DNA from: Nesterenkonia ebinurensis
GTDB taxonomy: Bacteria > Actinomycetota > Actinomycetes > Actinomycetales > Micrococcaceae
Reading direction: 5' to 3'
NCBI RefSeq assembly: GCF_008711175.1
Contig: NZ_VWNF01000048.1
Coordinates: 124,001 to 188,000 of the forward strand
Length of the DNA stretch: 64,000 nucleotides
The translations under genes were made by a program, and so were the position numbers. Positions 1 through 64,000 of the stretch are shown piece after piece. The notes beneath the pieces were generated by a model that did not search any database, was not told the DNA's origin, and saw only the letters and a program-made list of their open reading frames with translations. How positions within the stretch are numbered: position 1 is the first letter of the stretch; the number at the start of each line of letters is the position of its first letter.

Positions 1-41
1 TAGCGGGTGTGGACGCTCGCGGCCCAGATCAGTCGGATCAT
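1..41 (-). CDS. Possible start of a gene leaving the left edge
   Basis: An ATG at 41 opens a leftward frame reading MIRLIWAASVHTR before the window ends. A weak AGGAG-like sequence lies upstream at about 54-58. Only 13 codons are visible, so no product can be named. It may be the next gene of the element or host DNA. Confidence 0.25.
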   Translation of the reverse strand, partial: MIRLIWAASVHTR

Positions 42-212
42 CGTGGACAGTCCTCTCCTGTAGGGGTTCGGTAGCGAACGAACTTCCCTGAGAGGGCCTG
101 CTGCCGGAGCGTGGGCCATGCCGTCGAACCGATCGACGGCGCGTAACTACTGCGCTACCTGCTATTGAGTTTACGACGAACCTCCGACAGGTGGAAGGGA
201 CGCGGCTCATTC

Positions 213-3200
213 CTACAGCGTCGGCGACTCTCGTTCCGTGCTACGCCGTGGTGCCTCGTGTGATGTGTCGATGCCTGTGATTCGGTCGGTCTGGTCGAGT
301 GCACGCCGGGCGCGGGCGGCGTCGATCTTCTGCACGGTGGTTTCCGGTGCAGGGCCGAGTGGTGTGTCGTCGGTGATGCCGTACCGGTCTCGGTAAGCGG
401 CGACCGTGCGGGCGTGCCGTCGCCAAGCAGCGGCCTGTCGCTGGTTACGGGGCGGCGTCCCGAGTGGCTTCGTCCAAGCGGCGTTCTCTTGTCGTGCGGT
501 GTCGAGTACCGCATCTGTGCGATCCTCGATGAGCTTGCGGCGCTCTTCCAGCCCTTGGCGCATGTCAGCGCTCATCGGTCCATCCGCATACGGGACGAGT
601 CCGGCGATCAGACGGGGTGTCCTGCGTGTGCGACCGGAACCGGCGGGGCGTGCGGTGGCGCGGGCGACCCGGTGGTGCAGGACCGAGGCGATGTCGTCAG
701 CATCGGCGAATCCGCGGGCGGCGACCAGTCGCGGGAACAAGGTGTCGAGGTCGTGGTGGTTGGCCTCGGCGCGGCGGAGTTCCGCGGTGAGTGCACCGAA
801 CGCCTCAGACTCGATAGTGGAGTCGGCTTGTTTGGCGGTGAGGCCGGAATTGCGGATGAGGGTGGCCCAGCGGTCGTGTTGCGCGGCGGCGGCGATGGTC
901 TCGTACTCGGCGGCAAGTTGGGCGATCGAGCCCCAGTGTTCGTGCTCGGCGGTGATGGTCTCGTGTGCCGATAGCTCGGCGCCAGTGTGCTGGAGGACCC
1001 CGTAGAGCACGGACCTCTCGGTGGCGTCGGGGTTGTCACCGGGATGCGGGAGGGTGCGGTCATCGGGGCGGTCGAGGATCACATAGGCGCGGTTGGCCTC
1101 TCGGCCGCGGGTCATGGCGACATAGAAATTCTCCCTGGTGGTCGTCGGCTCGACCAAGACATGCGCGGTATCGACAGTGACGCCTTGCGCCCTATGCGCG
1201 GTGACCGCGTAGCCGAGGTCGAGGTGCTCGCTTACGTAGGCGGCGGGCAGCACGATCCCGCCACCGAAGCGGCGGCCGTGTCGGCGGATGGTGACCGATC
1301 CATCCTCACGCACGTCAGTAACCGTCCAGCGTTGGCCGTTGCGGACCCAGTCCTTGCCGTAGCGTAGCCGGCGGTCATTGCGCCGGGTGATCACAGTGTC
1401 TCCCACACCGGCCGCGGTGCCGTTGTTCAGGCCAACTTCGCGGCCCGGTGTGATGGTGCCATCGAGGATCAGATCAGCCCTGGCCCGGTCATTTAAATGC
1501 GTGACGTCCTCGCGGGTCTCGGCGATCAGTAGCGAAGACAGCCCGCGGTCGCCGTCGGCCCGCCACGCCGCATAGGCCGTATCGATCATGGATTCGGCCT
1601 CACCACCGGTGATCCGGCCGTGGTCCAGATAAGTGTCGATCACCTCAGTACGCCCGTGCCGCAGGCCCAGGGATGCGGTCTTTTCCCACTCGTTGACGAA
1701 CCGGTGCACGTCCTCCAGTTCGGGGGCGTCGTCGCGGTCGTGGACCAGTAGCCCGAAGCCACCGCCGGCGTCCACGGACTGGAGTTGTCCGTAGTCCCCG
1801 ACCAGTAGCACCTTCGCTCCGGCGTTCTCGGCCAGGTGGGTGATCCGGTCCAGCGACAGTGTGCCGGCCAGGGAGGCTTCGTCGATGATCACCAGCTGCC
1901 CGGCTTGGAACGTGGTGCCGCGGGTGAGGTGGTTCTGCCACCACTTCGCCGTGTTCTCCGTGGCGATACCCAAGTCATCGGCAAGGACCTGGGCGGCCAC
2001 CGCAGATGGAGCGAGACCGACGACGCTGCCGTGGCCGTGTTCGGCCTCCCAGGCCCGCCGCAACGCGGCCATCGCGGTGGTCTTCCCCGCCCCAGCAGGA
2101 CCAACCAGCACATCGAGCATCCGCCCGGAGACCGCGATCTTCATCAGCGCCTCGGCCTGATCCGCACCGAGCAGCCGGCCCTGACGGTCTGGATTCCGGG
2201 TGATCTTCTCCACCGTGGACAGCGGCACGGCCGGTGCGGTGGTGACGTTGGCTCGGGCCAACAGCCGGTCTTCGGCAGCCAGGAGCTGCTCAGAGGAGTA
2301 GACGGTGGCGTGGCGGGGCCGGAACACCGAGGACCCGTTCGGGCGCTGGAACACCACCGGACTGGAAGCCAGTTCAGGCGGAGTCAGACGCAAAGACGCC
2401 TGTTCGGCGGCATCGGCAATCATCCCCACGATCGCCTCCCGGTCCCGTGCGGTGGCGAAGCGCCAGCCCATGGTCTGGCGGGAGGCTTCGGCGTGCAGGT
2501 TCCAGTGCCGCCAGGTCGCCCGCTTCTCACTGACCTCCTCCACCACCGCCTGCCCAAGCTCGGACACCACGTCCAGGGGAATGTCATCAGCCCGCAGCAA
2601 CATCGCCGCCGGATTCTCCGTCACGGCACGTGCCCATCCGGTCGCCTCCTGACCCAGCACCTGTCCGGCACGGTTGTGCCATTCGGCGCTCAAGTCGGCC
2701 AGCGAGTGGACCTGCTTCTCGGGCCGGGTCGCAAGCGTGGCCTGGGCGCGCAGCTTCACGATGGTCTTCGCCGAAGGCCGCCGTCCATGCTCGGCCACGT
2801 AGCCGTCGATGAGCCGGTCGGTCTCGGCCTCGATGTCCTGCGACCGGGTCGAGAACGCGCCTATCAGGTCCTCACTGACGCCGGTGATCTCCCAGGCGGG
2901 GTTGCGGTCACGGCCCCGGTCGCGGGTCTCCCACTCGATCCCGAACGTCTGAGTGAGCCGGTCGGCCAGCACCGCGTTGTAATGCTCCGAGAGCGCCACA
3001 ACCGCGGCGTGCATCGGCCGCCCGTCCAAGGACCGCCATTTACCATCCAACACGGTCTGGACCTTGTTCGACACGACCACATGGGTGTGGAGCTGCGGGT
3101 CAGAGCCTCGGCTGTCGTAGTGATCAAAGGCCGTGGCGATCAGACCGGCCACATCGACCTGAGCCACCGCCCCGTTACCGGCGGTGGTGCCGGTGCGGGT

Positions 3201-3782
3201 CGCGGCGACCTCCCGCTCCATCAGATCAATCACCTCGGCAATCGCCTCATGATGAGCCTGGGCGATCAACGCCTGCGTACCGGCGTCAGCTACACCCCAG
3301 ATTACGGAGACCGACTTGGGCACCGAGAACGTGTAATCGAACCCCGCCACCGGCTTACGGGGGCCGCGACTGGCCTCCTCGGCCTCGATCTGGGCGACCG
3401 CGGCATCCCGCGCTTCGTGGTCCAGCTCTGCTGGCAGGGCATCCATGCGCTCCTGCACACGCTCGGCGGCTGACTTGTACACAGGGAAGGCCCGCCCGAG
3501 TGCTTGTCCGGTGACAGGGTCACGGCCCATCCCGACCAGCAACTGCAACTGCGCCTCCGACACCTGATCACCAACCACGAGTTGCCCGCCGCCAAGTCCG
3601 GTGAGGCCTGATCCCAGCCAGTGGCCCGGAGGTGTTCCCTCCTCCGCGTAGTACCTCGTCAACGGTGTGGACAGGCTGCGGTCACCATCGCCAGCGGCGA
3701 CCGTGCGCATCAGATACCGCACGCCATCGCCGGCACTGAGCACCCGCATCGAAACCGTCACACACGGTAGGTGAGCCAGCAC
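213..3782 (-). CDS. MobF/TrwC-type conjugative relaxase-helicase
   Basis: This large protein (1189 aa from the GTG at 3782) should nick and unwind the element's DNA for conjugative transfer. The N-terminal third is a TrwC relaxase domain. The tyrosine pair is YY at residues 44-45, and the three-histidine metal site is H221 with LHTH at 231-234. A RecD/TraI-like helicase follows, with Walker A VGPAGAGKTT at 560-569, Walker B IIDEAS near 634 and a UvrD-like C-terminal motif TAHRAQGVT. MobF proteins usually begin close to an LSAGDG motif, so the true start may be the ATG at 3749 (MRVLSAGDG) rather than 3782. It is the leftmost backbone gene and is read away from the AraC gene. No accessory nicking protein was recognised beside it. 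Confidence 0.93.
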   Translation of the reverse strand: MLAHLPCVTVSMRVLSAGDGVRYLMRTVAAGDGDRSLSTPLTRYYAEEGTPPGHWLGSGLTGLGGGQLVVGDQVSEAQLQLLVGMGRDPVTGQALGRAFPVYKSAAERVQERMDALPAELDHEARDAAVAQIEAEEASRGPRKPVAGFDYTFSVPKSVSVIWGVADAGTQALIAQAHHEAIAEVIDLMEREVAATRTGTTAGNGAVAQVDVAGLIATAFDHYDSRGSDPQLHTHVVVSNKVQTVLDGKWRSLDGRPMHAAVVALSEHYNAVLADRLTQTFGIEWETRDRGRDRNPAWEITGVSEDLIGAFSTRSQDIEAETDRLIDGYVAEHGRRPSAKTIVKLRAQATLATRPEKQVHSLADLSAEWHNRAGQVLGQEATGWARAVTENPAAMLLRADDIPLDVVSELGQAVVEEVSEKRATWRHWNLHAEASRQTMGWRFATARDREAIVGMIADAAEQASLRLTPPELASSPVVFQRPNGSSVFRPRHATVYSSEQLLAAEDRLLARANVTTAPAVPLSTVEKITRNPDRQGRLLGADQAEALMKIAVSGRMLDVLVGPAGAGKTTAMAALRRAWEAEHGHGSVVGLAPSAVAAQVLADDLGIATENTAKWWQNHLTRGTTFQAGQLVIIDEASLAGTLSLDRITHLAENAGAKVLLVGDYGQLQSVDAGGGFGLLVHDRDDAPELEDVHRFVNEWEKTASLGLRHGRTEVIDTYLDHGRITGGEAESMIDTAYAAWRADGDRGLSSLLIAETREDVTHLNDRARADLILDGTITPGREVGLNNGTAAGVGDTVITRRNDRRLRYGKDWVRNGQRWTVTDVREDGSVTIRRHGRRFGGGIVLPAAYVSEHLDLGYAVTAHRAQGVTVDTAHVLVEPTTTRENFYVAMTRGREANRAYVILDRPDDRTLPHPGDNPDATERSVLYGVLQHTGAELSAHETITAEHEHWGSIAQLAAEYETIAAAAQHDRWATLIRNSGLTAKQADSTIESEAFGALTAELRRAEANHHDLDTLFPRLVAARGFADADDIASVLHHRVARATARPAGSGRTRRTPRLIAGLVPYADGPMSADMRQGLEERRKLIEDRTDAVLDTARQENAAWTKPLGTPPRNQRQAAAWRRHARTVAAYRDRYGITDDTPLGPAPETTVQKIDAARARRALDQTDRITGIDTSHEAPRRSTERESPTL

Positions 3783-3970
3783 GCCGCCACGAGTACGCCA
3801 CTATCAACCATCATCGCGGAGGCGTGTTTGCGTCCGTGTAGTGACCTTCAGGGTGCGGAGATAGTTAGGCAAGGGGCGTCCTCCGGCTGTATTAGGTAGA
3901 GCACGCCATAAAGGTGCTGACAGTGCCATCGATAGTTACGAGGTTGCGGAGTGCGAGGTGCGTTATGTTG
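3783..3970. other. Relaxase upstream region, possible oriT
   Basis: These 188 bases lie between the relaxase start and the AraC stop codon. They hold imperfect direct repeats: GATAGTTA occurs near 3860 and again near 3931, each close to a GCGGAG sequence. Origins of transfer for MobF systems commonly lie beside the relaxase gene, so this is the first place to look for oriT. No nick site or strong hairpin could be assigned by eye. Confidence 0.25.
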
Positions 3971-4876
3971 CTATGTTGGGCGTCCGTACGCGTTACGGTA
4001 CTGACTCGGGCTCAGCCCGGTGTATTCCTTGAAGGCGTCATGGGCGCGGGAGCGACTCGACCAACCAGCCAACCGGCCGGCCTCGCTGATCGGGGCGTCG
4101 GTATCGCGCAGCAGTCGTGCCATCTCGGCCGTGCGCAGGCGAATCTGATAGGTCCGAGGTGTCACTCCAAAGGCGTCGGAGAATACCCTACTGAGCTGCT
4201 TGGGTGAAAGGTGAACCTTCGCGGCAAGTTCCATCAGCGGCCACGAGCGGATCGGATCTTCGCGCAGCACTGCCTGTATCTGTAGTGCTTCGGGCCGGAC
4301 CGGAGCAAGCCGGTGACGCCTCAGCCGCTTTTGCTGCGCGTACACCGGTCGGGTAGCAGCCTTCACACGGGGCGTCACGACGTCGAGGACGGCAAACAGG
4401 AGAGATTGCATCCGGTGGAAGCGTTCAGGTACCGGTCCTCGGAGGCTGAGCGCGACCAGTTCATCGAGCCATGGCATAAGCATTCCTGAACGGTGTTCAC
4501 CCAGATGTAGTATCTGGGAAGGCTCAGCACAAAGTTCCTCGGCGAAGTCGGCCGCTTCCCAGCGATCGGTGAGCAGTTGGCGGTGTTGCCAGAAGACCTG
4601 GTCGATCACATAGTCGCGGTCAAGATAGATGGTGGTCAATGTGACAGAGCCTTCGGGTTGGCTTCCGCAAAGCGTGTTCGCTCCGAGCAGGATCACATCG
4701 CCGACCCTGACCGGCTGCTCACCGAAGTCGCTGAGGATGATCGCCGAGCCGTGCCGGACAATAACTAGCCTCACACAGTCAAAAGCAACAGGCGGCACGG
4801 GGCGGTGGATGCTCTGACTGCAGGCGGTAATCGGAAGGCTGCTCCCCCGGTGCGGTACACGGACGTCGATGGCCAT
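3971..4876 (-). CDS. AraC-family transcriptional regulator, copy 1
   Basis: A 301-aa regulator with an N-terminal cupin-like sensor region (a glycine-rich turn, VGDVILLGAN, near residue 64) and a C-terminal double helix-turn-helix. The AraC signature is clear: HLSPKQLSRVFSDAFG, then the second helix pair ending AGWSSRSRAHDAFKEYTGLSP. I chose the ATG at 4876 because the next in-frame start (4924) falls inside a perfect palindrome at 4903-4937. A paralogue with nearly the same DNA-binding half lies at 26584-27480, at the far end of the cargo. It sits directly upstream of the relaxase in the same direction, so control of transfer genes is plausible, but that is inference. Confidence 0.85.
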   Translation of the reverse strand: MAIDVRVPHRGSSLPITACSQSIHRPVPPVAFDCVRLVIVRHGSAIILSDFGEQPVRVGDVILLGANTLCGSQPEGSVTLTTIYLDRDYVIDQVFWQHRQLLTDRWEAADFAEELCAEPSQILHLGEHRSGMLMPWLDELVALSLRGPVPERFHRMQSLLFAVLDVVTPRVKAATRPVYAQQKRLRRHRLAPVRPEALQIQAVLREDPIRSWPLMELAAKVHLSPKQLSRVFSDAFGVTPRTYQIRLRTAEMARLLRDTDAPISEAGRLAGWSSRSRAHDAFKEYTGLSPSQYRNAYGRPT

Positions 4877-4902
4877 GGTCACTGTCTTTTTGATGACAGG
4901 CA

Positions 4903-4937
4903 GGCTGGTCGGACGGTGCGGCACCGTCCGACCAGCC
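4903..4937. promoter_or_regulatory. Perfect 17-bp inverted repeat
   Basis: Two 17-base arms are exact reverse complements separated by one base (left arm GGCTGGTCGGACGGTGC). The palindrome lies between the end of the ABC operon (5008) and the AraC start (4876), both on the minus strand. It could be a terminator for the exporter operon or an operator of the AraC protein. No T-run follows on either strand, and a one-base loop is too tight for an ideal hairpin, which slightly favours an operator. Confidence 0.6.
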
Positions 4938-5007
4938 TTCGCGGTGCGCCCTCCACACGCCGCGAGTCATGGGCTGCTTCCTAGCAAGGCGGTGTGTCTG
5001 TGGGGAG

Positions 5008-5760
5008 TCATGTGTCCCGCGAGCTGGCTGAGATCATCGAGGGCAACAGGAACGTGAGGGTCCATCCAAGGAGGACTAGCCAGGCGAGGGCGGCGGGCGG
5101 GGCGGTCTCGGGTGTGGCGGCGAACCAGAGGGTGTACGAGGCGATATCGGGCAGGAAATACCAGTCTTGTCCTTGCAGCAGAGGACTGATGATCAGCAGG
5201 TAGACCAGCAGGATCGCCGCGGCGGGAATGGCTTTGCGGATCAGGAATCCCAGTGCGGAACTGAGGATGGCCATGAGGGTGAGGTACCCAGCGGCACTGA
5301 GCGTGATCCGCACTGCCAATGTCAGATCGATATTGTCCAGCGATGTCCCGGCGATGAGAAGTATCGTGGCGATGCTGGTGAGAACTGTGACGATAGCGCC
5401 GGTGAAGGCCAGCGGGATTAGTGCGGTGGTAGCTGCCAGGCGTTGGACAGTGCGGTCGGGGATGGCGACCAGCGTGGTGCGGATCTGTCCGCCAATGTAC
5501 TCAGAGGTCGCGGCGATGACACCCAGGAGAAAGAACCCTACCTGGGTCCAGGTCACGGCAGTCACGCCATAGTCCAGGATGTTGACGCCTGAGTCGGGAT
5601 CAATGTTCGCGTTGGTGCCGAAGGCGATCGACAACACGATGGTCAGGACGAGGGTTCCGGCCAGCACGAGCCAGATCGCCGGTAGTGAGCATAGTTTCGA
5701 GATCTCGGCTCGGACGGCGTGTACGAACGCTGCGGCGTGTGTGTGCATTGCGTTGGTCAT
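5008..5760 (-). CDS. ABC-2 type exporter permease
   Basis: A 250-aa integral membrane protein with about six hydrophobic segments, typical of ABC-2 permeases that pair with a separate ATPase. The first helix follows a short cytoplasmic N-terminus (AEISKLCSLPAIWLVL), and a long periplasmic stretch carries NANIDPDSG. Its start overlaps the stop of the next permease by four bases (ATGA), and the two N-termini share a xEISKL/xEVSKL...P-x-WL pattern, so they look like diverged duplicates forming a heterodimer. The substrate is unknown. The context of an adjacent NarL-type two-component system suggests export of, or resistance to, a toxic compound. Confidence 0.85.
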   Translation of the reverse strand: MTNAMHTHAAAFVHAVRAEISKLCSLPAIWLVLAGTLVLTIVLSIAFGTNANIDPDSGVNILDYGVTAVTWTQVGFFLLGVIAATSEYIGGQIRTTLVAIPDRTVQRLAATTALIPLAFTGAIVTVLTSIATILLIAGTSLDNIDLTLAVRITLSAAGYLTLMAILSSALGFLIRKAIPAAAILLVYLLIISPLLQGQDWYFLPDIASYTLWFAATPETAPPAALAWLVLLGWTLTFLLPSMISASSRDT

Positions 5761-6485
5761 GCGTCCCTCCGGGAGAACACCGCGCCGGCGACGATGAGCA
5801 GTGCGGTGACCCAGGCGGTCATGATGAGCCCGCCGGTCAGCGGTGCGATCTCTACCCCGGTGCGCAGGGTGGTGAACATGCGCATCCCCGCCAGATCGGG
5901 CAGGTAGTTCGCCGCGGCGATGCTCTGGGCGAGCAGGTAGGTCACGGTCACTGCCGAGGAGTTCGCGACCAGGATCGCCATTGGGATGATCCCGTTGCGG
6001 GTCACCACGGTCAGGCCGAACCCCAGCAGTGCCATGAGCACCCAGTAAGCCACCGCACCTCCCAAGCGCGTAAACGCGTGGGCGTCCAGTACGGGTGCCT
6101 GGTCCCCAAGGAGAAGCTGAACGGTGGCGAAGACCATCCCGATGGCCAGGACGGCCAGCAGCACCGTGGCAAGGATGACCGCTGCCGTCTTCGCCAACAG
6201 CACCTTCGTCCGAGAGGGGATGACAGTCAGGGTGGTGGTGATCTGCCTCCCGCCGGCCGATTCTTCTCCCTCGGTGGTGTACTCGCTGCCGATCGCAGCC
6301 ACCCCGAGGATGATGGCCCCTAGTACACCGACGGCCAGTTCGGAGAAGCCGGTGTCCGGGCCAGACTCGGAGGTTAGACTGGTGATCACCGCGATCACGG
6401 TGGGCACGAGGAGCCCGGCAGCGAAGGCGAGCCAGACGAATGGCAGCGTGGCGAGTTTGGACACCTCTGCGAGTACGGCTCTCAT
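5757..6485 (-). CDS. ABC-2 type exporter permease
   Basis: The second permease (242 aa) of the exporter, with the same layout of about six membrane helices and an opening AEVSKLATLPFVWLAFAAGL that parallels its partner. It overlaps both neighbours by four bases, so all three exporter genes are translationally coupled in the order ATPase, permease, permease. The loop GEESAGGRQITTTLTVIP resembles the conserved cytoplasmic coupling region of ABC-2 permeases, and its partner has a similar GGQIRTTLVAIP there. It should act in the cytoplasmic membrane as half of the translocation pore. Confidence 0.85.
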   Translation of the reverse strand: MRAVLAEVSKLATLPFVWLAFAAGLLVPTVIAVITSLTSESGPDTGFSELAVGVLGAIILGVAAIGSEYTTEGEESAGGRQITTTLTVIPSRTKVLLAKTAAVILATVLLAVLAIGMVFATVQLLLGDQAPVLDAHAFTRLGGAVAYWVLMALLGFGLTVVTRNGIIPMAILVANSSAVTVTYLLAQSIAAANYLPDLAGMRMFTTLRTGVEIAPLTGGLIMTAWVTALLIVAGAVFSRRDA

Positions 6486-7189
6486 CGTGTGCTCTTCTCA
6501 GCGGTGAGGGAGAAAAACGCGTCTTCGAGATTCCTGTGTGTCCCGGTGACCTCGTCCAGAGTGCCGTTGGCGACGATGCGGCCCTCGCGGATGATCACCA
6601 CGTCATCGACGGTCTCGGCGAGTTCTCCCAGCAGGTGCGAGGACAGCAGCACCGTGCGCCCGGCCTCGGCTTGGTCGCGCAGAAACTGTCTGATCCAGCG
6701 GATGCCTTCGGGATCCAGTCCGTTGACCGGCTCATCGAGCACCAGTGCCGCGGGGTCGGCCAGTAGTGCGGCGGCCAGGCCTAGTCGGCGTCCCATGCCC
6801 AGCGAGTAGGTGGACACACGCTTGTTTCCCGCCTCAGCGATTCCAACTAGTTCCAACATCTCTTCGACGCGGTCGTTGCTGAGACCGGCCGAACGCGCCA
6901 CCCAACGAAGGTGAGCCCGGCCGGTGCGGGAGCGGTGCGCTCCGGACCCATCCAGCACCGCGCCGATACTGCGCAGAGGCTCGCGCAGGGTCGCAAATCG
7001 CTTCCCGTCCACTAGGGCGGAACCTGAGGTGGGTCGGTCCAGGCCGAGCAGGATACGCAGCGTCGAGGACTTCCCCGCCCCGTTAGGTCCGAGGAAACCG
7101 GTAACTCTCCCAGGCCGAGCCTCGAAGGTGATGTCGGTGAGGATCTGGTGGTCACCTCGGGTCTTGGTCAACTGTTCGAAGGTCAGCAT
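6482..7189 (-). CDS. ABC transporter ATP-binding protein
   Basis: A 235-aa ATPase of the drug/lantibiotic-exporter type. Visible motifs are Walker A GPNGAGKSS, signature YSLGMGRRLGLAAAL (a degenerate LSGGQ), Walker B LVLDEPVNGLDP and the H-loop LLSSHLLGEL. The frame stays open upstream to 7291, but homologous ATPases begin at the MLTFEQL-like sequence, so I place the start at the ATG at 7189. It heads the exporter operon and is read divergently from the histidine kinase at 7341. The LGMGRRL signature is common in BcrA-like ATPases, which fits a peptide or antibiotic exporter. Confidence 0.88.
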   Translation of the reverse strand: MLTFEQLTKTRGDHQILTDITFEARPGRVTGFLGPNGAGKSSTLRILLGLDRPTSGSALVDGKRFATLREPLRSIGAVLDGSGAHRSRTGRAHLRWVARSAGLSNDRVEEMLELVGIAEAGNKRVSTYSLGMGRRLGLAAALLADPAALVLDEPVNGLDPEGIRWIRQFLRDQAEAGRTVLLSSHLLGELAETVDDVVIIREGRIVANGTLDEVTGTHRNLEDAFFSLTAEKSTR

Positions 7190-7292
7190 GATGTCAATGG
7201 CACCAGCTCTATCAACCACATTCATCGCAGCCAAGGGTGGTCTTGGTCCGCTCGTCTCACCCCGGGGTGTGTCACCGTCAGTAACGAGCACT

Positions 7293-7312
7293 CCTCACCC
7301 TGTGGTGTGAGG
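7293..7312. promoter_or_regulatory. Short inverted repeat between exporter and two-component genes
   Basis: CCTCAC and GTGAGG are separated by eight bases in the gap between the divergent exporter and kinase genes. The position suits binding by the response regulator encoded at 8198. A six-base repeat of this kind can also occur by chance. Confidence 0.3.
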
Positions 7313-7340
7313 ACACGACCAGGCATGCTTTCTACGATGG

Positions 7341-8201
7341 ATGAGTATGGAGCACCGAGGACGCCCTTCACGGGACTCACGCGCATGGCTGATCGCCACC
7401 GGCGTGCTCGTGGTGCTCCTGCTCGCCTTACTCGCCCTGGGGCAGGATTCGCCCTACCTGATCGTGGCTCTTTCACTCATCGTGGCTGCCGCGGTACTGA
7501 TTACGACCTGGGCGTTCGTGCGCAGCCGTGCCCAACGCCGCATTTACGAAGACCAACTCACCGCCTGGGCATCGGAGAGAGCAGTTCAAACCGAGCGACT
7601 GCGAATCGCCCGGGACCTGCACGATCTGGCCTCCCACGGACTGGGGCTGATGACCGTACGAGCGGCCACCGCGACCCTGACCGGCGAAGAGGACGACGCC
7701 GAACGCCGCCGGGCCCTGACCGACATTGAACGCCTCGGACGAGAGACCACCACCGAACTGCGTCGCATGCTCGCCCTGCTACGTAGCAACGACGAGACCC
7801 CAGCACCACTGCAACCTGTCGATTCGCTGGCCGAGCTGCCACGCATCATCGACCACGCCCGACGAGCCGGGCTGACCATCACCGTCCACCAGGACGATCT
7901 CGGCGACCTCGCTCCCGGAGTTCAGTTGACCCTCTGCGCGATCATCCGCGAGGCACTGGCGAACACCCTCCAGCACGCCGGCCCCACCACCGTAGACCTC
8001 ACTATCCAGCGCACCGGGGAGGCGGTCAGTGTCGATGTGCGCGATGCCGGACCGGTGCCAGATTGGCGGCCACATCCTGGGACGGGCAACGGCCTACGTG
8101 GCCTGCACGAACGGCTCACCATCCACCACGGCACCCTGACCACCGGGCAGGTCGATGACGGCTTCCGACTGCTGGCCCAGCTTCCCGAAAAGAGCACATG
8201 A
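7341..8201 (+). CDS. Sensor histidine kinase, NarL/DesK class
   Basis: A 286-aa membrane kinase. Two hydrophobic segments (about residues 16-33 and 38-60) with a very short loop between them make an intramembrane-sensing layout. The HisKA_3 phospho-acceptor is H94 in RIARDLHDLASHG, and the C-terminal ATPase domain shows the G-box GNGLRGLHERL near residue 252. It overlaps the response regulator by four bases. Kinases of this class beside ABC-2 exporters usually sense cell-envelope stress and switch on the exporter. The facing exporter operon is the likely target here, by context only. Confidence 0.88.
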   Translation: MSMEHRGRPSRDSRAWLIATGVLVVLLLALLALGQDSPYLIVALSLIVAAAVLITTWAFVRSRAQRRIYEDQLTAWASERAVQTERLRIARDLHDLASHGLGLMTVRAATATLTGEEDDAERRRALTDIERLGRETTTELRRMLALLRSNDETPAPLQPVDSLAELPRIIDHARRAGLTITVHQDDLGDLAPGVQLTLCAIIREALANTLQHAGPTTVDLTIQRTGEAVSVDVRDAGPVPDWRPHPGTGNGLRGLHERLTIHHGTLTTGQVDDGFRLLAQLPEKST

Positions 8202-8902
8202 CAGCACAAGAGTCCATCCAATCCGACGAGACGGTGCGGCTGCTGCTGGTCGATGACCAGACGCTGCTACGTCACAGCCTGCGTATCGCCATTGACCGTG
8301 AACCTGACCTGGCTGTCGTCGGTGAAGCAGGAACCGGCAACGAAGCCATCACTCGGGCTCGCGACCTGCGGCCCGACCTGGTGCTCATGGACATCCGCAT
8401 GCCCGACGGTGACGGCATCCACGCCACCGAGCAGATCACCAACACATTAGATCTCGCCCACACCCGAGTGCTGGTGCTATCCATGTTCGAGATCGATGAC
8501 TACGTCTACGGTGCCTTACGCGCGGGAGCCAGCGGATTTCTCCTCAAAGACGCCCGCCCTGACCAACTCATCGACGCCATCCACCGGGTCCATCACGGCG
8601 AATCCCTGTTCGCCCCCAACGTCCTGACCACCCTCATTGAACACTTTCTCGACCACCGCGCCCCGAGAAAGCCGATGCAGGTAGAACGACTCACCGCCAG
8701 GGAAACCGAGGTCCTGACACTGGTGGGACGAGGACTGTCCAACATCGAAATCTCCCGGGAGCTCACCGTCTCCCACAACACCGTCAAGACCCACATCAGC
8801 AGCCTGCTCGCCAAGCTCGACGCCCGCGACCGCGCTCAGCTCGTCATCGCTGCCTACGAGCACAGGCTGATCACCCCCACAGCCCAGAACCCGACCACCT
8901 GA
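8198..8902 (+). CDS. LuxR/NarL-family response regulator
   Basis: A 234-aa response regulator. The receiver domain has the acidic pair in LLLVDDQ and phospho-acceptor D65 in LVLMDIRMPDG, with the conserved lysine in FLLKDARP. A C-terminal LuxR helix-turn-helix reads LTARETEVLTLVGRGLSN and then SHNTVKTHISSLLAKL. Its ATG overlaps the kinase stop, so the pair is translated together. The 20-base gap at 7293-7312 is a candidate binding site. Confidence 0.9.
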   Translation: MTAQESIQSDETVRLLLVDDQTLLRHSLRIAIDREPDLAVVGEAGTGNEAITRARDLRPDLVLMDIRMPDGDGIHATEQITNTLDLAHTRVLVLSMFEIDDYVYGALRAGASGFLLKDARPDQLIDAIHRVHHGESLFAPNVLTTLIEHFLDHRAPRKPMQVERLTARETEVLTLVGRGLSNIEISRELTVSHNTVKTHISSLLAKLDARDRAQLVIAAYEHRLITPTAQNPTT

Positions 8903-8925
8903 GCGTCACCGGAGAGATAACACTG

Positions 8926-9342
8926 CTACAGCGGGTCGGGCTCGGGTATGAGGTCCCGTTCGGTGAAGACCGTGCGGGCGACTGCGACGGCGTTGAGTGC
9001 CTTGGGGAAGCCGCAGTAGACCGAGGTGTGCAGGAAGGTCTCGGTGATCTCTTGCGGGCTGAGCCCGACGTTGAGGGCTGCGCCGATGTGGACTTCCAGT
9101 TGCGCCTCGCAACCCCCAAGAGCAGTCAGCGCCCCTAGGGTGACGAGCTGGCGTTGCGCCGGTTGCAGGTCCGGACGGGCGTAGATGTCACCGAATCCCC
9201 AGGCAACGATCTGATGCCCGAGCTCGGGTGCAATGTCGGCCAGGGAGTCGATGACCTTCCGACCTGCCTCACCGTCAATCGCATCCAGCACCTGCTTGCC
9301 CGCGGTGAAGCGGGCCGCACGGATCTGGTCGGTATCAGTCAT
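8926..9342 (-). CDS. Carboxymuconolactone decarboxylase family protein, copy 1
   Basis: A 138-aa alpha-helical protein of the carboxymuconolactone decarboxylase (CMD)/AhpD superfamily, matching the length of the gamma-CMD group. Conserved features include the GHQIVAWGFGDIYARP and QRQLVTLGALTALGG stretches and HIGAALNVGLSPQEI. The AhpD-type CxxC pair is absent, so peroxidase activity is unlikely; the substrate is not known. Its ATG overlaps the end of the merR gene by eight bases, so the two are coupled. A second copy (23987-24394) is very similar in sequence but has different neighbours. Confidence 0.85.
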   Translation of the reverse strand: MTDTDQIRAARFTAGKQVLDAIDGEAGRKVIDSLADIAPELGHQIVAWGFGDIYARPDLQPAQRQLVTLGALTALGGCEAQLEVHIGAALNVGLSPQEITETFLHTSVYCGFPKALNAVAVARTVFTERDLIPEPDPL

Positions 9343-9748
9343 CGGCGGTCTCCTCGTTCTCGGTGTCGGCGACCATCTGCCGATAGGTGGCGATCTTCGA
9401 GCGCAGGGCACGCTCATGGGCTTGAAGCGTCTTGATCTGCCGTCGCAACGCCTCGTGGTGGTCGGTCAGCATATCCAGCCGAGGCCTCAGCGAATCGTCG
9501 TCCTTGGTCCGGAGGACGGCGTAATTGCGCATCTGAGCGATCGGCATCCCTGTCTCACGTAGTCGCAACAGGAACCTCACCCACTCGACATCCGTGGCCC
9601 GGTAGCGGCGCTGGTTCCCGCTCGTGCGCGGGATAGTGCTGATGAGTCCAGCGCGTTCGTAGTAGCGCAGCGTGTACCCGGTCACTCCGGTGGTCTCAGC
9701 CATCTGAGCGACCGAGAGTCCTTCCGGCTCGTCGTCGTGGTCTACCAT
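9335..9748 (-). CDS. MerR-family transcriptional regulator
   Basis: A 137-aa regulator with a typical MerR N-terminal winged helix-turn-helix (LSVAQMAETTGVTGYTLRYYERAGLI, given as positions 10-35) followed by a coiled-coil region around residues 85-120. No cysteine cluster for metals is present, so it belongs to the group sensing organic or oxidative signals. It is co-transcribed with the downstream CMD gene. A palindromic site of MerR spacing lies just upstream at 9763-9782, suggesting autoregulation. Confidence 0.88.
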   Translation of the reverse strand: MVDHDDEPEGLSVAQMAETTGVTGYTLRYYERAGLISTIPRTSGNQRRYRATDVEWVRFLLRLRETGMPIAQMRNYAVLRTKDDDSLRPRLDMLTDHHEALRRQIKTLQAHERALRSKIATYRQMVADTENEETADD

Positions 9749-9762
9749 GAGACCAGTCTAGA

Positions 9763-9782
9763 ACTTAGAGCACGCTCTAAGT
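9763..9782. promoter_or_regulatory. MerR operator
   Basis: ACTTAGAGC and GCTCTAAGT are exact inverted 9-base arms separated by AC, starting 15 bases upstream of the merR ATG. MerR-type operators sit in the overlong spacer of their promoter. On the minus strand GGACTT and TAGACT flank the palindrome as possible -35 and -10 elements, about 18 bases apart. Confidence 0.7.
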
Positions 9783-9942
9783 CCATCCTCGATCTGCAAG
9801 AGGTGTGACCGCTCTAGGTCTAGGCGGCGACGAGGAGCCAGGTGGGTCCGGCGGCCTCGACATCAGGCTCGCTGGTGAGCCGCGGTGGACCGACTTCGTG
9901 GGCTTCGACCGGCCCGGTTCCGGTATTAGATGGCTGAGGGTT

Positions 9943-9951
9943 GTGCACCTG
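9943..9951 (+). promoter_or_regulatory. GTGCACCTG leader motif (methyltransferase)
   Basis: Exact GTGCACCTG 72 bases upstream of the methyltransferase ATG. It is one of five exact copies in intergenic leaders of the element. ACCTGGCA here (9947-9954) is complementary to TGCCAGGT at 9992-9999. Confidence 0.45.
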
Positions 9952-10023
9952 GCAGGTGTTCTACCTGGTGTGGGCTCCGTTCGGGGTCTGGTGCCAGGTT
10001 TTCACTGACCTGCCGGAGCCCTC

Positions 10024-11130
10024 ATGCACGACTTTGTCTCCCCATCGGATCGCCGTCCTCGGATTGGTTCGCTGTTCTCTGGATACGGCGGCCTCGATCT
10101 GGCCGTGGAATACGTCACCGGCGGCGAGACGATCTGGTTCTCCGAACTCAATAGCCCCGTCGCCCGTGTCTTCGCCCACCACTGGCCCGCCGCTCAGAAC
10201 CTCGGCGATATCACCACCATCGACTGGAACGCCGCTCCGCCGGTGGACATCCTCTGCGGGGGCTTTCCTTGTCAAGACATCTCGACCGTCGGTCGTCAGG
10301 CCGGCCTCACGCCTGGCACCCGCTCGGGTCTCTGGTCGTTTATGGCTGAGGCGATCGAGGCGCTGCAACCCCGGTACGTGGTGATCGAGAACGTGCGCGG
10401 GCTGCTCTCTGCCCGCGCGTCACGTCCCCAGATGCAAGGAGCAACCCCCGATGACCGCAACCCCCATCTCGCAACCACAACCCTTCGCAACCTGGAACCC
10501 GACCGATGGGGTCTGGGAGACCAGCCAACTCGACCTCTTCGGGCACTGGGCGCCGTACTCGGCGATCTGGCCGACCTCGGGCTCCATGCACGATGGATCG
10601 GCCTACCTGCATCACTGGCCGGCGCACCACATCACCGGTTCCGGATCTTCATCCTCGCCCACCGCAGGGACGTTGTTCCGGACGCCGCTGGCCTCGGATT
10701 CCTCCCGCGGCGGGGAGAACCTGGACCAGGTGAAGGCCCGCCGGGGCACGATCGCCCTGTCGCATCAGATCATCGACCTCACCCTGCACGGGCCACCTGG
10801 CTCGCAGATCAGCAACGACGAGTCGGAGACACTGTTCACCCTGATCGAGAACATCTTCGACACTGGGGACGATACGCACACGCCATCACTCGCTGGGAAC
10901 ACATCACCGCACGGAGAGCACCAGCCCCAGCGCTCGTGACAGAAAACGAGGTGCCGCGTCCAGCGCCGGAGTTCGTGGAATGGTTCATGGGCCTGCCGCC
11001 AGGCTGGATCACCAACCCTGAACACGGACTGACACAGAACCAACAGATCACCGCCCTCGGCAACGGTGTTCTCCCACTCCAAGCACTACTGGCCATCAAA
11101 GAAACCGAGACGCGCCCGCAGACACCGTGA
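10024..11130 (+). CDS. DNA (cytosine-5) methyltransferase
   Basis: A 368-aa C5-cytosine DNA methyltransferase using S-adenosylmethionine. Motif I is LFSGYGGLDLA (17-27), the catalytic motif IV GGFPCQDIS has C83, motif VI is IENVRGL (121-127), motif VIII is the variant HHRFR (203-207), and motif X is near ITALGNGVLPLQAL. The C-terminal WGRYAHAITRWEH and FVEWFMGLPPGWIT stretches are typical of phage and ICE methylases. SD GGAG lies at 10014-10017. No restriction enzyme was seen beside it, so it is probably an orphan that protects the element against host restriction, as ArdC (27720) would. Codons 143-305 overlap another ORF in the +1 frame. Confidence 0.92.
   Translation: MHDFVSPSDRRPRIGSLFSGYGGLDLAVEYVTGGETIWFSELNSPVARVFAHHWPAAQNLGDITTIDWNAAPPVDILCGGFPCQDISTVGRQAGLTPGTRSGLWSFMAEAIEALQPRYVVIENVRGLLSARASRPQMQGATPDDRNPHLATTTLRNLEPDRWGLGDQPTRPLRALGAVLGDLADLGLHARWIGLPASLAGAPHHRFRIFILAHRRDVVPDAAGLGFLPRRGEPGPGEGPPGHDRPVASDHRPHPARATWLADQQRRVGDTVHPDREHLRHWGRYAHAITRWEHITARRAPAPALVTENEVPRPAPEFVEWFMGLPPGWITNPEHGLTQNQQITALGNGVLPLQALLAIKETETRPQTP
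10451..10939 (+). CDS. Overprinted 162-aa ORF inside the methyltransferase gene
   Basis: This frame lies wholly inside the methyltransferase gene, shifted by one base. Unlike an ordinary shadow frame it has a strong ribosome site: CAAGGAG at 10435-10441, nine bases before its ATG. The predicted protein is not arginine-rich like most off-frame products and opens ISQPQPFATWNPTDGVWETS, then has aromatic and acidic stretches (QLDLFGHWAPYSAIWP) and ends GEHQPQRS. I do not recognise a fold and know no function. The host frame clearly keeps methyltransferase motif VIII through the overlap, so both frames would have to be under selection at once. Confidence 0.55.
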   Translation: MTATPISQPQPFATWNPTDGVWETSQLDLFGHWAPYSAIWPTSGSMHDGSAYLHHWPAHHITGSGSSSSPTAGTLFRTPLASDSSRGGENLDQVKARRGTIALSHQIIDLTLHGPPGSQISNDESETLFTLIENIFDTGDDTHTPSLAGNTSPHGEHQPQRS

Positions 11131-11297
11131 GGGCAGGGTTCTGGACTCCATGTAGCACAGTCCCGGTCATCGACGTCACGGCTGACGTGTGCTCTTGAGA
11201 GGCGTAGCGATGAAACTGACCCTCGTGGCTCGTCGAAGTGCCGCTGCTAGGCCTCCCCCGCTTCAAAGCTGACTGAAAGCTCTGGGAGACTACTTAG

Positions 11298-11798
11298 GTG
11301 ACGAGACCAGAGCAGCCATATCCGCGAAAGCGTCGAGGGCCGATACTGCTCTTTCTTTCATGGGTGCTACACGATGTTGAAGAGGCTGCAACCTTCCCTG
11401 CAACATGCGACTATCTGGCCGACCGCACCGGCTTCGAATCCTTGCGCATGAACTCTCGGCAATCATGGGCAGCGGTGGGACTGATGGGCACCCTGGTTGG
11501 CTTCGCCTGCGTCCGCGGTGCCCGCACCGAGGGCAGATCACAGCTGTATCGAGCAGTGACCGCAGGACTCGAAGGACATGTCTTCACGCATCTGGCCGCT
11601 TCAGCGGTGACCAGGAGATACACCGCTGGTGTAGTCAGCGCCCTGCCTGTGATGCTCCCCGGGACAAGAGCAGCCAGCCAAGAACTCTCCCGCGACAATC
11701 GGCCTCTGACGACGAAAGATCGCGCGCTAGGTAGCGCAGTGCTCATTCCTGCGGCACTCGCCTGCCACCTGATCGTTCGCACGATTATGAAACGCTAG
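11298..11798 (+). CDS. HXXEE-domain membrane protein
   Basis: A 166-aa protein starting at GTG 11298, with GGGAG at 11284-11288 as ribosome site. The motif HDVEE (about residues 25-29), at the end of a hydrophobic segment, is the hallmark of the HXXEE family. Further hydrophobic stretches fall around SWAAVGLMGTLVGF, SALPVMLPGTRAA and SAVLIPAALACHLIV. HXXEE proteins are predicted polytopic membrane proteins of unknown biochemical role. It stands alone between the methyltransferase and a non-coding gap and may be a single-gene cargo unit. Confidence 0.7.
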   Translation: MTRPEQPYPRKRRGPILLFLSWVLHDVEEAATFPATCDYLADRTGFESLRMNSRQSWAAVGLMGTLVGFACVRGARTEGRSQLYRAVTAGLEGHVFTHLAASAVTRRYTAGVVSALPVMLPGTRAASQELSRDNRPLTTKDRALGSAVLIPAALACHLIVRTIMKR

Positions 11799-12119
11799 CG
11801 AACAGTAACTACTAGCCATTCTGGATAAAGTCACTTTTACAGCTCGACGGGGTGATCTAGGCCCGTAGCAGCCCTCGTATTTAGGGCTGCCAGATACGCC
11901 ATGTGGTATTCGCCACAATTCCATCTATATTTTCTCTCCCCGATTTGGCCTCTGACCTGGGACTTCGTAGGAAGACGAACTTCACTTACCCCCTAGGATC
12001 TTGCGTGCCCGAGACATCCAACTACCCGCCCTGGGGCGTTCCATGCTCGTCATAGTTGCCTGGTTTGGTCGTAGCGCTGCTCTGCCCATACGGAATTTGG
12101 ACTACTCGATCTAGATGTG
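11799..12119. other. Non-coding gap
   Basis: About 320 bases without a credible gene. The stretch is AT-richer than its surroundings around 11805-11930. No repeat or tRNA-like fold stood out. The promoter of the LysE gene should lie near the 3' end. Confidence 0.5.
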
Positions 12120-12143
12120 CTTGGCGCTTTCAGGTATGCCAAA
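12120..12143. promoter_or_regulatory. MocR operator copy A, upstream of the LysE gene
   Basis: CTTGGC-12-GCCAAA: an interrupted palindrome that matches 19 of 24 positions of the site at 14239-14262 beside the mocR gene. Both share CTTGGC, CT, then GGTATGCCAA. The position upstream of the LysE gene suggests that the MocR protein controls both flanking genes. Confidence 0.65.
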
Positions 12144-12162
12144 TTGTTCGAATACTGGAGGG

Positions 12163-12786
12163 GTGTCGTGGGAGTTCTGGGTGACCTCGATCGTGGTGAC
12201 GGCCACGCCCGGTACAGGCGCACTGTTCACTGTCGCTGCCGGCCTGACGCGCGGTGCCCATAGCGGCTTGGTGGCTGCAGTGGGGTGCACGCTGGGGATC
12301 GTGCCGCATATGGTGCTCGCACTCTCGGGAGCCGCTGCGGTGATGGCCGCGAATCCGGTGGCGTTCGGGATCGTGAAGTGGCTTGGGGTCGCGTATCTGC
12401 TCTACATGGGGTGGGGTATCTGGCGCCAGAGTGGCGTGTTCGCCCTACCCTCTAACGAGGAGAACGAGGACACTAAACCCACGGTGCTGAGGACGATCGG
12501 CAGTGCCGTATTGGTGAACCTGCTGAACCCAAAGCTGACCGTGTTCTTCTTCGTGTTCCTGCCGATGTTCATCGACCCGAACGAGCCAGGCGCGTTTGCT
12601 GGCATGGCTGGCCTCGGGGCGGTGTTCATGGCGATCACCGTGGCGATCTTCGCCGTCTACGGACTGTGTGCAGCATGGGTGCGACAGTACGTCATCGGCA
12701 AACCGGTCGTGATGCACTGGATCAGCCGGGCCTTCGCAGTCTCATTCGTGGTCCTTGCCGGGATGCTTGCGCTCACCAGCCAGTAG
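12163..12786 (+). CDS. LysE/RhtB-family amino-acid exporter
   Basis: A membrane exporter of about 207 aa. The hallmark N-terminal TATPGTGALFTVAAGLTRG is followed by five to six hydrophobic helices. Members of the family export amino acids or small derivatives through the cytoplasmic membrane. The GTG at 12163 gives the family's usual N-terminus (VSWEFWVTS), but the ribosome site GGGAG at 12170-12174 fits the GTG at 12181 better; starts further upstream overlap the operator at 12120. It is convergent with mocR and shares its operator sequence, so a MocR effector, perhaps an amino acid or a vitamin B6 form, may induce it. Confidence 0.87.
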   Translation: MSWEFWVTSIVVTATPGTGALFTVAAGLTRGAHSGLVAAVGCTLGIVPHMVLALSGAAAVMAANPVAFGIVKWLGVAYLLYMGWGIWRQSGVFALPSNEENEDTKPTVLRTIGSAVLVNLLNPKLTVFFFVFLPMFIDPNEPGAFAGMAGLGAVFMAITVAIFAVYGLCAAWVRQYVIGKPVVMHWISRAFAVSFVVLAGMLALTSQ

Positions 12787-12811
12787 CCGCTGCTCACCGA
12801 GTCCTATCAGT

Positions 12812-14227
12812 TCAGCGCTGCCGTAGCAGCGGGCGAATGGCCTCCCCGATGCTCTTGATGGCTTGTTGTAGCCGTGGGATCGGGTGTGGCCCGTATCCGA
12901 TGACCAGCCCAGGCGGACCTGGATTGAAGCGGTGTTGTGAGAGCGGTTGGACCTGGATACCCGCTTGACGAACACGTGCCGTGATCTCGGCGTCGTCTAG
13001 GTGCTCGGGAAGACGAACGACGAGATGCAGACCGGCCGCGATGCCCTCAATCGCGCAGCCGGGCAGGGAGCGTTCGATGGCATCGACTGCTGCGTCGCGG
13101 CGCTCACGGTGGCGGAGTCGCAGAGACCTTAGGTGGCGTTCCAGCGTCCCGGACTCGATCAGCTGGGCCAGAGCCAGTTGCGGCAATGCGGGTGAGCCGA
13201 GATCGGTTGCCCACCGCTTGCGCACCAGCTCATCGTGGAGGGCTTGGGGGGCGATGAGCCAGCCCAGTCGCAGAGCCGGAGCGAGGACCTTGGAGAGGCT
13301 GGAGATATGGGCGACGCGTTCGGGTGCCCCCGCGTGCACCGCCCGGACCGGGGTCCGGTCGTAGCGGTACTCGGAATCGTAGTCATCCTCGATCACCAGC
13401 CCGTCGACCTCTTGGGCCCATGTCAGCAGCTCACGTCGTCGCTGGGGCGAGAGCACTACCCCGGTCGGGAACTGGTGGGCTGGGGTGATCAGGACGGCTC
13501 GTTCCCCGGTTCCAGCGAGACCGGTGACGTCCAGACCGTGCTCGTCCACCGGCACCGGTGTGATGTCATCCATCCAGTAGTCGAGGATGCGCCGGTTCCC
13601 ATCAGCCCCGGGGTCTTCGATCGCGCAGGTGGCAACGCCCCGGTCGCGAAGCACCTGTGCAAGCAAGCTCAGCGCCCCGGTCACCCCTGCGGTGATGATC
13701 ACCCGGTCAGCAGCCACTGAGACACCCCGGCTGCGCGCCAACCAGCCTGCAAGCGCAACTCTGAGGCGGTGCGCACCTTGCGGGTCCGCGTAGCCGAGCT
13801 CTTCGCTGCCTGCGGTGGCGAGCACCTGCCGTTCGGCTCTCAGCCACGCCGCACGCGGGAACGAGGTGAGATCGGGCATCCCGGAGGAGACCTCCAGGAG
13901 GGGCTGCTCGGGCGAAGCCTCTCTTAGGTGAGGCAGAGGCGGGGTCGCAGCACTAACCGGAAGGTCCGCGACCGTGGTGCCGCCTCCCTGGTTGGTGACC
14001 AGCAGGCCCTCCTCGGTGAGCCGTTTGTAGGCTTCAGCGACCGTGCCGCGTGCCATCGAGAGATCTGCCGCCAGAACACGGGTTGCCGGAAGTCTCGCGC
14101 CAACTCCGAGGGTGCCGTCGGTAATCGCAGCACGCAGTCGCTCGGCCAGCCACGCCGTTCGTCCATTGCGGGGAGTCTGGCTGGGGTCAAGTTGGAGGAA
14201 ATCGGAACCGGTCATTTGGCACACCAT
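12812..14227 (-). CDS. MocR-type regulator (GntR DNA-binding plus aminotransferase fold)
   Basis: A 471-aa chimeric regulator. The N-terminal GntR winged helix includes LPATRVLAADLSMARGTVAEAYKRL (positions 45-69). The C-terminal domain is a class I aminotransferase fold with the aspartate in IEDDYDSEYRYDR and the PLP lysine in SSLSKVLAPALRLGW. Such proteins bind PLP and act as regulators rather than enzymes. The ATG at 14215 (MTGSDFL) is an alternative start. It is divergent from the B3/B4 gene at 14317, and two matching operators (14239 and 12120) mark its likely targets. MocR genes often lie next to the genes they control. Confidence 0.92.
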   Translation of the reverse strand: MVCQMTGSDFLQLDPSQTPRNGRTAWLAERLRAAITDGTLGVGARLPATRVLAADLSMARGTVAEAYKRLTEEGLLVTNQGGGTTVADLPVSAATPPLPHLREASPEQPLLEVSSGMPDLTSFPRAAWLRAERQVLATAGSEELGYADPQGAHRLRVALAGWLARSRGVSVAADRVIITAGVTGALSLLAQVLRDRGVATCAIEDPGADGNRRILDYWMDDITPVPVDEHGLDVTGLAGTGERAVLITPAHQFPTGVVLSPQRRRELLTWAQEVDGLVIEDDYDSEYRYDRTPVRAVHAGAPERVAHISSLSKVLAPALRLGWLIAPQALHDELVRKRWATDLGSPALPQLALAQLIESGTLERHLRSLRLRHRERRDAAVDAIERSLPGCAIEGIAAGLHLVVRLPEHLDDAEITARVRQAGIQVQPLSQHRFNPGPPGLVIGYGPHPIPRLQQAIKSIGEAIRPLLRQR

Positions 14228-14238
14228 TCTACTGCGAG

Positions 14239-14262
14239 CTTGGCACTCACTGGTATGCCAAG
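14239..14262. promoter_or_regulatory. MocR operator copy B, between mocR and the B3/B4 gene
   Basis: CTTGGCACTCACTGGTATGC begins a 24-base interrupted palindrome ending CCAAG. It lies 12 bases upstream of the mocR ATG and 55 upstream of the divergent gene, and matches 12120-12143 at 19 of 24 bases. Confidence 0.7.
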
Positions 14263-14316
14263 TAGCAGAAGAATAGATGAAGGTACCTGCGACACCGCCG
14301 AGGAGGGACTGCCTGC

Positions 14317-15000
14317 ATGCAGTTGAGTTACGCGTCCGAGATCACCACCAGGCATCCGAGTCTGGTGACCGCGGTGATCCATGCCGACCGGATCACCGCG
14401 ACCGCCGACGTCAGTCACCACCTGCCCCGACTATTGGCCACCGCACGACAGCGGCTTGAAGCTGAGCGGCTCAGCGAGTTCCCCGAGATCCAGGCATGGC
14501 GTCACGCATTCTCGGAGATGGGGTTGAAGCCGACACAGTATCGGTGCGCCGCCGAGTCGCTGCTGCGTCGCCTGAACAAGACCGGAGACCTGCCACGTAT
14601 CCATCCGCTGGTTGATCTGTGCAATCACGTCTCTATCAGCCACGCGGTGCCGATCGCGGTGTTCGACCTCGCCCATGTCAGTGGGGACCTGACGGTGCGG
14701 TCCGCCGTGGGTTCGGAGCGGTATGCGGCGTTCAACGGCGACATCGAACACCCTGCGCGAGGTGAGGTGATCTTCGCCGACGACGCCGGGCAGGCCCACG
14801 CACGCCGCTGGACACACCGGCAGAGCGCGACCTCCGCGGTCCGTGAGACCAGCAGCGAGGTCCTGATCGTCGCCGAAGCCCTCCACGACGACGCCCACGA
14901 CACGATCTCATCCGTCCTCACCACGTTGACCGCGTCGATCACCGAGACCTGGGGCTCGACCATCCACCGGAGGCTGATCGCTGCCGCCGATCAGCCGTAG
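14317..15000 (+). CDS. B3/B4 tRNA-binding-domain protein
   Basis: A 227-aa stand-alone B3/B4 domain, the fold that edits mischarged tRNA in the phenylalanyl-tRNA synthetase beta chain. Recognisable segments are MGLKPTQYRCAAESLLRR, HPLVDLCNHVSISHAVPI and the GEVIFADDAG turn. Free-standing members are often annotated as possible trans-editing proteins, but most are uncharacterised. The gene is divergent from mocR across the shared operator, and the LysE exporter carries the same site. Together they suggest a response to an excess or non-proteinogenic amino acid: export plus quality control. That link is inference. Confidence 0.85.
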   Translation: MQLSYASEITTRHPSLVTAVIHADRITATADVSHHLPRLLATARQRLEAERLSEFPEIQAWRHAFSEMGLKPTQYRCAAESLLRRLNKTGDLPRIHPLVDLCNHVSISHAVPIAVFDLAHVSGDLTVRSAVGSERYAAFNGDIEHPARGEVIFADDAGQAHARRWTHRQSATSAVRETSSEVLIVAEALHDDAHDTISSVLTTLTASITETWGSTIHRRLIAAADQP

Positions 15001-15243
15001 CAGTAGACGCATCTTCCGCTGGCCCGGAGTGACGTCTTCATCCACAGACGCTCCGGCTGCACAAGCGGCGCATACTGGTCGACCTCGACTGTGTCGGGCA
15101 CAGCGGTAGGGATCAGTACGATGCTGGGCAGTGCCCGACCTTCGCGCGTCTGCTTCACGATAGGTCATAGGCGCATAATCACAACAAAGTGGGCGTCGCT
15201 ACTTTGCTCCCCAACGGGGTGCCGTGTGACCCTTCTATAGATG

Positions 15244-16322
15244 TCAAGCAGTGCTCGGGAGCGGGGTCGCTGCGTTGAGTGTCCGGTAGACGCGGCGGGC
15301 GAGGTATCGCTTGACGCATCGGCGGATCTCTTTTTGACAGTTCGTCCTTCCCTGGCTCGTTTCTCGACGTAGGCCCGGGTTTTGGCGTCGTGGGCCATCC
15401 GGTTGATCGAGACCATGTGCAGGGCCTTGTTCAAGCGTCGGTCGCCGCCGCGGTTGAGGCGGTGCCGGATCGTGTTCCCCGACTATGCCGGGATCGGGTT
15501 GACCCCAGCTAGAGACGCGAACGCGGCCTCTGAACTCACCCTGCCGGGATGCGACCACGTGGTGAGGCAGATCGCTGCGGTGACCGGCCCGAACCCCTTC
15601 TCTGCCAGCAGTGGGGCGGCTTCGCTGACCTCGACGAGCTCTCGGATCTGAGCGAGATTCTTCGTGAGGGTGTCATCGAGTTCGATGATGTGCTGGGCTA
15701 GCCGGATTGCCTCAGAACGGGCGATAGACAGGGCAAGGTCTTCATCGCGGCAACGCCACCGGGACACCTCCGCGATCCGAGTGCCGGTCAGTGACCTGCG
15801 TGCGTCTCTCCCGAGGTCGTTGGCGCCCAACAGCGCGGTCAGGGTGTTCACCATCCGGGTGCGCTCATCGGTCATCGTCTCCCGAGCTGAGACGAGCACG
15901 CGTAAGGTCTGCCGGACTCCTTCGTTCAGGCGGGGGCGGCGCAACTGCTCCTCAGTGAACGGGAGGACAGCGGCAGCAATCCGGTGGGCGTCCAACGCAT
16001 CGGACTTGCCGATACCGCGGCGGGTTCGAGCACTCATTTGGGTGGCCTCGGCGACCTCGTACCCTGCGGCGCTGACAGTCCCGGCGAGCACGGCCCCATA
16101 CGTGGCGGCCCCCTCGATTACCCACAGTGTCTCAGCATCACCACCGGTGCGACGACCCGCCCAAGCGATCGCCCGGTTGATGCCTGCGTTGGTGGTCGGG
16201 AACTGGCGGGTATCGAGCAGTTCACCGGCCGTGGTGATGATGGCATAGACGTGGTGGCGGGCGTGTGTATCGACGCCGACGACAAACGAGCGTGAATGCG
16301 CGACGATAGATGCAGCGGGCAT
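15244..16322 (-). pseudogene. IS110-family transposase, inactivated
   Basis: The intact part (16322 to 15483) is the RuvC-like DEDD half of an IS110 transposase: VGVDTHARHHVYAI with the first aspartate, IEGAATYG with the glutamate, and KSDALDAHRIA with the last two acids. Then a TAG stop interrupts at 15483-15485, immediately before SGNT, the serine motif of the Transposase_20 domain. Translation beyond it continues as a normal domain (HRLNRGGDRRLNKALHMV) until a second lesion, a one-base frameshift near 15330-15345, after which the C-terminus KEIRRCVKRYLARRVYRTL is found in another frame. Two lesions make this a dead copy. IS110 elements lack terminal inverted repeats, so the ends cannot be read directly. 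Confidence 0.88.
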
Positions 16323-16600
16323 GGCTTCGTTCCTCTCTGTAGCGGATGTGGTTTGGCCGCTGTCGGCCGGTACCAGTCCGGGGAGAGGTCACTTCGGAAC
16401 AGCACTGTGACGAGTCACGCCGTCAGTCGGCGGACAACCTTCTGGTCAAGTCACCGGAGTGGGCCGGGCAGGTGCCGGCCGACCACCCCGGTGGTCGGGC
16501 AAGTCCCACGAAGGGCATCCATCGGAGCCAGGTCGCAAATGAGCCACGATCACGGGGCGGAACGGCCGGTACCCACCCTGCCAGCCAGTCCCAGACCAGC
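16323..16600 (-). ncRNA. Candidate bridge-RNA region of the IS110 element
   Basis: IS110-group elements encode a guide (bridge) RNA in the non-coding end upstream of the transposase gene. The bases upstream of this copy hold clear hairpins, notably CCGACCACC with GGTGGTCGG (16479-16498) and GTGAC with GTCAC (16408-16419). Boundaries and loops could not be set by eye, and the transposase is dead, so any RNA would be a relic. The rest of the gap to 16729 holds no credible gene. Confidence 0.35.
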
Positions 16601-16729
16601 CACTTTCAATCCTCACAGCCTGCAAAAGTCGCTGCAACTGTGGCTGCGGCTGTTCTGCTGACTGGGACGCCCTTAAGCTCAGCCGCCCTCGCCCAGGCCC
16701 GCAGACAGTGACGAGCTATTGAGAGTTTT

Positions 16730-17638
16730 CTAGGTCGGTAACTCGTCGATCTTTTCCTCTAAGAGATTCAGCAGGTGCTTGATGACTGGTTGTCCGGCCA
16801 GGTTCTTTTTGTACCGGACGGCGAGAGTTCTCGTGGGTGCAGGATCGACCACGGGGACTGCAGCTACTCTCTGGTCATCGGCGCGGACACTGTCGAAGCT
16901 CAGGCGGGGAAGCACAGTGATTCCGCTCCCGGTCTCTACGAAGGCCACCGCAGAGGCATAGTCTTGAGTCTCAAGGCGGAACGCTGGGGTAAAACCGCGG
17001 GAAGCGCACGCATCCAGCAGAACCTGTCGGCAGATTCCCTTGGTCACATCGTTGTCGACCCAGGTTTCTTCCCTAAGGTCTTGAAGTGCTACTTCGTCAC
17101 GTTCCGCTGCCCAGTGGTGTGCGGGAACTACTGCAACATATGGCTCGTTCAATAGCTGAATGGAATGGTAGTCCGGCAGCTCGCGGACTCCTGCATAGTC
17201 AACGTATATTTCGACATCAGCTTCGGCGCCGGAGGCCCGTAACGTTTCCCACAGTCGGAGATTGAGGCTGAGCTGAGGGTACTGTTCAGCAAGGTTCGCA
17301 GCGATAGTGGGGATCCAGGTCGGCCCTATGGAGGCGATATGCGCCACGGTGAGTGTCCCTGTCCTGCCACGCTTGAGATCCGCGACGAAGTCCTCGACTT
17401 CTGCAGCGTGCGCAAGGAGCTCCTCGGCTTTCTGCGCGAACAGTTCCCCTGCTGCGGTGAGCGCGACCCGGCGTCCCTTGCGTTCCAGCAGAATGACACC
17501 AGTCTCGCGCTGGAGGGTCTGGAGCTGCTGGCTGATCGCTGATGATGTGTATCGCAGGTTTGCTGCTGCCCCGTTGACAGTCCCTTCAGTGAGAACTGCC
17601 CGGAAGATCCGTAGTCGATGAAGATCAAGCACAATCAC
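16730..17638 (-). CDS. LysR-family transcriptional regulator
   Basis: A LysR regulator of about 302 aa. Helix-turn-helix: LRIFRAVLTEGTVNGAAANL, then YTSSAISQQLQTLQRE. A periplasmic-binding-like effector domain follows. The frame stays open upstream to 17938 but would run through the divergent promoter and into the EamA gene, so I place the start at GTG 17638 or 17632. The gene is divergent from the EamA transporter at 17715, the usual arrangement in which a LysR protein controls its neighbour. An imperfect palindrome between them (17655-17680) fits a LysR site. Confidence 0.87.
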   Translation of the reverse strand: MIVLDLHRLRIFRAVLTEGTVNGAAANLRYTSSAISQQLQTLQRETGVILLERKGRRVALTAAGELFAQKAEELLAHAAEVEDFVADLKRGRTGTLTVAHIASIGPTWIPTIAANLAEQYPQLSLNLRLWETLRASGAEADVEIYVDYAGVRELPDYHSIQLLNEPYVAVVPAHHWAAERDEVALQDLREETWVDNDVTKGICRQVLLDACASRGFTPAFRLETQDYASAVAFVETGSGITVLPRLSFDSVRADDQRVAAVPVVDPAPTRTLAVRYKKNLAGQPVIKHLLNLLEEKIDELPT

Positions 17639-17654
17639 ATTGTACAGATTTACT

Positions 17655-17680
17655 AAGTGAATAGGCACAAATATTCGCTT
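17655..17680. promoter_or_regulatory. Candidate LysR operator
   Basis: AAGTGAATA and TATTCGCTT pair with one mismatch across an 8-base spacer. The site is centred between the divergent lysR and EamA starts. Confidence 0.55.
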
Positions 17681-17714
17681 GTTCTGCATCCATGTGTCTC
17701 GCAGGATGGGTGCT

Positions 17715-18635
17715 ATGACCCAACAAGCGAAGAACCAAGCACCTACCCAGATATTGGCCGTGGGTGCCATCATCGGCACTGTCATCATGTGGGCCTCAGC
17801 CTTCGTCCTGGCCCGTGGAGTGGCTCCAGAGCTCTCACCGATTCCGTTGGCATTATTACGACTGGTGGCGGGGGTGGTCGTTCTCACCGTCTTACTTGCC
17901 GTCTTCCGCCGGGCTTCCCTGCATCTGCCTAACCGCAAAGCACTTATTTTCGCGGCCGTCTATGGAATTCTGTGGTTCGCTCTCTACACGGTGGTGTTCA
18001 ACTGGGCACACCATTTCACTGATGCCGGGACGGTGTCCCTGCTTGTCAATGTGAACCCATTGCTGGTGGCGATAGGAGCGGCGCTGGTTTTTAACGAGCG
18101 CTTTTCTGGACGCCTTCTGGTAGGCATGATCATCTCTCTGATGGGTATAGGACTCATCACAGCAGCCGGCAGCACTGGAGAGTTGGCCGTTGCGGGGATT
18201 CTGCTGGCTTTACTGGCTGCGTTCCTCTTTGCAGGAGGTACTCTGGTGCAGAAGCTCGCACTGCGAGAAACGAACCCGTTGACTGCTACCTGGCTTGGGT
18301 GCACCGCAGGTGCTGTGTCACTGCTTCCCTTCCTCGGGCAGACCATTACCGAGGTCTCAGTCGCTTCACCCAGCACACTTATCGCTGCTCTTTACTTGGG
18401 CATAGGTCCTACCGCGCTGGCCTTCTGGTTCTGGGGCTATGCCATGACACGTTTCCCTGCAGGGCGAGTGGCAGCATGCGCACTCACTGTGCCCGCGATC
18501 GTTGTTGCCATGTCAGCGCTTTTTCTCCGCGAACTACCGCCCACACTTGCCATCATCGGAGGCGCCATTTCTCTGCTGGGTGTGGGATTTGCCCAATGGA
18601 AGCCAAGGCGACGCCCAAGAACAAGTCGAGAGTAG
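17715..18635 (+). CDS. EamA/DMT-family transporter
   Basis: A 306-aa membrane protein with ten hydrophobic segments in two EamA repeats, the drug/metabolite transporter superfamily (RhaT/YdcZ/RarD-like). Characteristic parts are VIMWASAFVLARG in helix 1, VNVNPLLVAIGAALVFNERF at the end of repeat one and the matching ALFLRELPPTLAIIGGAISL in repeat two. I chose the ATG at 17715, eight bases after AGGA; ATG 17706 is in frame. It probably exports a metabolite under control of the divergent LysR protein. The substrate cannot be read from sequence. Confidence 0.87.
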   Translation: MTQQAKNQAPTQILAVGAIIGTVIMWASAFVLARGVAPELSPIPLALLRLVAGVVVLTVLLAVFRRASLHLPNRKALIFAAVYGILWFALYTVVFNWAHHFTDAGTVSLLVNVNPLLVAIGAALVFNERFSGRLLVGMIISLMGIGLITAAGSTGELAVAGILLALLAAFLFAGGTLVQKLALRETNPLTATWLGCTAGAVSLLPFLGQTITEVSVASPSTLIAALYLGIGPTALAFWFWGYAMTRFPAGRVAACALTVPAIVVAMSALFLRELPPTLAIIGGAISLLGVGFAQWKPRRRPRTSRE

Positions 18636-19205
18636 GGGTAGCCACGCGGAGGAAGGGGTCCTACCTTCGGCGTAGCGTCGAGGCAATCACTCCTTCTCGA
18701 TCACTTGCCATATGGTTTGTAGGTGCTAGGTGGCCAGGTCACCACGGCCGCACCAGGAGAAGGGTCAGAGAAGAGCATGGAGAACAAGCCCGCTGCCGCT
18801 AGGGTCAAGGGGAACAAGAGCGACCAGGGAAACTCAAAACCCGCAAAAATGCCCTACGGGACCTAGGGCGTATCTGAGAATTATGTGAGGAGTGGGACGG
18901 GGAACGTGGAGGACATGTCTCGGGAGGTGAAAGTCACTTCGAAGATATCGGTCAAAGACCGTGTGTCGTGGGCGGGTAATCATGCGTGTGTTCAGCAAGT
19001 TCCTGAGTCCTTCAAGGTGCCCAAGTGCGGGCTTGCGGGCATGCTCGCGTAGTTGATTCTGGTCACCGGTCGCCGCACACGTTCAGTTCTTGGCTTGATC
19101 GGCCTGACAAGACAGAGCCCCCACCTAAGCCTCAGAAGACTGCTGACCGCGCCCGGCAGCAGCGGTATCAGGGTTCTCAGTCAACACGCACCTCCTCCCG
19201 TCGAT
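18636..19205. other. Gap with no convincing gene
   Basis: About 570 bases. Two very short forward frames exist: 18777-18866 (29 aa, lysine-rich, opens MENKPAAARVKG) and GTG 18906-19052 (about 48 aa, contains VSWAGNHACVQQVPESF). The second has the feel of a gene remnant, but I cannot name its family. No terminator hairpin or repeat was recognised. Confidence 0.35.
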
Positions 19206-20036
19206 TCACGAGGATCGAGAGGTCAGCCAGACCATAGCGGCAATGATCAAGGCCAGCCCGAGCGTCCAAATCAGCAACCCCTCGGAGACCGGGCCCAAGG
19301 AACCCAGTGAGAATCCTCCCGGACTTCCCTGCTCGTCCAGAGTCTCTAGGTAAGTGATGATGTCGCGGGTATCCGAGGGCGGAATATTGGCCTCATTGAA
19401 CACCGGCATCCGCTGAGGCCCAGTCCGCATCGCCTCATAGATATACCTGCCCTCAACACCCTGCAGACTGGGTGCATAGGCACCTCCAGTCAGCGCACCG
19501 CCTGCTCCGGCGGCGTTGTGGCACATCGCGCAGTTGATCCGGAAAAGCTCACCGCCCCTTGCAGGGTCACCCTGATCAGTGTCCAGCCATTCCTCATCCG
19601 GCACAGCAGGCCCTGCACCCAGGGAGGCGACGTAAGCGGCGAGCTGGGCAATCTGCTCATCATTGAACACCGGGTCAGTGGCCCGTGCCTGAGGCCCACT
19701 CATCTGCATGGGCATACGCCCTGTCCCGACCTGGAAATCAACAGAGGCCGCCCCCACACCCACCAGGGACGGTGGTCCCTCCGGGGTGCCTTCGGCGTTC
19801 ATGCCGTGACAGGTTGCGCAGTTGGCCACAAACAGACGTTCGCCCTCTTCAACCTGCTCAGCCGAATAACCATCAGCGACGTTTGACCCCTGGACTTGGT
19901 TGACCGTTGTCGCGGCGGCATAGAGCCCGCCGGTGAGCAGCAATCCCACCAGCAGAAGTCCCATGAACGCGAAGGGGTGTCGACGCTTCTGAGAGAGGGC
20001 ATCAACGATGGACCGGTGCCTTTCCGACTGAGCCAT
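19206..20036 (-). CDS. qcrC: QcrC-like dihaem cytochrome c, orphan copy
   Basis: A 276-aa membrane-anchored cytochrome c matching the QcrC subunit of the actinobacterial cytochrome bc1-aa3 supercomplex, which passes electrons from menaquinol oxidation to cytochrome oxidase outside the membrane. It has an N-terminal anchor helix (about 24-43), two haem sites CATCH (73-77) and CAMCH (169-173), and a C-terminal helix (about 248-270), the usual QcrC layout and length. I chose MAQSERH at 20036; 20060 is in frame. In chromosomes qcrC lies in ctaE-qcrCAB; here no partner subunit is present. It is therefore probably a second copy carried as cargo or a displaced gene. The reading frame is intact. Confidence 0.87.
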   Translation of the reverse strand: MAQSERHRSIVDALSQKRRHPFAFMGLLLVGLLLTGGLYAAATTVNQVQGSNVADGYSAEQVEEGERLFVANCATCHGMNAEGTPEGPPSLVGVGAASVDFQVGTGRMPMQMSGPQARATDPVFNDEQIAQLAAYVASLGAGPAVPDEEWLDTDQGDPARGGELFRINCAMCHNAAGAGGALTGGAYAPSLQGVEGRYIYEAMRTGPQRMPVFNEANIPPSDTRDIITYLETLDEQGSPGGFSLGSLGPVSEGLLIWTLGLALIIAAMVWLTSRSS

Positions 20037-20060
20037 GCTCATGACGCTATGCACCTGCAC

Positions 20061-20548
20061 AGGAAAGAGGCAGGCCCTGTCAGTACCGGGATCACCAGCC
20101 TCTGTTTCTCAGGAGCTCCTCGACTCATTGATGAACCTGGCCGCACCGCTCGACACTGCCTGATCGAAGACGTTCACACTGAAGAGGGCCCCCTATGAAG
20201 CTTCTATAACCGAGCCGGAACCTGAAGATGTATCCCCACCAAAACCGGGTACATCGACCAGGAGACATGGGTGTGGCTTATGACCCCCACCAGTGGGCCT
20301 ACCAGCATCCATGCCAGTCCCAGGGTCAGAAACCACCGGCCCGGTAGGCGGAAGAGCATCAGGGCAGTCCCCGAAAAGCGGCGCGTAGACCGGCCAGGAC
20401 CACATTCGATGTGGGAGGCCCTGCCAATACCTGGATAACGAGGCTCTTCTTCCCTGACTGCCCTTCCAGATTCACTACAACCACATCTGAAGCTATTTCG
20501 GCTCACAGATGATGTCCCTCATGCCGTTTCCGGAAAGACCCCTAACCG
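20061..20548. other. Gap, with a doubtful small membrane ORF
   Basis: Between qcrC and the penicillin-binding protein gene. A minus-strand frame at 20204-20506 encodes 100 aa with a hydrophobic half (GRWFLTLGLAWMLVGPLVGV, then SWSMYPVLVGIHL). Its N-terminal half is arginine- and cysteine-rich and unconvincing, so it may be the tail of a decayed membrane protein gene. I do not recognise a family. The promoter of the downstream gene should lie near 20500. Confidence 0.3.
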
Positions 20549-22762
20549 ATGAGCACCCCTCCCTCCGCGCCCCGCTATACGGCCACCACCATGGGAAAGA
20601 TCCTCAGCTTCCTCGGCGTCAGCGCACTCTGCGGCGCTCTGACTGCCGGACTGCTGTTGCCGGTGGCGGCCACCGGCGGGGCAACTGCTTCTCTAGGTTC
20701 TGACATCTTGGACGAATTCCCCCCGGAGATGCGCGAGAAGCCCATCAGCGTGCCCTCGACGATCTATGCCCGTGATGGTGAAACCGAAATTGCCACTTTC
20801 TATGCGGAGAACCGCGACCCGGTGGAGCTGGAGCAGGTCGCCCCGGTCATGCAGGACGCGATCATCGCCATAGAAGATGAGCGGTTCTATGAGCACAACG
20901 GCACCGATGTGCGTGCTCTGGCCAGAGCTGCGGCGAACAATCTGACCAACGACACCCGTCAGGGTGCCTCCACCATCACTCACCAGTATGTGAGTCAGAC
21001 TCTGCTCAACGCCGACTACCTGCGGGGCGCTGAGCGGCTGGTGATCTCAGGTGACACCACGACGTTTGCTGACCGGGTCCATGAGGCCAGACTTGCCATC
21101 GAAGTCGAACAAGAGATGACGAAAGAGGAGATCCTGGAAGGCTATCTGAACATCGTGTTCTTCGGAGGCAACAACTACGGGGTCGAGGCCACTGCCCAAT
21201 ACCTCTGGGGTGTGAGCGCCTCAGAGCTGAATCTCTCCCAAGCCGCCACCCTCGCTGGACTGGTGCAGAACCCCAACGGTTACAACCCAGCGACGAACCC
21301 CGAGGCGGCGCAGTGGCGCCGGGACGTAGTGCTCTCAGCGATGCTGCGCAACGAGATGATCACCCAGGACGAGCACGACCAGGCGGTGACCTCCGCATTA
21401 GATTTGAACATCCAGGGAGCAGACCAGGGGTGCATCTCTGCCGATTTCGCCCACTACTTCTGTGACTATGTCCAGCGCATGATCCTCACCGACGAAACCT
21501 TCGGAGACACCCCGGAAGAGCGGGAGGAGCTGCTGTTGCGCGGGGGCCTAGAAATCACCACCACTCTGGACCCCGATGCCCAGCTGGAGGCCGAGACCTC
21601 GGTCCAGGAGACGGTGCCTGCGGCAGATTCTTCCGGAGCGGTGGCCACGATAACTTCGGTCGAACCAGGCACCGGCAATGTGCTGACCATGGCGCAGTCG
21701 ACCGAGTATGACCCCGATGAGGAAAACCCCGAACGCGGCAATACCACCATCAACCTCAACGTCGATTCCAGGCAGGGTGGCTCTGGAGGCTTCCCCGTAG
21801 GCTCCACACTCAAGCCATTCATCGCCGTGGCATGGCTTGAGGACGGCGGGTCAATGGATGATGTGATCGATGCCGGGATGACCGAATACGAGGATGGGGA
21901 TATGTGGCAGGCCAGCTGCGTGGACGGCGGGCAGGTGCCCCTGCGGGTGGCTCAGGACGGCGCGGAGGCCACGTGGCCGATCGTCAACGTCATTGATGAC
22001 CTGGAACAAGAGATGACCATCGACTTCGGCCTCTACTACTCGGTGAACACCGCCACGGTGAACACCGCTTACAACATGGACTTATGCGCCATCAACGATG
22101 TCACCGAGCGACTGGGCATCACTACTGCCACCAATGGTGAACCCATCAACTTCGTCCAGACCCCCTCAGCGGTACTGGGGGCCACTGAGCTTTCCCCGAT
22201 GACCCTGGCTGAGGCCTATGCCACCTTCGCCAACGAAGGAGAACGCTGCGAACCCCGCGCAATCCTAGGCATCACGGACACCTGGGGCGACGATTACCAA
22301 GTGCCGGAGATTGAATGTGAGCAGGTGCTCGACCCCGATATCGTTGCCGAGGTCAATGACACGCTGATCAACATCGCCGAAGAGTCCATCGCCGGAGGCA
22401 CTGCTCCCTTCCCGATGGCAGGGAAGACCGGCACCAGCCAGAGTGGGTCCAATACCTGGTTCGTCGGCTCCACCGAAGGGGTGACCACCACCGCGCAGAT
22501 CGGCCGGTTCACTGATTCGACCAATTCATTATTCGGCTCCACCATCAACGACCAGTACTACGAAGAGTTCTACGGCTCCACTCTGGCCGCGCCGATGTGG
22601 CTGGACTACATGAACACCATCGCCGGGGAATACCCCACAGGAGATTTCCCGGAATCACCGGACTCCCCTTTCGATGACCGACGCGAATATCGGTACGCCT
22701 TCTCCCAAACCACCGGAAACAACGAGGACTCCGACGGCAACGGCAACGAGGATAACAACTGA
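20549..22762 (+). CDS. Class A penicillin-binding protein
   Basis: A 737-aa bifunctional peptidoglycan synthase. After a signal-anchor helix (about 17-45) comes the GT51 glycosyltransferase domain with catalytic glutamate in IEDERFYEHNG (108-118) and the QGASTITHQY motif. The transpeptidase domain has all three active-site motifs: STLK (419-422), SVN (498-500) and KTGTS (626-630). An acidic asparagine-rich tail ends the protein. It should act on the outer face of the membrane in cell-wall synthesis. Starts other than 20549 are possible (ATG 20591). A full class A PBP within mobile cargo is unusual and could alter beta-lactam response; that is speculation. Confidence 0.9.
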   Translation: MSTPPSAPRYTATTMGKILSFLGVSALCGALTAGLLLPVAATGGATASLGSDILDEFPPEMREKPISVPSTIYARDGETEIATFYAENRDPVELEQVAPVMQDAIIAIEDERFYEHNGTDVRALARAAANNLTNDTRQGASTITHQYVSQTLLNADYLRGAERLVISGDTTTFADRVHEARLAIEVEQEMTKEEILEGYLNIVFFGGNNYGVEATAQYLWGVSASELNLSQAATLAGLVQNPNGYNPATNPEAAQWRRDVVLSAMLRNEMITQDEHDQAVTSALDLNIQGADQGCISADFAHYFCDYVQRMILTDETFGDTPEEREELLLRGGLEITTTLDPDAQLEAETSVQETVPAADSSGAVATITSVEPGTGNVLTMAQSTEYDPDEENPERGNTTINLNVDSRQGGSGGFPVGSTLKPFIAVAWLEDGGSMDDVIDAGMTEYEDGDMWQASCVDGGQVPLRVAQDGAEATWPIVNVIDDLEQEMTIDFGLYYSVNTATVNTAYNMDLCAINDVTERLGITTATNGEPINFVQTPSAVLGATELSPMTLAEAYATFANEGERCEPRAILGITDTWGDDYQVPEIECEQVLDPDIVAEVNDTLINIAEESIAGGTAPFPMAGKTGTSQSGSNTWFVGSTEGVTTTAQIGRFTDSTNSLFGSTINDQYYEEFYGSTLAAPMWLDYMNTIAGEYPTGDFPESPDSPFDDRREYRYAFSQTTGNNEDSDGNGNEDNN

Positions 22763-22901
22763 GCGGAACTTCCCCGATGGGCTGTCCTGGGCGGCCAAGA
22801 CAGCAGTCAGGTCTCGGCGGCGGAATCCTGGGCCTCTGTGCCCAAGGTCGACCCCTTGAATCTCTGGCTAGGGCCGGTGCCTATGGTAAAGCTCGACATG
22901 C

Positions 22902-23801
22902 TCAGTCTCTTCCGGGGGTAGACGCTTCTGAGGCAGTCTCAGCAGGCTCACTGGTCGCGACCCAGGAGGCCAAGAGGCTCAACCCATCAGCGCTCGGAGA
23001 CCCTGCGGGGGCAGTGAACACGTTCAACTGCAGGCCTGGTTCCGAGGGCAGCTCCATGGATTCGAAATTCAAATCCAGACGCCCGGCCACCGGATGCCGG
23101 TAGCGTTTGAGCCCGCTGCGATGGAATCGCACATCGTGGGAGGCCCATCTTTGCCGGAATGAATCGCTGCGTGTGGAGAGTTCACCGACCAGCTGGATCA
23201 GGGCTTTGTCATAAGGGTTGCGCCCCGCTTCAAGCCGTAGCTTCGCCGCAGTATCACTGGCTACCTGTTCCCAATCAACAAAGAAATCACCCGCGGCCCG
23301 ATCAAGATACACGAACCGGATGGCGTTGACTGGACGTCGTGGGTCTTCGAACAATGGCGAGTAGAGGGCGCGACCAAGCGTGTTGGCGGCGATGATGTCA
23401 TACCGTCTGTTGCGGACCCATGCCGGGGTATCCGTTATCGCATCCAGTACCTGTTGAATCCCCGGTCGTACCGTGGTCTGCTCCTTGAGCCTCGAATACT
23501 GCCGTGATGGACCGGCGGCTCGTGCCAGGCTGAACAGATGATCCCGCTCAGCCTCGTCTAACTGCAATGCCTCGGCCAGGGCCAGCAGCACGTTTTCGGA
23601 GGCTCCGGAGAGATTGCCTCGCTCCAGCCTCACGTAGTAGTCCACTGAGACCCCGGCCAGCATAGCCACCTCTTCCCGGCGCAGTCCTTGGACCCGGCGG
23701 TTGCTCCCATAAGCGGGCAGACCGGCACGCTCCGGAGTGATGCGTGCACGCCGAGAGCTGAGAAATTCCTGAACCTGAGTGCGGTGATCGATATGACCCA
23801 T
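22902..23801 (-). CDS. XRE-family regulator with MmyB-like ligand domain
   Basis: A 299-aa regulator: N-terminal Cro/C1 helix-turn-helix (GLRREEVAMLAGVSVDYYVR) and a C-terminal MmyB-like PAS-type domain that in relatives binds a fatty acid. The start at 23801 is fixed by a strong AAGGAGGT seven bases upstream. Such regulators usually act on a divergent or neighbouring oxidoreductase gene. Here the nearest candidates are the CMD gene read in the same direction upstream (23987) and the PBP gene convergent with it. A second regulator of the same family, at 49055, controls an SDR gene by position. Confidence 0.88.
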   Translation of the reverse strand: MGHIDHRTQVQEFLSSRRARITPERAGLPAYGSNRRVQGLRREEVAMLAGVSVDYYVRLERGNLSGASENVLLALAEALQLDEAERDHLFSLARAAGPSRQYSRLKEQTTVRPGIQQVLDAITDTPAWVRNRRYDIIAANTLGRALYSPLFEDPRRPVNAIRFVYLDRAAGDFFVDWEQVASDTAAKLRLEAGRNPYDKALIQLVGELSTRSDSFRQRWASHDVRFHRSGLKRYRHPVAGRLDLNFESMELPSEPGLQLNVFTAPAGSPSADGLSLLASWVATSEPAETASEASTPGRD

Positions 23802-23986
23802 CGCGGAGACCTCCTTCCATTCTCCATCGTAGGCAGGTCTGGCCCCTATGGGAGGCTCTGCCATGACCTGGAAGACCGATGCCCCCTACCTCAGTAGTAG
23901 GTGCCGGTCACGATTGCTCCTGCAGCACTGTGGGCTACAGTTGCTCTGGTCACGATCGGTGAAGATGACCGGCGCCGGTCCCACCA

Positions 23987-24394
23987 TCAGGTCAGGGGTA
24001 ACAGTTCCCGTTCGGTGAAGATTTTGCGCGCAACGGCTACCGCGTTGAGCGCCTTGGGAAACCCGCAATAGGGCGCGGCGTGCAGGAAAGCCTCAATGAT
24101 CTGCTGAGGAGTCAGACCAACATTCAAGGACGCGCCGATATGGACTTCCAGTTGTGGTTCACAACCACCCAAGGCGGTGAGCATTCCCAGTGTGACGAGC
24201 TGTCGTTGCTGGGGTTGCAGAGCCGGCCGCGAATAAATCTCGCCGAACCCCCAGGCGACGATCTGATGGCCCAACTCGGGTGCGATGTCGGCCAACGAGT
24301 CAATGACCTTGGCCCCGGCTTCGCCGTCGATGGCATCGAGAACTTGTTTGCCTCGGGTGAACCGCTGGGCGCGTTGGTCCTCAGTATCTGTCAT
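23987..24394 (-). CDS. Carboxymuconolactone decarboxylase family protein, copy 2
   Basis: A 135-aa paralogue of the gene at 8926, sharing long blocks such as GKQVLDAIDGEAG, KVIDSLADIAPELGHQIVAW and YCGFPKALNAVAVAR. The start at 24394 follows a good GGAGG. The AhpD CxxC is missing here as well. It lies downstream of the SDR gene in the same direction (109-base gap), so a tetR-SDR-CMD operon is possible. In copy 1 a MerR gene occupies that place. The same enzyme appears to have been recruited twice under different regulators, implying two inducing signals for one type of substrate. Confidence 0.85.
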   Translation of the reverse strand: MTDTEDQRAQRFTRGKQVLDAIDGEAGAKVIDSLADIAPELGHQIVAWGFGEIYSRPALQPQQRQLVTLGMLTALGGCEPQLEVHIGASLNVGLTPQQIIEAFLHAAPYCGFPKALNAVAVARKIFTERELLPLT

Positions 24395-24503
24395 GGCTTC
24401 CTCCTCGATCCGGTGTATGTCAGTCGTTCTATGTCTGTCTGTCGATTGCGGTTTCCGGTGTCGCCTCGTGGTAGTTCCGTTGATCGGAGTCTGGACGGCG
24501 CTG

Positions 24504-25343
24504 TCAGCTCCTTGGGAGGTCCCTATCCGGCAATGCGGTGAGTTCTTCACTGATCTGCCAAAGCCTCTGCTGGTTCTCGGCGAGGTAAGCCTCTGGTCGA
24601 GCCTGGGCCTCGGTGGTGCGTTCGTAGTAGCGACCGGTGACACCGGTCAGGAATGGGTCTCCGATGAGGCGCAGGACAGCGGCGACGCCGGTGTCGAGGC
24701 TGTCGATGCTGTGGCCGACGGCGTCGAGGACCATCTTGGTGGGCATGTAGGTGCCAGGGTGGACGCTGTTGACGGTGACTTGTTGGGGGTCGAGTCGTTT
24801 CGCCAGTGCTAGGCCGTAGGTGATCAGGGCGAGCTTGGATCGCCGGTAGGCCAGTTGTCCGGTGTAGTGATGTTCCAGGGTGAGGTCATCGAAGTCCAGG
24901 GGTGCTTGCCCGATGGAGGCGATGTGGACGATGCGTGCTGGTGCTCCGGCCTTCAGGAGCGGCACCAGCCGCTGGGTGAGGGCGAAGGGTGCGAGGTAGT
25001 TGACCGCGAAACGCAGTTCGTTGCCGTCACCGGTCAGACGACGGGTGGTGCCATCGGGTTCGCCGAAGCCGACTCCGGCGTTGTTGACCAGCACGGTGAG
25101 CTTGCCTGTGTGGGCAGCGATGTCGTCTGCCAGTTGGTGGACCTGGGCAAGTTCGGACAGATCCGCACGCACGGTGTCAACCTGCGCCGGGTTCGCGCTC
25201 AGCTCTGTCCGCAGCGCTTCCAGGCGCTGGGTGCTGCGGCCGTGGAGGATGAGCCGGGTCTCGGGGTCAGCTGCCAGGGCGGTGGCTACTACTTTGCCCA
25301 GGCCATCGGTGGCCCCGGTGATGGCGATGATGCGTTCACTCAT
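24504..25343 (-). CDS. Short-chain dehydrogenase/reductase
   Basis: A 279-aa SDR oxidoreductase. The dinucleotide-binding motif TGATDGLG (7-14) follows the first strand, NNAG is at about 86-89, the catalytic serine is in HIASIGQ and the YxxxK pair is YRRSK. The HGRS turn after strand two favours NADP(H). Its ATG overlaps the tetR stop by four bases, so regulator and enzyme are translationally coupled, and the CMD gene follows. Probably part of a detoxification response to a carbonyl, quinone or aromatic compound sensed by the TetR protein. Confidence 0.88.
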   Translation of the reverse strand: MSERIIAITGATDGLGKVVATALAADPETRLILHGRSTQRLEALRTELSANPAQVDTVRADLSELAQVHQLADDIAAHTGKLTVLVNNAGVGFGEPDGTTRRLTGDGNELRFAVNYLAPFALTQRLVPLLKAGAPARIVHIASIGQAPLDFDDLTLEHHYTGQLAYRRSKLALITYGLALAKRLDPQQVTVNSVHPGTYMPTKMVLDAVGHSIDSLDTGVAAVLRLIGDPFLTGVTGRYYERTTEAQARPEAYLAENQQRLWQISEELTALPDRDLPRS

Positions 25344-25924
25344 GATGCACCAGGTTGCACGATGGCAGCGGCCGCGGCCCCGGCCCATTCAGCAGCCTGG
25401 CTGCTGGGGTCGGGACCGTGGTCTGCGAGGATGAGCGCGGTCAGTTGGGGGACAGCGTTGGGCCAGGCTGCCAGGCCGATGGCTCCGAGCAGCAGCTGCG
25501 CAGCGTCTGGGTGCGGGAGCTGGAAGCGCATGGCGAAGCCGTCAACCTTCTCGCGGTACTTACCCACTCGATCAGCAGAGGCGCCTGCTGATTCTGGTGC
25601 TTCCAGTGCCTCCCAGAGCAGCAGTCGCAGGAACTCGGGATTCTCGCGGTGGTAGCGACCCACGGTCTCGACGTAGTCGGCGATCATCTGCTCCGGTGGG
25701 CCCACCTCGGGGAAGGGCACTACCTCCAGTAAGTCGTTGAGGGCTTCGGCCAGCACGGCGGAGAACAGCCCGTTCTTGCTGCCATAATAGGCATAGATGC
25801 GTTGCTTGTTCACCCCCGCCTCGGCAGCGATCCGATCGATCCGCCCTCCGGCCAGACCGGAGCGGGCGAACTCGGCCCTCCCGGCGGTCAGTAGGGCTCT
25901 CTTCGTCGCATCAGAATCGGCCAT
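25340..25924 (-). CDS. TetR-family repressor
   Basis: A 194-aa TetR regulator with the N-terminal helix-turn-helix GGRIDRIAAEAGVNKQRIYA and the following YYGSKNGLFSAVL, then an all-helical ligand domain. It overlaps the SDR gene by four bases and is divergent from an MFS fragment at 26007. The gap between them holds a perfect 16-base inverted repeat (25958-25993), almost certainly its operator. The original pairing was probably a repressor with a divergent MFS exporter. Confidence 0.9.
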   Translation of the reverse strand: MADSDATKRALLTAGRAEFARSGLAGGRIDRIAAEAGVNKQRIYAYYGSKNGLFSAVLAEALNDLLEVVPFPEVGPPEQMIADYVETVGRYHRENPEFLRLLLWEALEAPESAGASADRVGKYREKVDGFAMRFQLPHPDAAQLLLGAIGLAAWPNAVPQLTALILADHGPDPSSQAAEWAGAAAAAIVQPGAS

Positions 25925-25957
25925 AACGGTAGTGTAGGTATCAATCCCGAGTTAAAC

Positions 25958-25993
25958 AACCAACTCGTTGGTTGCGTAACCAACGAGTTGGTT
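25958..25993. promoter_or_regulatory. TetR operator, perfect 16-bp inverted repeat
   Basis: AACCAACTCGTTGGTT and its exact reverse complement are separated by GCGT. Each arm is itself nearly palindromic (AACCAAC...GTTGGTT), so two TetR dimers could bind side by side. It lies between the tetR start and the MFS fragment. Confidence 0.85.
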
Positions 25994-26006
25994 TTATCGT
26001 GGTGTC

Positions 26007-26250
26007 ATGTCCATTTCCGCTTCGCCTCGGGCCGCACCGTTTGCCCCCGCCGTACTGGTGGTCGACCTCTCAGCGATCGTGATGCTGTCTCCGCTCTTTG
26101 GGTCGATCCCGCTATTCGCCCCGGTGGGTGCGGGGTTCGACCTCGGTCCCGGGGCGAACGGGCTGCTGCAGAGTTCCGTCGGTGGGGCCTATGCCCAGGG
26201 GTTTGGGGCCCGAAGATGGTGATCATCGGCAGAGTCAGAGCCTCACATCG
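26007..26250 (+). pseudogene. MFS transporter, N-terminal remnant
   Basis: The frame from 26007 encodes one MFS-like first helix (LVVDLSAIVMLSPLFGSIPL) and the start of the second (NGLLQSSVGGAYAQG), then stops at 26220 after a frameshift. In the next frame VWGPKMVIIGRV continues the family pattern, apparently with the conserved loop between helices two and three deleted. Nothing MFS-like follows. Of a roughly 400-aa exporter only about 75 codons remain, so it is non-functional, though its operator and repressor are intact. Confidence 0.7.
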
Positions 26251-26583
26251 TCCTGATGGTTCCCGCTTATGGCAAGACCCAGCCTTCCCGCACCAGAGTT
26301 CGCAGCGAGGGCGCGCGCGCACGGCGCTACCTGACTACCTCGAATCCGGTGACGGCGGAATCGCGGGGGCGTATCTGATCCCGCCCCCGACCTACGACCC
26401 CGACGGACCCAGGACAGCGCGATGGCGGTCATGGGCACCGTCAGCCGATGAAAGCGCCTTCACCACCCGAGCGATCAGTTGCGCCGACTTCAGAGCCGCG
26501 GTCACCGAGACCGCCACCGGTGAGAGCATCGGAACGCGACTTATCGCCTGGCCATAACACGTCGCAGATGAGTCCATCGCAAC
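26251..26583. other. Gap after the MFS remnant
   Basis: No credible gene. One forward frame runs to 26557 but its product (proline- and arginine-rich) resembles no family I know. It is probably degraded DNA between the cargo and the second AraC gene. Confidence 0.45.
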
Positions 26584-27480
26584 GTGCCTGGGGGTTTTGA
26601 GCCACTGGTTGTGCGCAACTGCTCGCTGCACTGCCCTGCCGGTCCGACCACGTATGACTGCATCAAAATCATCGTGGTGCGGGACGGCTCAGCGATCATC
26701 TATTCGGAGTTCGGACAGCGCCCGGTCAGTCTCGGCGATGTCGTCTTGCTGGGCGCACATGTGCTGGCCGGGACGGAGCCAGAGGGGCAGGTCACGGTCA
26801 CCACGATCTATCTCGATACCGACTATGTACTCGACCTTTTGTTCTGGCAGTACGCCGATGTCCTCCATGATCGGCTCGATGCCGTGGGGTTCGCCAAGAC
26901 GGTCTACTCAGAACCGGCTCAGATTCTGAGTCTTGGTGTGGATCGTGTGGGTCTGTTGATGCCGTGGCTGGACGAGCTGGTGCGGCTGAGCGTTGACGGG
27001 GCATACACGGCGCGGTTCAACAGGATGCAGGCGCTGTGGTTCTCGATTGCTGATGTGATCGCCCCGTATGTGAAGGTCTCGCCGATGCGGCTCTCCCCGA
27101 CGCAGCGAGCGCGGGCACGGCTGACTGTTCCGAGGCATCGTCGGTTCGTGCCGATGCGTGAGGAGGCCACGCGGGTACGCGATCTGCTGCGCGATGATCC
27201 GCCCCGCTCTTGGTCACTGGACGAACTCGCCGCGATGGTCCATCTGTCTCCGAAGCAATTGAGCCGAGTGTTCTCGGACGCCTTCGGACTAACTCCGCGG
27301 GCGTATCAGACTCGCCTACGAGTGGCGGAGATGGCGAGGCTGCTACGGGAGACCGACGCTCCGATCAGCGAAGCCGGGCGCGCTGCGGGGTGGCGTAGTC
27401 GCTCGCGCGCCCATGATGCGTTCAAGGAGTGCACCGGCTTGAGTCCGCGCGAGTACCGGAGTCTGAGCGAGACCCGGTGA
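26584..27480 (+). CDS. AraC-family transcriptional regulator, copy 2
   Basis: A 298-aa paralogue of the regulator at 3971-4876. The C-terminal halves are nearly identical (HLSPKQLSRVFSDAFG is shared exactly; ETDAPISEAGRAAGW differs by two residues), while the sensor halves have diverged more. The GTG at 26584 is the first start after an in-frame stop at 26569, so this copy may have lost a few N-terminal residues. It is the first gene of the forward backbone run that continues with ardC. Both copies lie between cargo and backbone and are read outward from the cargo. Confidence 0.85.
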   Translation: MPGGFEPLVVRNCSLHCPAGPTTYDCIKIIVVRDGSAIIYSEFGQRPVSLGDVVLLGAHVLAGTEPEGQVTVTTIYLDTDYVLDLLFWQYADVLHDRLDAVGFAKTVYSEPAQILSLGVDRVGLLMPWLDELVRLSVDGAYTARFNRMQALWFSIADVIAPYVKVSPMRLSPTQRARARLTVPRHRRFVPMREEATRVRDLLRDDPPRSWSLDELAAMVHLSPKQLSRVFSDAFGLTPRAYQTRLRVAEMARLLRETDAPISEAGRAAGWRSRSRAHDAFKECTGLSPREYRSLSETR

Positions 27481-27719
27481 GACGTCCGGCGATCGGACAT
27501 TGACGTCCGGTCAGAACCCGGACTTTCGACGGAACGGACTTCTGGCCGGCGTCTGGTTGGTATGCCAGATAGTTCACGTCAGGCGCATCGGGGTGTTCCT
27601 GGCGGCGACGTGACCGACTGGTTTGTTCGCTGACCGTTTCTCCACACGCCTGGTTCTCCTGACGCACCTGGCAACTGTAGCGGCCCTACTGATGGGGCCG
27701 GGTTGCCAGAGGGAGGCGG
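27481..27719 (+). promoter_or_regulatory. ardC leader with nested hairpin
   Basis: The first 30 bases hold GACGTCCGG twice (27482 and 27503). Just before the ardC ribosome site a strong two-step hairpin forms: CTGGCAAC (27668-27675) with GTTGCCAG (27702-27709), and inside it CGGCCC (27681-27686) with GGGCCG (27695-27700). The left arm overlaps GCACCTG (27664-27670), a variant of the leader motif seen before other genes of this element. The hairpin ends right before GGGAGG, so it could control translation. Confidence 0.5.
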
Positions 27720-28832
27720 ATGATGGCGAGGCGATCAACGCACGAGACGCAGGCCGCACGGGAGGCCAAGCTCGATGAGCTGCACCAGCGGCTGACCGGC
27801 GCGGTTGAGCAGCTTGTGTCCGGGGATGACTGGGCGGCGGCGATGACGTTCGCCGCTCAGTTCCGCTCGCGCAGCTTCAACAACACTGTGCTGATCTTCG
27901 CAGCCCACGCCGAGGCCTTTGAACAGGGCAGGGTGCCCGAGCCGTTGCCCTCGCATGTGGCCGGCTACCGGCAGTGGCAACAGCTCGGCCGCCAGGTTGA
28001 GAAAGGCCAGCCGGGCTATCAGATTCTCGCCCCGGTGACCGGCCGGTTCGCCACCGCCACACCACAGGACGCGGACTCGTGGCGGCGCCTGGGCAAGGGT
28101 GAGAAGCCACGGGCCGGTGAGGTGGTGCGCACGCGGATGGTGGGGGTGCGCCCGGCGTATGTGTGGGACGTGACCCAGACTCAGGGTGATCCGATCCCTG
28201 AGCCTACGGCGCCGAAGCTGCTGGAGGGTGAGGCCCCGGCCGGGCTGTGGAACGGGCTCACCGAGCAGGTCCAGGCCGCGGGGTTCGAGCTGGTGTCGGT
28301 GCCGCATGAGGGCATGATCCACGGCGCCAACGGACTCACCGACTACACCGCCAAGACAGTCGCGGTCCGGCAGAACATGGACCCCGCCGCCCAGACGAAA
28401 ACTCTCAGCCACGAACTGGCTCACGTCCTCATGCACGGGCCCGATGCTGAGGATGCCCGCCAGCATCGCGGGATCGGTGAGGTCGAGGCCGAGTCGGTGG
28501 CACTGATGATCGGCGCTGCACACGGAATGGACACCACCAGCTACACGATCCCGTACGTCTCGACCTGGGCGAGCCAGGTCGATGGCAAGGAACCGGCGGA
28601 GGTAGTACAGGCCACCGGGGAACGGGTGCGTAAGACCGCCTCGGAGATTCTGGACCAACTTGATACCGCTCAGGTGTCCGATGGCACCCCGCCAGGCCTG
28701 ACCCGTGAGACCACGACGCGTCAAGCACCTGACCGCTCGGCTCCTTCGACTGGGCATGCGAGGCCACCCACGACACAGGTGCCCGCACGCGGGCCCGCCA
28801 GGGTGACGCAGAGCGCAGGGCGGGGGCTGTGA
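27720..28832 (+). CDS. ArdC-like antirestriction protein with zincin domain
   Basis: A 370-aa protein with the ArdC layout: an N-terminal ssDNA-binding domain (SFNNTVLIFAAHAEAF, then GYRQWQQLGRQVEKGQPGYQI, about 52-102) and a metallopeptidase-like domain with HELAH (231-235) and a downstream glutamate in EVEAESVALM. ArdC proteins protect incoming conjugative DNA from restriction soon after transfer. ATG 27723 directly follows and could also serve. It leads the backbone operon: prim-pol overlaps its stop (TGATG). The tail after residue 325 is disordered and proline-rich. Placement as a leading-region gene fits early expression. Confidence 0.87.
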   Translation: MMARRSTHETQAAREAKLDELHQRLTGAVEQLVSGDDWAAAMTFAAQFRSRSFNNTVLIFAAHAEAFEQGRVPEPLPSHVAGYRQWQQLGRQVEKGQPGYQILAPVTGRFATATPQDADSWRRLGKGEKPRAGEVVRTRMVGVRPAYVWDVTQTQGDPIPEPTAPKLLEGEAPAGLWNGLTEQVQAAGFELVSVPHEGMIHGANGLTDYTAKTVAVRQNMDPAAQTKTLSHELAHVLMHGPDAEDARQHRGIGEVEAESVALMIGAAHGMDTTSYTIPYVSTWASQVDGKEPAEVVQATGERVRKTASEILDQLDTAQVSDGTPPGLTRETTTRQAPDRSAPSTGHARPPTTQVPARGPARVTQSAGRGL

Positions 28833-29791
28833 TGGCCGAACACGGTGCGTTCACGGCCGCCGCGGAGCGGATCAGCGAGGCCTGGCCGCCGGGTGCGGCG
28901 GCTGCTGCCTATGCCCGCAATGGGGTGCCGGTGTTCCCGTGCGCCCCGGGCGGAAAGCATCCGATCACCACCCGTGGCTTCCACGACGCCACCACCAACC
29001 CCAAGCAGGTCACGGCGTGGTGGCAGCAGCATCCTCGTGCGAACATCGGCATCCCCACCGGGCAGGCGTCCGGGGTCGTGGTGGTCGATGTGGACGTCCA
29101 CGGCCCCGCCGATGGCCCTCAGGCGTTCGCTCGTGCCCAGCGGGCCGGACTGGTCTCAGGGTGGGAGCTGCTGGCCCACTCTCCCTCGGGCGGGCTGCAC
29201 GCCTACTTCCCGGCAGACCCGGACACTGAGCAGCGGTCGTGGCAGGCGGCGCGGGCGGGGATCGACTTCCGTGGCGAGGGCGGCTACATCATCGCCCCAC
29301 CCTCACGCCGGACCGTCAACGGCACCGAGGCCTTCTACCGGATCCGGAGCATCAACACCGGCCCGGCCGGTGTGGTCGACTCGGGCCGGTTGCGTGACTT
29401 CCTCGACCCCCGCCCAACGATGCCGCGCCGACCAACGCGTGTACCGGGTCAGAGTCCAGAGGCGGACGTTGAGCGGTTGGCGGCGTGGGTGGCCCAGCGG
29501 GCTGAGGGTGAGCGGAACCGGGGCGTGTTCTGGGCCGCGTGCCGCCTAGCCGAAAACGGTCTGGCACCCTCGGAGGCGCTCGATGTGCTGGCCGCCGCCG
29601 GCGGGCAGGCCGGGCTGAGCGAGCGCGAGGTCACCCGCACCGTGCGCAGCGCCTACCGCACCGTCCACACCCCCACCACCAACACCACACCCACCGGTGA
29701 CGTACAGCGCGAGGGTCCCGGTCCGGAGTACGTGCCACACCGCTCGCCCTCGAAGACTGGGCAGGTGCCGGTCTACCGGGGGCTGTCATGA
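28832..29791 (+). CDS. Bifunctional DNA primase/polymerase (prim-pol)
   Basis: A 319-aa archaeo-eukaryotic-type primase-polymerase (PF09250 family). The domain begins at YARNGVPVFPCAPGGKHP; the metal-binding acids are in VVVVDVDVHG (DVDVH), and the HSPSGGLHAYF and IDFRGEGGYIIAPPS motifs follow. A small helical C-terminal region lies around 230-290. No helicase domain is fused. It probably synthesises primers on the transferred single strand so the element can become double-stranded or replicate after excision. It is coupled to both neighbours by four-base or one-base overlaps. Confidence 0.9.
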   Translation: MAEHGAFTAAAERISEAWPPGAAAAAYARNGVPVFPCAPGGKHPITTRGFHDATTNPKQVTAWWQQHPRANIGIPTGQASGVVVVDVDVHGPADGPQAFARAQRAGLVSGWELLAHSPSGGLHAYFPADPDTEQRSWQAARAGIDFRGEGGYIIAPPSRRTVNGTEAFYRIRSINTGPAGVVDSGRLRDFLDPRPTMPRRPTRVPGQSPEADVERLAAWVAQRAEGERNRGVFWAACRLAENGLAPSEALDVLAAAGGQAGLSEREVTRTVRSAYRTVHTPTTNTTPTGDVQREGPGPEYVPHRSPSKTGQVPVYRGLS

Positions 29792-30606
29792 ACGCACCGG
29801 TAAGACGCGCCACGACCGGGCACCGGTGGGCGGTCTCCACCGCGGTGGCCGGCACTGTGGTGATCGCGCTCGGGGCGTTCTGGCTGAGCTTCACCGCGTT
29901 GGCTGATCTGGCCCAGCGCTCGGGAATCGGGGCCGGACAGGCCTGGGCCTGGCCGCTGATCGTGGACGGCATCATCGTTGTCGCCACCGTCGCGGTGGTC
30001 GCTTTGGCCGGGCAGCGGGCGGCCTGGTATCCGTGGGCGCTGCTGATCGGCGGGGCGGCGATCTCGGTGACCGCCAACGCCATCCACGCGATCGTCGCCG
30101 CCGACAGCGACGTCCCCGCCGTACTGGCCGCCGCGGTGGCCTCGGTGCCACCGGTGGTGCTGCTATCGATCACACACCTGACCGTGGTGCTGATCCAACA
30201 CACCACCCCCACGACCGGCACGCGGGCACCCTCACCAGTCGCGGGGTCATCGCAGCCTCCCACCGAGCCGGTGCTTCCCGAGCCGTCTGCACCAGAGCAC
30301 GCGTCGCTGCCCACAACAGAGGCCGCGCCGGAGCCGACTCAAAGCGCTGAGCCGGTCACCTCCATCGCAGGTGGCGGGGACCCGGAATCGCCACCAGCGG
30401 ATAGCAGAGACGCCAATGGCGTGGTGGATCGGCGGACGCAGGCTGCCCGGTTGCGCGATGAGGGCTGGTCGAACAAGCAGATCGCCCGCGAGCTGGCGGT
30501 GCATCCCAGCACGGTCGGCCGGTGGTTCACCGCAACCGACCCACCCGAGGCATCAGACCCCGAGAAACAGAACGAGCAAACGAGCGAGAAGGAGAAGTTG
30601 TCATGA
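29788..30606 (+). CDS. DUF2637 membrane protein with C-terminal helix-turn-helix
   Basis: A 272-aa protein. The N-terminal half has four membrane helices (about 16-37, 51-72, 79-101, 107-130), the DUF2637 arrangement common in actinobacterial plasmids and ICEs, with the family's AWAWPLIVDG motif. A proline-rich linker leads to a helix-turn-helix near the end, RLRDEGWSNKQIARELAVHP then STVGRW, resembling the regulatory tail of plasmid spread (Spd) proteins. A role in intramycelial or mating-pair DNA spread is known for some relatives but cannot be confirmed here. Confidence 0.82.
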   Translation: MNAPVRRATTGHRWAVSTAVAGTVVIALGAFWLSFTALADLAQRSGIGAGQAWAWPLIVDGIIVVATVAVVALAGQRAAWYPWALLIGGAAISVTANAIHAIVAADSDVPAVLAAAVASVPPVVLLSITHLTVVLIQHTTPTTGTRAPSPVAGSSQPPTEPVLPEPSAPEHASLPTTEAAPEPTQSAEPVTSIAGGGDPESPPADSRDANGVVDRRTQAARLRDEGWSNKQIARELAVHPSTVGRWFTATDPPEASDPEKQNEQTSEKEKLS

Positions 30607-31037
30607 ACCCACAGCCCCAACACCAGCAGCGGTCCCATCCGCACGACCCCCATGGTCCGCGCGGCCTGAACGCCCGCCGGCAACCAGTACCGGGGTCGCA
30701 GAACGGCAAGGCCAGGTCGCCGGAAGCCGCCGGTACCCCGGAGGCGGTGCAGGCTGCCCGCATCCAACGCGACCAGGCGAAGCATGCCGCCCATGAGCGG
30801 CGTGCCGGTGGTGGTGTGGCGTGGGTGCGTCCCAGTGATCTGATCGCCCGGGGTTCGGCGAGCCTGGCCGGTCGCGGGATCGACTTCGAGACTGAACTCG
30901 CCCGCAAAGCCCGCGCCCCGATGGTCGCCGGGGCCACACACCTGGGCGAACGGGCCAAGCATTTGCCGCCGCTGCAGGCTTTCGGTCGCGGTCACGCCGG
31001 CCAGTCTCCGACCCGTTCTGCGGTCGGGAGGGCATGA
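30603..31037 (+). CDS. Conserved ICE protein of unknown function
   Basis: A 144-aa basic, largely disordered protein rich in histidine, proline and arginine at its N-terminus, with one ordered-looking segment (VAWVRPSDLIARGSASLAGR, then GIDFETELARKARAP). It overlaps the previous stop by four bases (ATGA). I do not recognise the family. Its position within the leading-region operon points to an accessory role in transfer or replication. Confidence 0.7.
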   Translation: MNPQPQHQQRSHPHDPHGPRGLNARRQPVPGSQNGKARSPEAAGTPEAVQAARIQRDQAKHAAHERRAGGGVAWVRPSDLIARGSASLAGRGIDFETELARKARAPMVAGATHLGERAKHLPPLQAFGRGHAGQSPTRSAVGRA

Positions 31038-31099
31038 GGCCGGTGATGACCCATGCGACCCCAGAGCAACGACCACGAGCTCCCAGTCGTGGCAGCCGC

Positions 31100-31123
31100 G
31101 CGCACCTGTCTGCCAGGAGGTGC
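31100..31123 (+). promoter_or_regulatory. Leader motif variant pairing with a ribosome site
   Basis: GCGCACCTG (31100-31108) is one base from the element's GTGCACCTG motif. GCACCT (31102-31107) is complementary to AGGTGC (31118-31123), which contains part of the AGGAGGTG ribosome site of the gene at 31131. A six-base stem with a ten-base loop could hide that site. Confidence 0.4.
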
Positions 31124-31130
31124 CCCAACC

Positions 31131-32060
31131 ATGAGCACAACAAGCAACACCGCCCGAGACATCCCTGACGGTGAGGGTGGTGAGGACTTCAGCACCAGCG
31201 AGGGCCTGCGGTCTCTGCTGCATCGTCTCCACGCCGCCGGACCTGGAGCATGGACCCACGATCCGGGCGCCGCGGAGCTGATGGGCTATGCGGCGCAGAA
31301 ATACGAGCCGCTGGCCAGGAAACACGGTCTGGACCCGTGGGAGGCCGCGACTGCGGCCTTCGATGTGATGCGGACCCGCGCGACTCGTGAGGCACGTGAT
31401 CCGTGGGCGGTGATCACCCATGCGGTGCGGATCACGTGCATCTTCGAGGCGCGCGCCCAAGGACTGCTGTGCTCAGTCCACCAAGCCAGGCGTCCCCATG
31501 TTGCGGCGTTCCACGACCCTGAACGGTTCTCCGACCGAGAGAACCCCCTGACCGACTACCACCCGGCCTTCCACGTCACTGACGACACCCCGGCCACACG
31601 CGATGAGGACACCGATTCCCTGGCCTCGTCTCGGGCATGCACTTCGGCATCCTCGGCGATGGAGGACGCGATCGCGCTGTTCAGTCTGCTGGACTGGCCC
31701 CCGGCCACCGCACGGGCCGGGATCGAGCACGCGTGCGCGGTGTTGACCAAGACCGGGGCCCGCCAGGCCGCCTACGAAACCCTGCGCCGCGATAAGCACG
31801 CTCGGGCGTTACTGGATATCCCCGGCCGCTCGTGGTCGGCACTGTTGAAGGCGCTGCTGGGCAACCCGCACCCGGCCTATGCCGCCACCACCGCGGGGCG
31901 GGGTGTGCTGCTTCGCCTGGTGATCGGTGAGTCCCTGCCGGCGCTGCTGCGCGATGACGACCTCATCCTGACCATCTCCCTCGCCGCACCCACCACCGGG
32001 AACTACCGCCATGGGAGTCACCGCCGCGAGCCCCAGCGCGGTGGGGGTGATTCCCCATGA
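31131..32060 (+). CDS. Conserved ICE protein of unknown function
   Basis: A 309-aa mostly helical protein. The start at 31131 follows AGGAGGTG, eight bases upstream. The first third contains GYAAQKYEPLARKHGLDPWE, a pattern shared with helical domains of sigma-like or replication proteins, and the C-terminal half has GRSWSALLKALLGNPHPAYA. No catalytic motif was seen. It overlaps the ParB-like gene by four bases, so the two may function together, perhaps in replication or partition of the circular form. I cannot assign a family with confidence. Confidence 0.75.
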   Translation: MSTTSNTARDIPDGEGGEDFSTSEGLRSLLHRLHAAGPGAWTHDPGAAELMGYAAQKYEPLARKHGLDPWEAATAAFDVMRTRATREARDPWAVITHAVRITCIFEARAQGLLCSVHQARRPHVAAFHDPERFSDRENPLTDYHPAFHVTDDTPATRDEDTDSLASSRACTSASSAMEDAIALFSLLDWPPATARAGIEHACAVLTKTGARQAAYETLRRDKHARALLDIPGRSWSALLKALLGNPHPAYAATTAGRGVLLRLVIGESLPALLRDDDLILTISLAAPTTGNYRHGSHRREPQRGGGDSP

Positions 32061-33073
32061 ACGCACCGGCAGGCTACATCGAGCTGGAACGCACCATCGA
32101 AGCGATCCATGTCGGGACCAGGCACCGCACCGAGCTGGGCGACATCAACGAACTCGCCGCCTCCATCGACCGCGAAGGACTCTTGCAGCCGATCACCATC
32201 ACCCCCGAAGGAGCGCTGGTGTGCGGGGCCAGGAGGTTGGCAGCGATCAAGACCCTGGGCTGGCGCAAAGTCAACGTCTGGGTCCGCTCGGGCATCTCCG
32301 ACCGGCTGGGGCACCTGCTGGCCGAACAAGACGACAACGTCCTGCACAAGCCGCTCACCCAGACCGAGGCCGCCGCCCTCTACCGCGAGCTGAGGGTGTT
32401 GATGGCCGAGGACGCCGACCGCAGGAAAGCAGCAACCCAGTTCAGCTCGGAGAATCAGCCCGACGATGACGGTCCCGCAAATTTTGCGGGACCGTCACAA
32501 GCTCTCGGCGAGGCACGGCAACAGGCGGCGGCCATGATCCCTGGCGGAGCCTCGCACACCACGTTGGAGAAGATCGGCTACCTCCAGAAGATCGCCGAAG
32601 ACCCAGCACAACCAGCCGAGCTACGCGAAAAGGTCACCGCCGAACTGGAGCGCATCGACGCCGGCGCCCCGGTGCATCCGGTCTACGAAGTCATCCGCAC
32701 TGCGGCTGAGGCCGCCCAGGAACACCGGGAAGCGGACCTGCATCAACTCGCCGCCGAGGCCCTAACCCGGGCCAAGAACGCCAAGGCCACCAAGCGCACA
32801 CCCCGCCCCGCGCGGGTGACCAATGACGACGGCGAGCCGACACGCTATCCGGTCCGGGCATTCCTCCTCACCTGGGGCGAACTGGCCCACTGGTGGACCC
32901 ACTACGACGCTGACCACCTGGCGACCGAGTTAACCGAAGAGCAGATCGAGTCCTTCCTAACCACCGCTGAGGGCACCAGCAGGTTCGCCGATCAGCTCCG
33001 CACCGCCCACCACCGCAACACTCCAGACCAGGGCCAGCCCGCCCCAGTCCGGGCGCACCTACACGCCCTCTAA
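32057..33073 (+). CDS. ParB/Spo0J-like nuclease-domain protein
   Basis: A 338-aa protein with an N-terminal ParB/Srx fold: LAASIDREGLLQPITITPEG followed by the signature GARRLAAIKTLGW. The middle and end are helical and lack a clear ParB helix-turn-helix. No ParA partner lies nearby, so classical partition is doubtful; regulation or DNA processing of the element is as likely. The segment encoding DDGPANFAGPS carries a perfect palindrome (32468-32496) that disrupts the otherwise helical pattern and looks inserted. Confidence 0.82.
   Translation: MNAPAGYIELERTIEAIHVGTRHRTELGDINELAASIDREGLLQPITITPEGALVCGARRLAAIKTLGWRKVNVWVRSGISDRLGHLLAEQDDNVLHKPLTQTEAAALYRELRVLMAEDADRRKAATQFSSENQPDDDGPANFAGPSQALGEARQQAAAMIPGGASHTTLEKIGYLQKIAEDPAQPAELREKVTAELERIDAGAPVHPVYEVIRTAAEAAQEHREADLHQLAAEALTRAKNAKATKRTPRPARVTNDDGEPTRYPVRAFLLTWGELAHWWTHYDADHLATELTEEQIESFLTTAEGTSRFADQLRTAHHRNTPDQGQPAPVRAHLHAL
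32468..32496. repeat. Perfect 14-bp palindrome inside the ParB-like gene
   Basis: GACGGTCCCGCAAA and TTTGCGGGACCGTC are exact reverse complements around one T. Within a coding region such symmetry is unexpected. It may be a binding site, a miniature repeat that inserted in frame, or a transcription attenuator. Confidence 0.65.
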
Positions 33074-33114
33074 CCATCGCCTGCACTGACCGGGCTGCCG
33101 CAGGGGTGGCGGTG

Positions 33115-33123
33115 GTGCACCTG
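33115..33123 (+). promoter_or_regulatory. GTGCACCTG leader motif (33130 gene)
   Basis: Exact copy, seven bases before the ATG at 33130. TGACCGGGC lies 28 bases upstream of it, and a similar TGACTGGGC stands at the same distance from the copy at 45149. Confidence 0.45.
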
Positions 33124-33129
33124 GTGGGT

Positions 33130-33831
33130 ATGAAGACTCCCGATCTTTCCCAGCCCCGTATCCGTCGGCGACTCATCGCCGCGCTGGCCGCAGGAATCAT
33201 CCTGCTGCTGGTAACCGGGGTCGGTCTCTACGGGCTGATCACCGGCCCACCGGCACCCACCCCCGGCACCCACAACGACGACAGCGGCGATGTCTCGCCT
33301 GGGCCGGTGGTCACCGCACCGGATGATCCGGAGCCGAGCACGCCACCGTCTTTGTCGAGCGTGCCTGCTTCCACTGATGCTGAGACCTTCGCCCGCAACG
33401 TCGCGGAGACGCTGTTCGCTTGGGATACCGCCTCGGGGTTCATGCCCCTGGACTACACCAGCGTGATCCTCGCTGTGGGTGATCCCACCGGTGCCGAACA
33501 GGCCGGTCTGGCCTCGGACATTGCCACCTACCTCCCCGCCCAGGAGTCATGGGTCGAGTTGCGCCAATACTCCACCACCCAACACCTGAGCATCGAGAAC
33601 GCATTCGTGCCCGAGGCGTGGGCTGAGGCGGTCGAGCAGACCCAGGCCGGGCAGCTACCCCCAGGTGCGATCGCCTACACGATCGAGGGCACCCGCCACC
33701 GAGACGGCATCTGGAACAACGAACCTGTTGCCTCGGAGCATGCGGTGGCGTTCACCGTGTTTATCGCCTGCCCACCGGGTGAGAGCTGCTATCTGCTGCG
33801 GCTCTCCCAGCTCGACAACCCCCTGCGCTGA
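33130..33831 (+). CDS. Single-pass membrane protein of the transfer apparatus
   Basis: A 233-aa protein with one N-terminal membrane helix (about 16-38), a proline/threonine-rich linker and a C-terminal globular domain (about 80-230) outside the cell. This layout matches VirB8/TcpC-like subunits of Gram-positive conjugation machines, which have NTF2-like domains, but the sequence similarity is too weak to assert it. The frame is open from GTG 33106, which would include the leader motif, so I prefer ATG 33130. It is 23 bases upstream of the wall hydrolase gene. Confidence 0.7.
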   Translation: MKTPDLSQPRIRRRLIAALAAGIILLLVTGVGLYGLITGPPAPTPGTHNDDSGDVSPGPVVTAPDDPEPSTPPSLSSVPASTDAETFARNVAETLFAWDTASGFMPLDYTSVILAVGDPTGAEQAGLASDIATYLPAQESWVELRQYSTTQHLSIENAFVPEAWAEAVEQTQAGQLPPGAIAYTIEGTRHRDGIWNNEPVASEHAVAFTVFIACPPGESCYLLRLSQLDNPLR

Positions 33832-33854
33832 GGGAACCCGGAGGTGATCTGACT

Positions 33855-35501
33855 GTGAAGAAGGCGCTGATCGTCCTGGTGGCCGCGGTGTTCATGCTCG
33901 GACCATCCGTCGTGCTCCTGGGAGTGGGGGTGCTGCTGAACCCCGGTGCCCGTGCCGATGCCTCCGTGTGTATCCCCGGCGAGACGGACCTGACCGTCCA
34001 GGAGATCCCCGACTCCCTGACCGCGACCACCGACAACGACGAGACCATCACCCTGACCCGACCACAGTTGAAGCACGCCGCCACCATCATCACCACCGGC
34101 GATCAGACCGAAGGCATCAACGAGCAGGGCGTGCTGGTCGCGCTGATGGCCGCCCTGACTGAATCGGATTTGCGGATGCTGTCCAACACCAGCGCCTACC
34201 CGGAGTCAGCGGAGCACCCCAATGACGGGGACGGCTCCGACCACGACTCGCTTGGCCTGTTCCAGATGCGCCCCGCCACAGGCTGGGGCACCGTCGCCGA
34301 ACTCATGGACCCCGACTATCAGACCCGGGCGTTCTACGGCGGACCCGAAGGCCCCAACCACCCCGACCCACCGGGTCTGTTGGACATCGACGGCTGGGAA
34401 GACATGGACCCCGGCGAAGCCGCCCAAGCAGTGGAACGCTCCGCCTACCCGGAGAGGTATCAGAACTATCAGCCAGTCGCCGAGACCATCCTGACCACCC
34501 TCACCCGACCCACCGGCACCGGTAGCGGGGATAGCGGCACCACCTCGGCGCCTGAGACCAGCCGGGTCGTCTTCCCGCTGCCGGAGGGCACCTGGGTCAA
34601 GACCAGCGACTACGGATGGCGCACCGACCCCTTCACCGGCGAGCAGACGCTTCATGCTGGCACCGACTGGGCCGCCCCCGACGGCACACCCCTGTTCGCT
34701 GTAGCCGATGGCCGAGTCTTGTCCGCTTCCTACACCGAGGCCCGCGGCGGGGTGATCGTGCTGGAACACACCGTGGGCGCACAGACAGTCACCAGCACGT
34801 ATGTGCACATGTGGGAACACGGCATCCACGTCAGCGACGGCGAGACCGTGAGCGCTGGGCAGCACATCGGCGACGTCGGCTCCTCCGGCCGCTCCACCGG
34901 ACCCCACCTGCATCTGGAGATCCGCCCCGGCGGACAGGACGCCGAAACCACCGACCCCGAACAATGGCTGCTGAACCAGGATGCCGAGGGCATCACCGGC
35001 GGCGACCAGGCACCTGTCACCGAGACTGAGCCCGGCTGCGAACCCGATGCCAGCGAAGCCGGCGAACCAGAACCCTTCACCGGCGGCGACCCCGATCAGT
35101 TCGTGGATGATCCGACCACTGATGGGCAGATCACCGCCCGCACCGCCCACATCCTCCACAAAGTCCAAACAGCATTCCCCGACGCGGACTGGGTCTGCTA
35201 CTCACCCCGGCCCGGTCAGGACTCCGACCACCCCCTCGGACGCGCCTGCGATGGGACCTTCGGCAACGCCATCGGCGAACCAGCTGCCGGTGATGCCCTT
35301 GAACTGGGCTGGGCAGTGACGAACTGGCTCCAAGAACACGCCGAAACACTGGGTGTGAACTATCTGATCTGGCAGGGACAAATCTGGGTCGCCCCCCGCG
35401 CCGATGAAGGATGGCGCGACTACGACGGCGGCGGCATGCACGACGCCGAATCCATCACAGGAGGCCATTACGACCATGTGCACCTCTCAGCCGCCGAGTA
35501 A
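33855..35501 (+). CDS. Three-domain cell-wall hydrolase of the conjugation machine
   Basis: A 548-aa exported protein (N-terminal helix about 4-27). Domain one (about 95-215) is lysozyme/transglycosylase-like: ALTESDLRM includes the likely catalytic glutamate and SLGLFQMRP is typical. Domain two (about 255-365) is an M23 peptidase with HAGTDWAAPDGTP and the HLHLE zinc motif. Domain three (about 420-548) has DHPLGRACD and HYDHVHLS, the D-Ala-D-Ala carboxypeptidase-like zinc motifs seen at the end of many actinobacterial hydrolases. It should cut both glycan strands and peptides to make room for the transfer channel, like VirB1/Orf14 proteins but with three activities in one chain. Confidence 0.88.
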   Translation: MKKALIVLVAAVFMLGPSVVLLGVGVLLNPGARADASVCIPGETDLTVQEIPDSLTATTDNDETITLTRPQLKHAATIITTGDQTEGINEQGVLVALMAALTESDLRMLSNTSAYPESAEHPNDGDGSDHDSLGLFQMRPATGWGTVAELMDPDYQTRAFYGGPEGPNHPDPPGLLDIDGWEDMDPGEAAQAVERSAYPERYQNYQPVAETILTTLTRPTGTGSGDSGTTSAPETSRVVFPLPEGTWVKTSDYGWRTDPFTGEQTLHAGTDWAAPDGTPLFAVADGRVLSASYTEARGGVIVLEHTVGAQTVTSTYVHMWEHGIHVSDGETVSAGQHIGDVGSSGRSTGPHLHLEIRPGGQDAETTDPEQWLLNQDAEGITGGDQAPVTETEPGCEPDASEAGEPEPFTGGDPDQFVDDPTTDGQITARTAHILHKVQTAFPDADWVCYSPRPGQDSDHPLGRACDGTFGNAIGEPAAGDALELGWAVTNWLQEHAETLGVNYLIWQGQIWVAPRADEGWRDYDGGGMHDAESITGGHYDHVHLSAAE

Positions 35502-35548
35502 TCTCGGAAGTTACATCAGGTGTACGAATCCTGCATTAGATGTCAGGC

Positions 35549-36001
35549 TCAACGATCGGGGTCGCGCGGTGGCAATGACGCCGCTGTTGCCTCGACCCAG
35601 CGTCGTTGGCCGCGGGTCTCCACCGCACGGCGATGGTAATGGGCGCGTACCCACGCCACCGCCTCAGTTGGGGCAACACCGCTCATGGCGGCCAGCAACG
35701 CCAGCGCGGTTCCGGTGCGGCCCACCCCGGAACCACAGGCGATCTCGACCCTGTGCTCACCGGCACGGTGGTACGCCTCGGCCAGGGTCTCCACCGCCTC
35801 ACCTGTGGAGGCAGGCAGACCGAAGTCACGCCATCGCACCCACTGGTAGGGCCACTGCTTCTGCTGGGGTTCACGGGCGAGCAGGTAGACCGCGAAGTCC
35901 GGTGCGGGGACCTCACCGCCGCGCCGGCGCGCTGAGGCGCCGCGGATGCGCCGGCCATCGGGCAGCTCGACCACACCCTGCTCCTCAGTCCATGCCTGCA
36001 T
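35549..36001 (-). CDS. Protein-tyrosine-phosphatase-like protein
   Basis: A 150-aa protein with the Cys-based phosphatase loop CGSGVGRTGTALALL (C89 to R95, pattern CxxGxGRT) preceded by an aspartate-containing WVRWRDFGLPAS that could supply the general acid. Length fits small dual-specificity/PTP-like phosphatases. It is transcribed against the transfer operon, in a pocket between the wall hydrolase and the first DUF6112-like gene. Members of this group are seen in actinobacterial conjugative elements, but I know of no tested role. Confidence 0.82.
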   Translation of the reverse strand: MQAWTEEQGVVELPDGRRIRGASARRRGGEVPAPDFAVYLLAREPQQKQWPYQWVRWRDFGLPASTGEAVETLAEAYHRAGEHRVEIACGSGVGRTGTALALLAAMSGVAPTEAVAWVRAHYHRRAVETRGQRRWVEATAASLPPRDPDR

Positions 36002-36107
36002 GCTTCGACGCTAGTCACTCCCAGCCCGACTACGCGACCCCGCCCGCTCACCTCACAGACATGAATTTCGCACGCTTCAAATACTCGCCTCCGCCGGTCG
36101 GTCCGTG

Positions 36108-36380
36108 ATGACCATGAATGTGTTCCCTGATTTCGAGGGCTTGGAAGGCATCGGTGAGCTGCGCGAGGTCATCGGCGCTCTGCTGATGTTCGTGCTGATC
36201 GTCGCGGTGCTGATGCTGATTGTCTGCGCCATCGTGTGGGCACTTGCCTCATCCAATGGTCACCACGGCGCGGCGACCAAAGCCAGGATCGGCGCCTGGG
36301 CCGCCCTGGGAGCCGCAGTCCTGGCCGGCGGTGGAGTGGCGTGGCTGAACTGGCTCATCGACCTCGGCTCCACCCTCTAG
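36108..36380 (+). CDS. DUF6112-like small membrane protein, copy 1
   Basis: A 90-aa protein with two membrane helices (about 24-47 and 64-84) and a conserved LREVIGALL start of the first helix. Size and topology resemble VirB2/TrbC pilin-like subunits of type IV secretion systems. A paralogue follows at 36901, with the Nudix gene on the opposite strand in between. GTG 36105 is an alternative start and no strong ribosome site is visible. Confidence 0.75.
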   Translation: MTMNVFPDFEGLEGIGELREVIGALLMFVLIVAVLMLIVCAIVWALASSNGHHGAATKARIGAWAALGAAVLAGGGVAWLNWLIDLGSTL

Positions 36381-36384
36381 CCCG

Positions 36385-36813
36385 TTACCCGCCCGCGGCG
36401 CTCGTACTTGCAGGCGGGATGATGCCGGCCCGGCGCAGATACCCGGCCAGATCGTCGGTCACCGCCAGGGTGTCGATCTCCTCGGGGCTCACCCATCGGG
36501 CGTCCTCGGCGTCATCGCCAGGGACCAGAGTGCCGCCGGTGACGGTGGCGGCGAAGTCATGGATCTCATAAACCCGCCCATCCCCGACAGGCACCCGCAG
36601 CCTCCACAGCTCCCGGCCGACCTCCACAATCAGTCCAGTCTCCTCCAGCGCCTCGCGCGCTGCCGCTTCTTCCAAGGTCTCGCCGGGATCAAGGCTCCCG
36701 CCGGGCACAGACCACAAGCCACGCCCCGGCTCGCTGCCGCGCCTGATCAGCAGCACCCGCCCGGCGGCGTCAGTGATCACCGCACTGGCCGCCAACACCA
36801 CCTGCCTGCTCAT
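36385..36813 (-). CDS. Nudix hydrolase
   Basis: A 142-aa Nudix hydrolase with a complete Nudix box, [18 protein letters not shown] followed by LEETGL (about 38-61), the GX5EX7REUXEEXGU pattern. Such enzymes hydrolyse nucleoside diphosphates linked to other groups, including oxidised nucleotides. It is antisense to the transfer operon, between the two DUF6112-like genes. Its start faces the leader of the second copy, so the two may share a divergent promoter region. Like the phosphatase at 35549 it looks like a passenger gene within the secretion operon. Confidence 0.88.
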
Positions 36814-36840
36814 GTCTCCCACGCTATCCCGGACAGCGCA

Positions 36841-36849
36841 GTGCACCTG
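36841..36849 (+). promoter_or_regulatory. GTGCACCTG leader motif (second DUF6112-like gene)
   Basis: Exact copy 51 bases upstream of GTG 36901, in the gap divergent from the Nudix gene. The downstream ribosome site is GAAGGAG at 36885-36891. Confidence 0.45.
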
Positions 36850-36900
36850 ATGGGCGAGAACCCTCCCTATCTCGTCTCGTCTGTGAAGGAGTACCCCGCT

Positions 36901-37233
36901 GTGAACACTTTGACTCTCGCCCTGGAAGCCGCCACCGCCCTGAACGCGCTGGTGGTGCCGATGCAGATCGACATCAGCCCCAATGAGTCCGGCCTGCCGG
37001 GCATCTCCCAGTTGCGGACCATCGTCGGGGCGGTGATGACCATCGGGCTGATCCTCTCGGTGCTGGCGCTGATCATCTCCGCGATCGTGTGGGGCTTCGG
37101 CGCCAACAGCAGCAACCCTCACCTGGCGGGCCGGGGCAAGATCGGAGTGCTGGTCTCTTGTGGTGCGGCGATCATCTGTGGTGCCGCGGTGACGCTGATC
37201 AACTTCTTCTGGGACGTCGGCCAGCAGGTCTAA
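36901..37233 (+). CDS. DUF6112-like small membrane protein, copy 2
   Basis: A 110-aa protein with two membrane helices (about 40-63 and 79-101), starting at GTG 36901 nine bases after GAAGGAG. It aligns with the protein at 36108 over its whole core ([17 protein letters not shown] against ELREVIGALLMFVLIV, then AIVWGFG against AIVWALA) and has a longer N-terminus. Pilin-like or core-channel function is likely from size and place, directly before the TrbL/VirB6 gene, but not shown. Confidence 0.8.
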
Positions 37234-37273
37234 CCCCACCCACCAACTCAGAATCTCTAGGGAGTGATTTGCG

Positions 37274-38848
37274 GTGGGTGTGTGCGATGTTCCCATCATC
37301 TCCTCGGTCTGCGATGTGGCCGGTGAAGCCGCCGCGACCCTGGTCTCGGCCCCCTTCGACTGGCTCGCATCTGCGATGGGTGCCGCCGCCGGTTGGCTCT
37401 TCGAAGCGGTCTGGTCGGTGTTCGACACCACCACCAGGGTCAACGTCACCAGTGATGAGTACATCGGGGTCTATAACGTGCTCTTCGGCGTCGCGGTGTT
37501 CATCATGCTGATCTTCTTCTGCCTGCAACTGATCACCGGGCTGATCCGCCGCGACCCCACCGCCTTATCCCGTGCAGCCCTCGGGCTCGCCAAGAGCGTG
37601 CTTGGCTCGTTTGTGGTGATCGCGATCGTTGCCCTGTTGTTGGAGATCACTGACCAACTCACCCTCGGCATCGTCCAGGCCACCGGCAACACCATGGAAG
37701 ACATGGGTGAGAGGATCGCCCTGCTCGCCACCGGGTTGACCGCGGTCAATATCGCCGCTCCCGGGGTGGGGGCGATCATCACCATCTTTCTGGCCGGGCT
37801 GGCCATCAGCGCGGCGGCGATCGTGTGGTTCTCCCTGCTGATGCGCAGCGCACTGTTGCTGGTGGCGATCGTCTTCGCCCCCATCGCCCTGGCCGGCAGT
37901 AGCTGGGATGCGACCAAGGGGTGGTTCTCCAAATGGGCGGCCTTCGTCCTGGCGCTGATCTTCTCCAAGCTGGTGCTGGTGGTGATCTTCCTCGTTGCGA
38001 TCACCCAGGTCTCGGCGCCCATCGAGGCGGACCTGGCCTCGATCAGCGATCCGATTGCCGGGATCGTGCTGATGTTCATCGCCGCCTTCGCCCCGTATAT
38101 GACCTATAAGTTCATCAGCTTTGTCGGCTTCGACATGTACCACGCCATGAGTTCCGAGCAGGAAGCCAAGGGCGCGATGAACCGCCCTGTACCTGCCCCC
38201 AACAAGCCGGCCGGGGAGGGGCCGAAGAAGGTCCTCGACAACGACGGCGGCGGCAAACCCAGCGGCAGCCAGCCCGGCGGCGGCAGCGGTGGCAGTGGTG
38301 ACGGAGGAAGCGGGGGCGACGGTGGTGGTGGTGGCGTTGGTGGGAAGAAGCCGCCGGCGCAGAAAACCGCCGCATCCCAGGCATCCAGTGGCACTGCTGG
38401 CTCGGCTGGGGCTGGTGGGGGTCAGGCCGCCGCGGGCGGCTCCGCAGGAACGAGTGCTGGCGGCGGAGCAGCAGCCAGTACAGGAGCCAGTGCAGGAGCT
38501 GGTTCCAGCGCTGGGGCCGGCGCGGGTGCCGGTGCTGCGGCTGGTCCGGGTGCGGCGGCCGTGGTCGGGGCGAAGGTCGCCAAAGACACAGCGACCGCCG
38601 GCCCCAAGGCGGGAAAGGCCGTGGGTGGCCAGGCCGAGTCGACCGCGGATTCGGCCGGTCAGACCGGCAACGCCCCAGTCCCGTCACAAGCACCTCCGCC
38701 GTCGACTCCGGCACCCAAGACGCCCTCGGCTAAACCCACCGCACCGCCGGCTGAGTCCAAGACCCCGCCGGCGGGTCCCTCACCACCGCAGCCGCGTCCA
38801 CCCAAGCAACCCCCGCCACCGGCGCCGAAGCCGACCGGGAAGGAGTGA
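37274..38848 (+). CDS. TrbL/VirB6-like conjugal transfer membrane protein
   Basis: A 524-aa polytopic protein starting at GTG 37274 after AGGGAG. It has about six membrane helices in residues 60-290 (for example [19 protein letters not shown] and [18 protein letters not shown]), the TrbL/VirB6 arrangement forming the inner-membrane channel. The C-terminal 230 residues are low-complexity: a glycine/serine run, alanine/glycine repeats, then a proline-rich tail. This tail explains the very biased base composition at 38250-38840. It is followed six bases later by the SCO6880 gene. Confidence 0.87.
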
Positions 38849-38854
38849 CCCGCC

Positions 38855-40327
38855 GTGCCCACACAGCAGAACGAACACACCACGGTGTCGTCTGAGTTGG
38901 TGCCGGTGAAGTTCTCCCGCCTCACCCGCCGCGGCATCCTCCTGGGGCTCTCGCTGTCCCAGCTCATCACCCTCGCCACCGGCATCCTCTCGGTCGTGGG
39001 GGCGCTCTACACCGGTGGTGGCATCCTGCTGGCCTACACCGCCCCGGTCTGGGTGGTGGCCGCGGCCTTGACGTGGATACCCATCGCGGGGCGACCCGCG
39101 GTGGAGTGGGTGCCAGTGGCGTTCTGGTGGCTCTGGCGCACCACCGGCGGACAGCTGCTGTACCGGCACCGGGTCGTCACCCCGCGCCCGGTCGGGACCC
39201 TGGCGCTGCCGGGTGACATGGCCAGGTTGCGCGAGTACACCGACCCCGAAACGAACGCAGGCATGGTCCACGACCCCCACGCCCAGACCCTCACCGTGGT
39301 CTGCGACGTCAGCCACCCTGCGTTCGTGCTGTTGGACCCGGGTGAGCAGGAACGCCGGGTCACCTCCTGGGGACGCGTCCTGGCCACCGTCTGCCGCTCC
39401 GGACGGATCGCCACCCTCCAAGTCTTGGAGCGCACCCTGCCGGACTCAGGCACCGGCCTGGCCGAATGGTGGGCCTCCCACGGGAGCGCCGATGACACCT
39501 GGGCGGCGACCACCTACGCCGAACTGATCGCCCGGGCCGGACCCGCCGGGGAACGCCACGCCACCACGCTGAGCCTGTCGTTGGATATGAAGACGGCCGC
39601 CCGGCAGATCAAGACCGCCGGTGGCGGTATCCGTGGTGCGGCCGCCGTTCTGCGCCAAGAGATGTCGACACTGGTGGCCGCACTCCGGTCAGCCGATCTC
39701 ACCCCCTCGGGATGGTTATCGCCGGGCGAGATCGCGGTGATCCTGCGCAGCGCGTATGACCCGGCGATCGCCGCGACCTTGGAACGTCACGGCGAACTCG
39801 GCCAGAACCTCGCCACCGCCGGACCGGTCGCGGTCAACGAGTCCTGGACCCGACTGCGCACCGACTCAGCCCACCACGCCGTGCTCTGGATCAGCGAGTG
39901 GCCACGCTCCATGGTCTACCCCGGATTCCTCTCACCCGTGCTGCTCTCCACCGGCATCCAACGGTCGTTCTCGCTGCTCTGCACCCCGATGCGCTCAGAC
40001 CAGGCCGTCAGGGATATCCGCAAGAAGAAGGTCGAACACATCAGCGACGCCGCGCAGCGGGCGAAGATCGGCCAGATCGAAGACGCCGCCCACACCGCCG
40101 AATACCAAGACGTCCTCCAACAAGAAGCCGACCTCACCGCCGGCCACGGCGTGCTGCGCTACACCGGTCTGATCTCCGTCTCCGCACCCACGGTTGAGGA
40201 GCTGGAGGCCGGGGTCGCGGCGATCGAACAGGCCGCCATCCAAGCCTCCTGCGAAACCCGTCTCCTGGTCGGCCAGCAGGCCGCCGCGTTCACCGCCGCC
40301 GCCTTGCCGCTGTGCCGCCGCGTCTGA
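38855..40327 (+). CDS. SCO6880-family protein (PrgI/VirB4 N-terminal-like)
   Basis: A 490-aa member of the SCO6880 family found in actinobacterial conjugation loci. Two N-terminal membrane helices (about 28-70) resemble the PrgI/VirB3 module. The soluble rest resembles the N-terminal domain of VirB4 ATPases, but there is no Walker motif. The ATPase half is encoded separately at 41283, so the usual VirB3-VirB4 unit appears split between the two genes, with the 291-aa protein at 40411 between them. The gene starts seven bases after the TrbL stop. Confidence 0.85.
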   Translation: MPTQQNEHTTVSSELVPVKFSRLTRRGILLGLSLSQLITLATGILSVVGALYTGGGILLAYTAPVWVVAAALTWIPIAGRPAVEWVPVAFWWLWRTTGGQLLYRHRVVTPRPVGTLALPGDMARLREYTDPETNAGMVHDPHAQTLTVVCDVSHPAFVLLDPGEQERRVTSWGRVLATVCRSGRIATLQVLERTLPDSGTGLAEWWASHGSADDTWAATTYAELIARAGPAGERHATTLSLSLDMKTAARQIKTAGGGIRGAAAVLRQEMSTLVAALRSADLTPSGWLSPGEIAVILRSAYDPAIAATLERHGELGQNLATAGPVAVNESWTRLRTDSAHHAVLWISEWPRSMVYPGFLSPVLLSTGIQRSFSLLCTPMRSDQAVRDIRKKKVEHISDAAQRAKIGQIEDAAHTAEYQDVLQQEADLTAGHGVLRYTGLISVSAPTVEELEAGVAAIEQAAIQASCETRLLVGQQAAAFTAAALPLCRRV

Positions 40328-40358
40328 CCGGACCCGGGTGCCGGTCGTGATGTGGCGC

Positions 40359-40400
40359 GTGCACCTGACCCGTGACCCCAAACCCGCTCGCGTTCACGGG
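40359..40400 (+). promoter_or_regulatory. GTGCACCTG leader motif and hairpin (40411 gene)
   Basis: Exact GTGCACCTG at 40359-40367, followed by CCCGTGA (40369-40375), which is complementary to TCACGGG (40394-40400). The right arm runs into the GGGAGG ribosome site (40398-40403), so pairing would partly cover it. Confidence 0.5.
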
Positions 40401-40410
40401 AGGCCCCACG

Positions 40411-41286
40411 ATGCCCACGTTCCACGACCCACTGGCCGATGCCGCAGAAGCCTCCGAGGCCCTGCGCGGCCTGGCCCACGCCAGCCGGGTCTTCGATGAC
40501 CCGGCCGACACCTACCAAGTATTCGGTGAACTCGCCGCTGGTGTCCGTTCGCTGCGCCAGGTACTGGACCAACTCGCAGGCGCCCACCTGACCCACCGGG
40601 ACCGCGCATTCGACGACGACGGCAACCACACCGCCGGTGCAGCCGATGCGCTGGCAGCAGCCGACGAACTGCATCTGGCTGGGACGTTGTTGGATCAGGC
40701 CGAGGACCGGCTCAGCGCCGCCCACAGTGCGTCGGGGCGGATCGCCTGGCACCGCGAACCAGCCATCGAATCGCCCGTCGAACCTGACGCGCAGCGGCGG
40801 TGGCTCAATGTGGTGTTCCTCCAAGGCGAGCAGGCCGACCAGGTGCTCGATGTGATCGACCGTCAGGGCACCGAGGCGGCGATCGAGCACCTGCGTGGCT
40901 TCGACGTCGGGGAGGAGACCACTGATGCGGCGTTGGAGAACGGCTACGCCTACGACACCCCACCTGCCGGGGCGCAGGATCGCACCATCACCGAGGGCGA
41001 CTACGCCCTGACCTACAACCACGACCTGGGCCATGTCAGCCTGCTGCGCGCCTACACCCCGCCACCCGACCCAGAACTCACTCGCACCGTCCCTGAACCG
41101 GTTTCGGCAGGTCCGGTCTCGGCGCGGGAGGCCATCGGTGGCCGCGGGTCAGCCGCCCCGCACCCACGCCCCTCGATAAAGCGCCCCCAATCGGTGGGCA
41201 GGAGGCCTATGAACGACCCGGAGCATGACTGGTTCGCCGCCCCCACCCGTTCCTCGGGTGCCTCGGGGCGGGGCCTGTCGCTATGA
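40411..41286 (+). CDS. Conserved transfer-operon protein of unknown function
   Basis: A 291-aa soluble, acidic protein; start fixed by GGGAGG eight bases upstream. The first 120 residues are helical (ASRVFDDPADTYQVFGELAA). A middle part has LNVVFLQGEQADQVLDVIDR, and the C-terminus is disordered and proline-rich. It overlaps the VirB4 ATPase gene by four bases (ATGA). No motif was recognised. Position between the SCO6880 and ATPase genes suggests a structural or regulatory partner of the channel. Confidence 0.75.
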   Translation: MPTFHDPLADAAEASEALRGLAHASRVFDDPADTYQVFGELAAGVRSLRQVLDQLAGAHLTHRDRAFDDDGNHTAGAADALAAADELHLAGTLLDQAEDRLSAAHSASGRIAWHREPAIESPVEPDAQRRWLNVVFLQGEQADQVLDVIDRQGTEAAIEHLRGFDVGEETTDAALENGYAYDTPPAGAQDRTITEGDYALTYNHDLGHVSLLRAYTPPPDPELTRTVPEPVSAGPVSAREAIGGRGSAAPHPRPSIKRPQSVGRRPMNDPEHDWFAAPTRSSGASGRGLSL

Positions 41287-42776
41287 GCAGCCGCGAACAC
41301 GATCACGACCGGTTGCACACCTCGGTGCTGGTCGCCCCAGCCAAGGAACGGCGCCGACTGCGTAAACAGCGCCGCCAGGCCGCCGCAAAGCTCCAAGCCG
41401 AACAACGCGCCACCGAGAAGCACGCCGCGAAGGCGAAGGCCGAGGCCGAGCGCGCCGAACGCCGCGCCACCCAGTACCTGCCCGCAGCCGGTGAACCCGG
41501 CCCCGCCGCGCTGCGAACCCCGGGGCGGTTTCGGCTCCCGCGCCACCAAGACACCTCCGCGACGTTGGCGGGGGCGTATCCGTTCGTCGCCGAAGGCGGC
41601 CTCGGCTCCGACGGCGTGTTCGTCGGCCAGGACCTCTACTCCGGCGGCAGCTTCGTCTACGACCCCTGGGTCTTGTATGCCCGCGGGATCATCACCGCCC
41701 CCAACGTGGTTCTGGCCGGGATCGTCGGCTCCGGCAAATCCTCCCTCGCCAAGTCCCTCTACACACGATCGCTGCCGTTCGGGCGCCGCGTCTATGTACC
41801 CGGTGATCCCAAGGGTGAGCACACCGCCGTTGCCGAAGCAGTCGGCGGACGCGCCATCGTCCTCGGGCACGGGCTCAACACTCGCCTGAACCCGCTCGAC
41901 GAAGGCCACCGACCCGGCGGGCTCTCCGATGAGCAGTGGGCCACCACGGTCGCCTCCCGTCGCCGGGACCTCATCGGCGCGCTGGCCGAGACCGTGCTGG
42001 CGCGGGGGCTGACGCCATTGGAGCACACCGCTATCGACCTGGCGCTGACGCAGACGGTGCGGGAGAACACGGTGCCGATCCTTCCAATGGTCGTCGACCA
42101 CATCCTCACCCCGAACAACGACACCGATGGGCGTCTCGCGGAGGATGGCCGGATCGTCGGCCACGCCCTACGACGGCTGGTGGCCGGCGACCTCCAAGGA
42201 CTCTTCGACGGACCGAGCACCGTCCGGTTCGACCCATCGCTGCCGATGATCAGCCTCGACCTCTCCCGCGTCACCGAGAACAGCACCCTCATCTCGGTGT
42301 TGATGACCTGTTCCTCGGCGTGGATGGAGTCCGCCCTGCTGGACCCGGCCGGTGGACAGCGGTGGGTGATATACGACGAAGCCTGGCGCCTCATGTCCCA
42401 CCCCGCACTGTTGAAGCGCATGGACGCGCACTGGCGGCTCGCTCGTCATTACGGGATCGCGAACATGCTGATCTTCCACAAACTCTCCGACCTGGACAAC
42501 GTGGGCGATGCCGGCTCGGCCATGCGCTCCCTCGCCAACAGCCTGCTGGCCAACGCCGAGACCAGGATCGTCTACCGCCAAGAGTCCGACCAGCTCGGAC
42601 CCACCGCGAAAGCCCTCGGACTGACCGGCACAGAGCAGAAACTCCTCCCCAGCCTTGGGGTTGGGCAGGGGTTGTGGCGGATCAAGGACAGAGCCTTCAT
42701 CACCCAGCACCAGCTCCACCCGGCTGAGTTGGACCTGTTCGATACCAGTTCTCGGCTCACCCAAGGAGTGAAGTGA
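41283..42776 (+). CDS. VirB4-like conjugation ATPase
   Basis: A 497-aa ATPase of the VirB4/TraC group. A basic alanine-rich N-terminal region (about 20-65, probably coiled) precedes the motor domain with Walker A GIVGSGKSS (146-154), Walker B WVIYDEAW and the following HWRLARHYGIANMLIFHKLS typical of the family. The C-terminal GQGLWRIKDRAFIT resembles other VirB4 ends. The usual N-terminal VirB4 domain is missing and is supplied by the SCO6880 protein. It should power assembly of, or transport through, the mating channel. Confidence 0.9.
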   Translation: MSSREHDHDRLHTSVLVAPAKERRRLRKQRRQAAAKLQAEQRATEKHAAKAKAEAERAERRATQYLPAAGEPGPAALRTPGRFRLPRHQDTSATLAGAYPFVAEGGLGSDGVFVGQDLYSGGSFVYDPWVLYARGIITAPNVVLAGIVGSGKSSLAKSLYTRSLPFGRRVYVPGDPKGEHTAVAEAVGGRAIVLGHGLNTRLNPLDEGHRPGGLSDEQWATTVASRRRDLIGALAETVLARGLTPLEHTAIDLALTQTVRENTVPILPMVVDHILTPNNDTDGRLAEDGRIVGHALRRLVAGDLQGLFDGPSTVRFDPSLPMISLDLSRVTENSTLISVLMTCSSAWMESALLDPAGGQRWVIYDEAWRLMSHPALLKRMDAHWRLARHYGIANMLIFHKLSDLDNVGDAGSAMRSLANSLLANAETRIVYRQESDQLGPTAKALGLTGTEQKLLPSLGVGQGLWRIKDRAFITQHQLHPAELDLFDTSSRLTQGVK

Positions 42777-43342
42777 TGCCTTCGAAGAAGCCACGCCACT
42801 CGTCCCGGCGAGAACGCTCAGGGACCCCGGTGGTGTTGCCGCATGTGGTCATCACTGCCGCCGAAACCGGTGTCCTGGATGTCACTGTTGACGGTACTGC
42901 GTTCCCGCCACCAGCGGAAGGCATTGAGTGGACGCGGAGAACTTTCGGGGCCCTGTTGGATGCGATCACTGAGGACCGGAGGGTCGCGGTGCGCATCGAG
43001 GTCCACGAAACAGACGGGTCCGTGTTCACCGACCTCATCCACGCCCGCCGACCCAAACCAGCAGAACCCGAAGAAAGTAAGTCAGAGACCCCGAGCAGTA
43101 GGCAGGCCAAGAGCAGGCGCAAGAAGCGAGCGGAGCTGGTGGAGGTCACTGGCGAGGGGTTCGTGCCCGGCGAGGATGTCGCGGTAGCGGTCGTCGTCTC
43201 CCAGACCGACGCGACCGGCATCGGTCATGCCCGCGCTCTCCTCGACACCACACAGCTCGCGGACCTCTTGCGCGACGGCACCGGTGAGGCGGTGCTGTTC
43301 GGTCGGGTCTCGGGCACCACCGTCCGCAGGCGGCTGTCATGA
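42776..43342 (+). CDS. Conserved transfer-operon protein of unknown function
   Basis: A 188-aa protein, two beta-rich segments (PHVVITAAETGVLDVTVDG and the C-terminal EDVAVAVVVSQTDATGIGHA) joined by a basic linker (SSRQAKSRRKKRAELV). Its ATG overlaps the VirB4 stop by one base, and GTG 42773 is an alternative. It overlaps the coupling-protein gene by four bases. Unknown family; probably a small adaptor between the ATPase and the coupling protein. Confidence 0.75.
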   Translation: MPSKKPRHSSRRERSGTPVVLPHVVITAAETGVLDVTVDGTAFPPPAEGIEWTRRTFGALLDAITEDRRVAVRIEVHETDGSVFTDLIHARRPKPAEPEESKSETPSSRQAKSRRKKRAELVEVTGEGFVPGEDVAVAVVVSQTDATGIGHARALLDTTQLADLLRDGTGEAVLFGRVSGTTVRRRLS

Positions 43343-45123
43343 GCGCCCCCGGACAGCGGCAGACCGGGAGCATGGGCGATGAGCTGACCAACGCCGCCCT
43401 CATCGGCCTGATGGGAATGTTCGGGTTCGCACTGATCCTGCGCGCCGCCGGCAGTGTGGCGGCATTCCTCACCGGCACACCCCAACCGGACACCGGTCCG
43501 GCGTCCGGGCTCTGGGTACTGTTCAACCCCGCCGACCCAGCGACAGCGTTGAAGGCCGAAGGGATGAACCCGGTCCCATACTGGACCATCACCGGGCTGA
43601 TGCTGACTGGCCTCGCCCTGGCCGGGACGTGGGTGTGGATACGGGTCCGACGCCGTTCCAGGAAGGCCGAGACCGACCCACGCCGCCTCACCGGAACCGC
43701 CACCGGCCCCGAGGTCACCCAGACCGCCTCATCCAAAGCACTACTAAAGCGCGCCGGGACACTGCGCCCCTCACTGGACGACCCGGCTCCATCCGATCTG
43801 GGGTATCTGCTCGGCCGCTCACGAGGCAAGCAGGTGTGGGCATCGGTGGAGGACTCGATCCTACTCATCGGCCCACCACGATCCGGCAAAGGCCTGCACG
43901 TGGTCATCAACTCCATCCTCGACGCCCCCGGTGCCGTGGTCACCACCTCCACGCGCCCAGACAACCTCACCGCCACCCTCAAAGCTCAGCAGCGCGAGGG
44001 TCGGCCGGTGGCGGTCTTCGACCCCCAGCACCTGGCCGAGGGCATCCCCGCCGGGATGCGCTGGTCACCCATCCGCGGCTGTCACGACCCATTGACGGCG
44101 ATGATCCGCGCCACCGGACTCGCCTCCGCCACCGGCCTCTCGGCCGGCGGGGTCGAATCCGGCGGATTCTGGGAAGGCAAAACCCGCACCGCGCTCCAAG
44201 CTCTCCTGCACGCCGCAGCACTGGACCACCGGCCACCGGCCGAGCTGTTCCGCTGGACCCTGGACCCCACCGCAGCCGCCGAAGCCGTCGCCATCCTCAC
44301 CAACACCACACAGGCCGCCACCGGGTGGGCCGACTCCCTCGGGGCGATGATCGACTCCGACCCCAAAACGAGGGACTCGATCTGGCAAGGCGTCGCCCTC
44401 GCTCTCGGCGCGCTGGCTGACCCACGGGTGCTCGATGCCGTCTCACCCAGGGCTGGCGAGGCCTTCGACCCCGAAACCTTCCTCCAAGAGCGCGGCACCC
44501 TCTACCTGCTCGCCACCGGCGCCGGAGCCGGCGCATCGGCTGCGCTGGTGGCGGCGTTCGTGGAAGACCTCATCGAGACCGCACGCCGGATCGCCGCCCG
44601 CTCACCGGGTGCCCGGCTCGACCCGCCGCTGCTGCTGGCTCTGGATGAGATCGGCAACCTCGCCCCACTACCCAGCCTCCCCACGCTGATGGCAGAAGGC
44701 GGCGGCACCGGCATCACGACCCTGCCGGTGCTTCAGTCGTTGGCGCAGGCGCGGGAGAAGTGGTCCGACAACGCCGCCGGAGCGATCTGGGACGCCTCCA
44801 TCGTCAAGGTCATCCTCGGCGGCGCCTCCAACAGCCGCGACCTCCAAGACCTCTCCACGTTGATCGGGGAACGCGACGAGTACACCGACAGCGTGACCCT
44901 CGGCGACCACGGCACCCGCTCCAACCAGCGCTCGGTACGGCGGGTGCCAATCCTGCCGCCCGACCGGATAAGGACCCTCCCGTTCGGCACCGGTGTCACC
45001 CTCCTGCGCTCCGCACCACCCATCGTGACCGATCTGCGCGCCTGGCCCTCACGCAGCGACGCCGCTCAGCTCAAGACCGACCGGACCGAGGTCGAAGCTC
45101 TGCTCCGCCGACCCGGTTCCTGA
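43339..45123 (+). CDS. VirD4/TraG-type coupling protein
   Basis: A 594-aa type IV coupling protein. Two membrane helices (about 17-45 and 82-102) anchor it. The motor domain has Walker A GPPRSGKG (178-185), preceded by SILLI, and Walker B LLLALDEIGNLAPLPSLP; the TLPVLQSLAQAREKW motif is typical of TraG/VirD4. It should deliver the relaxase-bound DNA strand to the secretion channel. It is the last gene of the coupled secretion run (four-base overlap with its neighbour), followed by an 89-base gap with the leader motif. Confidence 0.92.
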   Translation: MSAPGQRQTGSMGDELTNAALIGLMGMFGFALILRAAGSVAAFLTGTPQPDTGPASGLWVLFNPADPATALKAEGMNPVPYWTITGLMLTGLALAGTWVWIRVRRRSRKAETDPRRLTGTATGPEVTQTASSKALLKRAGTLRPSLDDPAPSDLGYLLGRSRGKQVWASVEDSILLIGPPRSGKGLHVVINSILDAPGAVVTTSTRPDNLTATLKAQQREGRPVAVFDPQHLAEGIPAGMRWSPIRGCHDPLTAMIRATGLASATGLSAGGVESGGFWEGKTRTALQALLHAAALDHRPPAELFRWTLDPTAAAEAVAILTNTTQAATGWADSLGAMIDSDPKTRDSIWQGVALALGALADPRVLDAVSPRAGEAFDPETFLQERGTLYLLATGAGAGASAALVAAFVEDLIETARRIAARSPGARLDPPLLLALDEIGNLAPLPSLPTLMAEGGGTGITTLPVLQSLAQAREKWSDNAAGAIWDASIVKVILGGASNSRDLQDLSTLIGERDEYTDSVTLGDHGTRSNQRSVRRVPILPPDRIRTLPFGTGVTLLRSAPPIVTDLRAWPSRSDAAQLKTDRTEVEALLRRPGS

Positions 45124-45148
45124 CTGGGCGTTCGGCCTGGGCGGGGGT

Positions 45149-45157
45149 GTGCACCTG
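45149..45157 (+). promoter_or_regulatory. GTGCACCTG leader motif (ssb)
   Basis: Exact copy 55 bases upstream of the ssb ATG, in the gap after the coupling-protein gene. Confidence 0.45.
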
Positions 45158-45212
45158 CCTGACACAGCCGCGTATCGACTGAGCGCGACGCCAGAGACGG
45201 TAGGAGCAGAAG

Positions 45213-45680
45213 ATGTCGATTCACACTCGACCCTCGATCAGGGGATTCATCGCCTCAGAACCACAGGTCTCCCAAACCCAGAACGGTGATCCGCGGGTAC
45301 GGGTCAGGTTCGGCCAGGAGCATTCCCGCAGAGAACCAGACGGCTCGTTCACCAAGCTGGATACGACCTTCAACACGCTGGTGGCCTACGACGAGAATGC
45401 TCGGCGGATCGCGGAGAACTTCGTCAAAGGCGACCGGTTCCTCGCCCAGGGCTACACCCGCACCTACACCAACGAGAACACCGGGATGGATGGTGAAGTG
45501 TTCGTCGCCACCGGAGTCGGCCCCGATAGCGCCTACACCCGCTATGAGGTCGACCGCTCCGCCCGACGCAGCGGCGTCGAACGCTCGGCCCCAGAACAAG
45601 CCGCCTCCCAAAAGGCAGCAGCATTCGATCCCCCTGAGCGTCAGCGGCCGGCCAACACCGCCCCGGCGATCGATCTGTGA
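45213..45680 (+). CDS. Single-stranded DNA-binding protein
   Basis: A 155-aa SSB of the plasmid/ICE kind. The OB-fold covers about residues 5-115 (VRVRFGQEHSRREPDGSFTK, FNTLVAYDENARRIAENF, KGDRFLAQGYTRTY). The C-terminal tail is short and lacks the usual acidic DDDIPF tip of chromosomal SSBs, ending NTAPAIDL. It probably coats the transferred strand in donor or recipient. The gene stands in its own transcription unit after the leader motif; the DUF4913-like gene follows 14 bases later. Confidence 0.88.
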   Translation: MSIHTRPSIRGFIASEPQVSQTQNGDPRVRVRFGQEHSRREPDGSFTKLDTTFNTLVAYDENARRIAENFVKGDRFLAQGYTRTYTNENTGMDGEVFVATGVGPDSAYTRYEVDRSARRSGVERSAPEQAASQKAAAFDPPERQRPANTAPAIDL

Positions 45681-45694
45681 AGCAGGGCCGAACG

Positions 45695-46267
45695 ATGAGC
45701 GAGTACAACCCTGAACCCGACGAAGTAGACGATGAGGATCTCGTGCCCGATGACGTCCTTGTCTCCGACGATGTGCCAGAGACCCCCGAGCCGCCGCATC
45801 CAGTCAACTGGAACCTGCTGACCGCCGATGAGCTGGAGGACGAGTGGCTCGCCCTGGACCGATGGGTGAAGTGGTTGCGCACCACATACGGGCTGCCCGC
45901 CTCGGTGATCCCACCGTTCTGGCACCACCACCCAGAGTTAGTGTGGGAGCTCTCGGCGCTGCATCTGCACTGGCTGGGCGCCTACGACCCCGAGCAGAAC
46001 GCCAGCGCCCCGGTCGGCTGGCACCGTGACTTCGCCGACGCCCGAGCCCGGCTGCGCGACTGGGTGGCCTCCTCTGGCACCCGACTGGACCGTGACCGCC
46101 CGACCCGGCAGACCGTCTGGCCAGGTGAGGACCCAGCCGAACCAATCGAAGACACCGTGATCACCGACCGAGCCTCGGAGTTCACCGAGTTCGTCCAGGC
46201 CGAAGTCGCACAACGCCGGCAGGCCGAGGAGGACTTCTACGCCGCGATCGCCGGAGACGAACCATGA
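45695..46267 (+). CDS. DUF4913-like protein
   Basis: A 190-aa acidic protein. The core VKWLRTTYGLPASVIPPFWH and PELVWELSALHLHWLG matches the DUF4913 family known from actinobacterial plasmids and ICEs. Its start (MSEYNPEP at 45695) is preceded by a frame open from 45677. Function is unknown; the acidic N-terminus could mimic DNA, but that is a guess. Overlaps the next small gene by four bases. Confidence 0.78.
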   Translation: MSEYNPEPDEVDDEDLVPDDVLVSDDVPETPEPPHPVNWNLLTADELEDEWLALDRWVKWLRTTYGLPASVIPPFWHHHPELVWELSALHLHWLGAYDPEQNASAPVGWHRDFADARARLRDWVASSGTRLDRDRPTRQTVWPGEDPAEPIEDTVITDRASEFTEFVQAEVAQRRQAEEDFYAAIAGDEP

Positions 46268-46464
46268 GCAGCGGCCCGGCCTGCCCGCCCGCGGCTGAGG
46301 TCCGTGAGGTGGTCGCAGAGCCCGCCTATGGCGCGTTCGCGGCAGGGTGGTGCGCCGGCACGATCCGGCGCACCACCCGACCCATCTCCCAGGAGGTGAT
46401 CGAGCAGATCGCAACAATGCTCGATGCCGCCAGCGTGGCCGACACCCTCACTCGACCGGAATGA
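46264..46464 (+). CDS. Small protein of unknown function
   Basis: A 66-aa protein coupled to the upstream gene by an ATGA overlap. It has a helix-forming stretch SQEVIEQIATMLDAAS. Its 3' end overlaps the convergent recombinase gene by 17 bases. No family recognised. The four-base coupling is the main evidence that it is real. Confidence 0.6.
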   Translation: MSSGPACPPAAEVREVVAEPAYGAFAAGWCAGTIRRTTRPISQEVIEQIATMLDAASVADTLTRPE

Positions 46465-48091
46465 TCCTCAGCCGCTCCTCGGTCGGCGCCTTCCCCGGCG
46501 ATGCGTCGATCCGGTGAATCATCCGCCGCAGATAGCCGCGCTTCTCCGTGATCGTCCTCTCCTTCCACGACGCGATCAGTGCCGAGCCGTCCTGGATCGG
46601 GAACTCCTCTAACTCCATCGCGCCAAGACGACGCTGGAGGGCGTCCACTCGCCGCTGGGCCTCCTCGATCAGCGACAGCAGCACCGTGACCATCGCGCCC
46701 CGATACTCCCCAGTGCCCTGCTTGGACAACAGCGCGTCACGTTCGGCTCTGGCCTCGTCAAGCTGGGCAAGCACATCATTGATGCTCGCATCCGAGCGGG
46801 CCGCGCGACGGCGAGCACGTGCGGCCGCAAGCGCGTCATCGCTGATCTGGGAGAAGAACCAGCCCAGAACGAAGGCCTCACCCTTGACCGCATCGATCGT
46901 GCATCCACCCGAGCAGTTCCCCGGCCCACGCACCTTGTTGGCCTGGCACCGGTAGGCAAACGCCTGCACCCGCTCACCCGAGGCCCGTTTGCGGTACTTC
47001 TGGTGCCCATACAGCCTCGCCCCGCACTGGCAGAACAACAACCCGGTCAGCAGCCACTCATGCGAACCCCACGGCCGCCTGGTCCGTGAGGTTTTCGCTT
47101 CCTCCAACAGTCGCCGCACCCGCAACCACGTCCCGCGATCGCACACCGGCTCCTGGGCCATCACCGGCTCACCCGAGGCGCCGCGGGCGATGTAGTCCAA
47201 CAGGTCCAGCTTGACCCCACGCTGATGCTCAGGCACCTGCCGCATCCGATACCCGATCATCCGAGGCGAGATCAACGCCCGATACAACGTCGCCTCATAC
47301 ACCGGGCCACCAGTCGCGGTCGTGATCCCGTAGTGCTCACTCCAATACCGCCCGATCTGGGCAAGACTCTTTCCCGCCAGCACCATGTCGACCGCGTCCT
47401 TCAACGCCGGATGCTCCACCGGGTGCGGCACCAGCCGCACCCCTGAACGCCCGAACTCATCGACCACCCGCGGCCCGGCCATCCACCCCAACGGCGGCGT
47501 GCCGCCATGATGAAACCCAGACTCGGCCAGGTGACGCTTCGAGGCAAGCTGCCGCTCACTCATCGAATCCGTCTCAACCTCGGCCAGCAGTGCCTTGATC
47601 CCAGTCACCAGCTTCGCCCCGGCCGTCGCGGTATTCAGCTCATCAGCGCTGTCCTGGTGCGAGACCAGATACACCCCTGAGCGTTGGCACTGCCCGATCC
47701 ACTCGATGCACTTCGCCGCGATCCGGTTGGTGCGATCCAGCTTCCAGAACGCCACTGCCGGTACCTTCCCAGCCTGGATGTCCTGGTTGAGCTGGCGCCA
47801 CCCCTTCCGATGCTTCGCCGCCGACGCACTGGCTGAGTCGTTGTCGATGTACTCACCCATCACCGTCCACCCGCCCTCAGCGGCGAGCTTGCGCGTCAGG
47901 TCAAGACGCTGACGCTCGATCGCGTCCGCCTTGTCCTTGTGATACTTCGACAACCGCAGATACAGATAGATCGGCCGCGTGCCCTCCAACGGCGTCTCCG
48001 GGCCCGTCTGGGAGAACGCCGGATAGAGCACTGCCCGCCTCGCACGTCCCGGCCGCGCATGCGCGCCGGGCTGCTTCGTAGTCGTCTTCAT
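46448..48091 (-). CDS. Large serine recombinase (site-specific integrase)
   Basis: A 547-aa serine recombinase likely to integrate and excise the element. An unusual basic leader of about 40 residues precedes the catalytic domain; the nucleophile is S48 in YLYLRLSKYHKD, with the resolvase motifs IERQRLDLTRKL and AFWKLDRTNRI. Then come the recombinase domain (GTPPLGWMAGPRVVDEFGRS), a zinc-ribbon with FCQCGARLYGHQK and CQANK...CSGGC, and a long coiled-coil near 450-510. The start at 48091 is fixed by AAGGAGGT seven bases upstream, but that ribosome site lies in a perfect hairpin (48097-48116). It is the last gene of the element, convergent with the cargo-side genes. Confidence 0.93.
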   Translation of the reverse strand: MKTTTKQPGAHARPGRARRAVLYPAFSQTGPETPLEGTRPIYLYLRLSKYHKDKADAIERQRLDLTRKLAAEGGWTVMGEYIDNDSASASAAKHRKGWRQLNQDIQAGKVPAVAFWKLDRTNRIAAKCIEWIGQCQRSGVYLVSHQDSADELNTATAGAKLVTGIKALLAEVETDSMSERQLASKRHLAESGFHHGGTPPLGWMAGPRVVDEFGRSGVRLVPHPVEHPALKDAVDMVLAGKSLAQIGRYWSEHYGITTATGGPVYEATLYRALISPRMIGYRMRQVPEHQRGVKLDLLDYIARGASGEPVMAQEPVCDRGTWLRVRRLLEEAKTSRTRRPWGSHEWLLTGLLFCQCGARLYGHQKYRKRASGERVQAFAYRCQANKVRGPGNCSGGCTIDAVKGEAFVLGWFFSQISDDALAAARARRRAARSDASINDVLAQLDEARAERDALLSKQGTGEYRGAMVTVLLSLIEEAQRRVDALQRRLGAMELEEFPIQDGSALIASWKERTITEKRGYLRRMIHRIDASPGKAPTEERLRIIPVE

Positions 48092-48096
48092 CAGTG

Positions 48097-48116
48097 ACCT
48101 CCTTCGATAAGGAGGT
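48097..48116 (-). promoter_or_regulatory. Hairpin hiding the recombinase ribosome site
   Basis: On the minus strand ACCTCCTT-ATCG-AAGGAGGT is a perfect 8-bp stem with a four-base loop. The right arm is the recombinase Shine-Dalgarno sequence. Upstream bases complete GTGCACCTC (48112-48120 on the plus strand), one base from the element's leader motif. Confidence 0.7.
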
Positions 48117-48185
48117 GCACTTTCCATTGCTCGACTCAGCCGCCAACATCACCCCGCACTCGGCGGCGACGCCGCGCGAGCTCCG
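48117..48185. other. Possible right end of the element
   Basis: These 69 bases separate the recombinase leader from the SDR stop codon. Serine-integrase elements usually keep an attachment site beside the integrase gene, so attR/attL should be here if the SDR gene is host DNA. I found no matching core in positions 1-212, so the other end may be outside the window. Confidence 0.3.
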
Positions 48186-48968
48186 TCATCGGGCCATCCC
48201 TCCGTTGGCGCGCAGCACCTGGCCGTTGACCCAGCGCCCGTCGGCCCCAGCGAGGAAGGCGACGGTGTTGGCGATGTCCTCAGGGGTGCCCAGCCGTTCC
48301 AGGGGCGGGCTCTTCGCCAACGCATCGACCTGCTCCTGCGTCTTGCCGTCGAGGAACAGCTCGGTAGCCGTCGGGCCAGGGGCGACCGCATTGACGGTGA
48401 TGTCGCGCCCGCGCAGCTCCCGGGCCAGAATCAGAATCATCGCCTCGACCGCGCCCTTGCTGGCCGCATATGCACCGTAGGTGGGAATCTGGGTGGTGAC
48501 CACGGTGGTGGAGAAGCCGATAAAGGCCCCACCGGCGCGCAGCCGGCGCGCGGCTTGCTGAGCGACCACGAAGGTGCCGCGAATGTTGGTGCGGTGCAGC
48601 TCATCGAGCACCTGCAGGTCGAGATCAGCGATCGGTGAGAGCGCCATGCGCCCGGCAGAGTTGACCACGACGTCGATGCCGCCGAATTCCTGCTCGGCGC
48701 GGTCGAACATCGCGGCGACCTGGTGCTCGTCGGCGACGTCGGCCTGTACTGTGACGGCCGTGCCGCCGTCGGCAGCGATGGAAGCGACCGTCTCATCGGC
48801 GGCCTTGGCATTGCCCGCGTAGTTCACCACGACGGCGAACCCGTCGTCGGCAAGTCTCTTCGCAACTGCGCTGCCGATGCCGCGTGAGCCTCCGGTGACA
48901 ATAGCCACCCGTCCAGGCGCATCCTGGGAAGTGGTGTTCTCTGCTGTGTGTGTGGTGTTTTCTGTCAT
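48186..48968 (-). CDS. SDR-family oxidoreductase
   Basis: A 260-aa short-chain dehydrogenase close to the 3-ketoacyl-ACP-reductase type. NAD(P)-binding TGGSRGIGSAVAKRLA follows strand one, NSAG is at about 98-101, catalytic serine in IGFSTTV, and the YAASK pair follows YGA. The C-terminal GRWVNGQVLRANGGMA is complete, so the gene is intact right up to the recombinase leader. The ATG at 48968 follows a short basic extension open to 49001. It is divergent from an MmyB-like regulator across a palindromic operator and is likely induced by the same signal. Confidence 0.9.
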   Translation of the reverse strand: MTENTTHTAENTTSQDAPGRVAIVTGGSRGIGSAVAKRLADDGFAVVVNYAGNAKAADETVASIAADGGTAVTVQADVADEHQVAAMFDRAEQEFGGIDVVVNSAGRMALSPIADLDLQVLDELHRTNIRGTFVVAQQAARRLRAGGAFIGFSTTVVTTQIPTYGAYAASKGAVEAMILILARELRGRDITVNAVAPGPTATELFLDGKTQEQVDALAKSPPLERLGTPEDIANTVAFLAGADGRWVNGQVLRANGGMAR

Positions 48969-49002
48969 ATTCACTATGTTGCGCTTCCCCACACGTAGCA
49001 AC

Positions 49003-49041
49003 CAGGGGATGTCATCCCCTGTGTCCGAACCCCATCCCCTG
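49003..49041. promoter_or_regulatory. XRE operator with an extra half-site
   Basis: CAGGGGATG-T-CATCCCCTG is a perfect 19-base palindrome (49003-49021), followed by another half-site ATCCCCTG at 49034-49041. It lies between the divergent SDR and regulator genes, 14 bases from the regulator ATG at 49055. Confidence 0.75.
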
Positions 49042-49054
49042 GCACACTGGAGCT

Positions 49055-49936
49055 ATGAGTCCCGCAAAGTTCCGTGAGCTGGGCGCTTTCCTGCGATCCC
49101 GGCGCGAACGCATCCGCCCCACCGACGTCGGCTTGATCTCCGGTCCCCGGCGCCGGGTTCCTGGGTTGCGCCGCGACGAGGTCGCGCAGCTGGCCGGCGC
49201 ATCCGTGGACTACTACAACGAACTGGAACGCGGGGCGGGCTCTCAGCCCTCGGAGCAGATGCTCGCCGCACTAGCCCGAGCCCTGAGGCTGACCCGCGAC
49301 GAGCGGGACTACCTGTTCCATCTCGCCGACCGCCCCGTGCCCGTCGAGACCGGGCCGGCCGCCCACGTGCATCCCGGCATGCTGGACCTGCTCAGCCGGC
49401 TGCCGGCGACCCCGGCGCAGGTCATCACAGATCTGCACATCACCCTGGTCCAGAACCCTCTCGCCATCGCGCTGCTCGGTGATCAGTCCGAATTCACAGG
49501 CAAGCGCGGCAGTTTGCTCTACCGCTGGTTCACCGAGGAGGATTCCAGGGATCTCTACCCGGCAGAGGATCATGAGGCACAGTCGCGGGCCTTCGTCGCG
49601 GACCTGCGTGCCGCAGCAGCCGCGCGTGATGCTCGCGACACCGAAGCCGCAGGGATGATTGGCGAACTGCGGACCAGCTCGCCCGAGTTCGCCGCATTGT
49701 GGGCCGAGCACGACGTCGCCTACCGGCGCAACGACCGCAAACGCATCATCCACCCCGAACTCGGTGTCATCGAGGTGAACTGCCTCAACCTCTTCAGCGA
49801 AGACAACCGCCAGCGCCTGCTCTGGTTCACCCCGGTACATGGCAGCGACAGCGCTGACGCACTCGACATGCTCTCGGTGATCGGAACCCAAGAGATCTAT
49901 GAGCCTGCCTCGCCCGTCATGGCTCGGGGTCGGTGA
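49055..49936 (+). CDS. XRE-family regulator with MmyB-like ligand domain
   Basis: A 293-aa regulator of the same family as 22902-23801: HTH GLRRDEVAQLAGASVDYYNE, then LERGAGSQPSEQMLAALARA, and an MmyB-like C-terminal domain (MLDLLSRLPATPAQVI onward). In relatives this domain binds a fatty-acid ligand and the protein acts on a divergent SDR or quinone-related gene; the SDR at 48186 fits. Its 3' end overlaps the convergent tetR gene by 20 bases. A ribosome site GGAG is only two bases from the ATG, so leaderless or weak translation is possible. Confidence 0.9.
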   Translation: MSPAKFRELGAFLRSRRERIRPTDVGLISGPRRRVPGLRRDEVAQLAGASVDYYNELERGAGSQPSEQMLAALARALRLTRDERDYLFHLADRPVPVETGPAAHVHPGMLDLLSRLPATPAQVITDLHITLVQNPLAIALLGDQSEFTGKRGSLLYRWFTEEDSRDLYPAEDHEAQSRAFVADLRAAAAARDARDTEAAGMIGELRTSSPEFAALWAEHDVAYRRNDRKRIIHPELGVIEVNCLNLFSEDNRQRLLWFTPVHGSDSADALDMLSVIGTQEIYEPASPVMARGR

Positions 49937-50537
49937 ACCTGAGGCCATCGAGGAAGACGCCGATCATGCGTTGGTTGAAACCTGCTTGCGCCTCGCGCAC
50001 AGGTTGGGACAGCAGGGCGATGGCCGTCATGATCTCTTGAGTGCTGACATCCTCGCGCACCTCCCCGGCATCGACCGCGGTGACCAGGAGCGTCCGTAGA
50101 GCCGGCTCGAGCTGGTCCAGAAGCTGTTCGGGCAGCCCTTCGTAGGCGGGGTCACCGGAGTGCAGCGCTGCCGCGAGACCTTGCTTGGTGCCCACGAAGT
50201 CAGTGAAACGTTCGATCCAGGCCATGACCGCTCCCCACGGACTGAGCCTTCCAGTCAGCTCCTCGGCAGCGGCCACGCACTCATCGATCTCCTGCTGCAA
50301 CACGGCCACGATGAGATCGGACCGGCGGGGATAGTGCCGATACAGGGTCCCCACACCCACTCCCGCCAGATCGGTGATCTGCTTGGCCGGCGCATCCACA
50401 CCGTCGGCTGCGAAGGCCGTCTTGGCGGCCTCCAGTAGCGCAGCGACATTCCGTTTCGCGTCTGAGCGCTGACGCCGAGGCTGCTCAACGCCGTGCCCTG
50501 ACGGGCCAGCCGTCATTGCTGTCGACCGGGATGCCAT
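49917..50537 (-). CDS. TetR-family repressor
   Basis: A 206-aa TetR protein: helix-turn-helix PAKQITDLAGVGVGTLYRHY and the usual PRRSDLIVAVL, then a helical ligand domain with a VREDVSTQEIMTAIALLSQP stretch. Divergent from the aldo/keto reductase gene, with an inverted-repeat cluster between them. This is the standard arrangement for a repressor sensing a substrate of the reductase. Confidence 0.9.
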   Translation of the reverse strand: MASRSTAMTAGPSGHGVEQPRRQRSDAKRNVAALLEAAKTAFAADGVDAPAKQITDLAGVGVGTLYRHYPRRSDLIVAVLQQEIDECVAAAEELTGRLSPWGAVMAWIERFTDFVGTKQGLAAALHSGDPAYEGLPEQLLDQLEPALRTLLVTAVDAGEVREDVSTQEIMTAIALLSQPVREAQAGFNQRMIGVFLDGLRFTDPEP

Positions 50538-50555
50538 AGTCCTCCTCTTGCAAAG

Positions 50556-50583
50556 CGGAAAGGTGTTCCGTATAGTTCCGGAA
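50556..50583. promoter_or_regulatory. Candidate TetR operator before the aldo/keto reductase
   Basis: CGGAA-AGGTG-TTCCG (50556-50570) is followed by TTCCGGAA (50576-50583), two overlapping symmetrical elements of the same half-site. TATAGT between them could be a -10 element. Confidence 0.6.
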
Positions 50584-50658
50584 AGAGTCTCCGGTTCGAT
50601 GACAGTCTACGTCACGGAGGCCCACGCACAATCATCACACCCACCAATGGAGGACCCA

Positions 50659-51681
50659 ATGCAGTATCGACCCCTCGGCCGGACCGGCATCAAGGTGAGC
50701 CCTTACGGGCTCGGCACGCTCATGTTCGCCACCCAGGTCGGCAACCCCGACCCCGCCGACTCTGCCCGCATTATTCACAAGGCGTTGGACGCGGGCATCA
50801 ACCTCGTCGACACCGCCGACGCCTACGGCGACTCCGAGGAGGTCGTCGGCCACGCACTCAAGGGACGCCGCGAGAACGTCGTCCTCACCACCAAGGTCGG
50901 CAACCCACTCGGCGCCGACCCGAATCAGCAGGGCGCCTCCCGCCGGTGGATCACCACCGCGATCGAGAACTCCCTGCGCCGTCTCCAGACCGACTACATC
51001 GACGTCTACCAGCTCCACCGCCCCGACCCTGACACCGACATTGAGGAGACGCTCTCGGCACTGACCGACCTTGTCCGGGCTGGCAAGATCCGCACTTTCG
51101 GCACGTCGACGATGCCCGCCTCGAGCCTCGTCGAAGCCCACTGGGTGGCCGAGCGTCGCGGACTGGAGCGGTTCCGGACCGAGCAGCCTCCGTATTCGAT
51201 CCTCAACCGCGGTATCGAACGTGAGATCTTGCCCGTGGCGCAGCAGTACGGCATGGGCGTACTGGCCTGGGGGCCGCTCGGGCAGGGCATGCTCACCGGC
51301 CGGGTTCGCCGCGGCCAGGAGAACCCGCTCGCCCGCGCGAAGTTCTTCAAGGCCTACAGCGATGAAGCTCGCCTTAACGCGGTCGAGCAGCTGATCCCCC
51401 TGGCCGAGGAGGCCGGACTGTCCATGCCGCACCTAGCGATGGCCTTCGCGATCACCCACCCCGGCGTGACCAGCGCACTCCTCGGCGCCCGTACCATGGA
51501 ACAGCTCGACGACCTCCTCACCGGAGTGGACATCACTCTCTCCGACGACGTGCTCGACCGTATCGACGAGATCATCCCGCCCGGAACCGACACCGGCACA
51601 CTCGACCAAGCCTTCGTTCCACCGGCCATCCACAAGCCCGAACTGCGCCGCCGTCCGGCGACATGGCGGTCGGCTGTCTGA
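50659..51681 (+). CDS. Aldo/keto reductase
   Basis: A 340-aa NADPH-dependent aldo/keto reductase of the YajO/voltage-channel-beta-like group. The catalytic tetrad is visible: D and Y in NLVDTADAYGDSE, K in VVLTTKVGNP, H in YQLHRPDPDTD. The coenzyme-binding LLGARTMEQLDDLL lies near the end. The start is ATG 50659, five bases after GGAGG. Divergent TetR control suggests induction by a reactive aldehyde or ketone. A 40-residue C-terminal tail extends past the barrel. Confidence 0.92.
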   Translation: MQYRPLGRTGIKVSPYGLGTLMFATQVGNPDPADSARIIHKALDAGINLVDTADAYGDSEEVVGHALKGRRENVVLTTKVGNPLGADPNQQGASRRWITTAIENSLRRLQTDYIDVYQLHRPDPDTDIEETLSALTDLVRAGKIRTFGTSTMPASSLVEAHWVAERRGLERFRTEQPPYSILNRGIEREILPVAQQYGMGVLAWGPLGQGMLTGRVRRGQENPLARAKFFKAYSDEARLNAVEQLIPLAEEAGLSMPHLAMAFAITHPGVTSALLGARTMEQLDDLLTGVDITLSDDVLDRIDEIIPPGTDTGTLDQAFVPPAIHKPELRRRPATWRSAV

Positions 51682-51816
51682 GCAAAACCCACCGCCACGG
51701 CCTGGCTCGCCAACGGGGCCCCTGTCCGGCAGGGAACGCGGGCCGCGGTGATTCACGCGAGGGTTTCACCGGTTCCCGGGACTCTGCAAGACTCTCCAGC
51801 ATGAGAAGCTGATCTC

Positions 51817-53103
51817 ATGGCTGACTCACGACTGCTGCTGGACGGGACCCGGATCACTGACCACTGGTTGACGGTGCCCCTGGAATGGCGCAATCCCACC
51901 GGTGAGAGCATTCAGGTGTATGCTCGGGAGTTCGTCGGCGCCGAAGTCCTCGCCAAGGGAGAGGTGCATGTCGCAGGACTCCCCTGCCTGCTCTTCCTCC
52001 AGGGCGGACCCGGCGGCAAGGGAAACCGCCCCGCAAAGCTCAGCGGCTGGATGGCGGAGCTGGTCAAGGACTTCCGGATCATCATGCTGGACCAGCGCGG
52101 CACCGGCCTGTCCACACGTCTAGACCGGCATCGGCTGGTGGCACGCGGTACCCCGCAGGAACAGGCCGCATATATGAGAAACTTCCGGGCTGATTCCATT
52201 GTCCAGGACGCCGAGGCGCTGCGCGAGCAGCTGGGCCTCCGTTCCTGGACCGTCTTCGGACAGAGCTACGGCGGATTCTGTACCCTCACCTACCTGTCTT
52301 TCGCCCCGCAGCATCTGGACCGGGCTCTGATCACCGGAGGGCTGGCACCGCTGAGCGGACACGCCGACCGGGTGTACCAGCACACCTACCGGCGCATGAC
52401 CTCCCGCAATGCGGAATACTTCACCAGGTTCCCCGAGGACCGGGAACGGCTCGACGCAGTGATTTCTCATCTGCGACAGAACGATGTTCGTCTCTTTGAC
52501 GGCTCATTGCTGACCGTGGCGCGGCTGCAGATGCTGGGCATGGGACTGGGTGGGAACACCAAGGCTGACTCGCTGCACTACCTGCTGGAGGAGGCGTTCA
52601 CCGATGACCGGCTCTCCGACACGTTCCTGGCCGAGGTCGGTCAGCGACTCAGCTTTGCAGCGAATCCCATGTACGCGGTGATGCATGAGTCCATCTATGG
52701 CATGCCCGGGGAACATGCCACCGGCTGGGCGGCCGAACGGGTACTGGCTGAGTTCCCCGAGTTCTCAGCCGAAACGGATCAGCCTCTGCTGACCGGAGAG
52801 ATGATCTTCCGTGAGCATATCCGGCTGGATCCGGTGCTGGCGCCGCTGTACCAGGCTGCCGAGGCTCTCGCCGCAGTGGATGACTGGGGTCCCCTCTATG
52901 ACCTGGACCAGTTGGCTCGCAATGAGGTGCCCACCGCGGCTTGTGTCTATACCGACGATGTGTTCGTTGACCGGGAGCTGTCCCTGGAGACTGCCAGCCG
53001 CGCAGCAAACCTCTCCGTCTATGAAACCGCAGACTTCCACCACGACGGCATCCACGACGACGGCCCGGCCATCCTCCGCGAACTCCTCAGCCGCACCGAA
53101 TAA
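51817..53103 (+). CDS. Alpha/beta hydrolase, prolyl iminopeptidase-like (S33)
   Basis: A 428-aa cytoplasmic alpha/beta hydrolase. The oxyanion-hole segment LLFLQGGPGGKG (usually HGGPG) and the DQRGTGLST motif mark the proline-iminopeptidase group. The nucleophile is the serine in VFGQSYGGFC, and the catalytic histidine probably that in ADFHHDGIHDDG. Length matches actinobacterial family members (about 420-430 aa), longer than E. coli-type enzymes. Predicted to release N-terminal proline or other residues from peptides. The gene ends eight bases from the convergent uvrB gene. Confidence 0.9.
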   Translation: MADSRLLLDGTRITDHWLTVPLEWRNPTGESIQVYAREFVGAEVLAKGEVHVAGLPCLLFLQGGPGGKGNRPAKLSGWMAELVKDFRIIMLDQRGTGLSTRLDRHRLVARGTPQEQAAYMRNFRADSIVQDAEALREQLGLRSWTVFGQSYGGFCTLTYLSFAPQHLDRALITGGLAPLSGHADRVYQHTYRRMTSRNAEYFTRFPEDRERLDAVISHLRQNDVRLFDGSLLTVARLQMLGMGLGGNTKADSLHYLLEEAFTDDRLSDTFLAEVGQRLSFAANPMYAVMHESIYGMPGEHATGWAAERVLAEFPEFSAETDQPLLTGEMIFREHIRLDPVLAPLYQAAEALAAVDDWGPLYDLDQLARNEVPTAACVYTDDVFVDRELSLETASRAANLSVYETADFHHDGIHDDGPAILRELLSRTE

Positions 53104-53110
53104 CTACTGG

Positions 53111-55246
<2,136 letters not shown>

Positions 55247-55256
55247 GAGCATCAGT

Positions 55257-56366
55257 CTACGGCGTGCGCAGCACCGCCACTGGGTCGCGGGTGGCCGCGT
55301 AGATCGCGGGAATCACTGCGAAGACACAGGCAGCCAGTACGGCCAGCACCGCAGTGCCGGCGGTGAACTCCCAGGGCGGCTGAGCCTCGAAGCTCCGGGC
55401 CATGGCGAGCCCGCCCGCGACACCGGCACCGGCCCCCAGCAGGGCCGGGACCATAGTGCGCAGCAGCACCAGGCCCACGATCACCCCGCGGGAGGCGCCC
55501 AGAGCCCGCCGGCGACCCAGGTCTTTGCGACGGACCAGCACATCGGCCAGCACCACAATAGCCACCAGGAATGCACCCCCGGCCAGTACGCCCAGCAGCA
55601 GGGTGCGGCCAAAAGTGGTGAAATCCCCGGTGAGTTCATCCTGCAACTGGGCCATGGACATCGGCGACTGCACGGTCAGATGATCGGTAGCCGGCGGGTC
55701 CAACAGCTGCAGCACGGCCGACTGGGCTGGGCCGGCATGGTTGGCATCATGCAGCACCACGTGCAGGGTGGTGGCAGCAGGCTGATCAGGGCTGACCGGA
55801 TAGACAATGCCGGCGGTGTAGTCCCCGAACGGGTCGCGCGGGCTGAAAGTTCCCACGATCGCCCAGTCCTCCATAGGATTGCTGGTGGCCTGCTCCACCC
55901 AGCCCACTGGGGCGTCCAGGTTCAACCGGTCCATCGCCTCGGCAGAGACGAGCGCCTCCCCGGGCTGTGGCCAGCGGCCCTCCTCCATGGTGACCACGTT
56001 CTCCAGGTTGCCGTAGATACCCCAGGCCGGGACGCGCTCACCGCCCTCGCCGATCTCCCCGTTGACCACATCGATGGCGGTGATGGTGCCCAGGGCCCGC
56101 TCGGTGCTGGAGAGTGCGCCGGTCTGTCCGATGGTGGCGGCGTTGATCAGCTCATAGGAGTCATGGCTGGGCTCAGTCACGGTGAGCACCCGGGCCCCGG
56201 CGGAGTCCAACCGCTCGTAGAGCTGGGCCTCAGCGGCGGCGGTGCGGCCCACGGTGGCCAGAGTGGCGGCACACATCACTGCCACCAGCAGCACGATCAG
56301 TGCGCTGGGCACTTTGGTGGCCCAGGCGGTATTGGCGGCCTCGCGCAGCAGATTGGGCAGTCTCAC
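55257..56366 (-). CDS. MacB/FtsX-type ABC permease
   Basis: A 369-aa permease with the MacB-like layout: one N-terminal helix (about 19-41), a large extracellular domain (about 45-255), and three C-terminal helices (about 256-285, 300-325, 338-360). The coupling loop [19 protein letters not shown] and the ending [18 protein letters not shown] are typical of the FtsX family. It overlaps the ATPase gene by four bases, and the adaptor gene lies upstream. These form a tripartite-style ABC system that handles extracellular or membrane substrates rather than moving cargo through a pore. Confidence 0.88.
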
Positions 56367-57007
56367 AGGGCCAGCACCTCGTCAGCGAACTCGATGACGA
56401 ACGGGTCGTGGGTGGCGATGACCACGGTGCGGGCGATCTCCCCTAAGCCGGCTGCCGCGGAGAGCGCGTTGAGCACACCTTCGGCATTGGCTTGGTCCAG
56501 GTTGCCGGTGGGCTCATCGGCTAGCACTACAGCGGGGTCGGTAACCAGTGACCGGCAGACCGCCACCCGCTGGGCCTGGCCGCCGGAGATCTCCCCGGGC
56601 TTGTGATCTGCCCGGTGACCCACACCCATCTGGTCAAGCAACTCCCAGCCCTGCTCCTGGGCGGCGCCCTGCTTCCACCCGGCGTAGAGCGCGGGTTCGA
56701 TCACTGAGTCGAGAATGGTGCGAGTGGCATCAAGCACGGAGTCCTGGAACACGAATCCGATGGATTCTGCCCGGATCCGGGAGCGTTCGGCATCGGGCGC
56801 CGCGGAAACGTCCTGGCCGTCCAGTGTGACGGTGCCGCGCAGCGGGGTGAGCATCAGACCCAGCACATAGAGCAGCGTGGACTTGCCGCGCCCTGAGGCT
56901 CCGGTGACGACAGTGACTTTGCCGGGTTCGAAAAAGTAGGAGAGATCATCGAAGAGCTCCTCTCTCCCGCGCCGATACCGGAACGTCAGGTCTTGGATCG
57001 AGAGCAC
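56363..57007 (-). CDS. MacB/LolD-type ABC ATPase
   Basis: A 214-aa ATP-binding protein: Walker A TGASGRGKST, signature ISGGQAQRVAVCRSL, Walker B VVLADEPTGNLDQ and H-loop TVVIATHDPF. All match the MacB/LolD class, which drives mechanotransmission. It starts four bases after the adaptor stop and overlaps the permease gene. Only one permease gene is present, so the transporter should be a permease homodimer. Confidence 0.92.
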   Translation of the reverse strand: MLSIQDLTFRYRRGREELFDDLSYFFEPGKVTVVTGASGRGKSTLLYVLGLMLTPLRGTVTLDGQDVSAAPDAERSRIRAESIGFVFQDSVLDATRTILDSVIEPALYAGWKQGAAQEQGWELLDQMGVGHRADHKPGEISGGQAQRVAVCRSLVTDPAVVLADEPTGNLDQANAEGVLNALSAAAGLGEIARTVVIATHDPFVIEFADEVLAL

Positions 57008-57010
57008 GGC

Positions 57011-58228
57011 TCAGTCCTCGGCTTCCCCAGATTCGTCCTCCGGGTCCGTCTCCTCAGGCGGCGAAGCGTCGTCGTTCTCTATCAGCTCGTCCAGCTCCGG
57101 ATCCTGCTCCTCGCCGGGCTGTTGCTCGGGCTGTGGCTGGCCGGTATCACCACCCTCGCCGAAGACTCGGACCTCATCGCCCTCCTCGATCCCCTCGATA
57201 ATCGCCACCCCCTGGCCGGAGCCGAGGACTTCCACATCAGTCTCACCCTCGCGGGTCTCCACGTAGGTGGCGCCTGCGTCAGAGGTTCGCACTGCGGCCG
57301 CGGGGACCGCGACTCCCTCCACCGGAGGTGTGACCACCACGCTGGAGCGCAGGGACAGCTGCGTATCGGCTGGCAGCTCCTCACAGTGCTCCTTGCAGAC
57401 CTCATCACCCTCCGGGGAGGTGAGGTCATACTCCACCCCGCCGCCGGCCTGCGGGTCACCCTCAGTCACTGAGGCCACCACGGCTTCCCAGGTGTGGTCC
57501 TCAAAGGTGATCTCGATGATGGCGTCCATGGGCACCTGCTGGGCCTGGGAGTCCATGAGCACCATTACGAAGCTGCGATCCCCTGTGGGTGCCTGGATGG
57601 ATTCCTCACCGCCGGCGAGTTCCGCGCCTATCCGGATCTCCTCGCCGAGCTGGATCACGATGGGGCTCTGCGGGACGGCGACCACCTCGCCCAGCGGGAT
57701 TGTGCCGGTCACGGCGACGCCGAGGTCGTCCTGCCAGTCCTCCACGGCGGAGGCGGTCCACTGGTCGTAGCTGCCGGGGGCCTCTCCACTGTCCAGGTAC
57801 CCGGCGTCGATGAGGAACTCCTGGACGGCAGTGACGTCGGGACCGGAGTTCCCCGGTTCCAGATCCCGCCAGAAAGGGCCGTCTGATTCGATGATGCGCA
57901 CTGCGGTGCTGCCCACCCGGTAGGCCATATCTCCATTGTCCAGCTGGCCCTCGTTGGCCTCACGGACGATCCCAGCAAACTGGTTGGTTCCCACCGGGTC
58001 GGAGGGCTGGCGCACCGTGGTGGAGAGGTTCAGCGACCGGCCTACTGATTCATGGGTGGCGGCGGCCCAGATGCCCTGCTCGGCGACTTGCTCATCCGAT
58101 TCGGCTTCAGTTTCACCCAGTGTGGCGGTCCCGGCCCACCAGCCAGCGGCTGCTGCGAGCACGATGGCCACCACCAGCACCGCTATGTTGAGAAACCGCC
58201 TGCGCGGGCGCCGTCGCTGCTCTGCCAT
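57011..58228 (-). CDS. Membrane-anchored adaptor with peptidoglycan-binding domain
   Basis: A 405-aa protein: N-terminal membrane helix (about 14-38), a peptidoglycan-binding PG_binding_1-like domain (SGPDVTAVQEFLIDAGYLDS, then SAVEDWQDDLGVAVTGTI, about 124-170), a HlyD/MacA-like beta region (about 175-350) and an acidic glutamate/proline-rich tail. Similar adaptors accompany MacB-like transporters in Gram-positive bacteria. ATG 58228 is preferred; GTG 58240 is in frame. It heads the three-gene ABC operon and is divergent from the small secreted protein at 58511. Confidence 0.85.
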   Translation of the reverse strand: MAEQRRRPRRRFLNIAVLVVAIVLAAAAGWWAGTATLGETEAESDEQVAEQGIWAAATHESVGRSLNLSTTVRQPSDPVGTNQFAGIVREANEGQLDNGDMAYRVGSTAVRIIESDGPFWRDLEPGNSGPDVTAVQEFLIDAGYLDSGEAPGSYDQWTASAVEDWQDDLGVAVTGTIPLGEVVAVPQSPIVIQLGEEIRIGAELAGGEESIQAPTGDRSFVMVLMDSQAQQVPMDAIIEITFEDHTWEAVVASVTEGDPQAGGGVEYDLTSPEGDEVCKEHCEELPADTQLSLRSSVVVTPPVEGVAVPAAAVRTSDAGATYVETREGETDVEVLGSGQGVAIIEGIEEGDEVRVFGEGGDTGQPQPEQQPGEEQDPELDELIENDDASPPEETDPEDESGEAED

Positions 58229-58381
58229 ACCCTCATTCACTCCTAACCAGTTGTCCGCAACCTACACATGAGCCGAGACTCTTGGCCGTGCACTACACAT
58301 GATTGATACCAACTCGTTGTGGAGATCCCTAAACATGAGGCCCACGCTAAAGCCGTTTCCAGGATCTGCACCAGATCCCTA

Positions 58382-58426
58382 CTGTCCCCTGAAGTCACCA
58401 ATATTCCGATCAACTTCAGGGGACAG
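58382..58426. promoter_or_regulatory. 14-bp inverted repeat upstream of the secreted-protein gene
   Basis: CTGTCCCCTGAAGT (58382-58395) and ACTTCAGGGGACAG (58413-58426) are exact reverse complements around a 17-base spacer. A second short palindrome, GGGGTACCCC, follows at 58433-58442. They lie between the divergent adaptor and secreted-protein genes and could bind the response regulator at 59642 or form an RNA hairpin in the leader. Confidence 0.65.
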
Positions 58427-58510
58427 CGCTGTGGGGTACCCCTGTGGTGGACTGCGAACTACTGGAGATCGGGAGCCAGCCGATCTCAGGACTTGCAGAA
58501 AGGTGTCACC

Positions 58511-58927
58511 ATGTTTAAGGCAACTGCCAAAATCGGAGCAGCACTAGGGGTAGCAGCCCTAACCTCTGTCGGCGCACTGGCTCCTGCGCACGCGGATGAC
58601 AACACTGCGGGTCCTGGTGTGATGCAGATTGAGCCAGCAGGCGACGGGTTCGTGACCTGGAACGGTACGATCCAGTTTTATCCAAGCGATTTGACGTTGT
58701 CCTCAGAGACATACGGCGGAACAACACGGCACCGCTATTACAGCACGGTGCATCAGGAATGGCATCGACCGCTCACATCTGAGGAAACGTGGGTACAGCA
58801 CACCACTCGGCGGGTCCTCAGTTCTGGTAGCTGGGCCGTCCTCTCCCAACTCGATGTGCGCTACGCTGGGGCCTCTTACAGCTGTGACCCCTCACCATGT
58901 GCCGTGGTGAGCCCTGACTCGGGGTAA
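58511..58927 (+). CDS. Small secreted protein of unknown family
   Basis: A 138-aa protein with a clear signal peptide (MFKATAKIGAALGVAALTSV, cleavage predicted after AHA at about residue 30). The mature part of about 108 residues is rich in Thr, Ser, Tyr, Trp and His (ETYGGTTRHRYYSTVHQEWH) and has only two cysteines, close together near the C-terminus (YSCDPSPCAV), perhaps one small disulphide loop. The start is fixed by AAAGGTG six bases upstream; the frame is open from 58319. I do not recognise the family. The setting, divergent from a MacAB-like ABC system and followed by a lipoprotein and two-component genes, resembles bacteriocin or signal-peptide loci. Confidence 0.75.
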   Translation: MFKATAKIGAALGVAALTSVGALAPAHADDNTAGPGVMQIEPAGDGFVTWNGTIQFYPSDLTLSSETYGGTTRHRYYSTVHQEWHRPLTSEETWVQHTTRRVLSSGSWAVLSQLDVRYAGASYSCDPSPCAVVSPDSG

Positions 58928-58929
58928 TT

Positions 58930-59631
58930 ATGCGGCACGCACGTCATGAGAAAGTGGCCGCAATGTTTGTGTGCCTCGGGCTCTTCAGTCTCTCTTGCGC
59001 TAGTAACAGCGAAGAAGCAGAAGAGCACTGGGGCTTTCCAGAGATGACTTTCGAGGAGTTAGTAGAGCTCGAACTTCAGGATCGAGAGCGTAGAGCCGCT
59101 GAACTAGCGCTTCCGGAACTATCTTTTGATCATCTTGTGGAAAAGGAAGTTGAGGTTGTTCGATTCATCTACTGGAGAGAATACGATGAAGTGATGACCG
59201 AATGCCTCAACGATCAAGGTTTCGACCTCGAGGTCGTAGACAACGGCGTCACTTATGGATATCTGCCGGAGGACCAGCAACTTGCAGCTCAAGAAGCAAA
59301 CTTCCTATGCAGAATGAAGTACCCCACAGACCCAAGGAATGCTCAACTAGATCCTCCCGATGAACAGAGACGTGAGCAGTATCGATTGGCAGTCGAAGAG
59401 AGTTATCCGTGCTGGATCGAGGCTGGTTTCGAGATTCCAGAACCCCCCACTTACGAAACGTGGCTGGCAAATTCAGGAACAGATGAGGGCTGGATTCCCA
59501 CCAGCGAGGCGGCAGCAGAGGCTCGGCGCGAGGGCAGTTTGGCGGAGTTCTACAAGCTGGAACCCATCTGCAATGCTGTGGCATATAATTTTGACAGCGT
59601 GATGCCACCACTGCCAGAACCACCTGACTGA
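58930..59631 (+). CDS. Lipoprotein of unknown function
   Basis: A 233-aa protein with a lipobox LFSLSC near residue 23, so membrane-anchored on the outer face after cleavage. The mature part is acidic and mostly helical (FEELVELELQDRERRAAELA) with four cysteines in regions TECLNDQGF, NFLCRMKYP, SYPCWIEAGF and LEPICNAV. The spacing suggests two disulphides. It starts two bases after the secreted-protein stop, so they are one operon. Base composition is lower in G+C than in flanking genes (25 G/C in the 60 bases 59101-59160). Possible roles: immunity or receptor protein for the secreted partner. Confidence 0.78.
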   Translation: MRHARHEKVAAMFVCLGLFSLSCASNSEEAEEHWGFPEMTFEELVELELQDRERRAAELALPELSFDHLVEKEVEVVRFIYWREYDEVMTECLNDQGFDLEVVDNGVTYGYLPEDQQLAAQEANFLCRMKYPTDPRNAQLDPPDEQRREQYRLAVEESYPCWIEAGFEIPEPPTYETWLANSGTDEGWIPTSEAAAEARREGSLAEFYKLEPICNAVAYNFDSVMPPLPEPPD

Positions 59632-59641
59632 GGAAACTTCC

Positions 59642-60316
59642 GTGATCCGGGTACTCGTAGCAGACGACCATCCGCTTGTCAGCGATGGCATCGCTGCGGC
59701 CATAGGTGCTGATCCGACAATGGAGATCATCGCCGTGGTTGATAACGGAGTCGAGGCGGTGAACTACACCAAACACTATGAACCCGACGTGGTTCTCATG
59801 GACATCGATATGCCCGGGAAGAACGGCATCGAAGCGACTGCGGACATCCAGAAGTCCCGTCCTGACATTGCAGTTATCGGACTGTCTGCTCTTGACACAG
59901 GCGACGAAGCCGCACGTGCAGTTCGTGCAGGTGCCGTAGGGTACCTCGACAAGGGACTGGCTGCGGCCGAGCTTCGTACTGCGGTACGCCGCGCACACGA
60001 GGGCGCCCTCATCTTCTCACCCGATGTCGCAAAGCGTCTCATGGTCTGGGAAGTCAGCGACCAGTCAGTTATCCACCAAATCACTGCACGATTAAACCGG
60101 GGTTTTCGAACCACGGAGCACCAGCGCCGGGTACTCGCGGCTTTAGTACGGGGCCTTTCCAACAAAGAGATCGCCATGGAGCTGAATTCCACCGCCGGGT
60201 CCGTGAAAACTCACGTTTCCAGGCTCAAGGAAAAACTCAACGCCGGTTCTCGTGTCGAACTTGCCATGAAAGCCATCCGCCGTGGGCTCGTTGATCCTCC
60301 GTATCGGTCGGCGTAA
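59642..60316 (+). CDS. LuxR/NarL-family response regulator
   Basis: A 224-aa regulator starting at GTG 59642, ten bases after the lipoprotein stop. The receiver has VADDH and phospho-acceptor D54 in VVLMDIDMPGKNG; the lysine is in YLDKGLA. The LuxR helix-turn-helix reads RVLAALVRGLSNKEIAMELN then SVKTHVSRLKEKL. The linker is longer than usual (KRLMVWEVSDQSVIHQITAR). It is co-directional with the secreted protein and lipoprotein and convergent with its likely kinase at 60339. The inverted repeat at 58382 is its best candidate site. Confidence 0.88.
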   Translation: MIRVLVADDHPLVSDGIAAAIGADPTMEIIAVVDNGVEAVNYTKHYEPDVVLMDIDMPGKNGIEATADIQKSRPDIAVIGLSALDTGDEAARAVRAGAVGYLDKGLAAAELRTAVRRAHEGALIFSPDVAKRLMVWEVSDQSVIHQITARLNRGFRTTEHQRRVLAALVRGLSNKEIAMELNSTAGSVKTHVSRLKEKLNAGSRVELAMKAIRRGLVDPPYRSA

Positions 60317-60338
60317 TCTAACTCTACACATTCATTCG

Positions 60339-61493
60339 TCAACACTTCGCGTGTCCTTTGACCTCAAGTCGCCACGAATCCTGGTTCTCGTGTCCGTAAT
60401 CTAGTTTCGCCCCGTAGGCGTCAGCACGGTTTCGAAGTCCTTGCAATCCCATCTGCGTACCTACTTTTATTCGAGCGTTCTCTCCCTCGACTGTGTTCCT
60501 GAGGACAATGTCAACCGCATCGGAGTCCACCGAGATCGAGATGATGCACCGAGCATTTTCAGAACGATCGCCATATTTGATGACATTATTCACTGCTTCG
60601 TCGAGGATCGCACAAATGTTCTCCCTCGCAGAACCGCTGAGTTCACCAGGTTCTCCGCTCATTTCCACCTCAACATCTACACCTAAACTCTCAAGAATGC
60701 CCTGAGAGTTTCTCAGCTGCGCTCTGATGTCTGCCTCGCCTAGAGGAGATTCACCCGACGGAGATTCGCCCAATTCCAATAGGCGCATGATTCGGCGGAG
60801 TTGTTTGTGAGCTGAGCGTGCTCTTTGGAGAATCAGCTCTCGTTTCTCCTCGGCCCGTTTTGATTCCGATGCATCAGTTGCAATAACAGATAGATCGGAC
60901 GCCACGCGATCATGAAGTTCACGGGCCAACAATCTGAAGCGACGTTCATGATCAGAACGCGCTTGAAAGGCGAACTCCTGTGCGCGAAGTCGTTGTTCGC
61001 GCTGGGAGCGAGACATCCAACCAACGAGGTAGGCGACTAGACACAGAGCAACCATGATCGGAACCACCAGCATGCCTGCTTCGCTGTCATCAATCTGCCC
61101 CGCCATGTATAGAGCGATCATCCCTGAGGTTGCAGCAAAGCCTCGTCTGAGCCACGCATCTCCGTAGTTCGCACATACCCCTGTCATCACCACGCAAAAG
61201 ATAACCTGTTCGATTGATATGTAGCCCAGTGTCGCCGTATAGACGTAAGCAACTATGGCACCAGCCGCACCCAGGACCACACCAAAGTTGAGGAGCAACA
61301 GGCCACACGACCAGAGGACATAGCCACGATAGAAAGTCGGCGACAACGGTGGATGGTCCAGGGCGATAACTGCCAGGAAGTGGTACCCAACCCAGAGCAA
61401 TGAAAGAACCGCCAGTGCCGCAATCAACCCTGTAGAGACCTGGGCACCCCTCCACACGCCCAAGCTTCTTGCTGACGAAAGCCCATTACTCAC
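60339..61493 (-). CDS. Sensor histidine kinase, NarL/DesK class
   Basis: A 384-aa kinase with five to six N-terminal membrane helices (about 18-160), a HisKA_3 domain with H194 in LLARELHDRVASD and an ATPase domain with DEAVNNVIKYG (N-box) and GLQGLRNRADAYGA (G-box). The membrane domain has no large extracellular loop, so the signal is probably within or near the membrane. It is convergent with the response-regulator gene, with a 22-base gap. An AT-richer composition matches the neighbouring lipoprotein gene. Confidence 0.85.
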   Translation of the reverse strand: MSNGLSSARSLGVWRGAQVSTGLIAALAVLSLLWVGYHFLAVIALDHPPLSPTFYRGYVLWSCGLLLLNFGVVLGAAGAIVAYVYTATLGYISIEQVIFCVVMTGVCANYGDAWLRRGFAATSGMIALYMAGQIDDSEAGMLVVPIMVALCLVAYLVGWMSRSQREQRLRAQEFAFQARSDHERRFRLLARELHDRVASDLSVIATDASESKRAEEKRELILQRARSAHKQLRRIMRLLELGESPSGESPLGEADIRAQLRNSQGILESLGVDVEVEMSGEPGELSGSARENICAILDEAVNNVIKYGDRSENARCIISISVDSDAVDIVLRNTVEGENARIKVGTQMGLQGLRNRADAYGAKLDYGHENQDSWRLEVKGHAKC

Positions 61494-61685
61494 AGAAAAC
61501 TGTACTTACATTCTCGCACAACCACTCTCGAAAAGGACCGTTTGGTTCATCGCCAAGCGCGCAAATACTGCTATGGAACCAGTCATCTCATCCTCTTCAT
61601 ATTCCTCACAGTTCTTCAGTTTATCATTGAGACTTCGAGAACTTTGTCTATGAAGCTCAACAACTCGTATGGCATCACGCCCGAT

Positions 61686-62288
61686 CTATCGACCATGGCA
61701 GAGGTCCTGCCAGAGCTCATCGATTTGGGCAGTGAGATCCTCTAAGGTGCCGGAGTTCTCGAGGAGGATGTCTGCCACCGCGGCGCGCTGGGCATCGGTG
61801 GCCTGGGCATTGAAGATGCGCTCCGCCTCCTCACGGCTCATTCCACGGGTCTCCTGCAACCGCCGGAGACGCTCTTCCCTGGGTGCTTGAACAACGACGA
61901 CCACATCGAACCTTTCCTGCTGACCGGTCTCTACCAGCAAGGGGATGTCCTCCACCACCACTGAGCCTTCCGGAGCTTTATCTCGGATCTCCGCAGAGGC
62001 TGCACGCACCCGGGGGTGAATGATGGCATTGAGACGAGAACGGGCGGCGTCGTCATTAAAAACGATCCTGCTCAGGGCTTGGCGATCCAGCGCCCCCTCT
62101 GAAGTGAGCACCTGATCACCGAAGGCCTCGACAATCTCAGCCAGGCCTTCTGCCCCGGGGGCCACCGCCTGGTGAGCGAGTTTGTCAGCGTCGATGATGA
62201 CAGCCCCGTGTTCGGCGAGTCGTTGCGAGACCGCGGACTTTCCTGAGGCGATCCCGCCAGTCAGTCCCACAGAGAGAATCTTTGCCAT
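61686..62288 (-). CDS. coaE: Dephospho-CoA kinase
   Basis: A 200-aa CoaE that phosphorylates dephospho-CoA in the last step of coenzyme A synthesis. P-loop GLTGGIASGKSAVSQRLA (8-25), DADKLAHQAV (34-43), the HPRVRAA segment and the lid motif TRGMSREEAERI are all present. Actinobacterial CoaE proteins often carry an extra GrpB-like domain; this one does not. In several Micrococcales coaE lies near uvrB, so the cluster at 55-61.5 kb may have inserted between them. Confidence 0.95.
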   Translation of the reverse strand: MAKILSVGLTGGIASGKSAVSQRLAEHGAVIIDADKLAHQAVAPGAEGLAEIVEAFGDQVLTSEGALDRQALSRIVFNDDAARSRLNAIIHPRVRAASAEIRDKAPEGSVVVEDIPLLVETGQQERFDVVVVVQAPREERLRRLQETRGMSREEAERIFNAQATDAQRAAVADILLENSGTLEDLTAQIDELWQDLCHGR

Positions 62289-62306
62289 ACAGCGATCCTA
62301 CCTACG

Positions 62307-62345
62307 CAGCAGGCCCGCCCCGCGTGATACGGGACGGGCCTGCTG
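62307..62345 (-). terminator. Strong hairpin terminator after the BCCT gene
   Basis: CAGCAGGCCCG and CGGGCCTGCTG form an 11-bp perfect outer stem, extended by CCCG/CGGG with one bulge. It lies 18 bases downstream of the BCCT stop, between that gene and coaE on the same strand. No T-run follows, which is common in high-GC Gram-positives. Confidence 0.75.
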
Positions 62346-62362
62346 TCTGGAACCTAGAAGCC

Positions 62363-64000
62363 TCAGCCCCTGGGAGTCTGCCCAGATTCAGTCGGGTCCA
62401 CCATCGGCTGCTCGCCAGTGCGGATGCGGTACTCCTGGACCAGTGGAGGCTGCTCCACATGCTCCACATCCGGGGCATTCTCCGGCTGAGTGCCCTCGTG
62501 GTAGTCCGGAGCCACCACCGCGCCGACCAGCTCGGGATCGCCCTCCTCCATACGGCGTTTGTACTCCTCCGGGGGCAGGGTCTGCAGCCAGCGGCGGGAA
62601 GCCAAAGCCCCCAGCTCGCCGGCGTCCTCCCGCATGGCCCGGTGCAGGCTGTACATCATGAAGAAAGTCAGAACGAAGAACGGCAGGCCGAAGAACAGAG
62701 CCACATCGCGCAGCACCTGCACACCGCCCTCACCGGTGAAGACCAGCAGCACTGCGGCCACAATGCCGATGTAGATGGCCCAGATCGCTCGCTGGTGCGG
62801 AGCGGTGGTGCCCTTGGGGCGGCCCTCACCGTCGTAGCCGTTGCACATGTCATCCAGCACCAGGGATGCAGAGTCAAGTGAGGTGATGAAGAAGATACCC
62901 ACCAGCATGATGGCTACCGCACTGGTGAGGGTGTCCAGCGGGAAGTGCTCCAGGAAGGCGAACATCGCCGCCTCTGGGCCTTCTTCCAGCACAGTGTCTA
63001 CCAGACCTCCGTCACCGTTGAGCTCGATGTCGAAGGTGCCGGCGGCCCAGGTGCCGAACCAGATGATGGAGAACAGGGTGGGCAGAGCCAACACGCCGGC
63101 TACGAATTGGCGGACGGTGCGACCGCGTGAGATCCGGGCGATGAAGATACCGACGAACGGCGCCCAGGAGATGGTCCAGGCCCAGTAGAAGATGGTCCAG
63201 CCCTGCTGCCATCCGGTATTGGCCAGCGCATCGTTCCAAAAGGCGACCTCCGGCAGGATGGAGATATAGGTGCCAGCGGATTCGATCATGCCGCGCAGCA
63301 GGAAGATGGTGGGGCCGGTGACCAGGATGAACGCCAGAAGGACGATGCTCAGGCCGATGTTAAAGTTCGAGAGCCGCTTAATTCCCTTGTCGATGCCCAT
63401 CACTGCGGAGACGGTAGCCACTATGGTCACCACTGCGATGACCACCAACATGCCCCATTCCTCCTCGGTGAAGCCGAAACGCATAGCCAGCCCGGCGTGC
63501 ACCTGAGTGGTGCCCAGACCGATGGACATGCCGATGCCGAAGATCGTGCCGATGATGGCGAAGATGTCGATGGCCTTGCCGATGGACCCGTGGATGCGCT
63601 CACCGAGCAGGGGCTGGAACAGAGAGGAGACCCGCGGCGGCAGGTTCCTCTTATAGATGAAGTAGGCAAAAGCCAGGCCGGGCAGAGTGAAGATGGCCCA
63701 GGTGTGCAGCCCGAAGTGGTACAGGGTGAAGCCGATGGCCTCTCGGGCGGCCTCCTCGGTGCGAGGCTCAATGCCCATCTCCTCGGCCCGCGGCGGGGTG
63801 TCGAAGTGGAATGCCGGCTCAGCCACTGCCCAGAACATCAAGATGGTGCCGATACCAGCGGCGAAGAGCATACCGAACCAGGCCAGGTCGGAGTGCTTGG
63901 GCTTTTCATCGTCAGTGCCGAGCTTGAGACGCCCGAAACGGCTGATGCCGATGTAGATGAGGAAAATCAGGAAGAGGGTGACCCCGGCGATGAACATCCA
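62363..64000 (-). CDS. BCCT-family compatible-solute transporter (5' end beyond window)
   Basis: At least 545 codons of a betaine/carnitine/choline transporter; about one N-terminal helix is missing past the right edge, where the frame remains open. The tryptophan-rich helix IFYWAWTISWAPFVGIFIAR and FWAVAEP after helix three are family hallmarks. The glycine segment reads AAGIGTILMFW where many Na+-coupled members have GMGIGLMFW, so ion coupling may differ. A hydrophilic C-terminal tail of about 80 residues (after RRMEEGDPE) may be an osmosensing domain as in BetP. Imports glycine betaine or a similar solute under osmotic stress. Confidence 0.93.
   Translation of the reverse strand, partial: WMFIAGVTLFLIFLIYIGISRFGRLKLGTDDEKPKHSDLAWFGMLFAAGIGTILMFWAVAEPAFHFDTPPRAEEMGIEPRTEEAAREAIGFTLYHFGLHTWAIFTLPGLAFAYFIYKRNLPPRVSSLFQPLLGERIHGSIGKAIDIFAIIGTIFGIGMSIGLGTTQVHAGLAMRFGFTEEEWGMLVVIAVVTIVATVSAVMGIDKGIKRLSNFNIGLSIVLLAFILVTGPTIFLLRGMIESAGTYISILPEVAFWNDALANTGWQQGWTIFYWAWTISWAPFVGIFIARISRGRTVRQFVAGVLALPTLFSIIWFGTWAAGTFDIELNGDGGLVDTVLEEGPEAAMFAFLEHFPLDTLTSAVAIMLVGIFFITSLDSASLVLDDMCNGYDGEGRPKGTTAPHQRAIWAIYIGIVAAVLLVFTGEGGVQVLRDVALFFGLPFFVLTFFMMYSLHRAMREDAGELGALASRRWLQTLPPEEYKRRMEEGDPELVGAVVAPDYHEGTQPENAPDVEHVEQPPLVQEYRIRTGEQPMVDPTESGQTPRG

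Follow-up and report, generated by a model that had tools for sequence, protein, structure and literature searches.

Does a DNA methyltransferase gene of Nesterenkonia ebinurensis encode a second protein in another frame of the same strand, and what would that protein do? The locus lies in a stretch of 64,000 nucleotides (the window), in which an earlier note had described a 162-codon frame inside a methyltransferase gene, with CAAGGAG nine bases before its ATG and a host frame that keeps its methyltransferase motifs. Each of these observations was borne out. The inner frame, here called beta, lies at offset +1 entirely within the outer gene, alpha (Table 1); CAAGGAG occupies positions 10435-10441 and is followed by nine bases and the ATG; and alpha has both a PF00145 match and motif VIII within the overlap.

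The identity of alpha is clear from the PF00145 profile (E=7.9e-32, 111.4 bits against a cut-off of 22) together with motifs I, IV (PCQ), VI (ENV), VIII and X, which place it among the C5-cytosine DNA methyltransferases. The score with TIGR00675 (99.2 bits) was slightly below the cut-off of 100.65. Alpha also matched phrog_363 and phrog_116, a search of PDB sequences returned M.HhaI, and Foldseek aligned alpha with M.HhaI over about 210 columns. The motif numbers were assigned by eye against what we take to be the standard C5 methyltransferase motifs. Beta gave no Pfam or NCBIfam match at E<=1, and five other betas contained no characterised domain either; against PDB sequences only two chance hits were found (E 0.18 and 0.42), with no match to a solved structure. 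The AF2 models had a mean pLDDT of 49 for beta and 52 for alpha, the latter falling below 50 at residues 217-257 and also elsewhere in a weak model. They are too poor for judging the fold or docking of beta, and the alpha model adds little on the stretch after motif VIII.

Table 1. Features of the alpha/beta locus and its neighbour, in positions of the window.
Feature	Position	Strand	Remarks
MobF/TrwC relaxase	213-3782	-	in relatives, usually next to the alpha/beta module and divergent to it
Alpha, C5-cytosine DNA methyltransferase, 368 aa	10024-11130	+	motifs I-VIII, IX-like, X
AAGGAG, putative ribosome-binding site of beta	10436-10441	+	9 nt 5' of the ATG
Beta, nested frame, 162 aa, ATG to TGA; proposed target-recognition subunit	10451-10939	+	offset +1, wholly within alpha
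Beta N-terminal domain, P11-P70	10481-10660	+	dual-coded with the motif VII/VIII region of alpha; register near-fixed
Alpha motif VIII (GAPHHRFRIFILA)	about 10621-10659	+	inside the beta overlap; alpha HMM
Alpha stretch from motif VIII to WGRYA	10666-10863	+	codon-position rates
Beta TP unit (LFRTPLASD...ALSHQIIDL)	10673-10780	+	codon-position pattern fully inverted
Alpha motif IX-like (RPAPEFVEWFMGLPPGW) and motif X (ALGNGVLPLQA)	10957-11085	+	3' of the end of beta

When the codons of alpha in the window were resampled synonymously, the inner frame stayed open in 55% of the trials; taken alone, the inner ORF is not beyond chance. Beta is judged to be real because it is conserved across relatives and not because of the length of its ORF. 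A scan of species genomes found 179 relatives, of which the best 80 (L033-L112) were retained. These loci were collected by similarity to beta and are therefore a selected set. By their titles they are actinobacterial, with the exception of L085, a MAG contig labelled Planctomycetota. This contig is 99.2-99.6% identical over 6.5 kb to the Brevibacterium/Gulosibacter loci L087 and L088, and is therefore either mobile or mis-binned. Near-identity between records of different genera (99.2-99.99% over 6.5-10.5 kb) was found in L050/L051/L052, L038/L040 and L085/L087/L088, suggesting that the element moved recently or that contigs were misassigned.

Alpha was judged intact in 48 of these 80 loci (41 by motif regexes, which may misjudge individual loci, and seven near-misses by eye). 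The earlier note had named stop codons in the inner frame of close homologues as evidence against it. In 45 of the 48 alpha-intact loci the inner ORF reached 125 aa or more, so that, within a set selected by beta similarity, this test for the most part does not refute the frame; in three (L074, L076 and L110) it was broken, and two of these, L074 and L076, share 99.3% identity over 3.6 kb. A count of stops in the inner frame gave 0 against 48.2 expected, a weak result since an inner ORF of that length had been required for a locus to be kept, and 45/48 is the fairer figure. Alpha was not intact in the other 32 of the best 80 by regexes and inspection, and beta was open in 30 of them (for example L034, L087, L103 and L106). 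Such loci may reflect decay, a role for beta alone, cut contigs or sequencing error.

In the +1 arrangement, the third codon position of alpha is the second of beta, and the first position of alpha is the wobble position of beta. Selection on the two frames was examined through pairwise differences among 37 non-redundant intact loci. Before this, 35 of the best 80 loci were dropped: the 30 with a non-intact alpha and an open beta, and five in which beta was broken or startless (L037, L074, L076, L105 and L110). Removal of near-duplicates then took 51 loci, of which six were the window and loci from other genome searches, to 37. Upstream of beta the rates at alpha positions 1/2/3 were 0.179/0.142/0.390; the overlap gave 0.272/0.139/0.215, and the part downstream of it 0.233/0.201/0.554. 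The ratio of position 3 to position 1 was 2.28 (1.76-2.81) upstream, 0.81 (0.64-1.01) in the overlap and 2.42 (1.86-3.00) downstream. Among disjoint pairs the core was inverted in 18/18, and the normal pattern was seen on either side in 18/18.

The inversion is not uniform along the overlap. The first segment, 10447-10509, is inverted (0.256/0.195/0.162). Across 10510-10629 position 3 is still the most variable (0.241 and 0.273), yet below its upstream level, which we read as constraint on both frames. From 10630 to 10875 the pattern is inverted again, with alpha position 1 more variable than position 3, and segment 10696-10755 reaches 0.516/0.111/0.063; the normal alpha pattern returns at 10876-10935 (0.169/0.103/0.417). 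The alpha stretch from motif VIII to WGRYA varies as expected if the frame of beta, and not that of alpha, were constrained. Two viral groups changed in the same direction, although more weakly, with ratios of 1.79 to 1.46 to 0.94 and of 1.87 to 1.37 to 0.99. The earlier note had suggested comparing synonymous-site change in both frames across homologous methyltransferases, and this comparison supports the inner frame: third-position change is 0.215 in the overlap against 0.390 and 0.554 outside. Its wider claim of two functional frames on one strand is upheld by the homologues, by the inversion of the rates at the codon positions, and by a start that is conserved together with its Shine-Dalgarno site. 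The rates indicate that purifying selection keeps both frames, and the dual coding of alpha and beta can be regarded as established with near certainty.

The N-terminal domain of beta provides a second line of evidence. HMMs of the 60 N-terminal residues of beta and of the motif VII/VIII region of alpha were run on 303 sources, a redundant set consisting of 302 loci, a few of them one place counted twice, and the window. Both matches occurred together in 301 of the 303, always at offset +1, and the start of motif VIII followed the domain at a median distance of 65 nt (5th-95th percentile 62-74). The two exceptions were L020, which has no motif VIII nearby, and L141, in which no N-terminal domain was found. 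Some of this register is unavoidable, since motif VIII, when read at +1, is similar to the latter half of the domain; the synonymous codons of alpha were therefore reshuffled as a control. In 194/194 non-redundant loci the domain scored above all 40 shuffles, with group medians of 85-99 bits against 30-35 for the shuffled sequences. Since the domain HMM had been trained on the loci that it scored, training and test loci were also taken from different groups; the domain was then above the shuffles in 74/74 and in 46/47, with one failure. The nested frame was found in sources down to 42% GC, and in that case, L189, 97% of the reshuffles of the locus hit a stop.

A first count of offsets, made with whole-beta tblastn, had placed 46 of 190 loci at offset 0. 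We take these as best hits to the TP/IX/X part in the frame of alpha, because the N-terminal-domain HMM gives +1 wherever both domains are near each other. Outside the 303-source set, the domain scored only 23 bits, at +1, in Paenibacillus larvae phages and 95 bits in the Microcystis phage Mwe-JY08, and no domain match at E<=1 was listed for the E. coli phage SCS92, though motif VIII was matched. In L014 and L022 the beta domain and methyltransferase motifs share a single open frame, and motif VIII is read in a different one; this copy looks decayed.

The start site of beta is also shared. By a single search rule, AAGGAG was found before a nearby ATG or GTG in 54 of the best 80 of the 179 relatives, and some Shine-Dalgarno-like motif before a nearby start in 70. 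The rule takes the best of several nearby starts, and the same rule was therefore run at five shifted control places, where AAGGAG was found in 0/80 each time and any motif in 3, 0, 3, 0 and 36 of 80. Within the window, AAGGAG-N4-10-ATG is mildly enriched, occurring five times against 1.95 expected, and 6 of 100 shuffles reach five.

Beta is found both in phages and in bacteria. It matched 162 of 50,697 phage records, and among the matches listed the gene beneath beta was named DNA methylase or methyltransferase in 37/40. Two overlapping genes are annotated in Phanphagia, one of eight phage records inspected, and both frames are annotated in the record of the Paenibacillus phage Bloom. The genome of the window has three copies of beta, at its three PF00145 places. 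With this genome counted, matches were found in 10/149 genomes of the order, in 10/120 of the family and, with a more diverse alignment, in 7/396 of the phylum. Among plasmid records, 4 of 72,556 were matched.

What beta might do is suggested by the part that follows its N-terminal domain. Here lie the TP units, short stretches that start like LFRTPLASD or WPTPTARD; in four viral groups a beta carries 0-8 of them by a loose regex. With this regex, units were found in the betas of 192/194 loci (control about 28) and in the alphas of 23/194 (shuffled control 13.1). The count in alpha is only weakly above its control and is not convincing by itself. As the loose regex had been applied to alpha only 3' of motif VIII, the region 5' of this motif was searched too, and stricter patterns were tried. 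The strict TP motif was found in beta in 189/194 loci (8.0 when residues were shuffled), and in alpha after motif VIII in 19/194 (3.7 shuffled) and before it in one (3.3 shuffled), so that the strict count after motif VIII is convincing. A longer TP unit pattern fits only 102/194 betas and seven alphas, and lies 5' of motif IX in 7/7 of these alphas. According to PMC5944983, the target-recognition domains (TRDs) of C5 methyltransferases sit between motifs VIII and IX. In a sample from L143-L222, which are viral loci, units like LLKTPTSQLAVNGGSQHPDKRKAGGHGPTLADEVEHLL recur nearly unchanged across phages at differing positions, as if they were shuffled as cassettes.

The division of motifs IX and X between the two frames also varies. 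In the window, alpha carries the IX-like motif and X and beta carries neither; likewise, alpha has both in 20/30 non-redundant species-genome loci. By regexes, all 74 loci of the viral L026 group, which was fetched with a query that itself carries IX, have X without IX in alpha and IX without X in beta, and beta is nested in 72/74. In the viral L008 group beta has both motifs in 14/59 and alpha has both in 19/59. The position of the TP units and this varying partition are the reasons for calling beta a recognition subunit, a role which we infer from position.

Two-polypeptide C5 methyltransferases offer a model for such a role. In M.EcoHK31I (YGGCCR) the beta gene is nested within the alpha gene in a different frame, and the window shares both the two polypeptides and the second frame inside the alpha gene. 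M.AquI and M.EcoHK31I are both C5 methyltransferases made up of two chains (PMC3404938). According to the same paper, the large polypeptide of M.EcoHK31I carries motifs I-VIII and X, whereas in M.AquI the large subunit carries I-VIII and the small one the distal variable region and IX-X. The window differs from M.EcoHK31I in that its beta is without motif IX and its alpha has both motifs, while the arrangement with IX on the small and X on the large polypeptide is that of the viral L026 group (74/74). The likeness of the window to M.EcoHK31I is one of organization. The split of M.AquI (CYCGRG) is like that of some phage relatives (the 14/59 of the L008 group) and unlike that of the window, where IX and X are in alpha and beta is wholly nested. 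The phrog_1008 model, named 'DNA methyltransferase', matches residues 8-91 of beta (E 7.7e-9) and residues 277-359 of alpha (E 4.7e-25). It looks like an AquI-like beta, with the N-terminal domain and IX-X; these parts share one chain in the model and are split between frames in the window.

A limited literature search, covering few subscription papers, found no description of a conserved overlap of this kind. The nearest paper, PMC11855218, concerns endonuclease insertions: the ShiLan domain, or hidden HNH endonuclease, is likewise an out-of-frame protein within phage DNA methylase genes. However, the ShiLan type is an insertion with a disjunct distribution, whereas beta overlies the native motif VIII. 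Beta as a hidden homing-endonuclease insertion was rejected, as it contains no Pfam family and the frame is present in 301/303 sources. In the methylase of the Gordonia phage Lennon (L004, 1675-3384), a LAGLIDADG-like frame is hidden at +1 upstream of beta, annotated as an HNH or a LAGLIDADG endonuclease depending on the record; the methylase there therefore bears out-of-frame proteins at two places.

Taken together, we consider it probable that alpha and beta form a two-polypeptide methyltransferase in which beta is the recognition subunit, acting in trans and working like M.EcoHK31I. Alpha would supply the motifs for catalysis and SAM binding (I-VIII, IX-like and X). Beta, with its N-terminal domain and one TP unit, would be translated in the +1 frame from its own ribosome site inside alpha, presumably from the same transcript. 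It may then dock on alpha and provide a target-recognition surface that the alpha chain would lack, and the complex would methylate a fixed sequence.

For M.EcoHK31I, however, PMC3404938 assigns the predicted TRD to the large subunit. This counts against a recognition role for beta and favours beta as a subunit for assembly or stability, with the N-terminal domain acting, for example, as a clamp and recognition left to alpha. Since alpha of the window family varies after motif VIII as if only the frame of beta were constrained, such a role is improbable. The 32 non-intact alphas among the best 80, 30 of them with an open beta, also count against the recognition role, as decay may be common among the copies or beta may be used independently of alpha. 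The same 30/32 loci, the lack of a characterised domain and the neighbouring relaxase would suit a separate regulator, inhibitor or anti-restriction protein, and the earlier note had thought of beta as a protein that regulates or inhibits the enzyme or acts against restriction. That suggestion found no support: the same frame bears enzyme parts, IX or IX+X, in EcoHK31I-like and AquI-like relatives, and strict TP motifs also occur in the chain of alpha itself after motif VIII (19/194). The motifs in the beta frame of relatives and the place of the TP units in alphas therefore point to an enzyme subunit, and a separate protein is as improbable as the assembly role. Very unlikely is a programmed +1 frameshift that enters the TP unit once motif VIII has been read, and in the window returns for IX-X, giving one canonical chain. 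In AquI-like relatives a single +1 shift does yield I-VIII, TP, IX and X in order, but it fails to explain the +1 conservation of the N-terminal domain, which precedes any shift by which motif VIII would be retained; it leaves the Shine-Dalgarno site and start of beta unexplained, and the window would need two shifts. A chance ORF or a shadow of conserved GC-rich methyltransferase sequence, which the open frame in the window alone and the part of the domain that motif VIII dictates (shuffled mean about 30 bits) would allow, is ruled out for practical purposes by the codon-position inversion and the reshuffles (194/194), and is at odds with AAGGAG in 54/80 relatives against none at control places and with the frame's presence down to 42% GC.

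A relaxase homologue was found in 69 of the best 80 of the 179 loci, always divergent to the module, and lay 250-330 nt from the approximate start of alpha in 42 of 68 measurable loci, while in the others the two overlapped or were up to 3.8 kb apart. The window has a block of 6.2 kb between them, whose genes include a two-component system, a MerR regulator and, by eye, apparent ABC transporter genes. Methylation by the complex would perhaps protect a conjugative element from host restriction. No restriction endonuclease was found among the seven neighbouring ORFs scanned, and such protection is therefore a guess.

To our knowledge, long overlaps on one strand with demonstrable selection on both frames are uncommon in bacteria, and that of alpha and beta is found in phages and bacteria at 194 non-redundant loci. 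On the assignment favoured here, the window system works like M.EcoHK31I yet does not share its placing of motif IX on the small polypeptide. Tentatively, these loci might represent a large and largely undescribed class of mobile-element C5 methyltransferases, in which a specificity subunit was overprinted on the catalytic gene through one ancestral +1 overlap on motif VIII, the register being frozen since. The TP units would then be exchangeable recognition cassettes, motifs IX and X would move between the frames, and the window would be the extreme form, with beta a pure recognition subunit. The methyltransferase is placed beside a MobF relaxase in the 69 of the best 80 actinobacterial-type loci. 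If beta is the recognition subunit, specificity might change by the swapping of one short unit, and the overlap would be a natural test case of two proteins evolving on one sequence.
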